A stretch of 64,000 nt of DNA from Arenicola marina. Its lineage: Eukaryota > Annelida > Polychaeta > Arenicolidae. The position numbers and the translations under genes were made by a program. Shown in pieces: positions 1-64,000 of this stretch (the first letter of the stretch is position 1; the number at the start of each line of letters is the position of its first letter). The notes under the pieces are model-generated. The model did no database searches and was not told the origin of the DNA. It saw nothing but the letters and a program-made list of their open reading frames with translations. The stretch covers positions 54,869,357-54,933,356 of the forward strand of contig OZ025250.1 in assembly GCA_964019135.1 (NCBI GenBank), written 5' to 3'.

Positions 1-136
1 ACTGTCTCTGCATGTTTCCATTCGGAAAATATGAGGTTTGACGAAAGATGAAGTCAAATAATCAAACTTCGTCACCAAAAATAGTCCAAAGAAAGTCAAT
101 TTTGCTCCTGGAAAATGCGTTGTGGTAGCTAAAGTA
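1..136. repeat. left copy of ~140-bp direct repeat flanking a minisatellite
   Basis: Bases 1-136 match 2964-3105 at most positions in the same orientation. Shared landmarks in order are ACTGTCT, TGCATGTT, ATGAGGTTT, AAAGATG, GTCAATTT and TAGCTAA.GTAAG. The two copies bracket the tandem array at 137-2755, so the array and one flank look duplicated together or inserted between two copies. The left copy may begin before the window. Confidence 0.8.
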
Positions 137-2755
137 AGTAACTGTTTGAATGACAGCTGGACTTGTCATGTCATGTCATGTCAGAAACTGGCATGGGATG
201 GGTTCATCCCGACCTGTTATGTCTTGTCAGTAACTGTCTGAATGACAGTTTGACTTGTCATGGCATGTCAGAAGCTGGTATGGGATGGGTTCATCCCGAC
301 CTGTCCTTGCTTGTCAGTAACTGTCTGAATCGCAGTTTGACTTGTCCTGTCCTGCCCTGTCGTGTCCGTAACTGTCTGAATGACAGTTTGACTTGTCATG
401 TTATGTCAGAAGCTGGCACGGGATGGGTTCATCCGACCTGCCCTGTCTTGTCAGTAACTGTCTGCGCCACAGTTTGACTTGTCCTGTCCTGTTCTGTCTT
501 GTCAGTAACTGTCGGGATCACAGTTTGACTTGTCCTGTCCTGTCGAAAGCTGGCGTGGGAGGATTTCATTCCGACCTGTACTGTCACGTCCGTAGCTGTC
601 TAACTGTCTGTAAGACAATTCGACTTGTCACATTATGTCAGAAGCTGGCATGGGATGGGTTCATCCCGACCTGTCCTGTCTCGTCAGTAACTGTCTGTAG
701 GACAGTTTGACTTGTCCTGTCCTGTCGAAAGCTGGCGTGGGAGGGGTTAATTCCTACCTGTACTGTCTCGTCCGTAACAGTCTAACTGTCTGTAAGACAG
801 TTCTACTTGTCATGTTATGTCAGAAGCTGGCATGGGATGGGTTTGTCCCGACCTGTCCTGTCTCGTGAGTAACTGTCTGTAGGACAGTTTGACTTGTCCT
901 GTCCTGTCGAAAGCTGGCGTAGGAGGGGTTCATTCCTACCTGTACTGTCTCGTCCGTAACTGTCTGTAGGACAATTCGACTTGTCATGTTACGTCAGAAG
1001 TTGGCATGGGATGGGTTCATCCTGACCTGTCCTGTTTTGTCAGTAACTGTCTGAATCACAGTTTGACTTGTCCTGTCCTGTCGAAAGCTGGCGTAGGAGG
1101 GGTTCATTCCGACCTGTACTGTGTCATCGGGAACTGTCTGTAGGACAGTTTTACATGTCATGTTATGTCAGAAGCTGGCATGGGATGGGTTCATCCCGAC
1201 CTGTCCTGTCTTGTCAGTAACTGTCTGAATCGCAGTTTGACTTGTCATGTTATGTCAGAAGCTTGCATGGGATTGGTTCATCCCGACCTGTCCTGTGTCG
1301 TCAAGAACTGTCTGTGGGACAGTTTGACTTGTCCTTTCGTGTCCTGTCTTGTCAGTAACTATCTGAATCACAGTTTAACTTGGCATGTTATGCAGAAGCT
1401 TGCATGGGATGGGTTCATCCCGACCTGTCCTGTGTCGTCAGGAACTCTCTGTGGGACAGTTCGACTTGTCCTTTCCTGTCCTGTCTCGTCAGTAACTGTC
1501 TGTAGGACAGCTTGACTTGTCCTGTCCTGTCGAAAGCTGGCGTGGGAGGGTTTCATTCCGACCTGTACTGTCTCGTGCGTAACTGTCTAACTGTCTGTAA
1601 GACAATTCGACTTGTCATGTTATGTCAGAAGCTGGCATGGGATGGGTTTATCCCGACCTGTCCTGTCTCGTCAGTAACTGTCTGTAGGACAGTTTGACTT
1701 GTCCTGTCCTGTCGAAAGCTGGCGTAGGAGGGGTTCATTCCTACCTGTACTGTCTCGTCCGTAACTGTCTGTAGGACAATTCGACTTGTCATGTTACGTC
1801 AGAAGCTGGCCCGGGATGGGTGTATCCCGACCTGTCCTGTCTCGTCAGTAACTGTCTGTAGGATAGTTTGACTTGTCCTGTCCTGTCGAAAGCTGGCGTA
1901 GGAGGGGTTCATTCCGACCTGTACTGTCTCGTCCGTAACTGTCTGTAGGACAATTCGACTTGCGATGTTATGTCAGAATCTGGCATGGGATGGGTTTATC
2001 CCGACCTGTCCTGTCTCGTGAGTAACTGTCTGTAGGACAGTTTGACTTGTCCTGTCCTGTCGAAAGCTGGCGTAGGAGGGGTTCATTCCGACTTGTACTG
2101 TCTCGTCCGTAACTGTCTGAATCGCCGTTTGACTTGTCATGTTATGTCAGAAGCTTGCATGGGATGGGTTCATCCCGACCTGTCCTGTGTCATCAGGAAC
2201 TCTCTGTAGGACAGTTTGACATGTCATGTTATGTCAGAAGCTGGCATGGGATAGGTTCATCCCGACCTGTCCTGTCTTGTCAGTAACTGTCTGAATCACA
2301 GTTTGACTTGTCATGTTATGTCAGAAGCTTGCATGGGATTGGTTCATCCCGACCTGTCCTGTGTCGTCAAGAACTGTCTGTGGGACAGTTTGGCTTGTCC
2401 TTTCCTGTCCTGCTTGTCAGTAACTGTCTGAATCACAGTTTGACTTGGCATGTTATGTCAGAAGCTTGCATGGGATTGGTTCATCCCGACCTGTCCTGTG
2501 TCGTCGGGAACTCTCTGTGGGACAGTTTGACTTGGACTTTCCTGTCCTGTCTTGTCAGTAACTGTCTGAATGACAGTTTGACTTGTCATGTTATGTCAGA
2601 AGCTGGCATGGGATGGGTTCATCCCGACCTGTCCTGTCTCGTCAGTAACTGTCTCTATGACAGCTTGACTTGTCTTGTCCTGTCGAAAGCTGGCGTGGGA
2701 GGGGTTCATCCCGACCTGTCTTGTCTTGTCAGTACCTGGCCCAATGATAGTTCGA
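137..2755. repeat. large minisatellite, ~85-90-bp units in alternating types
   Basis: Roughly thirty imperfect units. One unit type carries CAGAAGCTGGCATGGGATGG and a GGGATGGGTTCATCCC near-palindrome. The other carries CGAAAGCTGGCGTGGGAGG and a TACTGTCTCGTCCGTAACTG segment. The two types often alternate, giving a higher-order unit near 170 bp. Each unit includes a small hairpin, AACTGTC-loop-GACAGTT. Open frames crossing the array on both strands change frame and composition with unit type and are not credible genes. Confidence 0.9.
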
Positions 2756-2963
2756 CTTCCTATTCTGCAGGCCGGTGGCTTCGCCGCTTTCTCCCATCCT
2801 TCAACATGGGTCACTTCCCCTAAAAAGTCAATTGCGCGGTTTCCTCGTGTGTAAGCCCTGCGAGGCTCCAATGTGACTGCAAATGGGTGGTGTTGATAGC
2901 CGAGAATGAAATGGCCGTAATTTTAAGGGTAATAAAGTTATCTTTTTACTTTCTGGTTAGAAC

Positions 2964-3105
2964 ACTGTCTTTGCATGTTCGTTTGCGGAAATTATGAGGT
3001 TTAAAGAAAGATGGAATGTCAATGAGTCAAATTTTGTCACTATAAAATAGTTCGCAGAAGGTCAATTTGTTTAGGGAAAATGACTTATGATAGCTAACGT
3101 AAGCC
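2964..3105. repeat. right copy of ~140-bp direct repeat flanking a minisatellite
   Basis: Homologous to bases 1-136. The 200 bases between the array end and this copy (2756-2963) look unique and non-coding. Confidence 0.8.
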
Positions 3106-4539
3106 AGTTAGACATGTAATTTCACAGTAAGTTTAATAATACTTTCTGACCGGCTCATGTGGGTATTTGGGTCTTTTCATATAAATAATGAGGTCACAGT
3201 CAAGTGTAGAAATGGTGTACCAATCAGGTGCATAAAAAACGATATTTTGCAATGTTTTCTTACCCTTGCCTTCGACCTTGGCAGTTACCTTTCTAGTATG
3301 TGATGTAATAAGTAAAGGTTATTAACATACTTAAAGATGAAGGTCATACCCAGGTGGAAAATATTTTCAAAAATTGCGGAATGATGCTTTGGGCTGTTTT
3401 GACCCCCCCCCCCCCCCCTCCCTCCCCCCTGAACCTATTACATGTGGCAGTACGCCACTGAGGTGTAACTTCCGTATTCAAGTTGGACGTCGTTTTGCAG
3501 TTTACCCTGGTAGCGACTCCCCAGGCTATGTCATAAGACGGATCCCGGATCCCAGTAGTGTGCCCCTTGTGATATGGGGGTTCTGCAAAAGATACGGTAA
3601 CCTCAGCCTAGTAGCAGGGGTGGTCTATGCGTGCGTGTGTAGGGGAGGGGGGGGGGGGGGGGGTGGAGGTTGAGTGGGGGCGGGGGCTGTGGAACTCTAC
3701 TAGGGTAATTATCCCCTCCTCTGCAGCTGAAGAGAAGCCTGCTCTGCACGTGTATACCTACCGGGTGACCTACATTCGCTGCTCTCAAACTGCAAAGCAA
3801 CCCGGGGGACCTTGACCTCCCAGCCCGAGCGCAAGTGCTCTATGGGCTGGGCTGACCGCGCGTAACATGATACCAGTAGACAAGCAGTCCACTTCTACCC
3901 TCTCTATTGCTAGTACCTACAACTTTCGACTTATCCGTTGCAAAGTTAAAATTAAACTAAATTTGACATTCAGCCCTCTGTTTACCATCTGGTTACCATA
4001 TGACAAATATCACCCGAACTCCCTCTCACGTCGAAACTGACAAGTTACGCTTTGACGATAATCACAAGGATGAGGCGCGGTGTTATTCTCGCCGTGGTAG
4101 GCTCCATAGGCAAAGTGTCTTCCATGGGTACCCTCTACTATAAAAGAGAGCAACTTTCCATGAGTACGTGCTGGTAGTTGGAACTATTTCATGCACTATT
4201 TGTGGTATTCTGATTGTTTTGAATAATTTATTATTGATATAAAATGTTAAGTTACAGGCGCTGCTAAAATGGATTAGTTTTTATATCAATGGATTAATTC
4301 CATCACTGTATGGGCATATACAGTTGGTGCGAGCTATATATTGTCAGCATAACCAAACGTACCGTATTATCATGATCGCTGATACAGCAGTATCCAGATA
4401 CCTTCAACAGTTACCGGAGCTCATCAATGAACACGCTAAACAATATTGGCAATAACACTGCCGCCTATCTGGCTACGTTAAACAGTTTAACAACGTGCGG
4501 TGTTAGAATTCCGCAAGACAACTTTTAATATTTGTATTT
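3106..4539. other. no gene seen; C and G homopolymers
   Basis: Non-coding by eye. It holds a poly-C tract near 3404-3425, a poly-G tract near 3644-3662, and the string GTACGCCACTG near 3450-3460. That string resembles the inner end of hAT-type inverted repeats, but a partner end was not located with confidence. The open frames across the homopolymers are low complexity. Confidence 0.5.
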
Positions 4540-4860
4540 GGATAAGTTTTAATGCAACAGAACGTACAAGAACCACCCCGGGACCCACGTTACGTATCTG
4601 GCTAGCGACACTTGCCTTCCCAACGCGCGGACCCGGCCCGGGGTCCAACAATCTAACCCAACAGCTCGCGGTGGCCCGGGACCACGGGGCGTATTAATAC
4701 GCCCCGGGGTCCAGGGCATCCAGTGCATCTGTCTTCCTGACTCGCCTGTGGCCCGGGCCGTATTAATACGCCCCGGGCCACAGCTCGGGCATTTAAACAG
4801 CTGAGTCATCCACAGGCGAGCCTGGCCCGGGTCCCAGAAAACCAGACTACGTCCAGCATA
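4540..4860. repeat. cluster of GC-rich palindromes
   Basis: Two large near-perfect palindromes share the core CGTATTAATACG. The first is a perfect 20-bp palindrome at 4686-4705 that extends imperfectly into GGGACC/GGGTCC flanks. The second spans 4746-4783, with 36 of 38 bases self-complementary and CTGTGGCCCGGG arms. Further CCCGGGACC/GGCCCGGGTCC blocks lie at both ends. No coding signal is seen. Confidence 0.75.
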
Positions 4861-5185
4861 CTTGATTCCCACTTAGTAATAATTCCCATTTAAATAGAGT
4901 GTTTGCATATAAAACGGTAAAAGTAATAAAGGCCAACTAACTAACCACCCCCAACCCCTGACCCAACCCCCTTAACCCCACCCTTGACTAACACTACTTA
5001 TTGACATTACCCAATTAAAAAGACCCCAATTAAAAACTAGCGAAGCCGAGATCAGTATAAGCAGGCACGTAAGGCCTGAAACCAACGACAACGAGTAGAC
5101 CACTCTGAACAAGGGCGGGTGGGCGGGAGAGCAAAACACCCGCTGCCAGAGCGCACGCTGAGCAGGGCGAAAGTGAACCGATCGT
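4861..5185. other. no gene seen
   Basis: An AT-rich start is followed by a degenerate C-rich stretch of AACCCC-like words at about 4940-4990. Nothing else is recognisable. Confidence 0.5.
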
Positions 5186-6470
5186 GTGGTGGAGTGCACC
5201 AACCGGGCGCAAGTTGGTCGCAAGCGGATGCGCCGGCGTAAATACGCCTGAGGAATTGTACGCGGTGTGCACCAAGTGGACGTAGGGCGGGCGTTAGTCG
5301 CAAGTTCGTCGCACCGCTACGCCTGCTAGTGGGTAGGCGTAAGGCTAGGGGGTGGGTGGTCGCAAGTGTCAATAACTCAACCAAGGGTGATGGAACTTCT
5401 AATTATCGACTTTAAAGCGCATGAAGACATAGTGTCAGTCATAATTACTGGGGGAAATAGCATATGATGCACTTTGTTAAGTAAAACAAATGAGTGTACA
5501 ACTGACCCTGCGTCCCATGGGCTTTTCCAATGGTAATCCACAAGCGAGTGAATCATATTGCACGCCAGCGCATTAACTGTTGTCTGTATCTTGATCAACT
5601 TGTTTTTGTTGACCCACCTCACAACTGGGATTGATGTTAAAACATCTTTATTATCTTATACACTTCCAGTAATGACCGAATTTCTGAGTCACTGGAGTTT
5701 TCTTTCGTGCCATTTTGTCTTAGTTCGAGCTTCAAAGGTGAGACTAAATAGAGACGCGTGCGTTTATAACGGAGCCGGTAGCTGGTATATACATTCCAGT
5801 GCCAAACTGGACTTCGTACACGTGTACATAGCAAGTATAGGCTGTAAATTGTTTCCTTGCCTAAAGCACTAAAATGTAGGGGATCAGGTTTCCTTCTTCC
5901 CTACGGCATGCTACTCTGGTACGCGCCACGGCTTGCCCTTGACCTACGGGTCGCCACCGTTTACACGCCTCAGTGTCAAGAGTCTGCGACAGAAAGGAAT
6001 TGAAACTTGTGCAAGACACACACTAATACATATCACAAAAAGCAGGAACAGCAAAGCGGATTGCTATACTAATGTGTTGTTCTGGTAGGCCGTATCATCA
6101 CAATGACCCTATGTCTTGTTTAATTAACTAAACACGGGAATATTACATCAACATCAACCGGAGCCCTCCTCACATGTTTTGATAATTAAGCTATTTAGCA
6201 AGCATAGAAACAATCCACGTCCAACAATGATCCTTCGCATACTTGAATTTACATTTATAAGTAACGTCCCTTTCCGAAATCCGCCATCGAAACAAGGGGG
6301 AATTCCCCACATTTCATGGATGTACGTCGGACGTAACTACGCCCGACCATCGCCGGCTTGGTGTACACGGCCTAACATTCCATACTACGTCCGACGTACG
6401 TCCGACGTAGTTACGCCGGCGCAAACACTACGCCGGCGTAAATCTGAGACCGGTTGGTGCACTCCACCAC
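5186..6470. mobile_element. segment bounded by perfect 21-bp inverted repeats
   Basis: Bases 5186-5206 are the exact reverse complement of 6450-6470 (left arm begins GTGGTGGAGTGCACC). Just inside both arms is the palindromic motif CGCCGGCGTA (5231-5240 and 6431-6440). A second inverted pair, GTGTGCACCAAG against CTTGGTGTACAC, lies near 5264-5276 and 6356-6368. This nested symmetry suggests a non-autonomous DNA transposon of about 1.3 kb. No transposase-like frame and no target-site duplication were found inside or at the ends. Confidence 0.5.
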
Positions 6471-6837
6471 TGAGGCTGGCCTCGTTTCCACCTGTGAGCT
6501 TGACACCGAGGCTGGCCTCGTTTCCTCTAACGAGGTTCCCGCGGCCCAGTCCACTGACGTGGGCGCTCAGCCAGGCGCCCCGCCCCCTAACCTATCCTTG
6601 CGTTGAAGTCTCCCACCGCCTGGTGGGTGCCTCGCACCAAAGGCCCCCCGTGGGGCTAACCCGCTATGCAGACAATAGCGCTGCTACTGCGCGTGCGGCG
6701 TTTACCTTGTTCCAAAAGGAACACAGGAAATCCCCGATAGCAGTGGTCGGGATTGTGGGGCGACGAAACACACACGTGACCTCATATCTGTAGCTCACGT
6801 ACGCTGATCCAGAACGGTACGGACAAAGAAACGGCGT
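6471..6837. other. no gene seen; short direct repeat
   Basis: Two copies of GAGGCTGGCCTCGTTTCC lie about 37 bases apart near 6471 and 6510. The first twelve bases of the motif are palindromic. Otherwise unassigned. Confidence 0.5.
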
Positions 6838-7778
6838 GACTGAGTGACTTATTAAGAGCATTAAACCGCGATCTACATGCTATACATGAGTGGTCTGAAA
6901 AATGGAAACTGGAGATCAGCGTAGAGAGAAAAAAGACTGTATTGTTCAGTAAGAAGAATCGCGATATCAAATATCATGTACATATAGCCGGCCGTACCAT
7001 TGAACAAGTGTCATCTCATAAGCACCGGAGTATCAACACTATGTCTAATATGTCATGGACAAGACACGTCCAAATTATTACTACTAAAGCGTTCGTTAGA
7101 TTGAATCTGCTTAAACGGGTAAAGTATAAGTGGTCTCGTAAGAGTTTAGAACTATTTTATTTGTCATATGTGTGGCCACTCTTAGAATATGGTAGTGTTG
7201 TATTTGCAAACTGTGAAGTCAAGAGCAGCCAGGATATCGAACACGTTCAAAACGAGGCCATCCGCGTATTCAATGGTGCAAAGAGCCGATCATCTAGAAT
7301 CGGGTTAGTGAACAAAAGCGGTCTGCCCTCACTTACAGACCGCCGCCAATTTCAGATCGCTGTTAAATATGCCCAGTGCGTCCTGGGCGCAACCCCATCC
7401 TATATCACACCTAGACTACCACCCAGGTTGGGTTCCAACAGAATGACGCGAGGCAACAATGCCAATCAATTCCGCACCATCCATTGTACAACCAATAGTT
7501 ACTTATCTAGTTTCTTCCCCGCAGGTACACGAAGGTGGAACTCTTTGCCGCGTGCACTGCGTAGTTGTCAATCTGTTAGCCAATTTCGATCTCTGTATAG
7601 GGCTGTACAGTCACTTCGGGATCTTATCGAGGCCCCACGAGACGGGGATACATATGTTCTGCGTCAATGCCTAGCATCAACGGCCTGTACGTGTTGCCTA
7701 CCTTCCGGTTGTTTGCCTTCCCTCGCCTCACACACAAGATCGGCTAAAGCTGTCCTTGGAAGCACAACTAACCACTGA
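6838..7778 (+). pseudogene. LINE reverse-transcriptase C-terminal fragment
   Basis: The open frame is uninterrupted from about 6838. It begins inside the late reverse-transcriptase region: LHAIHEWSEKWKLEIS, then KKTVLFSKK, is the usual thumb-proximal block of CR1/jockey-like elements. The remainder matches the C-terminal tail of such polymerases by pattern: LFYLSYVWPLLEYGS near residue 70 and ageneric RRWNSLPRALR block near residue 205. The catalytic palm motifs lie upstream of the fragment and are missing. An in-frame stop precedes it, so it is a 5'-truncated copy. Family-level assignment is by pattern only. Confidence 0.8.
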
Positions 7779-8397
7779 AGTTCTGAGCATATCCGAATTA
7801 TAACCATCCGAGTAGATTTATGTAATGTATGAGCGGTTAGGCAGTTGATAAACCAGAATGCGGTTGTCTCATGAGTGACTGTCAGTGTCAGGCGATCTAA
7901 CGTGCTGCTCGGGGTTTTCCATATTGTATGACGTAATAATCATCATGACGCGTGTGTCTGCGCGCGGTACCTATGGTTACGTAACAACGCTCCTTATATG
8001 GACTGAGCAGGTGAAGAAAATAGTGCTCCGTCTGTCGTAGAACTGTAAACATCGAAGATTTGGCTCAAAATACAGTGCTTCCAACAGTCTCATCGAACGA
8101 ACCACATGCATTATGGAGAGATAAATGTCTTGTCTTTAATTATATAATGATCTTATAGTTAGCCATTCCTGGACCAAAGCAAACAAAAAATAGTTTCACA
8201 CCCACTCGATTCTTCATGCACAAACCCTCGCAGCCGGCCGGTTCCCAACACTAAAATGTTGACTACAATGAGTGCGAGTCACGCAGTTGCAGCAAGACAC
8301 CAGCGTGATGCGCACTCGTTCCAAGAGCACGTGTTTTTTTGCTGGTCCCCAAAAGACCTAAACCGGAAATAGAACCCGCGAGAACTGTACAGCCCTA
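7779..8397. other. no gene seen
   Basis: Probably the 3' non-coding tail of the preceding LINE fragment followed by unassigned sequence. Bases 8383-8400 (GAACTGTACAGCCCTAT) recur at about 61272-61289, which hints at a shared element end. Confidence 0.4.
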
Positions 8398-8890
8398 TTG
8401 CTCTCTGTATACCACACGTCAAAACAAGATAAACTACTTGTATATGGGTTCAAGAAAATTGCAAGTGTTATGCATTTTTTTCTCGACAGTCCTAATTATA
8501 ACCGCGAAAGAGAATATTTAATCGGCAGTCTTATTAGAATAATTCATGACCTCAATCGAAAAGATATTGTACATTTATTCCTCTACGGCCACGAGCGTCT
8601 TACTAAAAACTCTATTATTATTGACGCCATATCTACATTCGTTGCATCTACTCATCGTTTCAGATATTAATAGTATGTCTGGAGTAAGCCTTTAAATCTA
8701 TCCCTCTTCCCTCTTCCTGTCTCTTTTCATGTACCGTTATATGTGATCAAACTTGCCTCGCCATTGTACCATTGTACTATTGCATATTTTGTAATTTTAC
8801 ATTGTAACATATTGCTATTCATTTTTTTGAGAAAGCCCCATGTTCTTACCATATGCTATTCGGGGTATACTCGTTAAATAGATATGTTTA
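8398..8890 (+). pseudogene. 3' end of a non-LTR retrotransposon
   Basis: The 90-residue frame at 8398-8670 has the layout of the extreme C terminus of many CR1/L2-like polymerases: MHFFLDSPNYNRERE (a degenerate zinc-knuckle-like block, HFxxxCPxYxxxR, with Ser for Cys), then LFLYGHERL and a final STFVASTHRF. The 220 bases that follow are T-rich and end with a small hairpin-like stretch and GTTAAATAGATA, typical of a LINE 3' untranslated region. It is not in continuous frame with the fragment at 6838-7778. Confidence 0.65.
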
Positions 8891-8929
8891 AACCAACGGC
8901 GTGACTGGGGATGGTCGTAGCGCCAAATA

Positions 8930-9236
8930 TCAGCCCCACCCCCCCCCCCCTCCAGACAATACTCCCTCGGTCAGCCCCATGCCCCCCCCACTCCCCCGCC
9001 CCCAAGACAATACACCATCAGCCAGCCCCATGCCCCCCCCCCCAGCGGCCTGGACTAGCGGCCAGGGCTAGGTCTTGGTTAAGGGCCTGAACTGGTGCCC
9101 TGGGCTAGAGGCATCGGCTATAGCAGCCTGGGCTAGGGATGTCCTGGGTCTTGTCCTAGGTCCTGTCCTGGGCTAGGGGCTTAAGCTAGGGACCCGAGCT
9201 AGGAACCAGCGCTAGCGACCTGAGCTAGTCCAGGCC
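8930..9236. repeat. poly-C block plus degenerate GGGCTAGG-type repeat
   Basis: Bases 8938-9046 hold two copies of a roughly 55-base poly-C/AGACAATAC/AGCCCCATG unit. Bases 9050-9235 are a degenerate tandem of CCTGGGCTAGG-like words. The second block starts with CCTGGACTAG and ends with CTAGTCCAGG, exact inverted repeats of each other. Confidence 0.6.
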
Positions 9237-9267
9237 CCTGAATTGAAAAAACACACATTCCTCGTGG

Positions 9268-9345
9268 ATCTAGGAGCAACGCATCCGCCATTTTCCACTA
9301 TGACGAACCAGGCCAGCACTTATACTGAATATCTTGAAAACAAGA
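9268..9345 (+). repeat. dispersed repeat, copy near 35.5 kb
   Basis: The segment runs from ACGCATCCGCCATTTTCCA to ATATCTTGAAAAC and matches 35510-35565 in the same orientation. The other locus carries the unit twice in tandem. No coding function is evident. Confidence 0.6.
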
Positions 9346-9499
9346 GGGATAGAACCATTATTTTGATACTTGTACATAGGTTCAGCGGGGTCGCTGAATT
9401 CGAAACAAAATCATTATTGGGTATTCTGTTGCATAGCAGAGGGGGATTAGCGTGCGTCAACGTCATAGCAAACGTTCCCTTACGAAAGGTTGGGCTTGC

Positions 9500-9650
9500 T
9501 TGATGTTCAGCTAATTTTGCAATAGCTGCCATCACCCGAGTTCATAAGTAGGTATATTTAACAAAATAGAAGCCATTGCGAATATTGCCGTGAACGTCAA
9601 ATGACGTCATGTGACGTCACGAAGACGTCATAATAAATAAAAGTTAAAAG
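9500..9650 (+). repeat. CRE-rich dispersed repeat (second copy inverted at 58.7 kb)
   Basis: It contains several TGACGTCA palindromes (9600-9635). It is homologous, in reverse complement, to 58690-58835. Shared order is CACCCGAGTTC, AGGTATATT, AGAAGCCAT and GAACGTCA.ATGACGTCATG. TGACGTCA is the consensus cAMP-response element; whether either copy binds CREB/ATF is unknown. Confidence 0.65.
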
Positions 9651-10317
9651 TCATAGTACTGTAATAATATTGCTTCAAGAGAAGCGTTCCTGACTTCAAA
9701 CTGGATGTAAGCTTCGCCTACAGTGCCCACATTGCCTGTCGACGGTAGTATTTAGCACAAATCGCCCCTTAAAGGCCCTTTAGCCGAAATTAAACCGGAC
9801 AACCAGTGACGTCGCCATAAATACAGCTTCCAAATTTACCCAACGTGTCGTTGTTTTGCAGTTGTTTGACATGTATTCCGTAAGTCATACGATCATACGA
9901 GCCAACCGAACTGCGACAACGCTTATGGATTGTCGTCCGCGACCTATGGACGAATATCTCTTGTTTGTTTGTGAGCATTTCTGCTCCCCACGATGCAACT
10001 CGTAGTTACACACCTAACAACAGTTAGCGCTATTATCGATGGGATTATGAGATTATCGCTGGCGTCAACAATGGGCGCTGAGATGCATTTGGGGGGGGGG
10101 GGGAGGGGGGCGTATATGTCGGTGATGTAGTAAGAAAACCAGTGTAGTCTCTGGCGTTTACGTGTATTTCATTGAAAGAACAACGGCTGAGAGAAGCATT
10201 CGAAGCCTTGAAATTGTCGTAGCCGAATTTTTGCAATGATGTGCAATATTTTGTAATGTATTTGCAACGGATTTCCGTCTCGAATTCAACCCGTCGTGCA
10301 AGTGCAAGCTGATTAAT
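9651..10317. other. no gene seen
   Basis: Non-coding apart from a poly-G tract at about 10090-10110. Confidence 0.5.
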
Positions 10318-10665
10318 TTGAGCAAAAATGAAGATGTATGCTTTTATTTCAACGATGTTCCGGTAGATGTTGTACTTAGCGGTATACACCTAGGCCATTT
10401 AATAGGACCTAACGTCTCGAGTCACGTTTTTAGGAAGGCGACATATGACAGGATCCGCCGCACTAATTACGTTTTAACCAATTATGGCACATGTGATGAA
10501 TTAACGGTATATAAGCTTTTTAATTCATATAGTACTTCGTTTATGGATGTCGGCTGTGGGTCCCGCAGCACAAGGATGTACGCAACTTTTTTACCCCCTG
10601 GAGAGTATGTATTAGGAAAGGTTTTAAAATTGTCAGCGTATACGCACGGCAGGTTGCTCCCATGA
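10318..10665 (+). pseudogene. LINE reverse-transcriptase fragment
   Basis: A 116-residue frame with the connector segment that follows the palm in CR1/L2/Crack-like polymerases: VLSGIHLGHLIG, FRKATYDRIRRTNYVLTNYG and YKLFNSYSTSF. Family members usually show these blocks about 100 residues after the YADD motif. Both the catalytic core and the C terminus are absent in frame, so this is an internal relic. Some AT-rich sequence to about 11040 may be its degraded continuation. Confidence 0.75.
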
Positions 10666-11185
10666 ATAGCGCAATATCTGACCAATGAAGAGCAAATTTT
10701 ATATCGTATGTTAAAATTTGTAAATGTCGCACATAATAGTGACAATCAATTAGTCAAATTCTAGTCAAGATCGCCACAAATGATACATGCACTCCCCTAT
10801 CTTCAAGCTTAAGACACATTTTAGCGAAGAATAAAATGAAGATAGACGAGGTTTGTAATTGTGCAAAGGGTATATATTTTAAACGTTAATGCATTGAGCG
10901 TCTCAACGAATCGTTTACTCATCAAGATAGAGTTTTCGGTGCTTTTGCACAAACTATTCTTAAAGAGAGAGACGCCTGTCGCTATGATAATTTAATGTCT
11001 GCTGAAGAATTCGATTGCATCCTGCGTTTTATTTGTACATCCTGAATGATGTTTTATGTCAACTGCTCTTTACTGTGTATCGTTTTCTTTAGTGATCGAT
11101 ACGAATAACGATAATAATAATAAGGTGGGGGTGGGGGGGGGGGATTCTGCGGGTGCCCATTGATGCATCAGAGAGCTGATATTTG
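10666..11185. other. no intact gene; probable LINE debris
   Basis: Possible degraded continuation of the polymerase relic to about 11040, then a short (ATA)n stretch and a poly-G tract at about 11126-11143. Confidence 0.4.
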
Positions 11186-11602
11186 TGATGAAAAAGATGC
11201 ACTACAAAGTGGACATACATGATGAAAAGGATAACCTATTAGGCGAACATTTATGACAAAAAAGATACCCCTATAGACAGGACATTTATGACAAAAAAGA
11301 TACTCCTATAGAGAGGACATTATTGATGGAAAAGATACTCCTATAGAGAGGACATTATTGATGAAAAAGATACCCCTATAGAGAGGACATTATTGATGAA
11401 AAAGATACCCCTATAGACAGGACATTATTGATGAAAAAGATACCCCTATAGACAGGACATTATTGATGAAAAAGATACCCCTATAGACAGGACATTATTG
11501 ATGAAAAAGATACCCCTATAGACAGGACATTATTGATGAAAAAGATACCCCTATATACAGGATATTAGTGATGAAAAAGATACTCCTATAGAGAGGATAT
11601 TT
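11186..11602. repeat. 35-bp tandem array, ~11 copies
   Basis: The unit reads TATTGATGAAAAAGATACCC followed by CTATAGACAGGACAT. Central copies (11360-11560) are almost identical and outer copies are diverged, the usual pattern of a minisatellite growing from its centre. Period 35 is not a multiple of 3 and there is no sustained frame. Confidence 0.9.
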
Positions 11603-12548
11603 TAAGACTGGCTACCGGGGCGGGGGGTAGGGGGGAGGCAATCTGCATTCACAGAGGGAACTGCGACATTGAGCGGGTCAATAGAAAAAAATACTTCTTC
11701 CGAATGGATTTTTGAGATAAAGTGCCCCTTGCGATCGGTTTTGAAGGTAAAAGGGCTGAGGCTTTAACCCGGACCCCCCACCCCAACCCAGCAGTGTATT
11801 AAGTATGCAGCCCCCCCCCCCCTTACACACACACAGGGTGAAATATAGACGTTGGAGAATATTGCTGACAGTGATAGATGCACTGACCAACTCAGCTGTC
11901 GTGCCTCCTATGCTTTTGAACCTTTTTGAGATGTTTATATACATGTACACATATTCTGAGAAATCTATAAATTGTTAGATCATATAAATCTAGGCTTTCA
12001 TTTATGTAGTTTATAACCCAGATGATCAAATCATATATTACACTTCAAGTTATATTTGTCAAAACAAATGTGATGATTACACAAATGTGGATATGCACAA
12101 CTACATATTTAACGAAACTTATAATATATAAGAAGTGATAACGAATTCTGAGGACAGAAATATGAGTATAATTCACAAATCAACAAACTTTGAAAGCATG
12201 TATATTTAAATTACTCGATGACTTAAATAATTTAGCGAATTGACATAAAGAGGGCTGCCATAGACCTGTAAAGCCAATGCAATGTATTCTGGAATGCTAC
12301 AAATTCTCTAATCCAACATTACCATTATACTTATCAACTGTATATATTTTCCATTAGTTATATCAATCATTAGCTTTTTATTTAATACTGCTAGGCCATG
12401 GGCTAATTGGTATATATAGAAACTTTAAGTGCCAGTACATGTGTGTATCTATTTACATGGAAATATCATACATATCATACATGGGTTAGGCTATCTAAGT
12501 AAAATGCTACTAACATTTGATTTAATTTAATACTTTGGTACAACGTAC
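11603..12548. other. no gene seen; AT-rich
   Basis: Poly-G and poly-C tracts near 11615-11635 and 11807-11822 are followed by about 650 bases of AT-rich sequence resembling intron or untranslated sequence. Confidence 0.5.
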
Positions 12549-12631
12549 CTGAGCAATTTTTGATCCTGGCAGAAGTTGTAACAGTTGATAACTTGAGATG
12601 TCAAAAGCTGAAAGCACTGCTGTAGCCTGCT
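12549..12631 (-). CDS. possible small internal exon, unrecognised
   Basis: Read on the minus strand, an open stretch encodes EQATAVLSAFDISSYQ then LLQLLPGSKIAQ and stops exactly at a good donor (CAG|GTACGT, donor bases 12547-12548). The acceptor CCTAG at 12632-12633 is weak because the upstream sequence lacks a clear pyrimidine tract. The peptide looks helical and amphipathic. I do not recognise it and no partner exons were found, so it may be chance. Confidence 0.25.
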
Positions 12632-14139
12632 CTAGGTTTTTAGTGTGTTTGTTTTCTCATAAACAAACCGAACATCACTGCCGAAACTGCCTATAGTTAC
12701 AAAGTCAGAATACATGCAGAAAATGGTCGCTGCACAGTCTCGAGCGAAGTGGGTATCAGCAACGTTCGTGGCATGTAACCACTCTTTCCTGAGCTTGACA
12801 TCAGTCGGTAATGTGTGAAAACGATTTCACTGAAATTTATGATACCAATTAGTACGATGTGTTTCATTTTTCCTTTCGGACGCCCTGGCTTTCTCCTGAT
12901 TCCGCCATGCATCCGGCATCCAGTCATGCATCCGGGTGACCCACAACTGGAGAACCAATGGCCGCGCCCATATTTTGCGGGGGAATTTTGAACTTTGTCA
13001 TGATACCAGTACGCCCGGAAGGCAGTTTTATTAAGAAAAAAATTGACGTTTCTAATTTATGTTCATTTATGATGACCCAATGTGTCACAGCGTTTCAGTT
13101 CTCCTTTAAAGTATAGGCAAAAATTCTAGACTGGGAACAGGTGGTCTTAATGGCAGGGTGGTAACATCACCGAGGTGGTCTTACAGCGGGGTTACACTGT
13201 ACATGGTTAATGACTACGTGGTCACATATGGCAAGGGATCACAACCAAAAGTTCCAGTCCTAGATTGTTAATGCTTTATCAGAAGTCCCATCTTTTTATT
13301 CCTATCGATTTAATTTCTAATTCTAGATTATATGACCTTATATTGTACTTCTACAAGCTGCATTCTGAGCGCTGCATCATTCATAATTGCCATTATCGTT
13401 ATAGGGCGTAACTTACGATGCTACCCCGAATATTACTCTTTTGATCCAACGTTTAGTTCAAATAACCAAGTGGAAGAATTAACCAAGCAAGCAGAACACA
13501 AAACTAAGCATGCGGAAATAAGCAACAAGAACTGAGCATTAAGCGGGAAGCACGAAGAACTAGGAGCTAAGCATATTGAGGTCCAACTAAAATTGGATGC
13601 TCGGTTGCTACGCCTATGGTCAAACATATACATCATACCCCCCCACCCTTTCCAACGGATCTCGATTTTAACAGTGCAGCTCAGTGTTCAAATGGAGGGT
13701 GAGGAAAGGCGGGAGGGGGTAAAACCTACCACCCCCTGACCGCCCTTGGGTTTTGAAAATCCAGAAATAGTGGGGTCATTTTAACGTATCGTCGTATTCA
13801 AGTGTCTTACGGCCTTGTGTGCGAATCATTTCCATAACACAGGATTTCTGTCTACATGTTCCTGTGGAATGTTGACTCAAGTGTAAGTAGTATATCCCGG
13901 GAGTGGTCAGGCTATTCCATTGAATGTCGGCGAACACGTTACAGAAAGTTTACAGAGCAAGGTTTTTGCATTTCCATGTGAGTGATGTTTACGCGATCCG
14001 CTAGAATAACGATGAAGAGACCTGCATGGGACGGTGAAAAGTGGCGCTGACTAGCGTCTGATAATACACCAGATAAGCGCACTGCCATCTTGAAACTCTT
14101 GTGAAAACGAAATGCACCAGCAGGAGCAGCAATGGAAGA
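12632..14139. other. no gene seen
   Basis: Mostly unassigned. A stretch near 13475-13575 is a degenerate tandem of AAGCA/GAACTAAGCAT-like words, similar in type to 29370-29510. Confidence 0.45.
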
Positions 14140-14310
14140 CGTGAGACGCTCTATGACAAGCTATACAGTAAAGGGGTGACACGGGTCATAGGCTATAGGA
14201 CAAGCTATACAGTAAAGGGGTGACACGGGTCATACTCTATAGGACAAGCTATATAGTAAAGGGGTGACACGGGTCATAGGCTATAGAACAAGCTATATAG
14301 TAAAGAACCT
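14140..14310. repeat. 44-bp tandem array, ~3.5 copies
   Basis: The unit contains GGCTATAGGACAAGCTATA followed by CAGTAAAGGGGTGACACGGG and TCATA. Copies differ at only a few bases, so the array is young. Confidence 0.85.
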
Positions 14311-14341
14311 ATGGACTTTGGTGCAAAAGAAACCAAAAGGA

Positions 14342-14614
14342 ATGAACAGTAGTAGTTCCAATGGCGGCACCACGCCGCAGCAGGAAACGCCATGTCTGCA
14401 AGAAGCAAGTGTACATGGATTAGCATACGCCGAAGCGGCAGACGAAAGTGTAAAGTCGGCGGCGGTGCTCACCTTCGTGAAAGGCATGACCGACATGAAG
14501 ACTAAACTACGAGCAATTCACCATATACAGGGCGAGCTGCGCGCTCACCTGACCGTGGGCGTTTATTATGCGTCGATTATGCGCGCGGAGTACTCCGGCC
14601 ACATGGATTTGTAA
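14342..14614 (+). CDS. candidate coding exon, 90 residues, unrecognised
   Basis: The frame begins MNSSSSNGGTTPQQETP, a low-complexity polar start. It then becomes a helical region containing KSAAVLTFVKGMTDMKTKL, AIHHIQGELRAHL and VYYASIMRAEYSGHMDL. Codon composition is balanced and unlike the flanking repeats, with GAC, AAG, CTG and GTG common. The frame ends at TTG TAA, but GATTT|GTAAAT is also a usable splice donor, so this may be a first exon. It starts 30 bases after a young tandem array. No family is recognised. Confidence 0.4.
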   Translation: MNSSSSNGGTTPQQETPCLQEASVHGLAYAEAADESVKSAAVLTFVKGMTDMKTKLRAIHHIQGELRAHLTVGVYYASIMRAEYSGHMDL

Positions 14615-15380
14615 ATCAAACGACGAGGGTCGCGGTCATATGACCTACTTCACCGCGTCGCGTACTCCCGGCCGAGGGGGGGGGGGGAGGGGGGCACAAG
14701 TATATCCAAGATGGCGGGAGCTGGCGCAGAAAAGTGCCAACTTTATTTACCACATTATTTGTGAATAAGGAAAAGTTTATTTGCTTCTCATAACATTATT
14801 AATCACTACTTTGATGTTCTAGTGACTATATTGTATTATAAGGAAGAAACAATATTAGATTGATGAAGTTGTTGTTGGATGTCAATGTGTGGCTGTCAGT
14901 TAAAACAACTATTTGTGCGATCAAGTTTTTGGTTGTAGCACTGCCACTGGCACGATACCACTGGGCGCATTTCTTTGGTAACCCGGGTGTATCCCTACGG
15001 TGGACCGAATACGCACATTACGCATCGATCCACGGCCCGACACTTCTTTCACCCGGGCATGGGTGCGCGCGCATCCATTCGGTATGCTGATGTGCCGATG
15101 TGCCCCGTTCAAAGCAGCACAGGGCCCTCGGGAGAAGATGGCGGCTGATTGAAAGGTGATGAGAGTAGGTTGGTTCCAGTGCCCCATACGTGCACCGGAT
15201 TTGAACGGTGTGTCCATTTCATTCGAATAGGCATATCCCTGTCGGCACACCCGGAAGTTCCCTGTCACGTGTTGCGGGTCCCGGGCGTAGACTCCTCCTT
15301 TGTAAACCCGAAGCGTTATCGTCAACGTTTTCATGACATCTATATAGTAAATGGTTATAACGAGTACTAACACATTTCAC
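14615..15380. other. no gene seen
   Basis: Poly-G tract at about 14676-14694, then unassigned sequence. Long open frames on both strands at 14.9-15.3 kb overlap each other and show no family resemblance. Confidence 0.45.
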
Positions 15381-15543
15381 ATACCCCCTGCTCTTTGCGA
15401 AGAAAAACATGGGATCTTTATCCTGCGACCGCACAGACATGGCCACAGCGAGGCTGCAACCACCGATCCACGTGCTGTTAGGCTCTCAGGTGGCCAGAGC
15501 ACTCCAGGCGAGCGCTCTAACCCACTGAGCTACTGACCGGCCC
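15381..15543 (-). mobile_element. tRNA-derived SINE, copy 1
   Basis: On the minus strand the element starts with a tRNA-like head: GGTCAGTAGCTCAGTGGGTT then AGAGCGCTCGCC is a clear RNA polymerase III A box. A degraded B box (GATCGGTGGTTGCAGCC) follows about 60 bases later, and then a conserved body containing GTGGCCATGTCTGTGCGGTC and GCAGGATAAAGATCCCATG. It is truncated at its 3' end relative to copies at 21.9 and 58.9 kb. Three homologous copies plus the tRNA head identify it as a SINE. Confidence 0.85.
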
Positions 15544-16435
15544 CTGCAGTTTCCTGATGAAACAGGAATAGAGGTGTGTGTAAGGGGGGGGGGGTAGATG
15601 CAGGAGCGGATTCAGAAAATCTGAATAGGGGGACTGGGTCGTGGGTTCACACCGTGACGTTGACATCTGGGGCTACTTTCATCCAACCCCCGCGCGCCCC
15701 AGTCCCCCATGTTACCTGCGTCTGTTGGCGCAGGTTCAGGTTCTGGTTTGTACACGTGCCACATGCCACGTACCAAGCACCTTGCTCTGGCAGAGGTCAC
15801 ATCACCGTGATCCTTGTGGGTTATTACTGTTATCATTGGGAAAGTGAATAGGGGGGCGGCTCTCAAGGCCCATCCAATCGAGTTGAGGTATCCCTCTATG
15901 GCGCCGCTCGCCATTATCACACCTCTTGGGAGACACTCAGCATCGTTATACGGTCCTCATGTATCAATATCCAGGTCTGGGGGTTAAGTCAAGCAGATAT
16001 GCGACGTGTCGATTGTCTGGTGCGAGATCATAATCTTCGTCGCACTATGTAATAGCGTTGAACAAGTATGCATGGGCGAGGTTGTGTTGACGGTGCACCC
16101 GCGTTTTATGTCGAGTAGCATGTTTACTTCTCTCTGTTCTTGAGGTCCGTTGATCACTGGTAGAGAGGGGCGATCTAGTGCTTACTGGGTTAATTACCAC
16201 TCCTTATCGCAATCGCCCAACAGGGTGCGACCTGGTAATCTCGCTGTCTCACGTAACATTGATGACAGGTCACCTTCGGAATTGTCCTTGATTCGTGGCG
16301 CTTTCATAAATTCATGGCAACAAGACGAAATCGCACAACATCCAAATGTTACATCTAGTCTTAGACAAAAAGTGACGTAACCGCCTGGTTCTGATGTCCA
16401 AGGTGGCAACCCTGCCCTGCTAGGATAAAGTATTA
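15544..16435. other. no gene seen
   Basis: Poly-G tract near 15583-15594. The motif GGAGCGGATTCAGA near 15602 resembles the ends of small hAT-like elements, but no partner was confirmed. Confidence 0.4.
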
Positions 16436-16510
16436 TGAGGTTAATATCCACAACATTACCGTTCAATTTAGCAGGAAGCACGACGTCAAAGTGCCTATAT
16501 ATTGACCCGG
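16436..16510 (+). repeat. dispersed repeat shared with 25.97 kb
   Basis: GAGGTTAATATCCACAAC...GCACGACGTCAAAGTGC matches 25968-26033 (AAGGTTAATTTCGACAGC...ACACGATGTCAAGGTGC). It is a short fragment of an unknown interspersed element. The rest of 16511-17216 shows nothing. Confidence 0.5.
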
Positions 16511-17216
16511 TATTATCAGTGTGCATCAGAGGCTCTCATAAAAAATAAAGCTTGGATCGTGCCCCGTAGGCTACGCAAGGAGGAGCTACTTACGGTACAA
16601 CACTCTCAACTATGTCAGTGTGAACGGTGAAACGGTAGCTGATCACCAGATAAACCAAGTCTAATGTGCTTACCTTCTGTTGGCAATCACATTCAGTCTC
16701 TATTCCTTCTTAGCATTGCATGACTTCATCTTCCGCTTCTGACACTCATTTTATTCCAATCCCCCTGGCACTCTCATCACCGTCTTATCTTCTCGTGACA
16801 CTCCCATTCCGTCTTCACCCTCTCGATCCAAAAGAAGTGTTTTTGCCGCATACCTGGTTGTCGTCCCTCCCGCCACCCACACAACGCTACAGGCGGACAG
16901 CTCGTTCACAGTTTATCGGAATATACCGATGCAGGCTGTCAATCATTCCATGAAGTCCACTTTTGCTCTTAACTTAACCTATCATTTAGAGAAAAAGGTC
17001 TTCCACGTGGGTTATGTCGGACAAATAAATCGGACAAACAAAGCAGCACGTAATTTTGTTGTTATTTTGTTAGTTTCAGAAATGAGTACTTCTCACTTGT
17101 ACTTACCATCAGACGTGATTATCAATTTTATATTCACGACTAAGGAAAAGAGCGGGGCTTAGTGTCAGGGTGTGGGTTGATCCATTATGAGAGACCCTGT
17201 TGTAATGGGCCCGTAC

Positions 17217-17357
17217 CTTATTCTGTGTATTCTCACTGTAATATCACTAGAAAAAGCACAGTAATCAATTTCAATGGTCAGTAGACTTCAAGCGTCACTT
17301 TTAACAGACCGGCGATATCTACTGGACATCACACTGCATTATATGAATTGTCAAATG
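17217..17357 (+). repeat. dispersed repeat shared with 51.3 kb
   Basis: Aligned landmarks with 51258-51378 are TGTGTATTCTC..TGTAATATC, TTTAACA.ACCGGCGATAT and a closing ATCAC.CTGCA..ATATG.ATTGTCA. It is probably a fragment of an old transposon. Confidence 0.6.
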
Positions 17358-17475
17358 GACCAATAGTCCAGCAATTTTATGTTCACTTCTTTCAGTTGAC
17401 TGTAATGGCCATGCATGTCACCACGAGGGCCGAGCCGCCGAGAGCTCCACCCTGAAGACAACACACCAAAACATC

Positions 17476-17795
17476 TAGCTCTGACATCAAAACCACTACC
17501 AACGTGAAGGTTTTGAATAGCACAACACTTTTCGATGTAGGGTCCCTTTCGAAAGGTCCCGGCGCAAAGTGTACTAACTAATGTTTAAAATATTTACCTT
17601 TTTGCAATCTACAAAATATATTGTTCCTCATGGCGCCTTTGCTGAAGTCGAACGCCAGCAAAATATACACTAACATGTAAAACATAAGCCATTTACTAGT
17701 TCATTTAGCGTAAGCCGCCATGCTTGTTTTTTACGTCGAAAAGTGTTTTGCTATTCAAAACCTTCACCTTGGTGGTGGTTTTGATGTCAGAGCTA
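17476..17795. mobile_element. 320-bp MITE with ~62-bp TIRs and perfect 9-bp TSD
   Basis: Left TIR begins TAGCTCTGACATCAAAACCA. The reverse complement of the right end begins identically and continues for about 62 bases with a handful of mismatches. The nine bases immediately outside each end are CAAAACATC (17467-17475 and 17796-17804), a perfect target-site duplication. Nine-base duplications are usual for Mutator-like elements and 8-9 for some hATs. There is no coding capacity, so it is non-autonomous. Confidence 0.9.
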
Positions 17796-17989
17796 CAAAA
17801 CATCCTGCGATCTGATAACGTTAATTTACTCCGTATCAGTGAGCGGTCCTCAAGCTTTCTCGAGTACGCCATTGACACTTGGAGGGAAGTATCTGATATA
17901 TGACTGGATGATCTGCTATGGGGTGATCTCCAACCAGGTGACGCTTGCTATATATACGTCACATGACCTATCCGCGACATTTACCCCTT

Positions 17990-18545
17990 ATGAAAATTTA
18001 CTACAGTGTAACTATGATAAAACTATAGTAATTTTGACTATAGTTATTTTGTGGTATTTTCGCCACTGTAGTATTTTGTACTACAGTAATACTATAGTTT
18101 TACTACAGTAATACTATAGTTTTACTAGAGTAATACCATAGTTTGACTACAGTAATACTATAGTTTTACTAGAGTAATACCATAGTTTGCTATAGTTTTA
18201 CCACAGTAATACTATAGTTTTACTACAGTAATATCATAGTTTGCTATAGTTTTACTACAGTAATACTATAGTTTTACTACAGTAATACCATAGTTTGCTA
18301 TAGTTTTACTACAGTAATACTATAGTTTTACAACAGTAATACTATAGTTTTACAACAGTAATGTTAGTGGTACTACTGTAGTTATACTATAGTAATATTA
18401 GTCGTAAGACTGTAGTTATACTATAATACTACTACAGTTGTACTAATGTATAGTTATACTATAGTAATATTAGTGGCACTACTGTAGTCATACTATAGTT
18501 GATTATGTAATAGTATGACTATAGTTCACCTATAGCCTGTCAGAC
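17990..18545. repeat. CTATAG-type short-palindrome array, left
   Basis: Irregular units of about 22-45 bases built from ACTATAGTTTTACTACAGTA and variants. The word CTATAG is its own reverse complement, so units can pair within and between strands. Confidence 0.85.
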
Positions 18546-18574
18546 TATCATATCATATTGGAATTGTCCCTTAC

Positions 18575-18745
18575 GAAAAACTACCATGAGATTACCATGG
18601 TATACCATGATGAATTTACCTAGGTATTTTGAAACAGGTATACCATGGTAATTTACTATGGTATACCATGGTATACCAAGTACCAGGGGATGCTAATTTA
18701 CCATGGTACTTTACTACATGGATACCATGGTATATTATGGTATCA
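18575..18745. repeat. CCATGG-type short-palindrome array, left
   Basis: Irregular repeats of ATGGTATACCATGGTA and relatives. The units are self-complementary. A short (TA)n run follows at 18763-18778. Confidence 0.85.
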
Positions 18746-20369
18746 ATCACCATTACATATAGCGATATATATATATATAATGCCAGAGTCTGAAAAATAC
18801 AAGAGTAAAGAATACAAAGATTTACAATCCACTTTCATATATATGTATTGCAATAAAACGATGCAGTGTGTGAACCTGTGACATACGCGCATTATACACA
18901 CATAATTAACTAAAGGTTACCTGTCACATAAATGACAAAAATTCCAAAAGATTTATATAATATACACATTCTAGCTGTATGGATATATTAGAAAAACAAG
19001 CTACTATTATGTGAAAAAATGTTCATTGCTTATATGCATATTGACATAATTAAATCAACAGATAATATTAAGATACACCATATAGCAGCATCATAGTCAC
19101 ACACCTTGAAATTTAAATTTCACATCTAAAAAGTGCCAGGATCTTTCCAAATTGAAACAATGCTCGTTTGAATGATTCATATATTGATAATAAATAAAAT
19201 ATTGTTCATTTCACAGCTTACACATTTGAACGAATTGAAAACAAAATGCCATCATGGAATTTTGTCCAGTCATTATATGCACAATAAAATCACGTGTATA
19301 TATACGACATAAAAACCAGCTTATTATTCAACTATTTCAAATAATGTATACTCTAACTCATATACAAGAAATGACTTATAATTGAATTGATAAAGTATTC
19401 TCTCTTTTTTTGTAACAGATACAAATTCCACCTTAAAATGAGATGCACTACCATCCAGTACTTCGCATCTACTACATAACTACTACTTAACTTTAAAACT
19501 ACTATTCAATGCACATAACATATAAGCTTATAAATAATCCTTTATACAAATATATTCATTTTAACTTGTAAAACAAGTAGATCCCTCAGTTTTTCTTCTT
19601 ATTATCCAGTCCTTACAACGTGGCTGATCTTCTTTCGCATTAGCATGCAAATTTCATTTACGTCATTGCCAGGAAATTCTCACCTGACTTGACCTGCAAA
19701 AAAGGATACACTTATCGTCAGTAAATTATCATTCACCAATGCTGTTTAACATTGTAAGACATGGGTGATAAAATGTTAGAAAGCTATCTTACGAAACTTT
19801 GTACTATATTTATTATTACCCCAGTACATTATGCAGGAAGCAAAACAAATACTAAAGATAATGTTGCAAACAGTATAGCCTGAAAACAAGACTATACCGT
19901 AGTATAGAGTTCCCACATGAAATATAAAGACAGTTCCCTGATTTTTCCCTGAGTCATGGAAAGATACCCTGTGTAACAAAAGGTAGGCCTTCAACCTCCC
20001 CACACAGACACCACTAAATAATTGGGGGGAGGCATGCAACAGGGTTGGTTGAGGCACCCATAGACCCATATACCAAGGAACAAACAAAGTATCCTTTAAA
20101 CAAGATGTTAACGAGAGGAATGCACAAGACATACAGGAGTCACAATCTTTGTACAGTTGTGCGAAGGTTCATACACACCATATGGGGGCACAAACTCCAG
20201 AGAGGGAGGGGGGTGGGGCAGGTCAAACCTCCGGCGTTTGGGGTTACTGTACTGTAGTGTAAATGGTGTGCCAGTGGCTGCACAGGCGCCGTAAATCAAC
20301 TGACACTGTGACAGATGCCGGGGGGGGGGGGGGGGGTGAGTGGACTATCAACTGATCAACAAGTTTCAA
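18746..20369. other. AT-rich core, no gene established
   Basis: Bases 18780-19690 are strongly AT-rich, like a 3' untranslated region. On the minus strand a good acceptor (TTTTTTGCAG|) at about 19695 is followed by a short frame to a TAA (VKSGENFLAMT). It could be the last exon of a minus-strand gene, but no upstream exon was recognised. A poly-G run lies at 20321-20336. Confidence 0.35.
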
Positions 20370-20655
20370 TTTATAAAGGCTTCTGTTCGCCTTATGTTAG
20401 TGTGTCACGCTCGCACCTGGGTGTCTTCAGGTTCTATACAGTATAGTATTGATAAATACATACCTTTCATTCATATACATAAGCAAATATTTGTGAATAT
20501 AAGCAAATCGTATACACATGCCGTAGGACTTCGTCTTCGCCTTTCCACAACATTTTTCAAACTTCGCGCATGCGCCTTGCTATCTTCGCCAGGCGGCAGC
20601 TGCCGCCTGGTGGCGCGTTACTCACGTCGCGGGCTGTGGCACGCTGCAAATCTCA
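20370..20655 (+). repeat. dispersed repeat with CpG-rich end, copy 1
   Basis: Homologous to 31912-32225 in the same orientation. Shared order is TTTATAAAG.CTT, GCCTTATG, ACCTGGGT.TCTTCAGGT, a middle AT-rich part, AACTTCGCGCATGCGCC, GCGACAGC-like and CGCGGGCT. It includes a perfect 22-bp palindrome at 20589-20610 (CCAGGCGGCAG and its complement). GCGCATGCGC is an NRF1-type palindrome, so the end may once have been a promoter. Confidence 0.7.
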
Positions 20656-21374
20656 CTGGTGTTTTAGGGCGAAGGGGTGGGGGGGGGGACTTAGTACATT
20701 GTTGGGATTGCGCGGGGGGGGGGCGGTCCGCGGTAACGCCACCCCTACTTCACCGCCAAAATACGCTCGTAGGGGGCATTTCACCTTGAAAATCGGCTCG
20801 AACGGGAAATTCCTTTTACCTTGGACCCACTCGGTTTATTACTTTCCCCGGCAAACTCGGCCTATTAAAGCACATTTTCAGAGTCCCGCGACCGAATTTG
20901 GTGGTGCAAAAGGGGGTGGGGGGTGGGGGCTTGATTGCGAACCCCCCATCAAAACCCGGCAATAAGCACCCCCCCCCCTCCCCGGGGATACTGCATAGCC
21001 GATACGCCAGTGTAGCTACTTATTCTCGTAGTCGTATTCCCGTATTGATTGCATGATTCCCCTAATTTAGAATAATGGAATGACAGTTCATGATAACCAT
21101 AATGATTATTATGCGTGCGCTCAACGGTTCTGTTGAATATAGCAGGACCAAAAAAATTAAAGTTTTTAAGTTTCAGTATTCAACCTGTGCTCAACTGCAT
21201 AGTTAGTTGTTAATTGGTCTTTTAATTGTGCATCTGATTCAACAGTTGAGAACTTTCACTGCATAGTTAGTTTTCAGTTGAATCTCAATCAGTTAGGTCT
21301 CAACTGAGAAATAAGTTGTTTTCTGTACGCCGAGGATATTATGTGTAGTTATATCATGCACATCATTGTATATG
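20656..21374. other. no gene seen; poly-G tracts
   Basis: Poly-G runs near 20677-20688, 20712-20722 and a poly-C run near 20968-20977. Bases 21170-21310 contain a degenerate CAACTGCATAGTTAGTT-type repeat. Confidence 0.4.
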
Positions 21375-22395
21375 GAATACTCTGCTGATACCATGGTATA
21401 ATTCTGGTGATACAATGATTTACCATAATATTTCACGGTAATATATGATACATACCGTACATGGTAGGGTATATATGGTTTACCATGAAATACCATGGCA
21501 GGATATGGTTTATCATTGGTACCATTGGTGAAGTTGTAACATTGGTGAAGTTGTGGCTGATGTGCCGGCCTTTTGCCCTAATAGGGGACTCCTATAATTT
21601 GATTTGCTCTTTAACCATGTTAACTTACAGCCCGGCTATTATCGTGGTCAACTATGGTACATCGCTGTGTAATGAATAATATATCATGGTACATAGCATA
21701 TATTTTGGTAACCTACCCTGGTATATCATGGCACATGATGGAAAAGCAGTATACACTCCAAATCTACTTTGATATAGTGTGGTTATGCCAAATTACCCCA
21801 TTGTATATTATGATAATGTCCGTCTACCATCATGAAATCAATACCAGGGTTGGTTGTATATTCAGGACGCTTTAACCATTTTTGGTCATATCGCGTCAAT
21901 GAGAGTGGAGCCAAGTTACCGGGGGTAACCTCCTACTCTTTGCGTAAACGCACATGGGATCTATATCCTGCGACCACAAAGACATGGCCACAGCGGGAAT
22001 CGAACCTTCGATCCGCGTGCCATTAGGCTCTCAGGTGACCAGAGCACTCAATGCGAGCGCTCTAACCCATTAAAAATACCATGGTTAACTATGATATATC
22101 ATGATGTATCATGATGTACCATAGTGTAACCTGGTATATCATAATATGCTATAGTATATCACGCCCTTCCAAGATCATACCATGGTATATCTTAACTTCA
22201 TCATGATATTACCATGGTAAACTATGATATATCTTAGTATTCTGTGATATATCATAATATACCATGGTATATACCGTGGTATATCATAAGATGCTATGGC
22301 ATATCACACCCTTCCATAATACCATAATATATATCGGTCGATTATCATGAAATTACCATGATATGCCATGATATATCATGGTATTTTGTTCGTAA
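21375..22395. repeat. CCATGG-type short-palindrome array, right, split by a SINE
   Basis: Same word families as the left inner array (ATACCATGGTATA, TATATCATGGTA). A SINE copy at 21858-22070 sits within it, so the array is older than that insertion. Confidence 0.8.
21858..22070 (-). mobile_element. tRNA-derived SINE, copy 2
   Basis: The longest copy. On the minus strand it runs from the tRNA-like head (TTAGAGCGCTCGCATTGAG) and a B box (GATCGAAGGTTCGATTCCC) through the conserved body to the 3' end GCGTCCTGAATA, which is also present in copy 3. About 210 bp in total, which probably represents most of the family consensus. Confidence 0.9.
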
Positions 22396-22429
22396 GGGAT
22401 GGAATTACTGTAAAAAATGATTTCTAGGC

Positions 22430-22800
22430 ATAATATTGTGGTTATACTACAGTAACCAGATAGTAACTGTAGTAATATTATGCTCACTATAGTAATACTA
22501 TAGTAGTCAGATAGTGACTATAGTAATATTATGCTCACTATAGTTATACTATAGTACTCAGATAGTGACTAGTAATATTGTGCTGACTATAGTAACACTA
22601 TAGATGCTGTAGTGATATCATAGTAGTACTATGATAATAATAGTTCTACTATAGTACTCTGTAATTTCCAGACATAATATTGTAGTAATACTATAGTAGT
22701 CAGACAGAGACTATGATCATATTATAGTAATATTATACTGACCATAGTATTACTATAGTAATATTGCATTAGTATTGTACTATTATGGTATAACTATAAT
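22430..22800. repeat. CTATAG-type short-palindrome array, right
   Basis: Units of about 60 bases such as CAGATAGTGACTATAGTAAT ATTATGCTCACTATAG. Same word family as 17990-18545 but in longer, more regular units. Confidence 0.8.
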
Positions 22801-23249
22801 AGCGAGCGTAGCGAGCTCTTTAGATAACACACACGTAAAAAACTGACAAAATCTGTATCTCAATCCCATACTGTAAAGCGCGAAAAAAAATCAGCAGGAA
22901 GTCGACCCCCAGTGGTGTGACATGCGCATGCGTTTAAATGCATTCTGGGAAATTTCATGTTTTTTTTTTGTCAAAAACTTATATGCAGCCCAGGTATGCA
23001 GCCCAAACCCGCACATTCACAAAAGAATGTGCATAATTGGTAGATAATTTACATACAAAAACATAATTCCAACTGATGAAGCGCTGATCATAGCGACAAC
23101 ATGCATGTTGTCCTCCTCTCTCCTGACAGAGGGCGCTCAACACGCGCGCGCGATGCATTCGCTGGGTGGCAGCACAAGTCGAACGCGCAGACGACAGTTT
23201 CAGATCTCTCAGCAGTTTACCAAGCTTCGTTGATGTTACAACATTTTAA
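22801..23249. promoter_or_regulatory. possible CpG-rich promoter
   Basis: Bases 23130-23210 are locally CpG-rich (ACACGCGCGCGCGATGC, CGAACGCGCAGACGACAG) inside an AT-rich neighbourhood. This could mark a plus-strand transcription start for the open stretch at 24.8 kb. There is no TATA box and no direct support. Confidence 0.2.
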
Positions 23250-24650
23250 CGTCTAGTCTAGCTTTTGTAAATTTATATCAAGGTTGATGATACATTCAAG
23301 TGCTAAGGTAACTTATTTGTGTAATATTTAGATCTAGCCCAGGAGGCTAGGCGCCAGTGTAGGATCCATAGAACAGTTTTGACCCTCACCAGGGGACCAT
23401 TTGACTCTTTTAGCTAATGTTTACTGAGCCTTTTAGTAACATAGACTTCTAATTGACTAATGTAGATCTAGCTGGAAGTTTAGTTAATGTAGGTTCCCTA
23501 GATCTAATTTAGTTTAAGTTGGATCTAAGCTTTAAACAATTTGAGGCAAAAATTGCTTCGTTAACGGTACATGTTTATAGATCTAAGCTTAGGCCTAGAT
23601 CCAGATCTGGATCCGTTAGGTCTACAATCTAGTCCAGTTTTTGTAAATATAGATCAAGGTTGGTGATCCAAAAGGTGCTAGATCTAACGTCACATTTAGG
23701 CTAAAATCATATGACTGTCAACACTTATTTGTGTCACATTTAATTAACTGGGTTATTTGGCAGTTCATCAGGCATCCGTGCAGGATCCGCCAAGAAATTT
23801 TTACTGGTTCCCAGACAAGCTAAGGGAACCATTTGATTGGGACAACCGTCGTTTAGCCTTTCATTAAAATAAACTTCTAATACAGATCTAGCTGGAAATT
23901 AATGTAAGACTTACTAAGCTTAAGTTGGATCAAAGCTTTAAAAAAAATTGAGGCAAAAATTGCTGTTGTTTAGCGGATTTTTAACAAGACTTTTAATTAA
24001 GCTTAGTCTACATCTAGAGCTAAGTTAGATCTATTAAGATCTTCGAACATCTATCCATTGGCATTCTTTAATATAAGCTTACTTTAAAAAGAAACCTTAC
24101 TCTAATTATCGAACCAAAGCAACATCTGTGTTCATTGAAGTGGGTTGTTTGAAAGTTCATTAGGCGTCTGTGTAGGATCCGTCAAATAATTAACTTCTAA
24201 TATAGATTAGCTAGAAGTTAATGTACAAAGCTGGATCCAAACTTTAAACAATTTAGCACAAAATTTTTTTTTGGGGTTTATAACAAACCCTTCAGTTAAG
24301 ATTAGGCTATAGTAATTGGACCAGTGATTGCGCAGGTACCAGTGATTGCGCACAAAGCAAAATGTGGTGAAAATAATATGTAGATCATTTGGAATCTTAC
24401 AAAACAGATGTCAATGTAGCTGTCACACATGAAGGCATCTGCCTGGATAGGTTTGGATACAAATTCCTATAAATCAAATCAGATTTCTGCAAGTGCGCAA
24501 TCACTGGTACCTGCGCAATCACTGGTACCTGCGCAATCACTGGTCCACCTTCTATACATCTAGAAATCAGTTATCAAGATCTTCGAATATCTATATATTA
24601 GCATTCTTCATTATATTTAAAAAGTAGTACAGTAGTCCAATTATCAAATC
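23250..24650. repeat. three to four diverged tandem copies of a ~430-bp unit
   Basis: Recurring landmarks in order are GGATCCGYCAA/GGATCCATAG, ACTTCTAAT, AGATCTAGCTGGAAGTTAATG, GGATC.AA.CTTTAAACAATT, GAGGCAAAAATTGCT, AAGATCTTCGAAYATCTAT and TTGGCATTCTT. They occur at about 23345-23640, 23780-24070, 24170-24300 and 24580-24620. The unit is rich in AGATCT and AAGCTT words. It is old, since copies differ by many substitutions and indels, and non-coding. Confidence 0.75.
24318..24546. mobile_element. 229-bp MITE with tandemly repeated TIRs
   Basis: Both ends carry an 18-bp word in inverted orientation: CCAGTGATTGCGCAGGTA twice at the left and its complement TACCTGCGCAATCACTGG three times at the right, with outer ends GGACCAG and CTGGTCC. 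The middle is AT-rich and non-coding. It lies between TAGGCTATAG and CTATACATCTAG, which are adjacent in the neighbouring ~430-bp repeat copy, so the site before insertion can be inferred. No clear target duplication was identified. Confidence 0.85.
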
Positions 24651-24777
24651 AAAACAAGTTGTGCTCCCCTTCTTTAGTACATCTACTTCAAAACTAAAAG
24701 CTTCTATCACAGCTGCGTGTCATTTGGGATCTCTGTCTATCGTAGACTACTTCTTGCTGGTTTTGCTACGTTGAATA

Positions 24778-24921
24778 ATGGCGGACCACACTTACATAAA
24801 CAAATATTTACAGTACTTTGCTTCACACTGGGTAACCGTAACACAACCCAGTCAACCAGTCGCCCAGTTTCAAATTCTAGAGATCTTGAGCATAATTACT
24901 CACGCTCATTACATGAGCTGA
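24778..24921 (+). CDS. small open frame with strong start context, unrecognised
   Basis: AATAATGGCGG is a good Kozak context. The 47-residue product starts MADHTYINKYLQYFASHW and contains QFQILEILSII. The same frame stays open again after the TGA for a further 50 codons. An overlapping frame stays open to a good donor, TTTTCG|GTGAGT, at 25077. Either could be a first exon. No homology is recognised. Confidence 0.2.
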   Translation: MADHTYINKYLQYFASHWVTVTQPSQPVAQFQILEILSIITHAHYMS

Positions 24922-25560
24922 GTCCTGAAGTTACAAATCCAAATCAGGGAGCAGGAAGGCAGGAACATAGTTATTGCCGGCCACATCTATCTGACCATGG
25001 CACCCCACCTACACCCTGCAATGATCCCTCCCCACAAAACACGGCACTTTTAAACTTTGAGAACGAACATTTTCGGTGAGTCAATTTTTTTCATTGCCTT
25101 AGCCTATTTTTAGATGGCAATTTCTCTCGAACAAAACATTACAGATCACAAATAAAGCAACCTAGGGTAGATCTAATAGGAACCTAAATCATGACAGATT
25201 TTGTCAGGGGCAGGTCACTTGACTACAAATCAAATGTACTACTAGACTACTTTTTCAGTGCCCAAACTTTGATATTGAATATACAAAATAGCATAATATG
25301 ATAATATGTAAAACTTCACCTTTAAAAAGAACAAGTCATAAGGTTATGAGAAACAGTTTAGCCTAGTTATCATCAGTGGGAGTCCAAAAAATAGCTTCAC
25401 AACTAAGTCAAAGGCTACGCTCGCCTTCTAGGTTTTACCTACAACATATTATTACTATAGTGAATTTTCTTAAGGGACAGGCTGGCGACAGGGCGCGGAA
25501 CAGGTTGGACGCATTAGGATTAAAAGGAACTCAAAATTAACATAACTTAGGGTAATTTGG
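24922..25560. other. no gene established
   Basis: Contains the downstream part of an open frame to 25079 ending at a donor-like GTGAGT, then AT-rich unassigned sequence. Confidence 0.35.
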
Positions 25561-25564
25561 CATA

Positions 25565-25660
25565 TTACTCATTTGTAAAGCCGAAGCGTTAACGTCTATA
25601 ACTGACAGAGAGAAGCAGGGAGAGACACCTCATTTGAAACCCGCTGGTAAGTCACTATTC
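25565..25660 (+). repeat. dispersed repeat shared with 30.97 kb
   Basis: GAAGCGTTAACGTC.ATA, CTGACAGAGA.AAGCAGG, AGAGA.ACCTCA and GGTAAGTCACT all occur in the same order at 30970-31060. Confidence 0.7.
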
Positions 25661-26089
25661 ATTTACTTGCATGTATCTATGCGATATTTCCAGACCAATA
25701 GACTCAGACTTATCCACTGGTTAGTGAATCATCCCCTTGTGTGCTAGGCTGGGAACCGGCCTGGAGCTGCTGGCAGCATACTAGCCCGGTAACGGGTAAG
25801 CGTTAAACTCCAGCGATTGGCGGAGCGCCAGTAGTCGTGCATATGCCATGGCAAGTCAAAGTGAAATTTCATATACATTAAAATATACATTATGACATTA
25901 AGCTATTGGCAATGTCACAATTTTACATGGCTTGGTGCTGGCATGTCAGCATGAAGTAAGTTGACAAGGTTAATTTCGACAGCCTTATGGTCCAGTTTAA
26001 CCGGGAACACGATGTCAAGGTGCTTACAGTTTGATTCGCCTATCTTTTGAACGGAGGATGGTATCAAGTTCATTTGGCCTGATCCCCTT
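25661..26089. other. no gene seen
   Basis: Contains a second copy (25968-26033) of the short repeat seen at 16436-16510. Confidence 0.45.
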
Positions 26090-27605
26090 TTGGTTTCCTT
26101 TTCTCACAATGCTATGTCCTCCGTATCCTCCATTGAAATCCCTACTCCCTTCTTACCCTTTATTGGCACTTTCCTTCCCTACGCTGGAAATCTCATTCTC
26201 TATCTATCCTCTCCTGGCGCTATCACTTCTATTCACTGCTCAATCGCTCCTACTACTTCCATTGACAACTTATTCTCTAATTACACTTTCATTCCCTCCA
26301 TATTCTCTTCTCACACTGCCATTCCCTCCTGACGATCTCGCTGTCAGTCCCATGTTATTGTCTTCTGGCACGCCCTCCCTGCTGTCTTCCTGTTGTCCCT
26401 GCTGTCTTCTCATCAAACTCTGACTCCCCCTGTAACCTCGCCTGGCACTCCAATTTCCTCCATATCCTATAATGGAACTTGATTTCATCTGTTTGACTAT
26501 TTGTCCTCTCTTGCCACCCCATTCCGCTTTTTACGCTGTCCTGAAATGCTCATTCCCGTCTTACCTTCTCCTGGCAATGCAATTCCCTGCAATCCTCTCC
26601 TGGCACTCCCATTTCCTTCTTACCCACTCATGACAATGTTATTCCCTGCAATCCTCTCTTGCCTCTTCCATTGCCTTCATACCCACTCCTGGCAATATTA
26701 TTCCTTTCCTTCTTACCCATTCCTGTTAATGTTATTCCCTGAAATCCTCTCCTGGCATTCCCATTCCCTTCTTCTCCACTCTTGGCAATGTTATTCTCTG
26801 CAATCTTCCCCTGGCACTCCCATTTCCTTCTTACCCACTCCTGGCAATATCATTCCCTGCAATCCTCTCTTTGCACTCCCATTTCCTTCTTACCCTTCCC
26901 TGGTAATGTCATTCCCTGCAATCCTCTGCTGCCACTGCCTTTTCCTTCTACCCACTCCTGGCACTGTTATTACATGCAATACTCTCCTGGCACTCCCATT
27001 CCCTACTTATCGACTCCTGGCAATGTTATCCCCTACAATCCTCTCCTGGCACTCCCATTTCCTTCTTACCCACTCCTGGCAATATCATTCCCTGCAATCC
27101 TCTCTTTGCACTCCCATTTCCTTCTTACCCTTCCCTGGCAATGTTATTCCCTGCAATCCTCTCCTACCACTGCCTTTTCCTTCTACCCACTCCTGGTACT
27201 GTTATTACATGCAATACTCTCCTGGCACTCCCATTCCCTACTTATCTACTCCTGGCAATGTTATCCCCTACAATCCTCTCCTGGCACTCCCATTTCATTC
27301 TTACCCATTCCTGGCAACGCTATTCCCTGCAATCCTCTTCTGGCACTCCCATTTTCTTCTTACCCACTCCTGACAATGTTATTCCCTGCAATCCCCTCCT
27401 GGCACTCCCATTTCCTTCTTACCTACCCTTGGCAATGTTATTCCCTGCAATCCTCTCCTGGCACTCCCATGCCCTTCTTACGCACTCCTGGCAATGTTAC
27501 TACCTGCAATCCTCCCATGGAACTCCCGTTCCCTTCTCACCCACTCTTGGCGATGGTATTCAATGCAATCCTCTCCTGGCGCTCCCATTGCCTTCTTACC
27601 CAATC
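26090..27605. repeat. 59-bp minisatellite, ~17 good copies plus degenerate leader
   Basis: The unit is CAATCCTCTCCTGGCACTCC CATTTCCTTCTTACCCACTC CTGGCAATGTTATTCCCTG. Good copies occupy about 26560-27605 and decaying relatives occupy 26090-26560. With a period of 59 the frame shifts every unit, and all three plus frames remain open for long stretches because the pyrimidine-rich unit has no plus-strand stops. The 290- and 313-residue frames are therefore artefacts. Similar degenerate sequence recurs at 50695-50840. Confidence 0.9.
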
Positions 27606-27621
27606 CTGGCACTTGCCTTAT

Positions 27622-27955
27622 ATTTTTCCCAAGGCCGCTTGGCATGGACATTCGATCCGCCACTTAGATGGAATATATCCAAAATCACGGCGATTATTCG
27701 TTTCCAAGGCAACTAAAAAATAGCCCTATAATGACATTTTTAAGTTAACCATGTGCCAAAAACACATGACACCTATAAGCCGTGTCTCATTTTGCTCATA
27801 ATTTTTTACTCAAGGTGATATCTTAAAACTGACCGTATTTCAACCACCTGTGACAAATGTCAAGGTCGTGACCTTGACTATTTTAAAAGTCGAGTGCTCG
27901 ATTGTAGCTCGAAAACTACAATACATCTGAGCACCAAACTTGCCCTGCTGGATAG
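27622..27955 (+). repeat. dispersed repeat, copy 1 (second at 46.5 kb)
   Basis: Shared landmarks with 46545-46775: CGCTTGGCA, TTCGATCCGCC.C.TAGATGGA, AATCACGGCGAT, TTCGTTTCCAAGGC.ACT, then GTCAAGG..GTGACCTTGACTA, GAGTG.TCG..TGTAGCTC.AAAACTA and ACATCTGA.CACC. A fragment of an unidentified interspersed element about 330 bp long. Confidence 0.75.
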
Positions 27956-29537
27956 AGGTGATATAGCTTATACCGAATCCAATCTCATCTTGAAACCGGA
28001 GTGCGCCACGAAGATGTGCTAGAGCGCCTGGAAGTTGGGGGTTCGAACACGACTTTTTTAATTTGAAGCTATTGCCTTAGGATTTTTACCAGAAACTGGG
28101 GCAAAATTAGAACCTTATATTTCAAATTTTACAAAAATCGGATGACCAGTTATGACGTCACGAGTCATGACAATTTAACATTTACGAAATTTCCGGTGCC
28201 CACAATAGTCCAAAATGGTAGAAAACAAAGTGGAATTGTGTTGCCCGTCAGGACAAATATGGTTAAAATTCGCCGTGTTAGCACTTTTGCGTAAATCGAC
28301 TAAAAGGTCATTGCAATAGTAAGCAATACGGCGTGTCCGTTCTCCTAACGCCACACCCCCTCCCACCCACCTCCCGCTGCCCCAGCCCCGGCCTTCTCGG
28401 GGCCCACCAATACACACACACATTCCGGCTGTCATGCGCTATACTGGCGCACACTCCAGCCCTCATCCACACCAACCCTCTACCTTACACCCCTACCCTG
28501 TGTTTTACTGGCCTGTCCGCTGCCGTTCAGCTGGTTGATGCATTACGCTCTTACCGTGAAGCGAGCGCCCCCCCCCCCAACCTAGGCCCGACCTGAGGTC
28601 GAGGTGACAGCGATGGCGTCAGCATGGGAAGTCATTCTTTTTATGATCCCCGTACATCAGTAATGCGCGTCATCAGACGTCCATTTTTGTCACAAGCTTT
28701 TAGCCGCCAGAGTGATATGCATTGTTTTTCACTCTTTTTACGTGTTTAGCGTGCTTTCGACACAGTGCGAGCTCACTTCGACATGCTTACACCTGATTGT
28801 ATGATTCTTCTGCAAATATGTGACGTCGTATCCCGCAGCGGCCATAACCCGGCAGAAGTCGATCATAGCTTAAGATAGGGATATAATCTTGTAAGGGCGA
28901 TAATGGGGATCAGGTCACATCAGGGTCCGTGAGTTCGAAATTACGGGCCCTGGTGGAGCTTAACGAAAGTGGAAAGTGAGGCCCAGGGAGCGTTTCTTTC
29001 TTCATTTCCACAAAACAATCTTCAAAGGGACAGCAAAATCTTGCGTTATAATTTGACAGAATGAATATCGTGATCGTGTTATGCATGATCCGTACTTCTC
29101 GATGCGTATATATATCTACATTCGTAGTTCTAACTTCTTAATGGTTATTTAAGCAGGCGTAGTTCTAAATTCGTAACATTTGCTTGTAATTATATTATTG
29201 TCCCGCTTACATATCAAGCCTTTTCAAGGAAAATTTAACATATTAGGACTTATCCTACTTATAGTAGGACCTAGCATTAATAATTCAGAAGGTATTACCC
29301 AAAAATTGTCCTTTGGCATGAAGCATTGCGCATGTACAATAAACATTAACATGTGCCATTATGAATTTGGAAGACGTAATGAAGAATTAAACACTTATAA
29401 TGAAAAATTAAGCATTAAGAATTAAAAACTTAAAATGAAAAATTAAGCATAAGGAATTAATAATTATGCATTTAGAATGAATAATTAGCACTTAAGCATT
29501 TAGAAGTGAGGACTTAGAATAATGGCACCTATCCCCG
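27956..29537. other. no gene seen; tRNA-like relic
   Basis: Near 27998-28055 the string GCTAGAGCGCCTGG followed by GGGGGTTCGAACACG looks like the D-stem-to-B-box part of a tRNA-derived repeat. A second B-box-like string (GTCCGTGAGTTCGAAAT) is at about 28924. Neither folds as a complete tRNA by eye. Bases 29370-29510 are a degenerate AATTAAGCATTAAGAATT-type repeat. Confidence 0.35.
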
Positions 29538-30240
29538 TCCATATGGCTCTGCATGTATATGTAATGAGGTGGATAGGGGACTGTGCCCACCCTGGCTCTG
29601 CATGTATATGTAGTGGGTGGGGTAGGGGACTGTGCCCACCCTGGCTCTGCATGTATATGTAGTGGGTGGGGTAGGGGACTGTGCCCACCCGGGCTTTGCA
29701 TGTATATGTAGTGGGTGGGGTAGCGGACTGTGCCCACCCGGGCTTTGCATGTATATGTAGTGGGTGGGGTAGGGGACTGTGCCCACCCTGGCTCTGCATG
29801 TATATGCACTGGGTTGGGTAGGGGACTGTGCCCACCCTGGCTTTGCATGTATATGTAGTGGGTGGGGTAGCGGACTGTGCCCACCCTGGCTCTGCATGTA
29901 TATGTAGTGGGTTAGTTGGGGGACCGTGCCCACCCTGGCTCTGCATGTATATGTAGTGGGCTAGTTGGGGGACCGTGCCCACCCTGGCTCTGCATGTATA
30001 TGTATTGGGTGGGGTAGGGGACTGTGCCCACCCGGGCTTTGCATGTATATGTAGTGGGTGGGGTAGCGGACTGTGCCCACCCTGGCTCTGCATGTATATG
30101 TAGTGGGTGGGGTAGGGGATTGGGCCCTCACTGGCTCTGCATGTATATGTAGTGGGTGGGGTAGGGGACTGTGCCCACCCGGGCTTTGCATATATATGTA
30201 GTGGGTGGGGTAAGGGGTTGGGCCCTCACTGGCTCTGCAT
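29538..30240. repeat. 49-bp minisatellite, ~14 copies
   Basis: The unit is GGCTCTGCATGTATATGTAG TGGGTGGGGTAGGGGACTGT GCCCACCCT. Variant units (CGGGCTTTG, GTTAGTTGGGGGACCG) recur in blocks, indicating block duplication. Minus-strand frames up to 197 residues cross it in three phases and are artefacts. Confidence 0.92.
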
Positions 30241-31490
30241 GTGAAGCGAGGGCGGTGGAGCGTAGGGCGCTCAATAATTGTTGCGCTCTGTTTGGCACTT
30301 GGTGCGCGTGTGGCGCCGCCTGGTTGGCGAGGGGACGTTTAGCCTCGTCTGGTATTCTAGGTGTGGCATAGTTAAATGTTATACTGTGCTTAGCTTTAGT
30401 TGTATCACGACAGGTAGCGAGCAATTTTCTGTGATATAGTTTGCATGTGTTACTATTCACACCGGTATTTGGTAATGTTTTGGGCACGGTTAAGGGGGAA
30501 AGAGCGAGGCTAGACAGTAAAGATGCCCAAAATGCATTGTAACTCGCATGTTGTTTCCTTGTCTTACAGTAGTGTAACTGTTTTACGCGGGTTGAGTTCC
30601 GAAGTTGGGAGTCTTAGTGGCGGACATTTAGATATTCATATTTGCAGGAAGGTTAGTTAATAGTAAGCCCAGGTCAGTTTAAGGAACGAACCAGATGTTG
30701 TCTTCTGATTGGATTGAGTCCAGGGTTTTAAAAGTACACAACGAGAAGTCGAGATTGAAGGATAGACGAAGGTACGATGCATAGGGATATACGCCCATAG
30801 CCACACCATACGCCCATAGCCACACCTCATGCATGTGTCATGCGCATGAGCAGTTGACCCCACGAACGAGGAAAGCTCTAGCCGCCGCCTATATGCGCAT
30901 GGTCACGTAGACCCGAAGCGTTAACCAACCCACTCAGCTCTAGCCGCCGCCTATGGGCGTATCAGACTCCTAATTTGCAAATCTGAAGCGTTAACGTCGA
31001 TACCTGACAGAGAAAAGCAGGCAGAGAAACCTCACTGGAAACCCTTTGGTAAGTCACTTACGCTTTGTGTTACATTATAATCTTTGACAAAAAGTTATTA
31101 AGTTGTTATTACTTATTATAGTTCAAGAAGTGGATGCCGGTTATAGACGTATATTGCAGGAGTTCTGTATCATCTTGTAACCTGAAGATGATGTGCTGAT
31201 GGTTCGAGCCACATGATAATTAGGAAAGCCTGTAATGAAAGATTATCTATTGTCAAAGTCCAAAACGCTCAATAGACCACTTCGCAAATCATATTTCAGA
31301 TTATTCCACTGTGCGGCGCCACTGCACGTGCAATGCATTCTGGGTATTATTTTGGTCTTAGCGGGATGTCAAGGTGGCGTCATCGCATGACAACGTATTT
31401 TGTAGACACTTAAACATGCAATATTGCCATCTATGTAACGGAAAAGTTACGTAATCTAGATGTAAGTTAGACATACTCATTAATTTTATA
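30241..31490. other. no gene seen; repeat fragments
   Basis: The direct repeat AGCTCTAGCCGCCGCCTAT occurs at 30873-30891 and 30938-30956. Bases 30970-31060 are the second copy of the GAAGCGTTAACGTC repeat found at 25565. A B-box-like GATGGTTCGAGCCACAT is at about 31198. Confidence 0.45.
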
Positions 31491-31911
31491 CATGCCTTGC
31501 CAATACCCTGGAAATATGGCATTTATCGCCATAGAAAAAATCAAGATAACACCAAAATATTTCCCAGAACTCTCTTCGCCAGTCACGTTTTGTTCCAAGA
31601 TGGCGTATAATTGCGAAGTGGTGTATGGCGACCCAGTTGCTTTGCCTGCCTGCCATCAGTTAGAAGGTGTCACTGTTACTTCTTGCTTCTGTTACTGCAT
31701 GCAGTCACAGGCACTTGGTTCTAAGTGGATGGAAGTCCTGCGGTCTGTGTCGTCAACAGCCAGTAGGCATATACTACATAGAATAGGATACAGCCAGCCA
31801 GTGGGGAGTGGGGGGGGGGGGGGTGCTATGACCGTAGAGCACTGTGAAGTTGCATAACGGTAGCCGGTAGGCTACTCGTCTCGTATGAGCAAGTCTAGTA
31901 AAAAAATATAA
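31491..31911. other. open frame of doubtful status
   Basis: A 121-residue plus frame with an internal start in good context (AAGATGGCGTATAATTGC). It ends in a poly-G tract at 31806-31824. The product has no recognisable motif and the evidence for coding is weak. Confidence 0.2.
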
Positions 31912-32225
31912 TTTATAAAGTCTTTTGTTGGCCTTATGCTATAATGTCACGTTCAAACCTGGGTTTCTTCAGGTGCTAGGCAGTGAAGTATTTATAAATA
32001 AATATTCCTACTTTTCATACATAATCATAAGCAACTATTCGTGAATCGGTAGCTCATATGTAAGCTTACACGGGCTGCCCGACTGCGTTTGCCTTTCCGC
32101 ATTGTGTTTAAACTTCGCGCATGCGCCGTACGATCTGCTACCGATGTCTCCGCAAGGCGACAGCGCAATGTGAATGGAGCTCGGGTTCGCGAACTTCGCG
32201 GGCTTTGGGACGCTGCTTTCACGTA
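31912..32225 (+). repeat. dispersed repeat with CpG-rich end, copy 2
   Basis: Homologue of 20370-20655. The AACTTCGCGCATGCGCC segment is at about 32112. Both copies are followed within about 200 bases by G-rich tracts (32397-32440 here), suggesting that the repeat extends into them. Confidence 0.7.
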
Positions 32226-32542
32226 TCGCGCCTTCCGTCTCGCGGGGATACTGCACAGGTGGTTTACGTGTTGGAGGCGTGCGTCGCGTCAGCTGATCTG
32301 AGCGCCTGTGGCACATTACGAGTGTGTTACTTGTAACGTTGCGGTCTGGTTCAGAAGGATTTATACTGGGACGGAGTGCTACGAGGGTGGAGTGGGGACT
32401 GAGGGAGGGGGTGGGGGGAGGGGGTGGGGGGAGGGGGTATGAAGCTGAATCACTTACGGCAGTAGGCCTACAGGCATGCGTGAGCATACTAGTGTTATAC
32501 TTTTAGGCCTATATGTGGTACTTGGCGTTACAATATATGCAT
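32226..32542. other. no gene seen
   Basis: G-rich tandem GGGGGAGGGGGTG at about 32395-32440. Otherwise unassigned. Confidence 0.45.
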
Positions 32543-32738
32543 CAGTGGCGGATCCAGCGGTGGGGCTACTGCGGCTATAAGCCCCCCCCCCACCCCCTGG
32601 TCAAGCCGCAGAAGCCCCTCCCCCCCCCCACCGACAGCTTTAGCCCCCGATAATAAAGCAGCCTATCGCTGTCCACGAGCAGCAACCTAATGCTGGAGAA
32701 GTACCTGTGCCCCCCCCCCCCAACTTCCGCCGCCTATG
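32543..32738. mobile_element. possible hAT-like MITE with internal poly-C
   Basis: The left end CAGTGGCGGATCCAGC is the kind of terminal sequence found in many non-autonomous hAT elements. The right end, reverse complemented, is CATAGGCGGCGGAAGTT, an imperfect partner. The inside is poly-C-rich. No 8-bp duplication was found, so the right boundary is uncertain. Confidence 0.4.
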
Positions 32739-33037
32739 AATTGAAATTTATTCGATCAAATTCAGAAATTCATACACATCACAAAAAAAAACTTAGTATT
32801 TGAAATTGATCGGAGGACTCCCATTAAGACCAAATCGGGTCGATGTCATGGGTGCCACCTTAATACTGTCCTGTTGTCCTTTTTTTCAGTAAGATATTTA
32901 CAAACGGTGTTGTTTAGGAGAAATAGGTGAGAGCGGGTTATGTACATTCTTGAAAAGTGCGATTATTATTAATATATTATTTTTTACGGGGGGGGGGGGG
33001 AGGGGGGTGATTTGGTTCTTGATCATATCCAGATATG

Positions 33038-34920
33038 CTATGTCAGTTCGCAAATGTAAGAATTTAGGATGGTACATACATCACTATAGTGGTCAAGATA
33101 GTATTGTTTTACGTAGCGACTAAAACCGAGCAAACTGTGTGTCGTGACCTTGCTTTTGACTATTTCTGGAGTATAATTGAGAAGATTTGGTAGACTGTTC
33201 CTAAGACATTTCCTTGCAAACTCATGCTTGATTGGATTAAAGCAGAAGGCACTTTTATTGCTGATGTTGTAGTTATGTGTGGCAGCGTGTGGGTTTAAAG
33301 ACATTAAAGAGAAATAGTTTGATAGTTTATTGTTTACCAGCTTGTAACAAAAATTTAGCTGTTTTTATTTATGAATGTCATCTATCCTTAATGATCTAAA
33401 TTCTTTGAATAACGGTTCAGTGTATGCATTGCGCTAAGATTAAGTATTCTCGTAGTCTTCTTTTGCAATTGAAGTAATTGATCCCCTCTCTAACCCCAGA
33501 TCAATATTCCGCAATTTAAGCTAGATAGGACGAGGGCGTTATATAGCATGGCATTAATTTTCTTTGGTACAGTATATTTTAATTGGTTGAGAATGCCAAT
33601 TTTTTGGGATACGTTATGGGACAAAATATGCAGGTGATCATGCCATGAGAGGGAACAGTCTATTGTGATGCCCAATATTTTGAAGGTTTTAATACATTCT
33701 AGCTTGGTATCATTTATAATTGTTTCGGGTACACAAACTTTTGTTTGTGATACATAGAAAGTCATGAACTTTGACTTTAGAATGTTTAGCGATAATTTGT
33801 TCAATTTTAGCCATTCACTATTTTTTTCTAATTCGTTATTTATTACACTATATCCATTGTTCTCTACGGAATTACTATTTAACACGCTTAGTGTGCTTGC
33901 CAATGTTGTGTTGTCTGCATATATTATGGTTTTAAATATCTCGCTAGCTCTTGTAATGTCATTAATATATATTATAAACAAAAGCGGCCCAAGTATGGAT
34001 CCTTGGGGAACCCCTGTGGTTATATTTAATAAAGAACAGTTTGCATTGTCTAAATGTACAAATTGTTTACGGTTAAACAGATAACTTTCCACAAGTTTCA
34101 CGGCTGTCCCAACTATGCCATAATGCATAAGTTTATGTACTAATATTCTATGATCAAGCGTATCAAGGGCTTTGGAAAGATCTAAGTAAATATTGATTGG
34201 GATGTTTCCTCTGTCCATTTTTTCAATTGTTCTATCTACTAATTCAATTAAAGCTAGCTCAGTGGAATGATTTTCCCTAAATCCGCATTGGCTACTGCTT
34301 AATAACTTATTTGAATCAAAATGATTATATATTTGTTCAAACATAACCCTTTCAAATACTTTTGAGATAGCTGTGAGTAGTGATATAGGGCGATAGTTAT
34401 CTATTGATTGAGCATCACCTGTTTTAAATATTGGTATAACTTTTGCAATTTTTAGTTTATCGGGAAAGATGCCTGTAGTTAAGGATTGGTTTATTATTAA
34501 CGGAATTGCATCACTTACTTCATTTTTAATCGATTTGAGCATTGTAACAGATATGTCGTCCATTCCACTACTATGCTACGGTTTGAGTTTGTCTATAATA
34601 GTATCTTATCAATATCTCGTTTATTTATTAACTTGATTTTCATAGTCGACTGACAAGGATTATTGAGATAGGCTGTAAAGGATTTAGTCTGAGGTGTTTG
34701 AATTTCTCTAACAAGTTTGAGATCAATATTTGTAAAGTAAATGGGTTTGCTATTTGAAGTTCATTAGAGATGGATTATCCATTGGTGATAAGTTGTTGAG
34801 GTATGCCCTTTTTAAAGGCAGACTTGTTGAGGATAGACTTTATGTTTGCCCATGTGTTTCTTAGGTCTGCTTTGTATTTTTCGAATAGTACTTCATTGTG
34901 CTGTTTTTTAGCTAAGCTAA
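33038..34920 (-). pseudogene. 5'-truncated, mutated non-LTR retrotransposon (CR1/L2-like)
   Basis: Minus-strand reverse-transcriptase relic. The best frame (34563-33490) has the fingers block PDKLKIAKVIPIFKTGD, NYRPISLL, motif A YLDLSKALDTLDH (usual Phe replaced by Leu), motif B GVPQGSILGPLLF and motif C YADN at residues 215-218. The second catalytic Asp of YADD is Asn, which should abolish polymerase activity. Upstream, another frame (to about 34920) keeps NTWANIKSILNKS, typical of the segment before the polymerase. Downstream, 33304-33038 keeps a C-terminal RNSLPNLL block. The pieces need frame changes to join. The 3' end abuts a poly-G tract at 32988-33007. Confidence 0.85.
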
Positions 34921-36129
34921 GTGGGCAGGCCGGCAGGGACTGGAGCTGCGAGAGAGGTGGGTGAGACTGGGGGCACACAGAGGGCAGAAGCTCTCAAAGA
35001 GAGAGGTCGAGGAGGGGGGCAGGGGTGGGGGGGGGTGAATGTACACAAGTTTATGTGGCATCATCAAATAGTGTTCGGGTGAACGGGTATTCTATGCGAG
35101 AGATTACCAGGCTTGCCTCTAAGCAGCATGTGTGCCGTTAGACCCTGTGACCTTAGAGACAGGCCTGGTAATGCGAGGGACAGCGTCGGGTGCAACAGTA
35201 TTTGATGGCAGCCGGTGTACCAAACACGACGGCGCTCGACCGATAATCGTCCCTTCGTGTCAAGAATTCTAGCGATCATATTTTAAGAAATTACGGGTGG
35301 GACTGTAAAAATGGAATGGCAATGGCATATACTTCTCAATAAATATTTTTTCAAAGCATGTTCATATCATGTCAGCAGCTCTTTAAAACTCTTGTAGGCT
35401 ATATTTAGCAACAGTCAGATTTAAACACTGGCGGCTTTGACGATCAGTTTTTAAAATGGCGAACAAAACCACCAAAAATGCCCAATATCTCGCAAACGAA
35501 CACGCATCCGCCATTTTCCAAGATGGCGGACAAGGCCGGCAAAAATACTCGATATCTTGAAAACTAAGAGACGCGGCGCAGAGTCGCTATGTTAATGCCT
35601 AACCATGGGTTTTCGGGATCGCTGAGTAAATTCGGGGTCAAAGAATCTAAAAAGTTTTCGTTCATTGTGCAACACCAACCTCAATTTGCCACAATGGTGG
35701 CTATTTCACTCCTTTCCCTCTTTCGCAACAGCCGTAAAGCTGTTTTTAGTAGGTCGTTATAGCAGTAGCTGTACGATTCCAAATTGTGACGTTTGTCAAG
35801 CAATATAATATCCCTTCCCAGAATCGCCCCTTCCATGCCCCCCACCCTTTCCATCCCCCACGCGTCTTTGAAACCGTTGTGTATATGTATTTTTTTCCCG
35901 TATTTATTCTAGTTATCATAATTTTTTTTCAATTTTCTTCTTCTTCTTCTTCTTCTTTATTATTTGTTGTATTTGCTCCTACCATACATATAATTCACTT
36001 CAGAAGTCCGCCCATCGTCAATGTAATTATCCTAACTGAGGTGGCCCTCATGAACGCGACCGCACAGGTCTTAATGGGGGTCTCCCGATCAAGTATAATT
36101 GGCCCTGTTTGGGCGTTATACAGATGAAC
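34921..36129. other. no gene seen; repeat fragments
   Basis: G-rich sequence at 34950-35035. Bases 35450-35570 carry a ~65-bp tandem duplication of ATGGCGRACAAR.C...AAAAATRC.C.ATATCTYG.AAAC, related to 9268-9345. A (TTC)n run lies at 35937-35957. Confidence 0.45.
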
Positions 36130-36578
36130 AGATGACGTGGGACTTTTGTCAGCAGTCTCCATTTATTGTGACATAAACATATAGGGAATGCACTATAGGT
36201 GGCAGTGCTCGGTGAGTGCGCCCAATCCCGGTGCCTAGGCTCCAGCAGGCCCTGACTGTGGCGTGGGTCAGTCCGCAAGCTGCGTCCATCTGTCGATTGT
36301 GTCCCAAGCCACCAGCCCAGGGGTTTATATGGCGGGTGCCGGTCAAGCGGAGCCAGACGCGCATAGACGCGTTACCTTACTTTACCCCCGCCCCCCGTTC
36401 CTGCTGCCAAGCCGGCTCCACGCTTCGCCGCACTCACCACAAAACCCTTTTTACAGTCACGTCACTGTTTGCAGTTTTCTCCCTGTGATACTAGCCTGAA
36501 CTAAACTTTTGTAAATGCACTGTAACTGTGTTATTAAGGTACTTGATCCAATAAATGATTCTGATTCTGATTCTGATA
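36130..36578 (+). mobile_element. LINE or SINE 3' tail ending in (TTCTGA)n
   Basis: The segment ends GATCCAATAAATGATTCTGA followed by TTCTGATTCTGAT. AATAAA followed at once by a short tandem tail is the usual 3' terminus of CR1/L2-class elements and SINEs that use their machinery. The 5' limit is not visible, and no polymerase frame remains. A similar short ending, GGCCAATAAATATTATTAT, occurs at 48889. Confidence 0.5.
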
Positions 36579-37318
36579 CGTCGGCGCCCAGCGACAGACG
36601 CAGTCTCCAGCAACCGCTGGCTCCGCCGCTGGGATTCTTATTAACATTGTATAACTTATGTATATCGCCGCCGGCATGGCTATATATACGCGTAGCCAGA
36701 CGGCCAGGGTCTATTCTCTCTCTCTTCTCTTCCAGTGATGCTTTTCGGCGTCTTAGTTTTCGAGATATGAAATATTTTTGCTCTCCTTGTGCGCCATCTT
36801 AGAGTTGCATATGCGTTGCTCCTGGATACTCAAAAAAGATTTGTTTTAACATGTGTGTACACGGAGTTTGGTTACGGAGTTTTTAACAAAAGAAATGGCA
36901 TGGCTGCTCGTCTCATGCTTACAGCGCAGCAACTCTCCAAACGGCACCCTACATGTACGCCATGATGATGTTTTAACGCGTCGTATGGGATTATGGTAAA
37001 TAATTCTAATAGTGCTCCAGAATATAATTATCGCGTGTTTCATTTTGATGGAGCAATATTTTGGGTTTCATATCTTAAAAGTTCCTTTAGACCTAGGAGC
37101 TGCAATTTAACATGGAAATCCTAAGACTGAGCAGCTAAAATGTCGAATATCGAACAAAATAATAGAACTGGAGCTACGAAGGATGAAGAATCAAATGTGT
37201 CAAAAGAGGAAGTAGGTCATCAGTGGTCAAGCTGCGACTCAAGCCAATGGGGTGATAAGGCATCCCTATGGCCTCCAATGGAGTCCCAGGCCCGCAGGGG
37301 GAAGGGGGTGGCTGACGA
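36579..37318. other. no gene established
   Basis: A frame starting at 37140 in good context (AAAATGTCGAATATCG; product MSNIEQNNRTGATKDEES...) reaches a donor-like GAA|GTAGGT at 37212. It could be a 5' exon of the gene at 38.8 kb, but no phase-compatible acceptor was found there. Confidence 0.3.
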
Positions 37319-37700
37319 GGGGGGGGGGGGGGGGTGCACTAGAAGATATACACATGTGTACCGTCCAACTTATCTCTTTTTCGCAGGCTGTCTCTCTTTC
37401 TCCGGAGCAGAAACATTTTCTCTCAATGTGCCCATCTGAGACTGAACATTAATTGTTTTCTTTCCTTTTGTCCTCGGATATTCTGGTGACTCTCGCGCCC
37501 GGAGATCTCAATCAGCTGACCTATTTTCCTTTTTCTTATATACGTTGCATAACTGTCGGTATCTACGCTGGATATCATTGTCTTACCAAAATATTCTTTC
37601 TTGATGACCACAAAGTCGCGTACTTTTGTTCCACTACATATGCCCCGTAGGCCTATGGCACGGGCGGCACTCCCATTATTGTAGTAAGGTAACAACCCCC
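37319..37700. mobile_element. poly-G-ended non-autonomous element, copy 1
   Basis: Diverged homologue of 62174-62625 and 57905-58195. Shared blocks are ATACACATGTG.ACCG.CC near the left, CTCTCAATGTGCCCATCTGAGA, CTTGATGACCACAAAGTCG..TACTTTT, and GGGCGGCACTCCC near the right. It begins in poly-G (37320-37334) and ends in poly-C (37696-37707), as the other copies do. Confidence 0.6.
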
Positions 37701-38800
37701 CCCCCCCTCCGCGAGTGGAGTACTGCGGAACAATTTTAAATGTCTTTATTAATACCCGGAATACAGACTATATATTGTACAACAACTTCTACTGAGGGGG
37801 AGGGGGGGGGGCCTTATAATTTATAGCCCCGTTTAAGATATGTGTGCACTACGTATGCAGTAAGCAGCATTTTCCGGGATTCGGGATAACGCTTTATTAT
37901 CTTCGTGAACCGACAACGACTTAGGATTATGTTCGTGATTTGCCCGCCCATCTCTTATTTACTGAACCACGCGTGAATGTTTCCTTCGCAAAGCCGGTAT
38001 CCATACATTTTGCTCGTTTTTCGTGCTCGAGTTGGAATTATATCAAACGTATGTGCATCCTAGTACTCAACATCTTGACGGCATTACACCAGAAAAGGCC
38101 CGGTTTTTAGAATGTGACAATCCAAACATCACCAAACTCACCGCTGACTGAGGGGGGCGGGGGTGGGGGTGGAGGCAATGGTGATAAATTGAAAGGGAGG
38201 CAATGGAAGGGCGGATACATTATACTAAATTGATGATTTCCTAGTTCACGGTTATTTAATATTAAAATGCCTAGTTCACGATTAATGAAAATCCTTGATC
38301 ATGGCGTCCGGCTAATACCCCATTCCCAGTTCACGGTGGAATGAAAAGCCCATTCCCGCGAAACGCAAATACCCCTTGACTTCCCCCCCCCCCCCCTTCC
38401 CTTCACATACAGACACTTAGCTTAGACACATTTATGCTGGGACTGCGTGTGCCCTACGAAAAAAACTTCCACATGGGTAAGTAGTTATTCGTGACGTCAC
38501 CTTGCAGCCGCGAATATATGGACCCCTTCTCCAACAGCTTAGCGTTGAAATGAAATGTTGGTGTCTTAGGTAGAATAGATTTTAGCCCCTGGCTTGTCCT
38601 TTCGAAGACAAACATCTCCAAACACCATTATTAAATTAATATGATAATGAGTGCGCTGTGTTATAAAAGATCACAGCTTTAAGGTCTGTGCTTTAACCAT
38701 TCTTGTAATAATGTTATGTAGGTGTTCTTTGTTTAAGGGAGACGTACCCACTAGGCATGGCACTTCAGGGGTGTGAACCAGTGGACAACCATCGCCATTA
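37701..38800. other. no gene seen
   Basis: G-rich tracts at 37797-37811 and about 38155-38175, and poly-C at 38383-38396. Bases 38235-38360 contain four degenerate copies of a CTAGTTCACGGTTAATGAAAA-like word. Just upstream of 38801 there is an in-frame TGA at 38774-38776 with no convincing acceptor after it. Confidence 0.4.
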
Positions 38801-38981
38801 ATGGGACAACCGAGCGGATCAGTAGATCAGTCAGCGGCAATAACGGTGCGAAGGCGGAACGACCCGGAAGCAATGGAAGGTGTGGAAGGAGCCGGAGTAG
38901 CAGATGGCCTGCGTACACCCGATCATATGACTGTTCATGATATTGAATGCATACATACACTTATTGAGGATGTGAGAACCG
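38801..38981 (+). CDS. exon 1 of the duplicated-module gene
   Basis: Begins MGQPSGSVDQSAAITVRR and ends with HTLIEDVRT plus one base, at ACCG|GTGAGA. The preceding in-frame stop favours the Met at 38801. The 5' UTR is undefined. Confidence 0.65.
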
Positions 38982-41900
38982 GTGAGAAATAAGAATAGCA
39001 TTATTATTTTTTTTCTGTTCATGAAATGTGCGTAATCTTTTTTGGCGTCTTTGAAATGCCAAATTAATCTACTTCAATCTGTCCCACACCCATGTCCCTT
39101 ATACCGTAATGGTGAGTTGGCGGTTTTGTTTTGGAATATAATATTTGCCACGACTTCCGCCACGAATGTTTTACATGTTTGTAAATTAGGCAATATTTTA
39201 AATAGTTATGCTGGTTTATAACCTGGTCGCATGCAGATTACAGATACACGCTTTGTTTCAGATGGAGATAATGTTGTGGCGATTGAGCGGTCACACCTCA
39301 TAGTACGGACCACGTTGGCTGGCGGTTCAAATCTTGAAGAAGCCGCCGACCTGAATTACTTGAAATCAAAGATGGCTGAGCTGCGTAAGACATTTGAGTG
39401 CCATGGCATGGGTGAGGTTATTAAGATCCAGGCCGGATCGCTGCTGATCATCTGCGCATCAACGGCCTCGACGAAATACATAGCTTACAAACAGGAACAT
39501 ATCTTGACGTAGGCACGAAAAAACTACAGGATGTCTTGAACAGGGGTAGAGAAGATCGTGGTGCATGCAAGGCTGAACAGGACTTGGAACAAGCCAGACA
39601 CTTCTTCCTTACCGGTATGTATCCTCAAAAAGGCACGCGAATGCATTTACGACGCCCGAATGACCGCAATGTCCACTAAGATGCAAAATTACTTTTGGGG
39701 AAAAATAGCCTCCCCTCTTTCAATGTCAAATGGTCAGTTCCTAGTGGTATCGGCCAGTGATATCATGTTAACTTCGAAGTATGTGTTACAACACATAAAG
39801 AAAGAAAGGCGAGTAAGCCTTTATTTACCAAGGGGTCACTTAAAGGTTGTATATAAGTTCGTTTTCAATACCTATTACTGCACGCATGTCGATTTTCGGA
39901 GGGTTTCGACTCCATTGCATGGTCGCCACGGACAGAGCGATATCCCCCAAACCGGACGCTGACTACCTAGATTATAGTCACCATGCTTGGCAACGCACGC
40001 GACTGCGATGCTCACAGCACCATTATTCGTCATACTTTAACATTGATGCATCAAAACTAAAAATGCTGTAAATTAGTTGCATATGGCTAAATGATCATGC
40101 TGAGGACAATGCATGCTTGAATCTATTCATAATTAATAATATGTGAGACTTTTTGTGTTTTCTTACGCAGATCAGATCACAGTGCCTGTCAAGTTCCTGT
40201 TCTGCCATGAAAGGCGCTGCTGGTACTGGACTCTGGACATGGAAATATTGCATGGGCTGGATGTGTTTGCGGTACAGGCCGGCACACACGTTGGACGTCG
40301 CTTGGTCGTGCGCTTGGTGGAACTTGTCAGGAAATTACGATGTGCGAGTACGGCCCCGTCAAAAGTGGAACCGCGTCATTGTCTAATTTGTAAGTATGAA
40401 TCAAATGCTATATTATTGTATTCTCCATTATTTGCTTGGCCTACCCACCTAGGATCCTTGCCGAATATACTGGAGATTCAACAGTGCCTTGTTCTGATAT
40501 ATTCATGTCATCGTAGAGTCGACATTTGCCTAATCTACGACTGAGGTGTTTTGACACCATTATTATTCCGGTGGGTGGAAGGTGTGGCGGTCATACGGCG
40601 ATGGCGTCCTGACGTACATACAATACGTGATACCTAGTTCTCATTTGCCTGACTGTATCTTATTCCACCACCTTGCAACCAGAAGACAAACTTTTGACAA
40701 TGCAGTAAAATCTTTTTCATTTGCTGTTAGCTAGCGTTTGCTCAACACAGTCGGTCGCTGTCTAACATATGCTAGCGTCTTCACGGTTTGGCATTAACGG
40801 ATAGCGAAGTCTGAAGCCCCCTCCCCTCTCTCTAGCTTGCGGGCAACGAATGGCCCTGTCACCGCTGGTTGTCAGACTCACCCCAGGCCCCGGAATAAGT
40901 GTACCGTTGTCCACTATTAGCTAGTCGATAAGGACTCTATTTATGTTACTATTGCTTTAAACAAATTATTTAAATTTTAAGGTGAGTCACGAGCCGACTT
41001 CAAATATGACAAAGAAAGGCGGTTCGGTGACAAAGGTATGACAGCAATTTACTACCTACACGAATGATTTCATGATATAGGTAACACACATGATGCATTA
41101 TTTCATTTAATTGCATTTCTTCATGGTTTTAACAGAACACACAGAAACGGAATTTCACGCTTACTTGCATCATATATCATGATCGATATATATAAATAAC
41201 TTATACATTATACATGCATTAGAGAAAATGAATAAGGTAAAGATTTTATTCGAACCGTCCCCTATCCAGAAGCCGCTGTGTCGTCAAACAGCCCGATTCA
41301 AGAGACTGGTGTTCCCCGTCCTATCGGCTCAGCTGAACATAGAGAAGATGGAGATCCAGATGCCGGAGGTAGGTTTCGCAGTTTGATAGGTAACACATCA
41401 CATCGAGTTATATGTAAATGTACAATCTTGCCTTAGGATCGGACAGGAAATAATCTTGACATCGCCAATTTAATCAAATTACATTCCTGTCCCCAATACA
41501 ACCCTCACCTGTGCAGTTCTCACCAGATCCGCTTCTCTAGTGACTAACTCCACGCTCGGTCACCGTGAAACGAAACATCAGTTTACCAAAATTGTGTCAA
41601 TATCTCATGTTTCCGATTTGGCAGCGGATCTCTAACCGTGAACCGTAAACCTTCGTGGAGCAGATATAACGTTCAGAATCACCCCGGGCCCTAGTACCCA
41701 GGCAAGACCATGTTGAAGTGTGTGCGTATTGCTCGTGTGTTTCGTTCATGACTTATTCATAAACTCCTAATGAATTGCTCATGAACACGAAATGACACAA
41801 TTCTTGAAATCACCTAGTTCACAAACCTGAGTTCTTCAACAGCAGACACGTTCATGAACTGAGCATTTCATGATCACTTCATGAACTGAGCATTTCATGA

Positions 41901-44247
41901 TTACTTTATGAACTTAGCATTTCGTGATTACTTGATGAACTTAGCATTTCATGGTCACTTCATGAACTGGTAGCGAGTTTTGCTAGGATCCCACTCTGCT
42001 GGGCCAGCTCAAGCGGCGTGGTTCGATCTATAGAATTGATACGATCACCCATAGGTGTATATGATGCCCTGTGGTGAGACCATTCTGGGAAGACTTCCAA
42101 GGCAATTGCAATTGTTATTAGGAGATATTGCTTGTTACAAGAAATTTTATTGACAAACAGAACTGTAAGGTGGCACTAATTCTTTTAGCAAAAAAGCAGC
42201 TAGATAAGCATAAAAATGTCGCATTAGCCTATGAAATCATGCAATGGAATAGTTTGCTATGTTCGTCAAGAATTCCTGCATGTATAGTCGCACACGCAAA
42301 TGATATTTACAAACACAAATTGGTTTTAGAGGTATGCAGGGTTGAATCTGCAGTTTCTGTGGCACCAGTTTTTGTAAAAAAGACCCAGGTTTTTATCAAA
42401 CTGAATGTTTTTTCTCCAAATCAAAGAAAAAACATTGATAAAAACCTGCCGTTTTAATATGTCTATGTTGAGTTGGAATACGTACCGGCCAAAGGTAACA
42501 AAAACGATTCATGCCTTGTCTATATAGGTCAGAAAACACCTGTTCTGGGTTGTAGACGTAATGCGCATCGGGATACCTTTACGTCATGCGTTTAGTCGCA
42601 AACGTAAATTCGCATCGAATGACTCAATAAGCGAATTCGCCGAGCAATTGCTTTCCGAGGGGGATGTGTCCAACTTAATCGTGTGATAAGTCTTGGAAAA
42701 ATAAGCTGTGATTAAATTGTTAACTTGAACCTGTGTTTGACCCACGTAGCGGCTGTAGCTGATCCCCGTATATCGGTGGAGGAGACGGAGCCACCCGGAG
42801 ACTTCGAACCCGCCGGCCAGCAGCTGTCCCCGGAGCAAGTTAATGAATGGATCAACGATGTCAGACCACGCCAAATTGGTAGAGTTTATACTCAAATTAA
42901 TATCAACATGACTTTCAGAAGTAATCCTTTCAACAAAGCCAACGAAAAGAAAAGTGTTAAAGTTCGCACTTTTGGCATTGATTGCACTTGTAAAGTGACG
43001 GGTAAAATAATGATACTGTATTATTCTTTAGTATTACATGCCTGACATACCGTTTTCTTATTTATTTCGTAGCGGATGGGCGGATAGGACATGGAATGCA
43101 AAGCAATGTGCGTTTCAATGCGGCGAACCTATCAAGCAACGCTCAGTATGATGTAGATAACTATCCGCGACAACCTTTGTCAGACTGGTTGGGCATTGTT
43201 GATTTGCACCGCCTCTCAAAGGGATCACTGTTGCTACCCATAGTCCTGCTGTCACGTGAGGAGCTAAAAACCATCCAATGCCAGGATGTTCAGCAGATGC
43301 TGCTGAAGAGGATGCGGAAGCTGCTGATAGAACAACGAAAGGCTGGCGATGTCCCAGTCGATGCACTGGAGTCATTGACAATAGAGATATCATCAGAAGA
43401 CATAGACAAATTGGAGCACTTCTATGCCGCAGGTACTGGAATTTGCCATTTCCGGCGATCGACATTGGGCTGTTCCTTCCTTATGGGGCTGAACTTCTAT
43501 GGAATTGTATTTCATGTATTACGATCCAGTGTGCATGGAGGCTTTATCTGTGTGTCAGGTTATGCTGCTTTATTTTATGAGGTCCATGCACCAGCCAAAT
43601 GATCGCACATCTTTAATTGACCTGTGCATATCGAAAGACGGAACTCTAATTCAAAAAGATATGTCAAATTTTATACCGATAGTTGCTGATGACATCTATT
43701 TGAATAGCAGCAAACCTGCAAAATGGGAAATCTACACTTTAAATAAATTATCCGTGTTATATGTTTCAGATCCCATCCCTCTTCCCGCCAGTTACGTGTT
43801 CTGTGGTGAGACATGCTACTGGTATTGGACAGCGGACGGTAATATATTTCACCGAGTGGATGTCTGCCAGGTCGCGGCTGGGAAGCACAAAGGCCAGAGG
43901 CTTCGAGAGCACGAAATACAACTATGCTGGAAGCTTTGGCAACTCACCGAAGGACCGCTCAAAGATCACAATCGGTGTCCTGTTTGTAAGTGTATAGTTC
44001 AATGTCATCAAATTTGAAGTATCTTGTTATAGGCATCGCCAGTGCTTGCATGAACATGTTCACGTCTAAGAACAGGCGAATGAAATTCATAATTGTGTAG
44101 TGTTTGCAGATAAGTTTGTTTCGAAAAGTAATGCTAAAATTGACGGGTTTTTTTCACATTGCAGGTAAGCACAGGAAATCAAATGATGGTCACATATTTC
44201 CAAAAGAGGCCGCCAAAAAGCCAGAAACACATGGTTTGTTAAACTAA
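38801..44247 (+). CDS. nine-exon gene with a duplicated two-domain module, family unrecognised
   Basis: Nine exons join through eight phase-1 introns (179-1381 bases) with GT/AG borders. Exon lengths (181, 353, 219, 54, 99, 129, 360, 216, 83) keep one frame if a single base missing near 39451 is restored, giving about 564 residues. Exons 2-4 and 7-9 are homologous modules. Each has a helical domain with a conserved GSLL core, a ~72-residue domain (FC, WYWT, AGxHxG, CxxC) and a short basic exon. Exons 5-6 are an acidic linker. No signal peptide or membrane segment is seen, so the protein is probably intracellular. The GSLL-type domain resembles small domains in invertebrate immune-receptor proteins by eye only. 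Function is unknown. The start at 38801 follows an in-frame stop but could be an internal Met of a longer first exon. Confidence 0.8.
39262..39614 (+). CDS. exon 2: first GSLL-type helical domain, carries a frameshift
   Basis: Acceptor TTTGTTTCAG|AT and donor TACCG|GTATGT. The first half reads LEEAADLNYLKSKMAELRK and VIKIQAGSLLI. After a one-base skip near 39451 the second half reads LRINGLDEIHSLQTGTYLDV, KKLQDVLNRG and EQARHFFLT. This aligns with exon 7 (GSLLL, LSREELKTI, LLKRMRKLL, IDKLEHFYA). Length 353 is the only exon length that breaks the frame. Confidence 0.75.
40171..40389 (+). CDS. exon 3: first FC/WYWT/CxxC domain
   Basis: Acceptor TCTTACGCAG, donor ATTT|GTAAGT. 73 codons. Contains VKFLFCHERRCWYWTLD, ILHGLDVFAVQAGTHVGRRL and a closing RHCLIC whose last Cys codon is split by the intron. 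Paralogous to exon 8 with about a third of residues identical. Confidence 0.85.
40982..41035 (+). CDS. exon 4: short basic exon after first domain
   Basis: 18 codons: ESRADFKYDKERRFGDK after completing the split Cys. Acceptor AATTTTAAG, donor AAAG|GTATGA. Occupies the same place as exon 9 in the second module. Confidence 0.7.
41270..41368 (+). CDS. exon 5: acidic linker
   Basis: 33 codons, with polar residues such as VSSNSPIQETGVPRPIG and EHREDGDPDAG. Acceptor CCTATCCAG, donor GGAG|GTAGGT. It has no domain-like pattern and probably is a flexible linker. Confidence 0.7.
41853..41968. repeat. 27-bp tandem repeat in intron 5, ~4 copies
   Basis: The unit is TGATCACTTCATGAACTGAG CATTTCA. It lies inside the longest intron of the duplicated-module gene, which is otherwise featureless (41369-42749). 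Confidence 0.85.
42750..42878 (+). CDS. exon 6: acidic linker
   Basis: 43 codons including DPRISVEETEPPGDFEPAG and LSPEQVNEWINDVRPRQIG. Acceptor GACCCACGTAG, donor ATTG|GTAGAG (weaker). The length is a multiple of three and the phase is kept, as in its neighbours. Confidence 0.7.
43073..43432 (+). CDS. exon 7: second GSLL-type helical domain
   Basis: 120 codons. Order: polar start, SDWLGIVDLHRLSKGSLLL, LSREELKTIQCQDVQQMLL, KRMRKLLIEQRKAGDVP and ESLTIEISSEDIDKLEHFY. Acceptor TTATTTCGTAG, donor GCAG|GTACTG. Intact, unlike exon 2, with which it aligns. Confidence 0.85.
43770..43985 (+). CDS. exon 8: second FC/WYWT/CxxC domain
   Basis: 72 codons. YVFCGETCYWYWTADGNIFH, then RVDVCQVAAGKHKGQRL, QLCWKLWQLTEGPLKDH and RCPVC with the last Cys split by the intron. 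Acceptor TATGTTTCAG, donor GTTT|GTAAGT. The first Cys, WYWT, both His and the CxxC are shared with exon 3. The second N-terminal Cys is displaced by one position between the copies. Confidence 0.85.
44165..44247 (+). CDS. exon 9: short basic terminal exon
   Basis: Reads KHRKSNDGHIFPKEAAKKPE THGLLN then TAA. CATG|GTTTGT at 44233-44239 could be a weak donor. If used, splicing to 45860 in phase would give a stop after three residues, so the C terminus hardly changes. Acceptor TTTTTCACATTGCAG is strong. No convincing AATAAA follows closely. Confidence 0.65.
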
Positions 44248-44872
44248 TACAAAATATACGCAAGTGTGTTATCTGAAATACCAGATGAAATACATTTGAT
44301 ATGGAATTGATGTTATATTATATATAGTTCAGTAGCAGAACCTCTCTGTTTTGCATTTCATATATAAAGACGCGCTGCTGAAGCGATATGGAATGAATGT
44401 TATATTATCGCGCATGGACCAGCGCCCAGTATTTCTTAGGTCTAGAGGGACTTTCAAGACATAAATCCCAGTATATTGGGCCATCAAAATAGAATAACCG
44501 TTTTATTGAGGAAACTATTAGAAATATTTTTCATGATTACAAGTTGACACATCAGGAAATAGTCAGAGGCGATCAATCGACGTTTCCTGGCGTAAATGTA
44601 GTTCCAGTTTATGAGCAGATGCGCCATACACAGAGTGTATAAATGTATGCTACAAAACATCGCAGGATAAATATAATTAGCATGATCCACAATTAAGCGG
44701 AACCTGTATCTACGTAACATGGGGCGAAATTACAGGCTTGGCTGTTTAGATGTCACTCCTCATGTTTAGACTCTAACCAGTGTCACGCTAGCAAAACTGT
44801 GATATATTTGAAAATATAGGAGGGGGGGGGGGGTCTGCAGTGGTTGTAACCTCCTTCGGGTAGGCTACTCAG
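44248..44872. other. no gene seen
   Basis: Presumed 3' UTR and intergenic sequence. A poly-G tract is at 44821-44833. Confidence 0.4.
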
Positions 44873-45256
44873 GGGCGGATCCAGCAGACAATCATATAAA
44901 AGCTGACGTGGATCCAGGAATTTAAGAATTTGAAAGGGGCTATTCACATCCCCATTTTGGGTTTAAAACTATGACGACCGGGGAAGGGGGGGTTGAACCA
45001 AAATAGGCGATTCATATATATAACATTGGGGTCCATTAAAAAAAACACGGGTGTGGCGTCCACATTTTAGCTGGCATACGGTTACCATTGACCAAGAGCA
45101 CCCTCCCTCAACAAGGGGAGGGGGTCAGACCCAAAGACTCCCGCTCGGATATTTTTATACTGCCTATGCGGGAAGTAACATAAGGAATCTGTGACCCCCG
45201 CCACCCCAAACTTTCTACAGGTCACGGGTACCCTATGACCCCCCTTGGATCCGCAC
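44873..45256. mobile_element. possible hAT-like non-autonomous element
   Basis: The left end AGGGGCGGATCCAGCA and the right end TTGGATCCGCACCT are near inverted repeats. The interior contains a further GTGGATCCAGGAATTT copy and no coding frame. Target duplication was not identified. Confidence 0.45.
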
Positions 45257-45859
45257 CTGCATTTAATGGTGATAATAGCAGATTGGGTCAGCATTAGAAG
45301 GAGCACGCTTTATCGACGTCTTCTAGTAATACATACGATGGGAAGATTGATTTGTCCCCTTAAAAAACGAACCCTTACGAACACTACAAACTACATGTCA
45401 AACTGCCAAACCATGGTACGGATGCCAACCAAAGCTATATGGAGCCGATAGACCGAAAGACCATGTATGATGACCTGATATATAGATTAAGACAGCAACA
45501 TGAACGTCACCTTGTAGATACTGTGAGAACGGGGCGTGAGCACTATTTGTCCCCCTGAACCTAGCACTTATCCTTCAATTTTATTTCCTCGTTGGTGCGA
45601 TCTCTCCCACTTTGTGATTGAAATCCTTTCAATGGACACATTCATGGTTATCTTGCCGAACACTCCACAAGCACTGAGGATATCGGCGTTATTTCATGAT
45701 ATTTATTTTTACGCCATTAACGGGCATTACTATACCAAATATTGAATTACTTTCAATTGACATATTAGGACGATATGAGCTAAACGATTGACTTGCGATA
45801 TTTATGCAAAACACGTATTAATTCATCTTTTTCTATAATATTCTTTTGATATGTTGCAG
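45257..45859. other. no gene seen
   Basis: Unassigned, mostly AT-rich after 45560. Confidence 0.4.
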
Positions 45860-46160
45860 GTAGTTCTTAATTCAACTTCCACGACTGCGAAAGCTGGTCA
45901 CATGGTGAGTGTAATTCGAGGTATAAGCGACTGTGTCAGCTTAGTGCGGGTATGCTTGTTTGTCCCTAAAGTCGGAACAGACAACGATTTCTGAAGACCT
46001 TTCACCAACGTGATCATGCTTGCGCACATACCAAACGTATTATTACATGTGACGTCCGCCTAACCTAATAACAAATATATTTAATTATACGTCAATACAC
46101 CTTTTGTGCAACCGTTGCAGAAGACCGCCAAATTTCAGAAGGGTTGTGGCTGTAGTTTTG
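45860..46160 (+). CDS. two possible small exons of an unknown transcript
   Basis: 45860-45904 is bounded by ATGTTGCAG and CATG|GTGAGT and is open in phase 0 (VVLNSTSTTAKAGHM). The next acceptor (AACCGTTGCAG|, exon from 46121) continues in the same phase with KTAKFQKGCGCSFGT. The phase is incompatible with the upstream gene. No end to the second exon is clear and no family is recognised. Confidence 0.25.
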
Positions 46161-46544
46161 GCACTGTTTTAATTTATATTTTATTTAAAGGGGGTTGGCG
46201 GACAAGAAACATGCAGTTATATTTGTCTGTACGCAAGAGCTGCTGCAGTTTTTTGAAAAAAAAATGGGAGCGAGATGGGAGCGGGGGGCTTACACTGTCG
46301 ATGGAACAAACTCCACCAAGAATATTCCTTTCGTGAATCCCACCTTACGCATTTTGTTTTTGTTAAATCTAAGAGCTATTGTTACGAGACGTTGCAGGCA
46401 CATTAAGGGTGCCTCGCAGGTACCGTATGTCAAAAATCATGGTGATCCCATCAATACTGTCGGTTTCCAAGGCGACCAATGTATCCATTATGAGCCAATG
46501 GAATTATTTGTTCCTGCGATTTCGACAACTTGCCATAAAGGTAT
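46161..46544. other. no gene seen
   Basis: Overlapping weak open frames only. Confidence 0.35.
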
Positions 46545-46775
46545 CTCAACACCGCTTGGCAGGGGCTTTCGATCCGCCGCCTAGATGGATTATGCCCACA
46601 ATCACGGCGATCGGACGCGCAGTATTCGTTTCCAAGGCGACTGAAAATCCCATTATGAAAGAGAATTCGTAATTCAGCGAATTCGGTCAAAGGTCAAGTT
46701 CGTCACCTTGACTAGTGTAAATGTTGAGTGTTCGGCTGTAGCTCAAAAACTAGACGACATCTGAACACGAATGGT
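46545..46775 (+). repeat. dispersed repeat, copy 2 (first at 27.6 kb)
   Basis: Matches 27622-27955 from CCGCTTGGCA to ACATCTGAACAC. The middle part is about 70 bases shorter here. Confidence 0.75.
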
Positions 46776-46957
46776 GGATACAAGTGATGTAGCGTGACGC
46801 GAGGGCGAGAAAACAAGAACGCGAGGGTGGGAACGCGATATTGATCCCGCCCTCATATTCTCGCCCTCATATTCTCGCCCTCGCTTTCTCGCGATCTTGC
46901 ATGCTCAAGATTTCGCAAACTCGCCCGCGCGTTTGATCGCGCCATCGCGATCCATAG

Positions 46958-47370
46958 CCCGAAGCCATAGCCCGTCGACCGGATTCATAGTCGAGCGCAC
47001 AGAGCCATAGCTTGTGCACATAGCTTGAGACAAAGTCAGGAGCCCGAGACATGAGCCATAGCCCTAAACCCATATCCCGCGCCCGTATCCATAGCCCGAA
47101 AACCGGAGCCATAGTCCTGAGCCATATTCCGCACCCGTAGCCAAAGCCCGCACCCGGAGCCATAGCCCGGAGCCCGGAGCCATAGCTCGCACCCGGAGCC
47201 AAAGCCCGTGCACAGAGCCATAGCCCCGAACCCGGAGCAATAGCTCGAAGCCATAGCCTGGAATCCGAGGCAATAGCCGGGAGCCATACCAGGCACCCAG
47301 AGCCGTAGCCCGGAGCCCGGAGCCATAGCCCAAAGTCATGGCCCTGCACGGAACCTTTGTCCAGAACCAT
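46958..47370. repeat. degenerate GCCATAGCCCG-type tandem array
   Basis: Irregular units of 12-27 bases (AGCCATAGCCCG, CGGAGCCATAGC). It grades into the more regular array that follows and is probably its older edge. A run of ATTCTCGCCCTC-like repeats lies at 46850-46890. Confidence 0.8.
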
Positions 47371-48292
47371 ATTTCATCACACGGAGCCATAGCCCAGCGC
47401 ATGGAGCCATAGTCCAGTGCACTGAGCCATAGTCCAGCGCATGGAGCCATAGTCAAGTGCACCGTGCCATAGTCCAGCGCATGGAGCCATAGTCAAGTGC
47501 CCGGAGCCATAGTCCAGTGCCCGGAGCCATAGTCAAGTGTACCGTGCCATAGTCCAGCACATGGAGCCATAGTCCAGTGCACGGAGCCATAGTCCAGTGC
47601 CCGGAGCCATAGTCTAGTGCACGGATCCATAGTCCAGTGCACGGATCCATAGTCCAGTGCACGGATCCATAGTCCAGTGCACGGGCTATAGTCCGGTGCA
47701 CGGATCCATAGTCCAGTGCACGAAGCCATAGTCCAGTGCACTGAGCCATAGTCCAGTGCACGGAGCCATAGTCCAGTGCACGGATCCATAGTCCAGTGCA
47801 CGGATCCATAGTCCAGTGCACGGGCCATAGTCCAGTGCACGGATCCATAGTCCAGTGCACGAAGCCATAGTCCAGTGCACTGAGCCATAGTCCAGTGCAC
47901 GGAGCCATAGTCCAGTGCACGAAGCCATAGTCCAGTGCACTGAGCCATAGTCCAGTGCATGGAGCCATGGTCCTGCGCACGGTGCCATAGACCGGTACAC
48001 GAAGACATAGTCAAACGAATGGATCCATAGTCCAGCACACGGAGCCATAGTCCAGCGCACGGAGCCATAGTCCAGCGCACGGAGCCGTAGTCCAGCACAC
48101 AGAGCCATAGTCCCGCACACGGAGCCATAGTCCCGCACACGGAGCCATAATCCAGCGCACGGAGCCATAGTCCCGCACACGGGGCCATAGTCCAGCGCAC
48201 GGAGCCATAGTCCCGCACACGGAGCCATAGTCCCGCACACGGAGCCGTAGTCCAGCACACAGAGCCATAGTCCAGCGCATGGAGCCATAGCC
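47371..48292. repeat. 20-bp minisatellite, ~45 copies
   Basis: The unit is CCATAGTCCAGTGCACGGAG. Blocks of variants (CGGATC, CGAAGC, CTGAGC, then CCCGCACACGGAG toward 48.1-48.25 kb) recur in the same order at 47625-47760 and 47775-47945, showing duplication of multi-unit blocks. Minus-strand frames up to 255 residues (DYGSVHWTMAPCTGL repeats) reflect the lack of stops in the unit. Confidence 0.93.
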
Positions 48293-48305
48293 ATTATTTA
48301 TATAG

Positions 48306-48783
48306 ACTTGGGCGTGTGAGGCATCAGGCTTGGGCGTGTGAAGCATCAGGCTTGGGCGTGTGGGGCATCAGGCTTGGGCGTGTGAGGCATCAGGCTTGGG
48401 CGTGTGAGGCATCAGGCTTGGGCGTGTGGGGCATCAGGCTTGGGCGTGTGGGACATCAGGCTTGGGCGTGTGAGGCATCAGGCTTGGGCGTGTGAGGCAT
48501 CAGGCTTGGGCGTGTGAGGTGTCAAGCCTGGGCGTGTGAGACATCAGGCTTGGGCGTGTGGGGCATCAGGCTTGGGCGTGTGAGGCGTCAGGCTTGGGCG
48601 TGTGAAGCTTCAGGCTTGGGCGTGTGAGGCGTCAGGCTTGGGCGTGTGAGGTGTCAGGCTTGGGCGTGTGAGGCATCAGGCTTGGGCGTGTGAAGCAACA
48701 GGCCTGGGCGTGTGAGGTGTCAAGCTTGGGCGTGTGAAGCATCAGGCCTGGGCGTGTGAGGTGTCAAGCTTGGGCGTGTGAGA
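48306..48783. repeat. 22-bp minisatellite, ~21 copies
   Basis: The unit is GCTTGGGCGTGTGAGGCATCAG condensed in near-identical copies; the unit word GGGCGTGTG is invariant. It directly abuts the preceding unrelated array, with only about 15 bases between them. Confidence 0.93.
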
Positions 48784-49179
48784 TTGTGGGGCCTGCCCAA
48801 TAGTACCCCTACAGACTACATGTTGTCTTGAGATGTCTGTCGCTGTCTACATTTCCACCCTAATCTTTGCGGCCACCCTTTGGAATGAGGCCAATAAATA
48901 TTATTATCGTCACAAACGAGAAGTAATTTGTTCCTTTATTAGAACGGATCTGGAAATCAGACGTCCCAGCTGTTAATGTGTGAGGTTAATCTTTGAATTT
49001 TGTCGATCCTACTTTAATTGGCTAACAGTATATCACACTGGATGACTTGAAGTTGAGGCCTCTTCAGCGCCACCACCCTCTTCTCACGCAAATCGATATT
49101 ACGCTTGGCAAATTTAAAACATAATCCTTGGTGCCACTTTGAGGGCGAACATATAGCGAAGCCATACCAACGGCTGGCC
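48784..49179. other. no gene seen
   Basis: The segment 48785-48915 ends in GAGGCCAATAAATATTATTA, resembling the 3' tail of a LINE or SINE. Otherwise unassigned. Confidence 0.4.
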
Positions 49180-49570
49180 CACAGCAAACACAAACCCTCA
49201 CCATACCCCTGCCCCCGGCCCACACAAACCCTCGCCGTACCAACCCCTGCCCGAGGCCCACACTAACTCTCGCAGTACCATCCCCTGCCCCCGGCCCACA
49301 CACTCCCTCGCCGTGCCAACGCCTGCCCCCGGCACACACAAACCCTCCCCATACCAACGCCTGCCCCAGGCCCACACACACCCTCCCCATACCAACGCCT
49401 GCCCCAGGCCCATGCAAACCCTCCCCGTACCAACGCCGCACTCTAGGCCCACACAAACCTTCACCATACCAACCCCTGCCCCAGGCCCATACAAACCATC
49501 CCCTTACCAATGCCTGTCCCCGGCCCACACACACCCTCTCTGTGCCAACGGCTGCCCCCGGCCACCACAC
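49180..49570. repeat. 38-bp C-rich minisatellite, ~10 copies
   Basis: The unit is CTGCCCCAGGCCCACACACA CCCTCCCCATACCAACGC. Minus-strand Gly/Trp-rich frames (CVGLGQALVWGGF-like) are artefacts of it. Confidence 0.9.
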
Positions 49571-51257
49571 AACCTCCCCGTCCCACCTCGCAGTCAAGCC
49601 TAATGATCCTGGACACAGAGGGGACGTTTCGCGGGCTCTCGTATCGTACATCATTGGGGTGCTCCACACGGCTGATAGCTTTAAGGGCTCTCGGCGTGTG
49701 GGGTATAGCTGGTCCGAGGTGATCGCCTGGCTTGCACAGCCCGAAACTGATCAAACACATTCGAATAACTTTTACGTAACTCACGCGGTGCAGCCACCCC
49801 GACCGCTCACTGAGTTTCTGAGATTGGGGCTTGTAGCATTGGCGACGAGCAACAGACCGACGGATGGGCAAGCGACCTGCTATATTAGCAAGCGATTGTC
49901 GAAAACAGACATTTACACGTTTGAATAATAAAAATCTGACCTTCATTTCATCGAATGTGTTCTTAAACAGAATAATTTAGTGCAACTTGTGAGAACTATT
50001 TCCTCTCACGGATAGGTCTTACCCGGTGGTTATGAAGTCGTTAATCAAACCTTAAGTAGTTCGGAGGAGCGCGTAGGAAGCGAGGGAAGCGGCGGCAGTT
50101 TAATTTGAATGTTATGTTTAATTTCACCGTGACTATCGATCACACTATCAGGCAATGCCTATATTATATCTGGTTGTAAATACAAAATATTTATATTGCT
50201 GCCTTATTGACATTTATAACATTTGGGCTTGGAACCAGCCATCTCTAGAAGATCCCAACTGGAGTTCTCCATTAATGAAGTGTTGCCATCTAGTGGCATC
50301 GCTATGAGAGTGGAGAGGCATATAGTAGGGCGACGGTGAAGGTGAAGGTGTCACCAAAGTTGCTAACAATCAAACACTCACACACTTTTGTAATGATAAA
50401 CTACCATCGTTATGCCCTGCACCACAGATAAACAAGCAGCCACAGACATCTCTGGGACTAGACGGATACGTGCTTTGGGTTTAAAATAATACTCGCACGT
50501 AGGTCGATACATAAGGGCCACTCTGAAAGAGTCAACAAGCACACCACTGCAATGGGGACGGCGACCACCCTGAAGATTAGTGTATATGTGGTGGGTGGAG
50601 TGGGGTGGATATGTAATAAACATACACTCCAAGCCCTGATATCCATGCTGTATATGACTGGGGTGCTCGTTGCAAAATGTCTGCCCTGTGAGGTAAAACT
50701 CCTGGCACTCTCATGCCCTTCTTATCTTGTCCTGGCACTCCCATTACCTTCGTATCATCTGGGTCTCCCATTCCCTTCTTTTTCTTATCATGGCACTCCC
50801 ACTCCCTCCTTGCCCCCTCCTGACACTCCAATTCCCTCATAATCCTGTTCATTCTAGAAACCGCCGCACGGGTCTGTCGCACACAGACGGGCGCATGCCA
50901 ACCAAACCATACAGGATAAAAAAAATTCATATTTCGATATTGGAAATACAAGAGGTGTTGACTCTATACTTGTTTCTTGACTTGTTAGGATGTTTTATTG
51001 ATGTCGATTAAATCTTTCATCCATCGCAGCGTTCACTACTATTAGTTCATAAATACCTCTATGAATTGATGCAGCATTATCCCCTTCAGTATTATACTTG
51101 CCTCGCGAGCTCGAATAAAATACACCCCTAGAATACAGGCCTTTTCATGTATTTATCATTTCTAAGAGAAACGCACCCCTTTGCAACAAGTGGCCTACGC
51201 CCCCGATAACTGTAAATCAAAGACAACTCCCTTATTCCGTGGAATTCTGAGAGACTT
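49571..51257. other. no gene seen
   Basis: Bases 50695-50840 are degenerate copies of a CTCCTGGCACTCCCATTCCC word, the same type as the 59-bp array at 26-27.6 kb. The remainder is unassigned. Confidence 0.45.
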
Positions 51258-51378
51258 GTGTTGTGTATTCTCGTTGTAATATCTGTAGGTAAGTGGTTAA
51301 TTTCTTACGACCGCAAACGGCTCTTTAACAAACCGGCGATATTTATTACAAATCACGCTGCAGGATATGCATTGTCAC
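51258..51378 (+). repeat. dispersed repeat shared with 17.2 kb
   Basis: Second copy of the segment at 17217-17357. It ends directly at the C-rich repeat that precedes the carrier exon. Confidence 0.6.
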
Positions 51379-51379
51379 C

Positions 51380-51510
51380 CACAGGCAGACCCCCCGCACC
51401 ACCCAACCACAGACGCCCCCCACACCACCCAACCACAGACACCCCCAACACCACCCACGTGACCCCCATACCACCCACGTGATGCCCAACCCACCCACAG
51501 ACCCCCACAC
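51380..51510. repeat. short C-rich tandem repeat
   Basis: About 25-base units of the type CACCACCCAACCACAGACSC. It lies just inside the intron downstream (on the minus strand) of the carrier exon. Confidence 0.75.
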
Positions 51511-51517
51511 CACCCAC

Positions 51518-51724
51518 CTGCAGCCCCTCCACGTATTGCTGGCTGCTGGAGAAGGTGGAGAGCTGGGCGTCCGAGCCAACCATGACCCTGGGAACGGCCC
51601 CGGAGAGACCCCGCACGCCGTGCTGGCGGTAGATGGCGAGCAGGGCGCTGAACATGCCCGTGTGGTGGTGCTGGAAGCCCACGGCTATTTGCTGGGCCGA
51701 CAGCGCCTGCAGATGGGTCTTCAC
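51518..51724 (-). CDS. single exon of an SLC25A34/35-like mitochondrial carrier
   Basis: The exon encodes 69 residues of the second carrier repeat: [16 protein letters not shown], a [19 protein letters not shown] segment, [13 protein letters not shown] and [11 protein letters not shown]25A34/35 proteins have VKTHLQ followed by AVGHQ, GMF..L and VGS..QL.TFSS at these positions. This family sits in the mitochondrial inner membrane; its substrates are not well established. Borders are TTTTACCAG| (acceptor) and CTGCAG|GTGGGT (donor), phase 0 on both sides. Family members have a GLWRG..GG stretch where this reads GLSGA, so about four residues including the conserved Trp-Arg-Gly are missing in frame. 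The flanking exons were not found in the window, so it may be an isolated or decaying exon. Confidence 0.85.
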
Positions 51725-51794
51725 CTGGTAAAACACATTGAGCAATTACTTCCACCCGCTACGTGGCGCCACGCTGTCGACCCTAAACCGAACC

Positions 51795-51975
51795 CCTGTC
51801 CTTAAGCCATATGTCTGACCGCTAATCCCTAACCCTCAATCACTCACCCATAATGCCCGATCCCTGACCGCTAATATCCCGAATATCTGACCCCTAATCC
51901 TCGATATTTGACCGCTAATCCTCAATCGCTGATCCCTGATCCCCAATCCCTGACCCCTAACCCTTAATCCTCGAC
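51795..51975. repeat. degenerate CCCTAATCC-type repeat
   Basis: Irregular 12-15-base words such as GACCCCTAATCC and CGATCCCTGACC. It superficially resembles a telomeric complement (CCCTAA) but the period is not six. Confidence 0.6.
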
Positions 51976-54439
51976 CCTAACATGAATCTGGGGAGTGTAA
52001 CGGCGATGAGGGACACATTAGACCCGGAAGACACACAAGGTCCCCATATACGCGAGATATGAGGAATGCCTTGCTTTAACATGGACCAATGACCTATTGA
52101 GTCAACAAGGCACCTTGTAAAATACGTTGCGAAAGAAACATGATGGGCTTGGCCACGGGATTGCAACAAATTTAAACGTTACTTCCAAACGGCATCTGGT
52201 GAAACATCAAAATATCACATAACGGTAAAAGGGTGTTCATCGGCTGGGCTCCCTTGTTGTGGAAGTCAATCACCGAAAGGGTTTATTATCCTGCTAAAAG
52301 GCAGACATTTGCACAGGTGGGGTTTGAACTCACGGACCGGCCGCTTTAGCGAAGTTCAGACGACTTAGGACGGATTTCCATCTAATGGCGGAACGCGCCA
52401 TACAGGTCATGCGTGGATAAAAAAGTCACTTTTAAGATAGTTTTGGCGCGCAAAAACGCTAAACTGGATTACCAAACGCTGCCGGTGCAATGAAATGGGG
52501 CAGCATGAAACCTCCCATAGGTTGAGGAAATGGTACATTTCTTCGTTCGTTATTACGATTACCGCATTACCGTATGTTCAGGGGTAAAAGTCGCGGCTCT
52601 TTCTTTGTGGTCTCTCAATGTGACTTCAAGGTGTTTTTAAAACAAATTTAGCGGAGCCTCGATGAAGACGCAGGGGGAGGGGGCGGGGGGGGGTGGGGGG
52701 TGGGCGGAGGGGTTACACGTGGCTACAGTTTCCTTGGAGAAACATAAGACACGTTGTGTCAGTCTTTGAGGAACAATCCGTGATCCAAATCTGTGAGTCA
52801 ACGACTAAACGGAGAAGTATTTGACGCTGTTTTACTATCACGCCGCCGGGCGACATATAATGCGGAAATTACGGTAGATTCATGGTCTAAGTTTACACCC
52901 AGCCTGCAGTGGCCCTTCGCTTGGACACAGTGGCTCGTTGTTTAACCCCATAACCGCCCACACTCCACAACGTGATACCTTGTTGAGGCAACCACCGTGT
53001 CGGCACGAGTAGGGCCATAGCGGCAGACACGCGCAGTAAACTGCCTTCGCCGTGTAAAGTGGACGTTGAATTGTGAAGTGGCGGTAAAACAGAATAAAAC
53101 TTCCTGGCTGAGGGTTAGGTCGACAGGGGGAATCTTGTGTGCTGCCATCAGTTTGTAACATGTGGCGCAATATCGTTATCAGTATCTGATTGTTCTGGGA
53201 GGTAGTTATAACTATACATATACCCTTAATATCTGGTGTATTATGCGCACCTTTTTTCGTCCCGTCCGAAGGGTGCGACTTATATATGACCCAAGTCTAA
53301 GCTTTTTTCTCAGAACACGCCCCACTCCCCCCCCCCCCACCCCCACCCCTGGCCAACTTGACCCCGGCGGGGAGATCGGGGTCTTTCTTCGATTGCCCGT
53401 GGTTATCATAATCCCATCCGGCGATTGAATCTAATTACTCCGGGGCCAATTGTAGAACCACTGTCGCACAGACAAACTAAAAACCAACGGTGAGATTATC
53501 GCTGATTGGCCGAGTTGAGAATATCCCGGTATAATTTCCACATGACCCAATATATTACACAATACGAAAAGAGTATTTATTATTTGTTATCAACTTTATT
53601 ATTATGCTTCCCTAGCACTTGATACATATACATATATATATATTGACGCATAAGTTTCATATGGACTGATCTGGGTCTGATCGATGACCTTTACCTCCAT
53701 CACATACAGTCTTTAGATGTCTTCGATGAAAACCCCCAAAACATCATTAGGTGATTATCAAGCAGGATGCACATATCATTATGCTATGCTTCATCGCTGG
53801 TATCACAGGATACACCTACCAACTTGAGCCGGTCAAATCAAATGCTTGAATTTGACACAATATAATATTTAAGGTGGCAGTGAAACAGGTCTAATATAAT
53901 GAAATGATATGCATTATGTATCAATGATTTTGATAGGCCAGTGGGTGGGTCCCAATGTCTCAGAGCTCATTGAAATTATGGGACATCCGACAAATAATGA
54001 GACATTAATTTAAATGAAATAGTGCGTAGTCTCCTCACTATCTGAGCGTCACCATGTCCCCTCACAGCTCAATGAAAAATGCGTCATTTGAAGATCATTT
54101 GTGCGCCAAATGATGCAGGACGCGTACCTATCAGTATCGCAGGTGTATAATTCATTCCTTGGACTCAAATACCCAAGAACATCTCATGGTTGGGAGAGAG
54201 AGAGCCACCAAGAAACAAACTCGCATGCTGTACCACAGGGTGCAAGCACAAGGATTTGGGATAGGATTTTCAGATTGGTTTAAATATATCCTCTAAAGAT
54301 AATATAATGAGAATACTAAAAATGTAACCATCACTCTTTAAAACTGGGTCATACACCAAAAAGAAAGCATTCTACACAAAATATTGGGTTTTAAACCAAA
54401 CACGTGGAACCTGCTCTTGAGATAGGATGCAATTTATAT
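51976..54439. other. no gene established
   Basis: A B-box-like tRNA relic, reverse complement GTGAGTTCAAACCCCACC, is at about 52316-52335. G-rich tracts are at 52672-52705. Poly-C is at 53325-53345, preceded by GGGTGCGACTTATATAT, a word typical of some small dispersed elements. Bases 53560-54050 are AT-rich. None of the missing carrier exons was recognised. Confidence 0.4.
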
Positions 54440-55270
54440 GTGTGTCACACCAGTGTCACACTGGTCTGGTCAGTGTCACTCTGGTCTGGTCAGTGCCACA
54501 CTGGTTGTTGGTGCCACATTGGTCTAGTCAGTGCCACACTGGTCTGGTGAGCGTCACACTGGTCTGGTCAGTGTCACTCTAGTCTGGTCAGTGCCAGACT
54601 GGTCTGGCCAGAGTGCCGCATTGGTCTGGTGAGCGCCACACTGGTCTGGTCAGAGTGCCACACTGGTCTGGTCAGTGTCACTCTGGTCTGGTCAGTGCCA
54701 CACTGGTTGTTGGTGCCACATTGGTCTAGTCAGTGCCACACTGGTCTGGTGATTGTCACACTGGTCTGGTCAGTGTCACTCTAGTCTGGTCAGTGCCAGA
54801 CTGGTCTGGCCAGAGTGCCGCACTGGTCTGGTGAGCGCCACACTGGTCTGGTCAGAGTGCCACACTGGTCTGGTCAGTGTCACTCTGGTCTGGTCAGTGC
54901 CACACTGGTCGTCGGTGCCACATTGGTCTAGTCAGTGCCACACTGGTCTGGTGAGTGTCACACTGGTCTGGTAAGTGTCACTCTGGTCTGGTAAGTGTCA
55001 CTCTGGTCTGGTCAGTGCCACACTGGTTGTCGGTGCCACATTGGTCTAGTCAGTGTCACACTGGTCTGGGGAGTGTCACACTAGTCTGGTAAATGTCACT
55101 CTGGTCTGGTCAGTGCTACACTGGTTGTCGGTGCCACATTGGTCTAGTCAGTGCCACACGGTCTGGTGAGTGTCACACTGGTCTGGCCAGTGTCACACTG
55201 GTCTGGTCAGTGCCGCACTGGTCTGGTGAGCGCCACACTGGTCTGGTCAGAGTGCCACACTGGTCTGGTC
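54440..55270. repeat. 20-bp satellite with ~200-bp higher-order unit
   Basis: The basic unit is GTGCCACACTGGTCTGGTCA. Diagnostic variants (GGTTGTTGGTGCCACATTGG, CAGAGTGCC, GGTGAGCG) recur in the same order with a spacing of about 200 bases (for example near 54503, 54706 and 54908). This is a higher-order repeat. Confidence 0.92.
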
Positions 55271-57465
55271 TGAGGTAGGTAGACTTGCAATTAGATATTA
55301 ATAACTGTAAGAAGCGAGCCATGAAATACTGGTTTAAATTCCTAGCAGACTAATCAAAGCTGCACACAACATGTTAAAAACATAAAGCTGGGCTACGCAG
55401 GTGAAAATCTGATTGTTTATTCAGATATGGTTCTGGTTATGTGTGGATCATGCAGAGAGTTTTGGGACCCAGTTTGTTTCATTCCCAGCCAGCCAGAAAT
55501 ATTCCCTCGCCGTATTGGTACTCTAATATGAGTACAAATACAATCCTGTCATCTGATATCGCCACTAAAAGCTACAAAATGTGTTCATTGTCAACGCGTT
55601 TAGATGACGGTTTAGATGAAGTCGAGTCACAAGTTGAGTCGAGTCGGGGTCAGTTGGTGGGAGTTAGTTGGAGGGAGTTGGTCCGTTGGGGTTAGTTGGT
55701 GGTAGTTGGTTAGGGAGTCACTTAGATTGAGTTGAGGACAGAAAATGGACTTACTTGTGTTATAGACGTTTATTAAAAAAAGCAGGAAACAAGAACGAAC
55801 CGGCCATGCGAGAGAAATATTACAGTACCTTAGCTATAGGTAAGCTACACTGTTACTGCTCGTGTTCTGTGCGACCGCACACGCACACCTTGCTGACATT
55901 TGCTGACCTTTAGACATCAGGTATGTATGAAGTGGCATTCATGTATCAAGATTACTACCACCTAACCTAGAACACGGGATTGAGAACCCCTTCAGACACT
56001 CTGAAGTGTGTCCTCTGTCACTAAGTGCGCTTTAATTCCCTGGCAACATCACTTGAGCCAGGCGGTGACGCCTGGTCGACGTGATAACGCTCAGCAAGGT
56101 GACTTTAAAGCGTAGTAGTCCACACACATACTCATGTTTCTAAAAAAAATCTGTCCAAAACTATGTTTCCGTCGCAACAAGCTGTGTGTACTGGCATTTT
56201 TGCAAACTTTGTGTCCTAACTTTTGTGTCAGAATTTCTGGCATGTTTGAATTGAGGAAACAAAGCTTCCACATCAATAATATTGCAATCAATGAGAACTG
56301 ACTCACTATAACATGGCAGCAAGTGGGATCGTGTAACAACACCAGATTAAGACGCAGCTTTAACAGTTAAATTACTACCCCACAATCGGGCAGCATGGAC
56401 TCAGAGACGCTGTGCTTGCCGCCCCGACCTTTGCCACCTTTAAGTGGCGTGGTGAAGTCATGGAGGTAGCTGGAATTGCGCCAAAGTGTTTATGAAAAAA
56501 CTAAATCAATAAATAACGCCCCCCTCTCAAGCACCGCCATTTTATTGATGGTGGTGCACTATCGTCAACCATTGCAGGTTCAAACTGGTACCCGATTAAA
56601 TCATCAGTTGGTGTACATTCGGTGTTTGCTTCAACTTCTTCGTCCAAGTCGCCATAAGTTTGTTCTTGCTCCGCCATATTGTAAACATCAGGAAGTACCA
56701 TCCGCGTAAAAACGTGCGATATTTTTAGCTACAGCCATCGTATGATACCCCGCCTCCCGAGCGCAAGCCGCCGAAAATTAAAGATCCGACGAATCAGCAT
56801 GTGATGAGGTCGACCGAACCACGCACCCGTGGCATCCGCGTGCATGATAAATACGCCACAGAATAATTAAATATGGATTAATCTTGCCAAACATTAGTAA
56901 AACAAAGAATATACACAATTCAGTGACCAAAATCGATTTCGGGCCAAAGAGCGTGTCTTTCTGAACGTGCTGAACCAAACCTCTACGTTCTACGATGATT
57001 ATAAATTGAAACTAGGATTTCAGGATTTCAGCAGCTTGACTATTGAATATACTATGGAGTCCCTTGGTTTGAAATTTAAATTGGAAACAAAAGCGTCGTT
57101 TTGGCGTCAAGGCGTGGCCCACAAATTAAATCAGCGGCATGGGTGAACGGTATTACTAATGACCCTTTCTGTTTTATTACACTTTTTTGGAACTCAGAGT
57201 TATGGTAGCGGTCGCTTAAGTAAGTGAACATGAATCAACTGCACTATTTGCTCCTATCACGTTAACAATTTTGACGTAATTTGACGAACGCATCCCACCT
57301 GCGCAGTAAAGGTACACAGGCCAGTTGTCACATGATACACCATACAACGTCAAATGAACCGAAAGTTGCTCTAACGCATAATAACAGTACAGTCCTCTTT
57401 TCAAATCTGGAATGTCATGCATTGCGCCATCAGTGGCCAATGTGCAGGCTGCAGGCGATATGTAG
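55271..57465. other. no gene seen
   Basis: A short GAGTCGAGTTGGGGTTAGTTGGTGG-like degenerate repeat lies at 55615-55725. The rest is unassigned. The string TTCAAACTGG with its upstream CGTCAACC recurs at about 56563 and 58386. Confidence 0.4.
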
Positions 57466-57535
57466 GGTTATGGTCATGGTTAGGTTAAGGTTAGGGTTAG
57501 CTAAGGATAGCTAGGGTTAGGGTTAGGGACAATGT
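57466..57535 (+). repeat. degenerate interstitial telomere-like repeat
   Basis: TTAGGGTTAG words with variants (GGTTATGG, GGATAGC) over about 70 bases. It suggests that TTAGGG is the telomere repeat of this lineage, which would fit deuterostomes or molluscs better than insects. It is too short and degraded to mark a chromosome end. Confidence 0.6.
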
Positions 57536-57904
57536 GCGCACTGTATTAACCGATATTTCCGGAATTACAGGTAAAACCGTGGTTTGTGCCGGTGACGTCA
57601 CGATGACGTCATGTGACGCATCTTCCTCTCGCGTGTGAGTTTTAAACCCACCAAACATTCAAGAGTATGTTCCGACCACTTTGAGAACAATTGTTTTGAG
57701 TCAACCCGGCTGCTACCTTCACGCAACACCATTCCCCACCACCCCTATTGACGGCCACCCCACCCACCCTAACCCACACGGCCGTTCCGTAGTACTGCAG
57801 TTCTGTCCATACACTGTTCAATGACAGTGAGTTTCTAAAGCAGCAGCTGTATCAAGTTACATACTGCGGTTCCGGGGGGGGGGGGGGGGGGGTGCAGGGG
57901 GGAA

Positions 57905-58195
57905 GGAGGGGGGGGGGGCAGTACATACAGTTAGGTATATACATGTGCCGCCCAAATGACCCCGTTTCGCCTTTTTTCTCTCAATCCCCGAAAGAAAGTC
58001 AACAATTTTTCTCGATAAGCCCATCTGAGATTTTTTCAAACCTTTCTTGACTATATTGTCTAATTGATATCGAAAGTGTTCAAATAATTTTCCTCCAGAC
58101 ACTTTGTCATGAATGTCAGTGTCTATTTTATATACTTTTTTAACCAAAACTTCTCGCTCAGTTATCGGGCAATTTACATCCTCTCTACGTCATGG
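57905..58195. mobile_element. poly-G-ended non-autonomous element, copy 2
   Basis: From GGGGGGCAGTACATACAG through GTGCCGCCCAAATGACCCC, GCCCATCTGAGA, TTGATATCGAAAGTGTTCAA and CCTCTCTACG.C.TGGGCG. It is about 130 bases shorter than copy 3 through an internal gap. A pure poly-G run sits outside its left end (57872-57892). Confidence 0.7.
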
Positions 58196-58689
58196 GCGCC
58201 ACACCTCCGGGCAGCCGCTTCCTGAACCATGGCCCACTACTCTACTCTAGTCAAAATTGGGCATCCGACCAACAATGACTCAATCCCCACCCGGCACCCA
58301 ACCACCCCCACCCTCCCTTTTAACGCAACACCGCTACACTGACCGCGCGATGCGTCGTCAACGACCTGTCTAAACAATGCCTAATCCACCATCGTCAACC
58401 TCTACAGGTTCAAACTGGAACGCCACACCCAGCTTCATCGCCGGTGACGTCACCATCAGTGCGCTAAGGCGGGTGCCCATGGCAAACTGGGTGGTCGTGC
58501 AAACGTGTTTGGAACTTCACTAGCATATGATCAACAAAATACATATTCTGTGCAATGCTTAGTTAATTTCCTATAGTTCGACTGGAAATTTAAATGATAT
58601 GGGCCCGGCATTTCCCTTGAAGTGAACATGAAATTTTGATCTCAAGAACGATTGCTTGACTCAATATTAATAGCGCTACGAAATTTACT
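58196..58689. other. no gene seen
   Basis: Unassigned sequence. Confidence 0.4.
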
Positions 58690-58835
58690 TGTTATCTAAC
58701 AAAACGTCATCGTGACGTCACATGACGTCATATGACGTTCGCGAAAATGCTCAAGATGGCTTCTATATCTTTAATATACCTAACGAACTCGGGTGGTGAT
58801 AGCTATTGAACAAGGAGCTAAACTTAACATTTCAT
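58690..58835 (-). repeat. CRE-rich dispersed repeat, second copy
   Basis: Reverse-complement homologue of 9500-9650, with TGACGTCA at about 58714 and 58725. A third TGACGTCA cluster at 57590-57610 is similar only in those words. Confidence 0.65.
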
Positions 58836-58848
58836 AGGTTTTTCTGGT

Positions 58849-59029
58849 TATTCAGGACGCTTTAACCACTTTGGCCATATCCCGTCAATGGGAGAAGAAA
58901 GGGAGAGTGGAGCCATATCTCCAAGGGTAACCTCCTACTCTTTACGAGGAAAGAAGTGGGGATCTTTATCCTGCGACCACACAGACATGGCCACAGCAGG
59001 GCTCAAACCATCGATACACGCGCCACGTC
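58849..59029 (-). mobile_element. tRNA-derived SINE, copy 3
   Basis: Has the full 3' end (GCGTCCTGAATA on the minus strand) and body, but lacks the A-box half of the tRNA head. It is interrupted at about 59029, close to the start of the next satellite array. Confidence 0.8.
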
Positions 59030-59039
59030 ATGATGTGAT

Positions 59040-59935
59040 TACTGTCATAACTCATTATCCGTAGGGTCGAATAAGGATGCGGAGGCTCTAATCAGGATTG
59101 GTGGGATCAATAGGGATCTGATGGGTCGATTATGGTTGCGTGGGGCACATCGAGACCTGTAGGGTTGAATTCGACGATTCGAAACGGATCCGTGGGACAC
59201 ATTTGAATACGATGGGTCGAAGCTGGTTTCGTGGGGACCAATCTGGATTAGCAATGTTAAATCAGAATCACAAGGGTCGAATCGGGATCTAAAAAAATAG
59301 GGATGCGACGGGTCATTCTGCATCCTAGTTGTCAAATCTCTATCCGGCGGCTTCTATCAGGTTCTGTGGGAGTCAGTCTCGGTCACATGAGTCCAACCTG
59401 AATCCGACGGATTAAATCTGGATCTGACGGGTCTAATGAGGATCCCAAATGACTAATCGGGATCTGAGGGGTCAAGCTGGATCTGAGAGGGCAAATGCGG
59501 ATATAAAGGTCAAATGAAGATCTAAGGAGTAAATCTGGATCTGAGAGATCAAATCTGGATCTGAGAGATCAAATCTGGATCTGAGAGATCAAGTCTGGAT
59601 CTGAGGGATTAAATCTGAATCTGAGAGATCAAATCTGGATCTGAGAGGTCAAATCTTGATCTGATGGGGCGAATCGGGATCTGAGGAGTCAACTGGGCTC
59701 TAAGGGGTCAATCGAAATCTGAGAGGTCAATCTGGATCTGAGAGGTCAAATTTGGATCTGACGCATTACATCTATATCTGAGTGGTCAATCTGGACTGAG
59801 GCGTCAAATCTGGATCTAAGGGGTCAATCCGGATCTGATGGGTCAATCTGAATCTCATAGGTCAAATCTGGATAGGAGAGGTCAAATCTCTATCTGAGGG
59901 GTCAAATCTGGATCTGAGGGGTCAATCAAAGTAAT
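59040..59935. repeat. 20-bp minisatellite, ~45 copies
   Basis: The unit is GATCTGAGGGGTCAAATCTG. Copies are most alike at 59520-59660 (GGATCTGAGAGATCAAATCT) and diverge strongly toward 59050, where units are longer and resemble GGGTCGAATCGGGATC. Confidence 0.9.
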
Positions 59936-61456
59936 ATTGAGGTCGCCATATGGGCTTCACCTCAAATGTTGCAATTATCCCACCTATTTTCAGGTAAATT
60001 TGTGTAGCGTAGAATTTGTGATTAACTGAAGTTGTTAACATGGGGATGTATAGGAACTGGCTTTAGATTTGAAATTTGTTGAGATTAAGCGGAAGTCGCG
60101 ATTAACCGAAGTGTGATTAAGTGGTGCGCTGTACTGCAAAAAGCAATTGATACACACGCTTGCTGTAAATCGTTCAAATTTATAATCTTTAATCCCTTGA
60201 CTTAAGGGCCATGGGTCAAGGCTACCTAGCTAGTCCTCCCCTACCCCCCACCCCTTGCCCTTGGTATTGATCCAGAAGCTTTTCACCTGTTCACTTGGTC
60301 TATCAACCCCTTCCCAATAATCTGCCACATCTAACAATATTAAATCCATCTTTTACACCCTGCCATGCCGGCTCAGTCAGACTACTCCATCTTGGCATCT
60401 ACCCAGCCACTCATCTTCCGTGACGCCAATAGGCTATAAAGTCTTGTTCGCCTAGACTTCTGGTTTACTCATTTTGGGGACAAACAAACGAAGCACATAT
60501 TTCAAACGAGTTTAGAATCACTGCGCACACTGGTATTCTGACTACCTGCTCAAGAGCCAGGCGCCGAGGGGTGGATCCATTGCCGAAGCCTAGCGATATG
60601 ATTAAGAATATTTAAGAAATATAGCTGCACAAAACGGATAGACAACACATTTTTCATTCATTTGCACCACCACAATGACTAATATTTGTTACGACGGGAT
60701 AACACGGCTGAGAAACTATCAATTTTTGTCATTTCTTACGAAAACAAGACATTATGATATCACATGGATTCTCCCGAGTGACAACGTTGGCGCATCGCTT
60801 CAAACAGAAAACTTTGTGATCCAAAACTGATATGAAAACATCCTACTGGTCTTAATTTACCCTTACCAGGTGGTTTAATGACGCGTCCGTATGTTGTTAC
60901 TCCATGCTCTGCACATTTTGACAGCAGAATGGTTAAGTCGATCACTTGCTCTCGCCATTTTTGTTACAGCAGGGGCACGTCACTCGCTGTTTGGAGAACT
61001 CGCGAAAGATCGGGTGCAGGGCTAAATTTAAAACGTTATTTTTAGCTTTTGAGTGTTTTGAAGCCAGATTTTTCCTTGTATATTCCTAAAGTTCTGCGCT
61101 TTATCGCCCACAAATATTTAAATGTATACCCTTCATAGCCATTTTTACTGAAATGGTATTCTGTAAAATAATCATGGAAAGAAATTGGCTTATAAGTTAG
61201 CGGCCTACAATTCAACATAGAGCATGTGTATTTGTTTGTCCCCAAAATTGAAGTCTTGCGGCCTGATCGCGAGAACTGTACAGCCCTATAAGACCCCCCC
61301 CCCCACCTCAGCCTTCTTCACATACCCCACAGACCACTCCCTCCCCCCCCCCCTCCCCACCTTTTGCCCTACCTTCATCATTCATGCCTGACCTCTGTAC
61401 GGTTCCGCGGTTTCGTTCCTGCAATACGATCCAAGCGTCCTCAATGACCTACTTAC
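59936..61456. other. no gene seen
   Basis: Poly-C tracts at 61295-61304 and about 61342-61356. Bases 61272-61289 repeat 8383-8400. Otherwise unassigned. Confidence 0.4.
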
Positions 61457-61631
61457 CGGGCAGGAGTCTTGCTTTGAAAGAACCACCGCAGCCCAGGTTG
61501 GTGAACTGGTGAACGGGCCGAGCCGAGCCGAAGCAAAAACATGTCATCATCTCCACAATGTCAATGGCCGATAGCCGGATAGGACACGCGATGAAAGTGA
61601 TGCCTGATGGCCACTTCAATGATGCCATAAT
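61457..61631 (-). CDS. possible exon, unrecognised, minus strand
   Basis: Bounded by acceptor GTGTGCATTACCAG| and the strong donor CCCG|GTAAGT. The phase-0 reading is open: IMASLKWPSGITFIACPIR, LSAIDIVEMMTCFCFGSAR and PVHQFTNLGCGGSFKARLLP. The codons look like coding sequence (GAC ATT GTG GAG ATG). A second frame is open only through its first third. No family is recognised, and neighbouring exons were not found. Confidence 0.35.
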
Positions 61632-62173
61632 CTGGTAATGCACACAGCTGTTCTCGTTGCCGTGTATCACTGAAATAAGATGGCATAACCGGGATACCCG
61701 GCAAATAGCTACCCGGCAAATTGTTTGAAACGTCTCAAATCTGGCATTTCTCTGCTCGATCCAGTTGTAAATTGTAAAATTATGACTGCGAAAACGAGAA
61801 AGCTGGTACCGCCATACTCCTACACAATCTCGATCCCAGAGTTCCTTGCGCGAGGGCAAAGCGAAGTTGGGGCCGCGGAACCAGGTTACGCACCCTTGAT
61901 GAACCGCGGCTCCCTCTGGCGGCAAGTTGAAACCATTAAATACCGGACAACGTGAAGACTAACCGATAACTTCATGCGTCAATTTGGCGGATTCCGGATA
62001 GTGAAAAAGGAGAAGAGGTGGGGGTCCATGACACGAGAGGCTAAATATGTCCATGTTAAAGTTGCTCATACAGCAATTTACCGTCCACATATGTTTCATA
62101 ACGTTCATGTTTTTTTAAACGGACTGGAAATATGTCTGACATTGTAAGCCCGGGTTGGGCACTACATATATAG
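61632..62173. other. no gene established
   Basis: The minus-strand open frame continues upstream to 61925 across the proposed intron but shows no recognisable protein. Confidence 0.35.
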
Positions 62174-62625
62174 GGGTTAGGTAAATACATATGTGCCGCC
62201 CAAATGACCCCTTTTTCGCCTTTTTTATCTCAATGCCCGAAGTAAAAATCAACAATTTCTCTCGATGTGCCCATCTGAGATCTATTCTCCAAGAATTTAA
62301 CCAAACATTTCGGTCAGTGTCCATCTGAAACTGATTTTTTTTTTCTTCAAAATTGAAGTTTTCTGACTATATAGTTTAGTTGATATCGAAAGTTTTCAAA
62401 TAAGTATTCTTATAAATGCCTTTTAACAACACATGTCTATTCTATGTGCCTTTTTACCCAAAAACGTTCTGTCAGTGTCCATTTTAGATGCTTTTTTCAA
62501 CAGCAAATTCTCTCTCAATGACCACAAAATCGGGCACTTTTCTCCGGCTCTTCATATCCTCTCTACGGCGTGGGCGGCACGCCCCCACCACTGTAGTCAT
62601 GTAGTGCCCCCCCCGCCCCCCCGCC
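62174..62625. mobile_element. poly-G/C-ended non-autonomous element, copy 3 (longest)
   Basis: Left block ATATGTGCCGCCCAAATGACC. Right block, reverse complemented, GGGGGGCACTACATGACTAC...CGTGCCGCCC. These form imperfect terminal inverted repeats that match the left end of copy 2 (GGGGGGCAGTACATACAG...GTGCCGCCC). The interior is T-rich with TGCCCATCTGAGA and TTGATATCGAAAGTTTTCAA. It is non-coding. Confidence 0.7.
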
Positions 62626-62716
62626 CTCGAGATTGTATAAGTAACAATTCTTATGTAAATGTCTGCAATATAAATTTTAACTTGATGTCCTAGGACAAAA
62701 TGAATAATAAAAGCAA

Positions 62717-62860
62717 AGGAGCCTCAATCGTTGGTGGGTGGGGCGGGAGGGAGGCGGCTACACCCATATGTCATATAAACTCTCTTTATATAACGTATGG
62801 GTGTAGCATCCCCCCCCCCCTCCCCCCTACCGCCCCACCCTCCCCACGATTGAGGCTCCT
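62717..62860. mobile_element. 144-bp fold-back element
   Basis: The left half AGGAGCCTCAATCG...GGCGG...GCTACACCCATATGTCATAT is nearly the full reverse complement of the right half, which ends GGGTGTAGC...CCGCCCC...CGATTGAGGCTCCT. The unpaired centre is only a few bases near AACTCTCTTTAT. One arm contains poly-C against a G-rich stretch. No clear target duplication. Confidence 0.8.
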
Positions 62861-64000
62861 GTGATTGAAATTAACAGCCTACAAACAACGGTTCTACAAT
62901 GGTCAATCTTAAAACGACCGGTCGCCAAGGCGCCCAGTCCATCTCATCCGCCGTTCTTTTATTTACTGATAACTAGGCCATATGTTTCTTGATGTCACGT
63001 TTTCTCGCAAAGAGGAACATGTCCTAGGTTTTGATAATAGTCCATAATTGGGGGGACGAGGGCATACCCCCTCTGAATAGCGAATCCCCAAGAATTTGAG
63101 AGAGCAATATCGAATCTGCAAGATTAAGACATTTTAAAGCAGGGCGCGAAAAAAAAGCCTTAATGTTGATATCGCAAATATCGAGGAATTCGCAGACTGC
63201 TATAACGGATCGCAGTAAATATGGAAAGGTTCTTCGCGTTGAACCCGGAATTGTACGGATAACGATCCCTAGAAATTGCCAACAGCTGATCGCGAATCTC
63301 CAAGAATTCCTGGATGCCAACCCCCCCCCCCCCACCCCTTATCCGACTGCATTAACTACTGCTAAGGTCCAGGCACGTACTGTAGGTCGTCAAAAACCAG
63401 CTTCAACATAGGCTTATATATATTAAGTTGCAATTTCTTATTTTTTTAAACATGATAACAATATACCTAATACCTAATGGCCCCATAGAAACGATATGAC
63501 CAAGGTTTTAGACCAGCAGCCCCCAGCCCCCATCCCCGACCCATCTAAATCCGAAATAAATACCAGAAGCTTTTTGGAAGATTAACTTTGTTAATAGCTA
63601 ATCTTACATCAGGTGTAACCGTTGTTCACCACTAGTACATTTAGAAATATTATCGGCCAGGCAAGATCCTGATTAGTGATTAGAACCTTTATGAAAAGTA
63701 ATTATTCAATGAAAACGGAAACTGTTTAGACTGTTCACACTTATGATATAAGTATTGTTTCAATAAGGCTTGAACTTTAAATTTGCATGTTTGTTGAGGA
63801 ACTTATTCCTTGTGGAAATTTTCAGTTTGTTCATAAATGTAAATGAAATAATGAAATAACAAATTGATTCAAATAACCAGTAGGTGTGTTTTATGGAAAT
63901 GGTTATTTCATCATGTCCTATAATCATCCGAGAATTATTTATTTAACCGCGAAAGAAGTAAAACAAACATGCATAACACTAAAACAGATATTAACACTTT
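62861..64000. other. no gene seen
   Basis: The direct repeat GCGAATC.CCAAGAATT occurs near 63082 and 63293, about 210 bases apart, followed by poly-C at 63320-63332. The last 550 bases are AT-rich and unassigned. Confidence 0.4.

Follow-up and report, generated by a model that had tools for sequence, protein, structure and literature searches.

The TRADD-N superfamily comprises domains that fold like an RRM and carry a 'uS' turn, whose Ser is sometimes replaced by Cys (PMC8195603). These domains have been proposed to link the immune and cell-death systems of bacteria and animals, and expansions of genes carrying them are reported from marine invertebrates (PMC8195603). In the DEDD2 and NCOA6 clades the expanded genes occur in many copies, diverge fast and combine a TRADD-N-type domain with a second domain. 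The main text of that survey makes no mention of annelid, Capitella or polychaete, and its sections 8 and 11 name no partner domain resembling the one described below (PMC8195603).

We analysed a stretch of 64,000 nucleotides from Arenicola marina (the window), located on contig C3, and searched the genome of this species (867 Mb, 762 contigs) for relatives of a gene found in it. The gene belongs to a multi-copy family whose members carry one or two copies of a two-exon module, a first domain followed by a short domain that we call WYW. The family resembles the three groups of the TRADD-N superfamily (TRADD_N, PF09034; TRADD-like_N, PF20694; NCOA6_TRADD-N, PF13820) as surveyed in PMC8195603 in having Gly-Ser or Gly-Cys at a strand-strand turn, a helix before the turn and another after it in the same order, and a multi-copy expansion. 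Like the genes of the DEDD2 and NCOA6 clades, it diverges fast and joins its TRADD-N-type domain to another one. It differs from the domains of that survey in the longer helical stretch behind the turn, and no Death, DED or known effector domain adjoins the first domain in the pieces scanned. The family is most likely lineage-expanded and, going by literature searches and curated profile libraries alone, apparently undescribed so far; it escapes the library of curated profiles that we used. The best overall explanation, to which we give an even chance of being correct, is a lineage-expanded family of TRADD-N-like two-domain adaptors that would act in annelid immunity or cell death.

Structure of the gene and its duplicated module

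The gene has nine candidate exons between positions 38801 and 44246, placed as in the preliminary description, with AG/GT borders and all eight introns in phase 1 (Table 1). The nine-exon model takes all of its junction support from conservation among paralogs, and the exon layout recurs in other loci of the same genome. The lengths of exons 3 to 8 are multiples of three, and that of exon 2 is not divisible by three.

Table 1. Exons of the gene and flanking inverted repeat, in window positions, with the loci (L numbers) in which counterparts of the smaller exons were found.
Feature	Position	Strand	Description	Counterparts
Inverted repeat, upstream arm	36990..37098	.	Pairs with 44434-44537 over 109 aligned nt (73% complementary); possible tie to gene	
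Exon 1	38801..38981	+	Start codon, short N-terminal region; frame open, GT donor	L009, L010, L026, L028; L012 weakly
Exon 2	39262..39614	+	First TRADD-N-like domain (putative); FRAMESHIFTED between 39449 and 39452; 353 nt, two frames	
Exon 3	40171..40389	+	First WYW/CxxC domain; score 129 against exon 8	
Exon 4	40982..41035	+	Short linker exon; AG/GT borders	L009, L010, L013, L015; L012 partial
Exon 5	41273..41368	+	Linker; AG/GT borders	L009, L013, L015, L017, L018
Exon 6	42750..42878	+	Linker rich in Pro/Glu; AG/GT borders	L009, L013, L015
Exon 7	43073..43432	+	Second TRADD-N-like domain (putative); open frame	
Exon 8	43770..43985	+	Second WYW/CxxC domain; open frame	
Exon 9	44165..44246	+	Short basic C-terminal exon; AG acceptor, in-frame stop codon	L009-L018
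Inverted repeat, downstream arm	44434..44537	.	Partner of 36990-37098	

The duplication of a two-domain module within the gene, noted from the start, is real. The paralogy of exons 3 and 8 is clear from their 40.5% identity and from a local score of 129 that none of 2,000 shuffles reached. For exons 2 and 7 the window sequences alone are suggestive (score 43, reached by 16 of 2,000 shuffles), and the relationship becomes firm when small profiles built from the paralogs of each exon are compared with hhalign (probability 92.7% over 85 columns, equalled by none of 60 column shuffles). The preliminary description had equated exons 2-4 with exons 7-9 as a whole. This applies to the first two pairs, the exon 2/7 pair only through the paralog profiles, but homology between exons 4 and 9 is not detectable (score 16, reached by 642 of 2,000 shuffles). 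Exons 1 and 6 match each other at chance level (779 of 2,000), and the WYW domain and the first domain are unrelated to each other by profile comparison.

The preliminary description had not recognised that exon 2 of the window copy is out of frame: its GSLLI and NGLDEIHSL stretches lie in different frames. The frame containing GSLLI ends in AYKQEHILT and a stop codon, the segment from NGLDEIHSL to FFLT is read in another frame from 39452, and the switch is located between 39449 and 39452. Both halves stand in a single open frame in seven other loci (L009, L010, L012, L026, L028, L037 and L038), and in L011 the second half was found and the first was not. Because the frame is broken here while the seven paralogous exons are open, the window copy appears to be either damaged or wrongly assembled at exon 2, and its first half, being out of frame, is probably non-functional.

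The near-identical copy L009 lies about 196 kb from the window gene and is 98.3-98.7% identical to it over positions 37500-44992 (7.5 kb compared). Exon 2 of the window copy lacks ten codons present in L009, which in turn lacks four codons present in the window. We consider it rather probable that this copy is a young duplicate turned pseudogene through loss of the reading frame in exon 2, irrespective of the role of the family. The frameshift and the ten-codon loss relative to such a similar copy (about 98.5% identity) point in this direction, as do other damaged copies: L010 is without exons 5-7, exon 3 is shortened in L015 and L036, and the copy at C6:25603536-25603756 is split over two frames. 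On the other hand, the window copy retains open frames and intact splice signals in exons 3-9, and the apparent frameshift could stem from an assembly error of one base. The pseudogene reading is about this copy and does not conflict with what we take to be the best explanation of the family.

Selection was estimated by a simple counting method from pairs with dS over 0.05, which are not independent of one another. Exon 8 is under purifying selection, with a median dN/dS of 0.27 (53 of 55 pairs). The medians are 0.51 for both exon 3 (44 of 45) and exon 7 (43 of 45), 0.63 for the first part of exon 2 (12 of 15) and 0.68 for exon 6 (5 of 6). Exon 1 is fast-evolving or weakly constrained, since its median reaches 1.1 (7 of 10).

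Related loci in the genome

Genome searches returned 29 matches with exon 8 (including itself and exon 3), 32 with exon 3, 34 with the WYW exon of a one-module gene and 10 with exon 7, itself included. Sorted by position, the loci comprise at least 12 of the two-module type and 11 with one module. Eleven of the former have two WYW exons, three of these pairs having been joined by hand across 13-21 kb, and one has an exon of the exon 2 type together with a shortened exon 3; among the one-module loci, one is split over two frames. Copies of the family are present on C2, C3, C6, C8 and C20, that is, on at least five chromosomes or contigs.

Intron positions are common to the members. All ten one-module loci that we examined resemble exons 3 and 8 at the WYW exon: AG stands at the acceptor, and the donor GT interrupts the last Cys codon, reading GTAAGT in six, GTGGGT in three and GTGAGC in one. 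The donor of the first-domain exon is GGT in each of the eight one-module loci read. Using the one-module first-domain exon of L025 as query, we obtained 23 genome hits with E values from 1e-56 to 3.4, many of them weak alone. In 19 cases a WYW exon follows at most about 5 kb downstream of the hit, in three it follows after 17-19 kb, and for the hit at C6:35583083 none was found.

The first domains of the one-module loci form two types. By profile-profile comparison, the type found on C2 and at 34-36 Mb of C6 is linked to the exon 2 type at 67.9% and to the exon 7 type at 73.0% (0 of 60 shuffles each), and the two one-module types are linked to each other at 94.3% (0 of 60 column shuffles). 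The type at 25-26 Mb of C6 is barely linked to the exon 7 type (1 of 60 shuffles), and a direct link to the exon 2 type is absent (8 of 60).

The two domains and their proposed role

No clean profile match to a described family emerged for either domain. Pfam scans covered single members, 15 rows of each of the alignments A1 and A5, and the leftovers; SMN_Tudor (E 0.018, exons 8 and 9), DUF4365, PAS_7, ATP-synt_F6 and other names all fell below the cut-off and were not common to the members. Sequence searches of the PDB gave nothing significant, the best E values being 1.3 for exons 7-9 joined, 0.061 for profile A2 and 0.39 for profile A1.

The first domain had been called helical. An alpha/beta domain seems to fit the alignments better: the order we read from them is helix-strand-GS turn-strand-helix-strand-helix. 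Exon 7 folded alone with AlphaFold has a pLDDT of 48.7, too poor for judging an RRM-like two-layer alpha+beta sandwich. At the position of the TRADD-N turn motif, where a tiny residue and a Ser or Cys stand between beta2 and beta3 (PMC8195603), the exon 2 type and the exon 7 type have GS, and several one-module types have GC. Exceptions are L025, which has RC, and the type at 25-26 Mb of C6, where GC is shifted by one or VC occurs.

None of the three Pfam TRADD-N models is listed for any family member scanned. In genome searches, PF20694 and PF13820 matched NCOA6 alone and no family member. The three models together likewise found nothing but NCOA6; one of these searches gave no hit anywhere and is by itself hardly informative. 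Single NCOA6 and human TRADD sequences compare with the family at chance level (20 and 28 of 200 shuffles). The NCOA6 match itself, L030 (G000:C2:26085684-26085944), is the genome's own NCOA6 TRADD-N exon and lies inside a glutamine-rich frame of more than 1600 codons.

As a bacterial reference we used 16 TRADD-like_N stretches (L121-L136) from 13 of 24 genomes of Nostocales (cyanobacteria), one of which has three such domains within about 24 kb of a single contig. A first profile comparison with 15 family sequences gave 2.3% in the wrong register (3 of 200 shuffles), and six comparisons by subgroup gave 0.95-15.4%. When twelve realigned family sequences, excluding the type at 25-26 Mb of C6, were compared with the 16 stretches, the probability rose to 40.3% with a score of 26.7, which none of 100 column shuffles reached (maximum 19.6), and the GS turns aligned unforced. 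With NCOA6 and TRADD added to the target, the value was 33.3% (0 of 100 shuffles). Controls gave 2.0% for the reversed profile, 0.4% for HetR and 0.15% for the WYW domain, and omitting one subgroup lowered the value to 23.5, 9.3 or 4.7%. Because the twelve sequences were picked after earlier results, we grade the support for TRADD-N as moderate. The TRADD-N lead of the preliminary description accordingly stands at the level of the motif and, moderately, in the profile comparison, but the Pfam models and the first comparison did not bear it out. Kinship of the first domain with TRADD-N is plausible, with moderate support.

Alternatively, the module could be a lineage-specific novelty without TRADD-N kinship, its GS turn and strand-helix pattern being convergent and its role something other than immune signalling. 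We regard this as a possibility to be taken seriously, if well short of even. It agrees with the missing Pfam and significant PDB sequence matches of both domains, with a top profile support of just 40% that depends on the choice of sequences, and with the chance-level results of NCOA6 and TRADD taken singly. It does not readily explain why no column shuffle equalled the twelve-sequence comparison or why the GS turns coincide unforced, and the pattern of gene expansion resembles the one reported for TRADD-N genes (PMC8195603).

The WYW domain is about 73 residues long. Residues C12, W18, W20, D23, V35 and R44 are invariant in the 15 rows of alignment A1, and H28, C70 and C73 are near-invariant (at least 90% of the rows). 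Among 31 copies, selected by a pattern that itself demanded the first Cys, the His is present in 30 and the CxxC stands at the usual distance in 29; in the other two, whose exon is shortened, the CxxC lies closer. Conservation of the C-H-C-C set, shared with small zinc-binding domains that have CHCC ligands, suggests that the domain may bind zinc. It differs from that general kind in that no family match was obtained and its spacing and WYW core fit none of the families found. No Pfam family scored above the cut-off for this domain. A search for relatives in bacterial and archaeal genomes and in viral contigs gave 23 and 27 pattern matches, none of which was confirmed. The AlphaFold model of exon 8 with exon 3 is poor (pLDDT 49.2).

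Under the TRADD-N-like reading, the first exon of the module would encode an alpha/beta domain for protein interaction and the second the short WYW domain, perhaps folded round a zinc ion. One-module genes contain the unit once and two-module genes twice, with copies spread over the chromosomes or contigs listed above. If it works like TRADD-N proteins, the first domain might dock a partner through its Gly-Ser turn, the WYW domain might recognise a ligand or relay a signal, and we infer that the protein could be an adaptor or a switch of innate immune or cell-death pathways. In a more specific form of this proposal, the family is an undescribed one of annelid immune or cell-death adaptors in which a divergent TRADD-N domain and a new zinc-binding domain form one phase 1-1 exon-shuffling unit, tandem-duplicated into a two-headed adaptor, with copies turning over fast by duplication, deletion and frameshift; we advance it tentatively, its chances being somewhat less than even. 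If this is correct, annelids would hold a divergent expansion whose partner domain is new, the known repertoire of TRADD-N partners would grow, and the two small single-exon domains would be amenable to expression and structure solution.

Repeats and other features of the window

The inverted repeat (Table 1) bears on whether the gene is the cargo of a DNA transposon, with the two arms as its ends. The arms do flank the gene, L009 also has an inverted pair, L026 and L028 carry repeat-related sequence upstream of their exon 1, and copies of the family are scattered over several contigs, all as expected of such an element. However, the pair in L009 is not independent evidence, because that locus is a near-identical duplicate, and two insertions of a common repeat account for the arms equally well. 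We judge the transposon reading very improbable.

About 4 kb upstream of the gene, on the minus strand, is a reverse transcriptase frame of the non-LTR type (33493-34575), whose first 160 residues match Pfam RVT_1 with E 2.6e-10. A fragment resembling a mitochondrial carrier protein is found at 51356-51745, also on the minus strand; its Mito_carr match (E 3.2e-4, 20.8 bits) does not reach the cut-off of 22.3. Scans of the window for tRNA and Rfam families gave no match. The window is rich in tandem repeats, whose units measure about 20 to 235 nt, with arrays at 169-2738, 26551-27611, 29544-30242, 47380-48782, 54451-55270 and other positions. In the assembly as a whole, contig C762 is mitochondrial and shows the gene order of annelids, nad3-S1-nad2-cox1-N-cox2-D-atp8-Y-G-cox3 (invertebrate code; genes named from translations).
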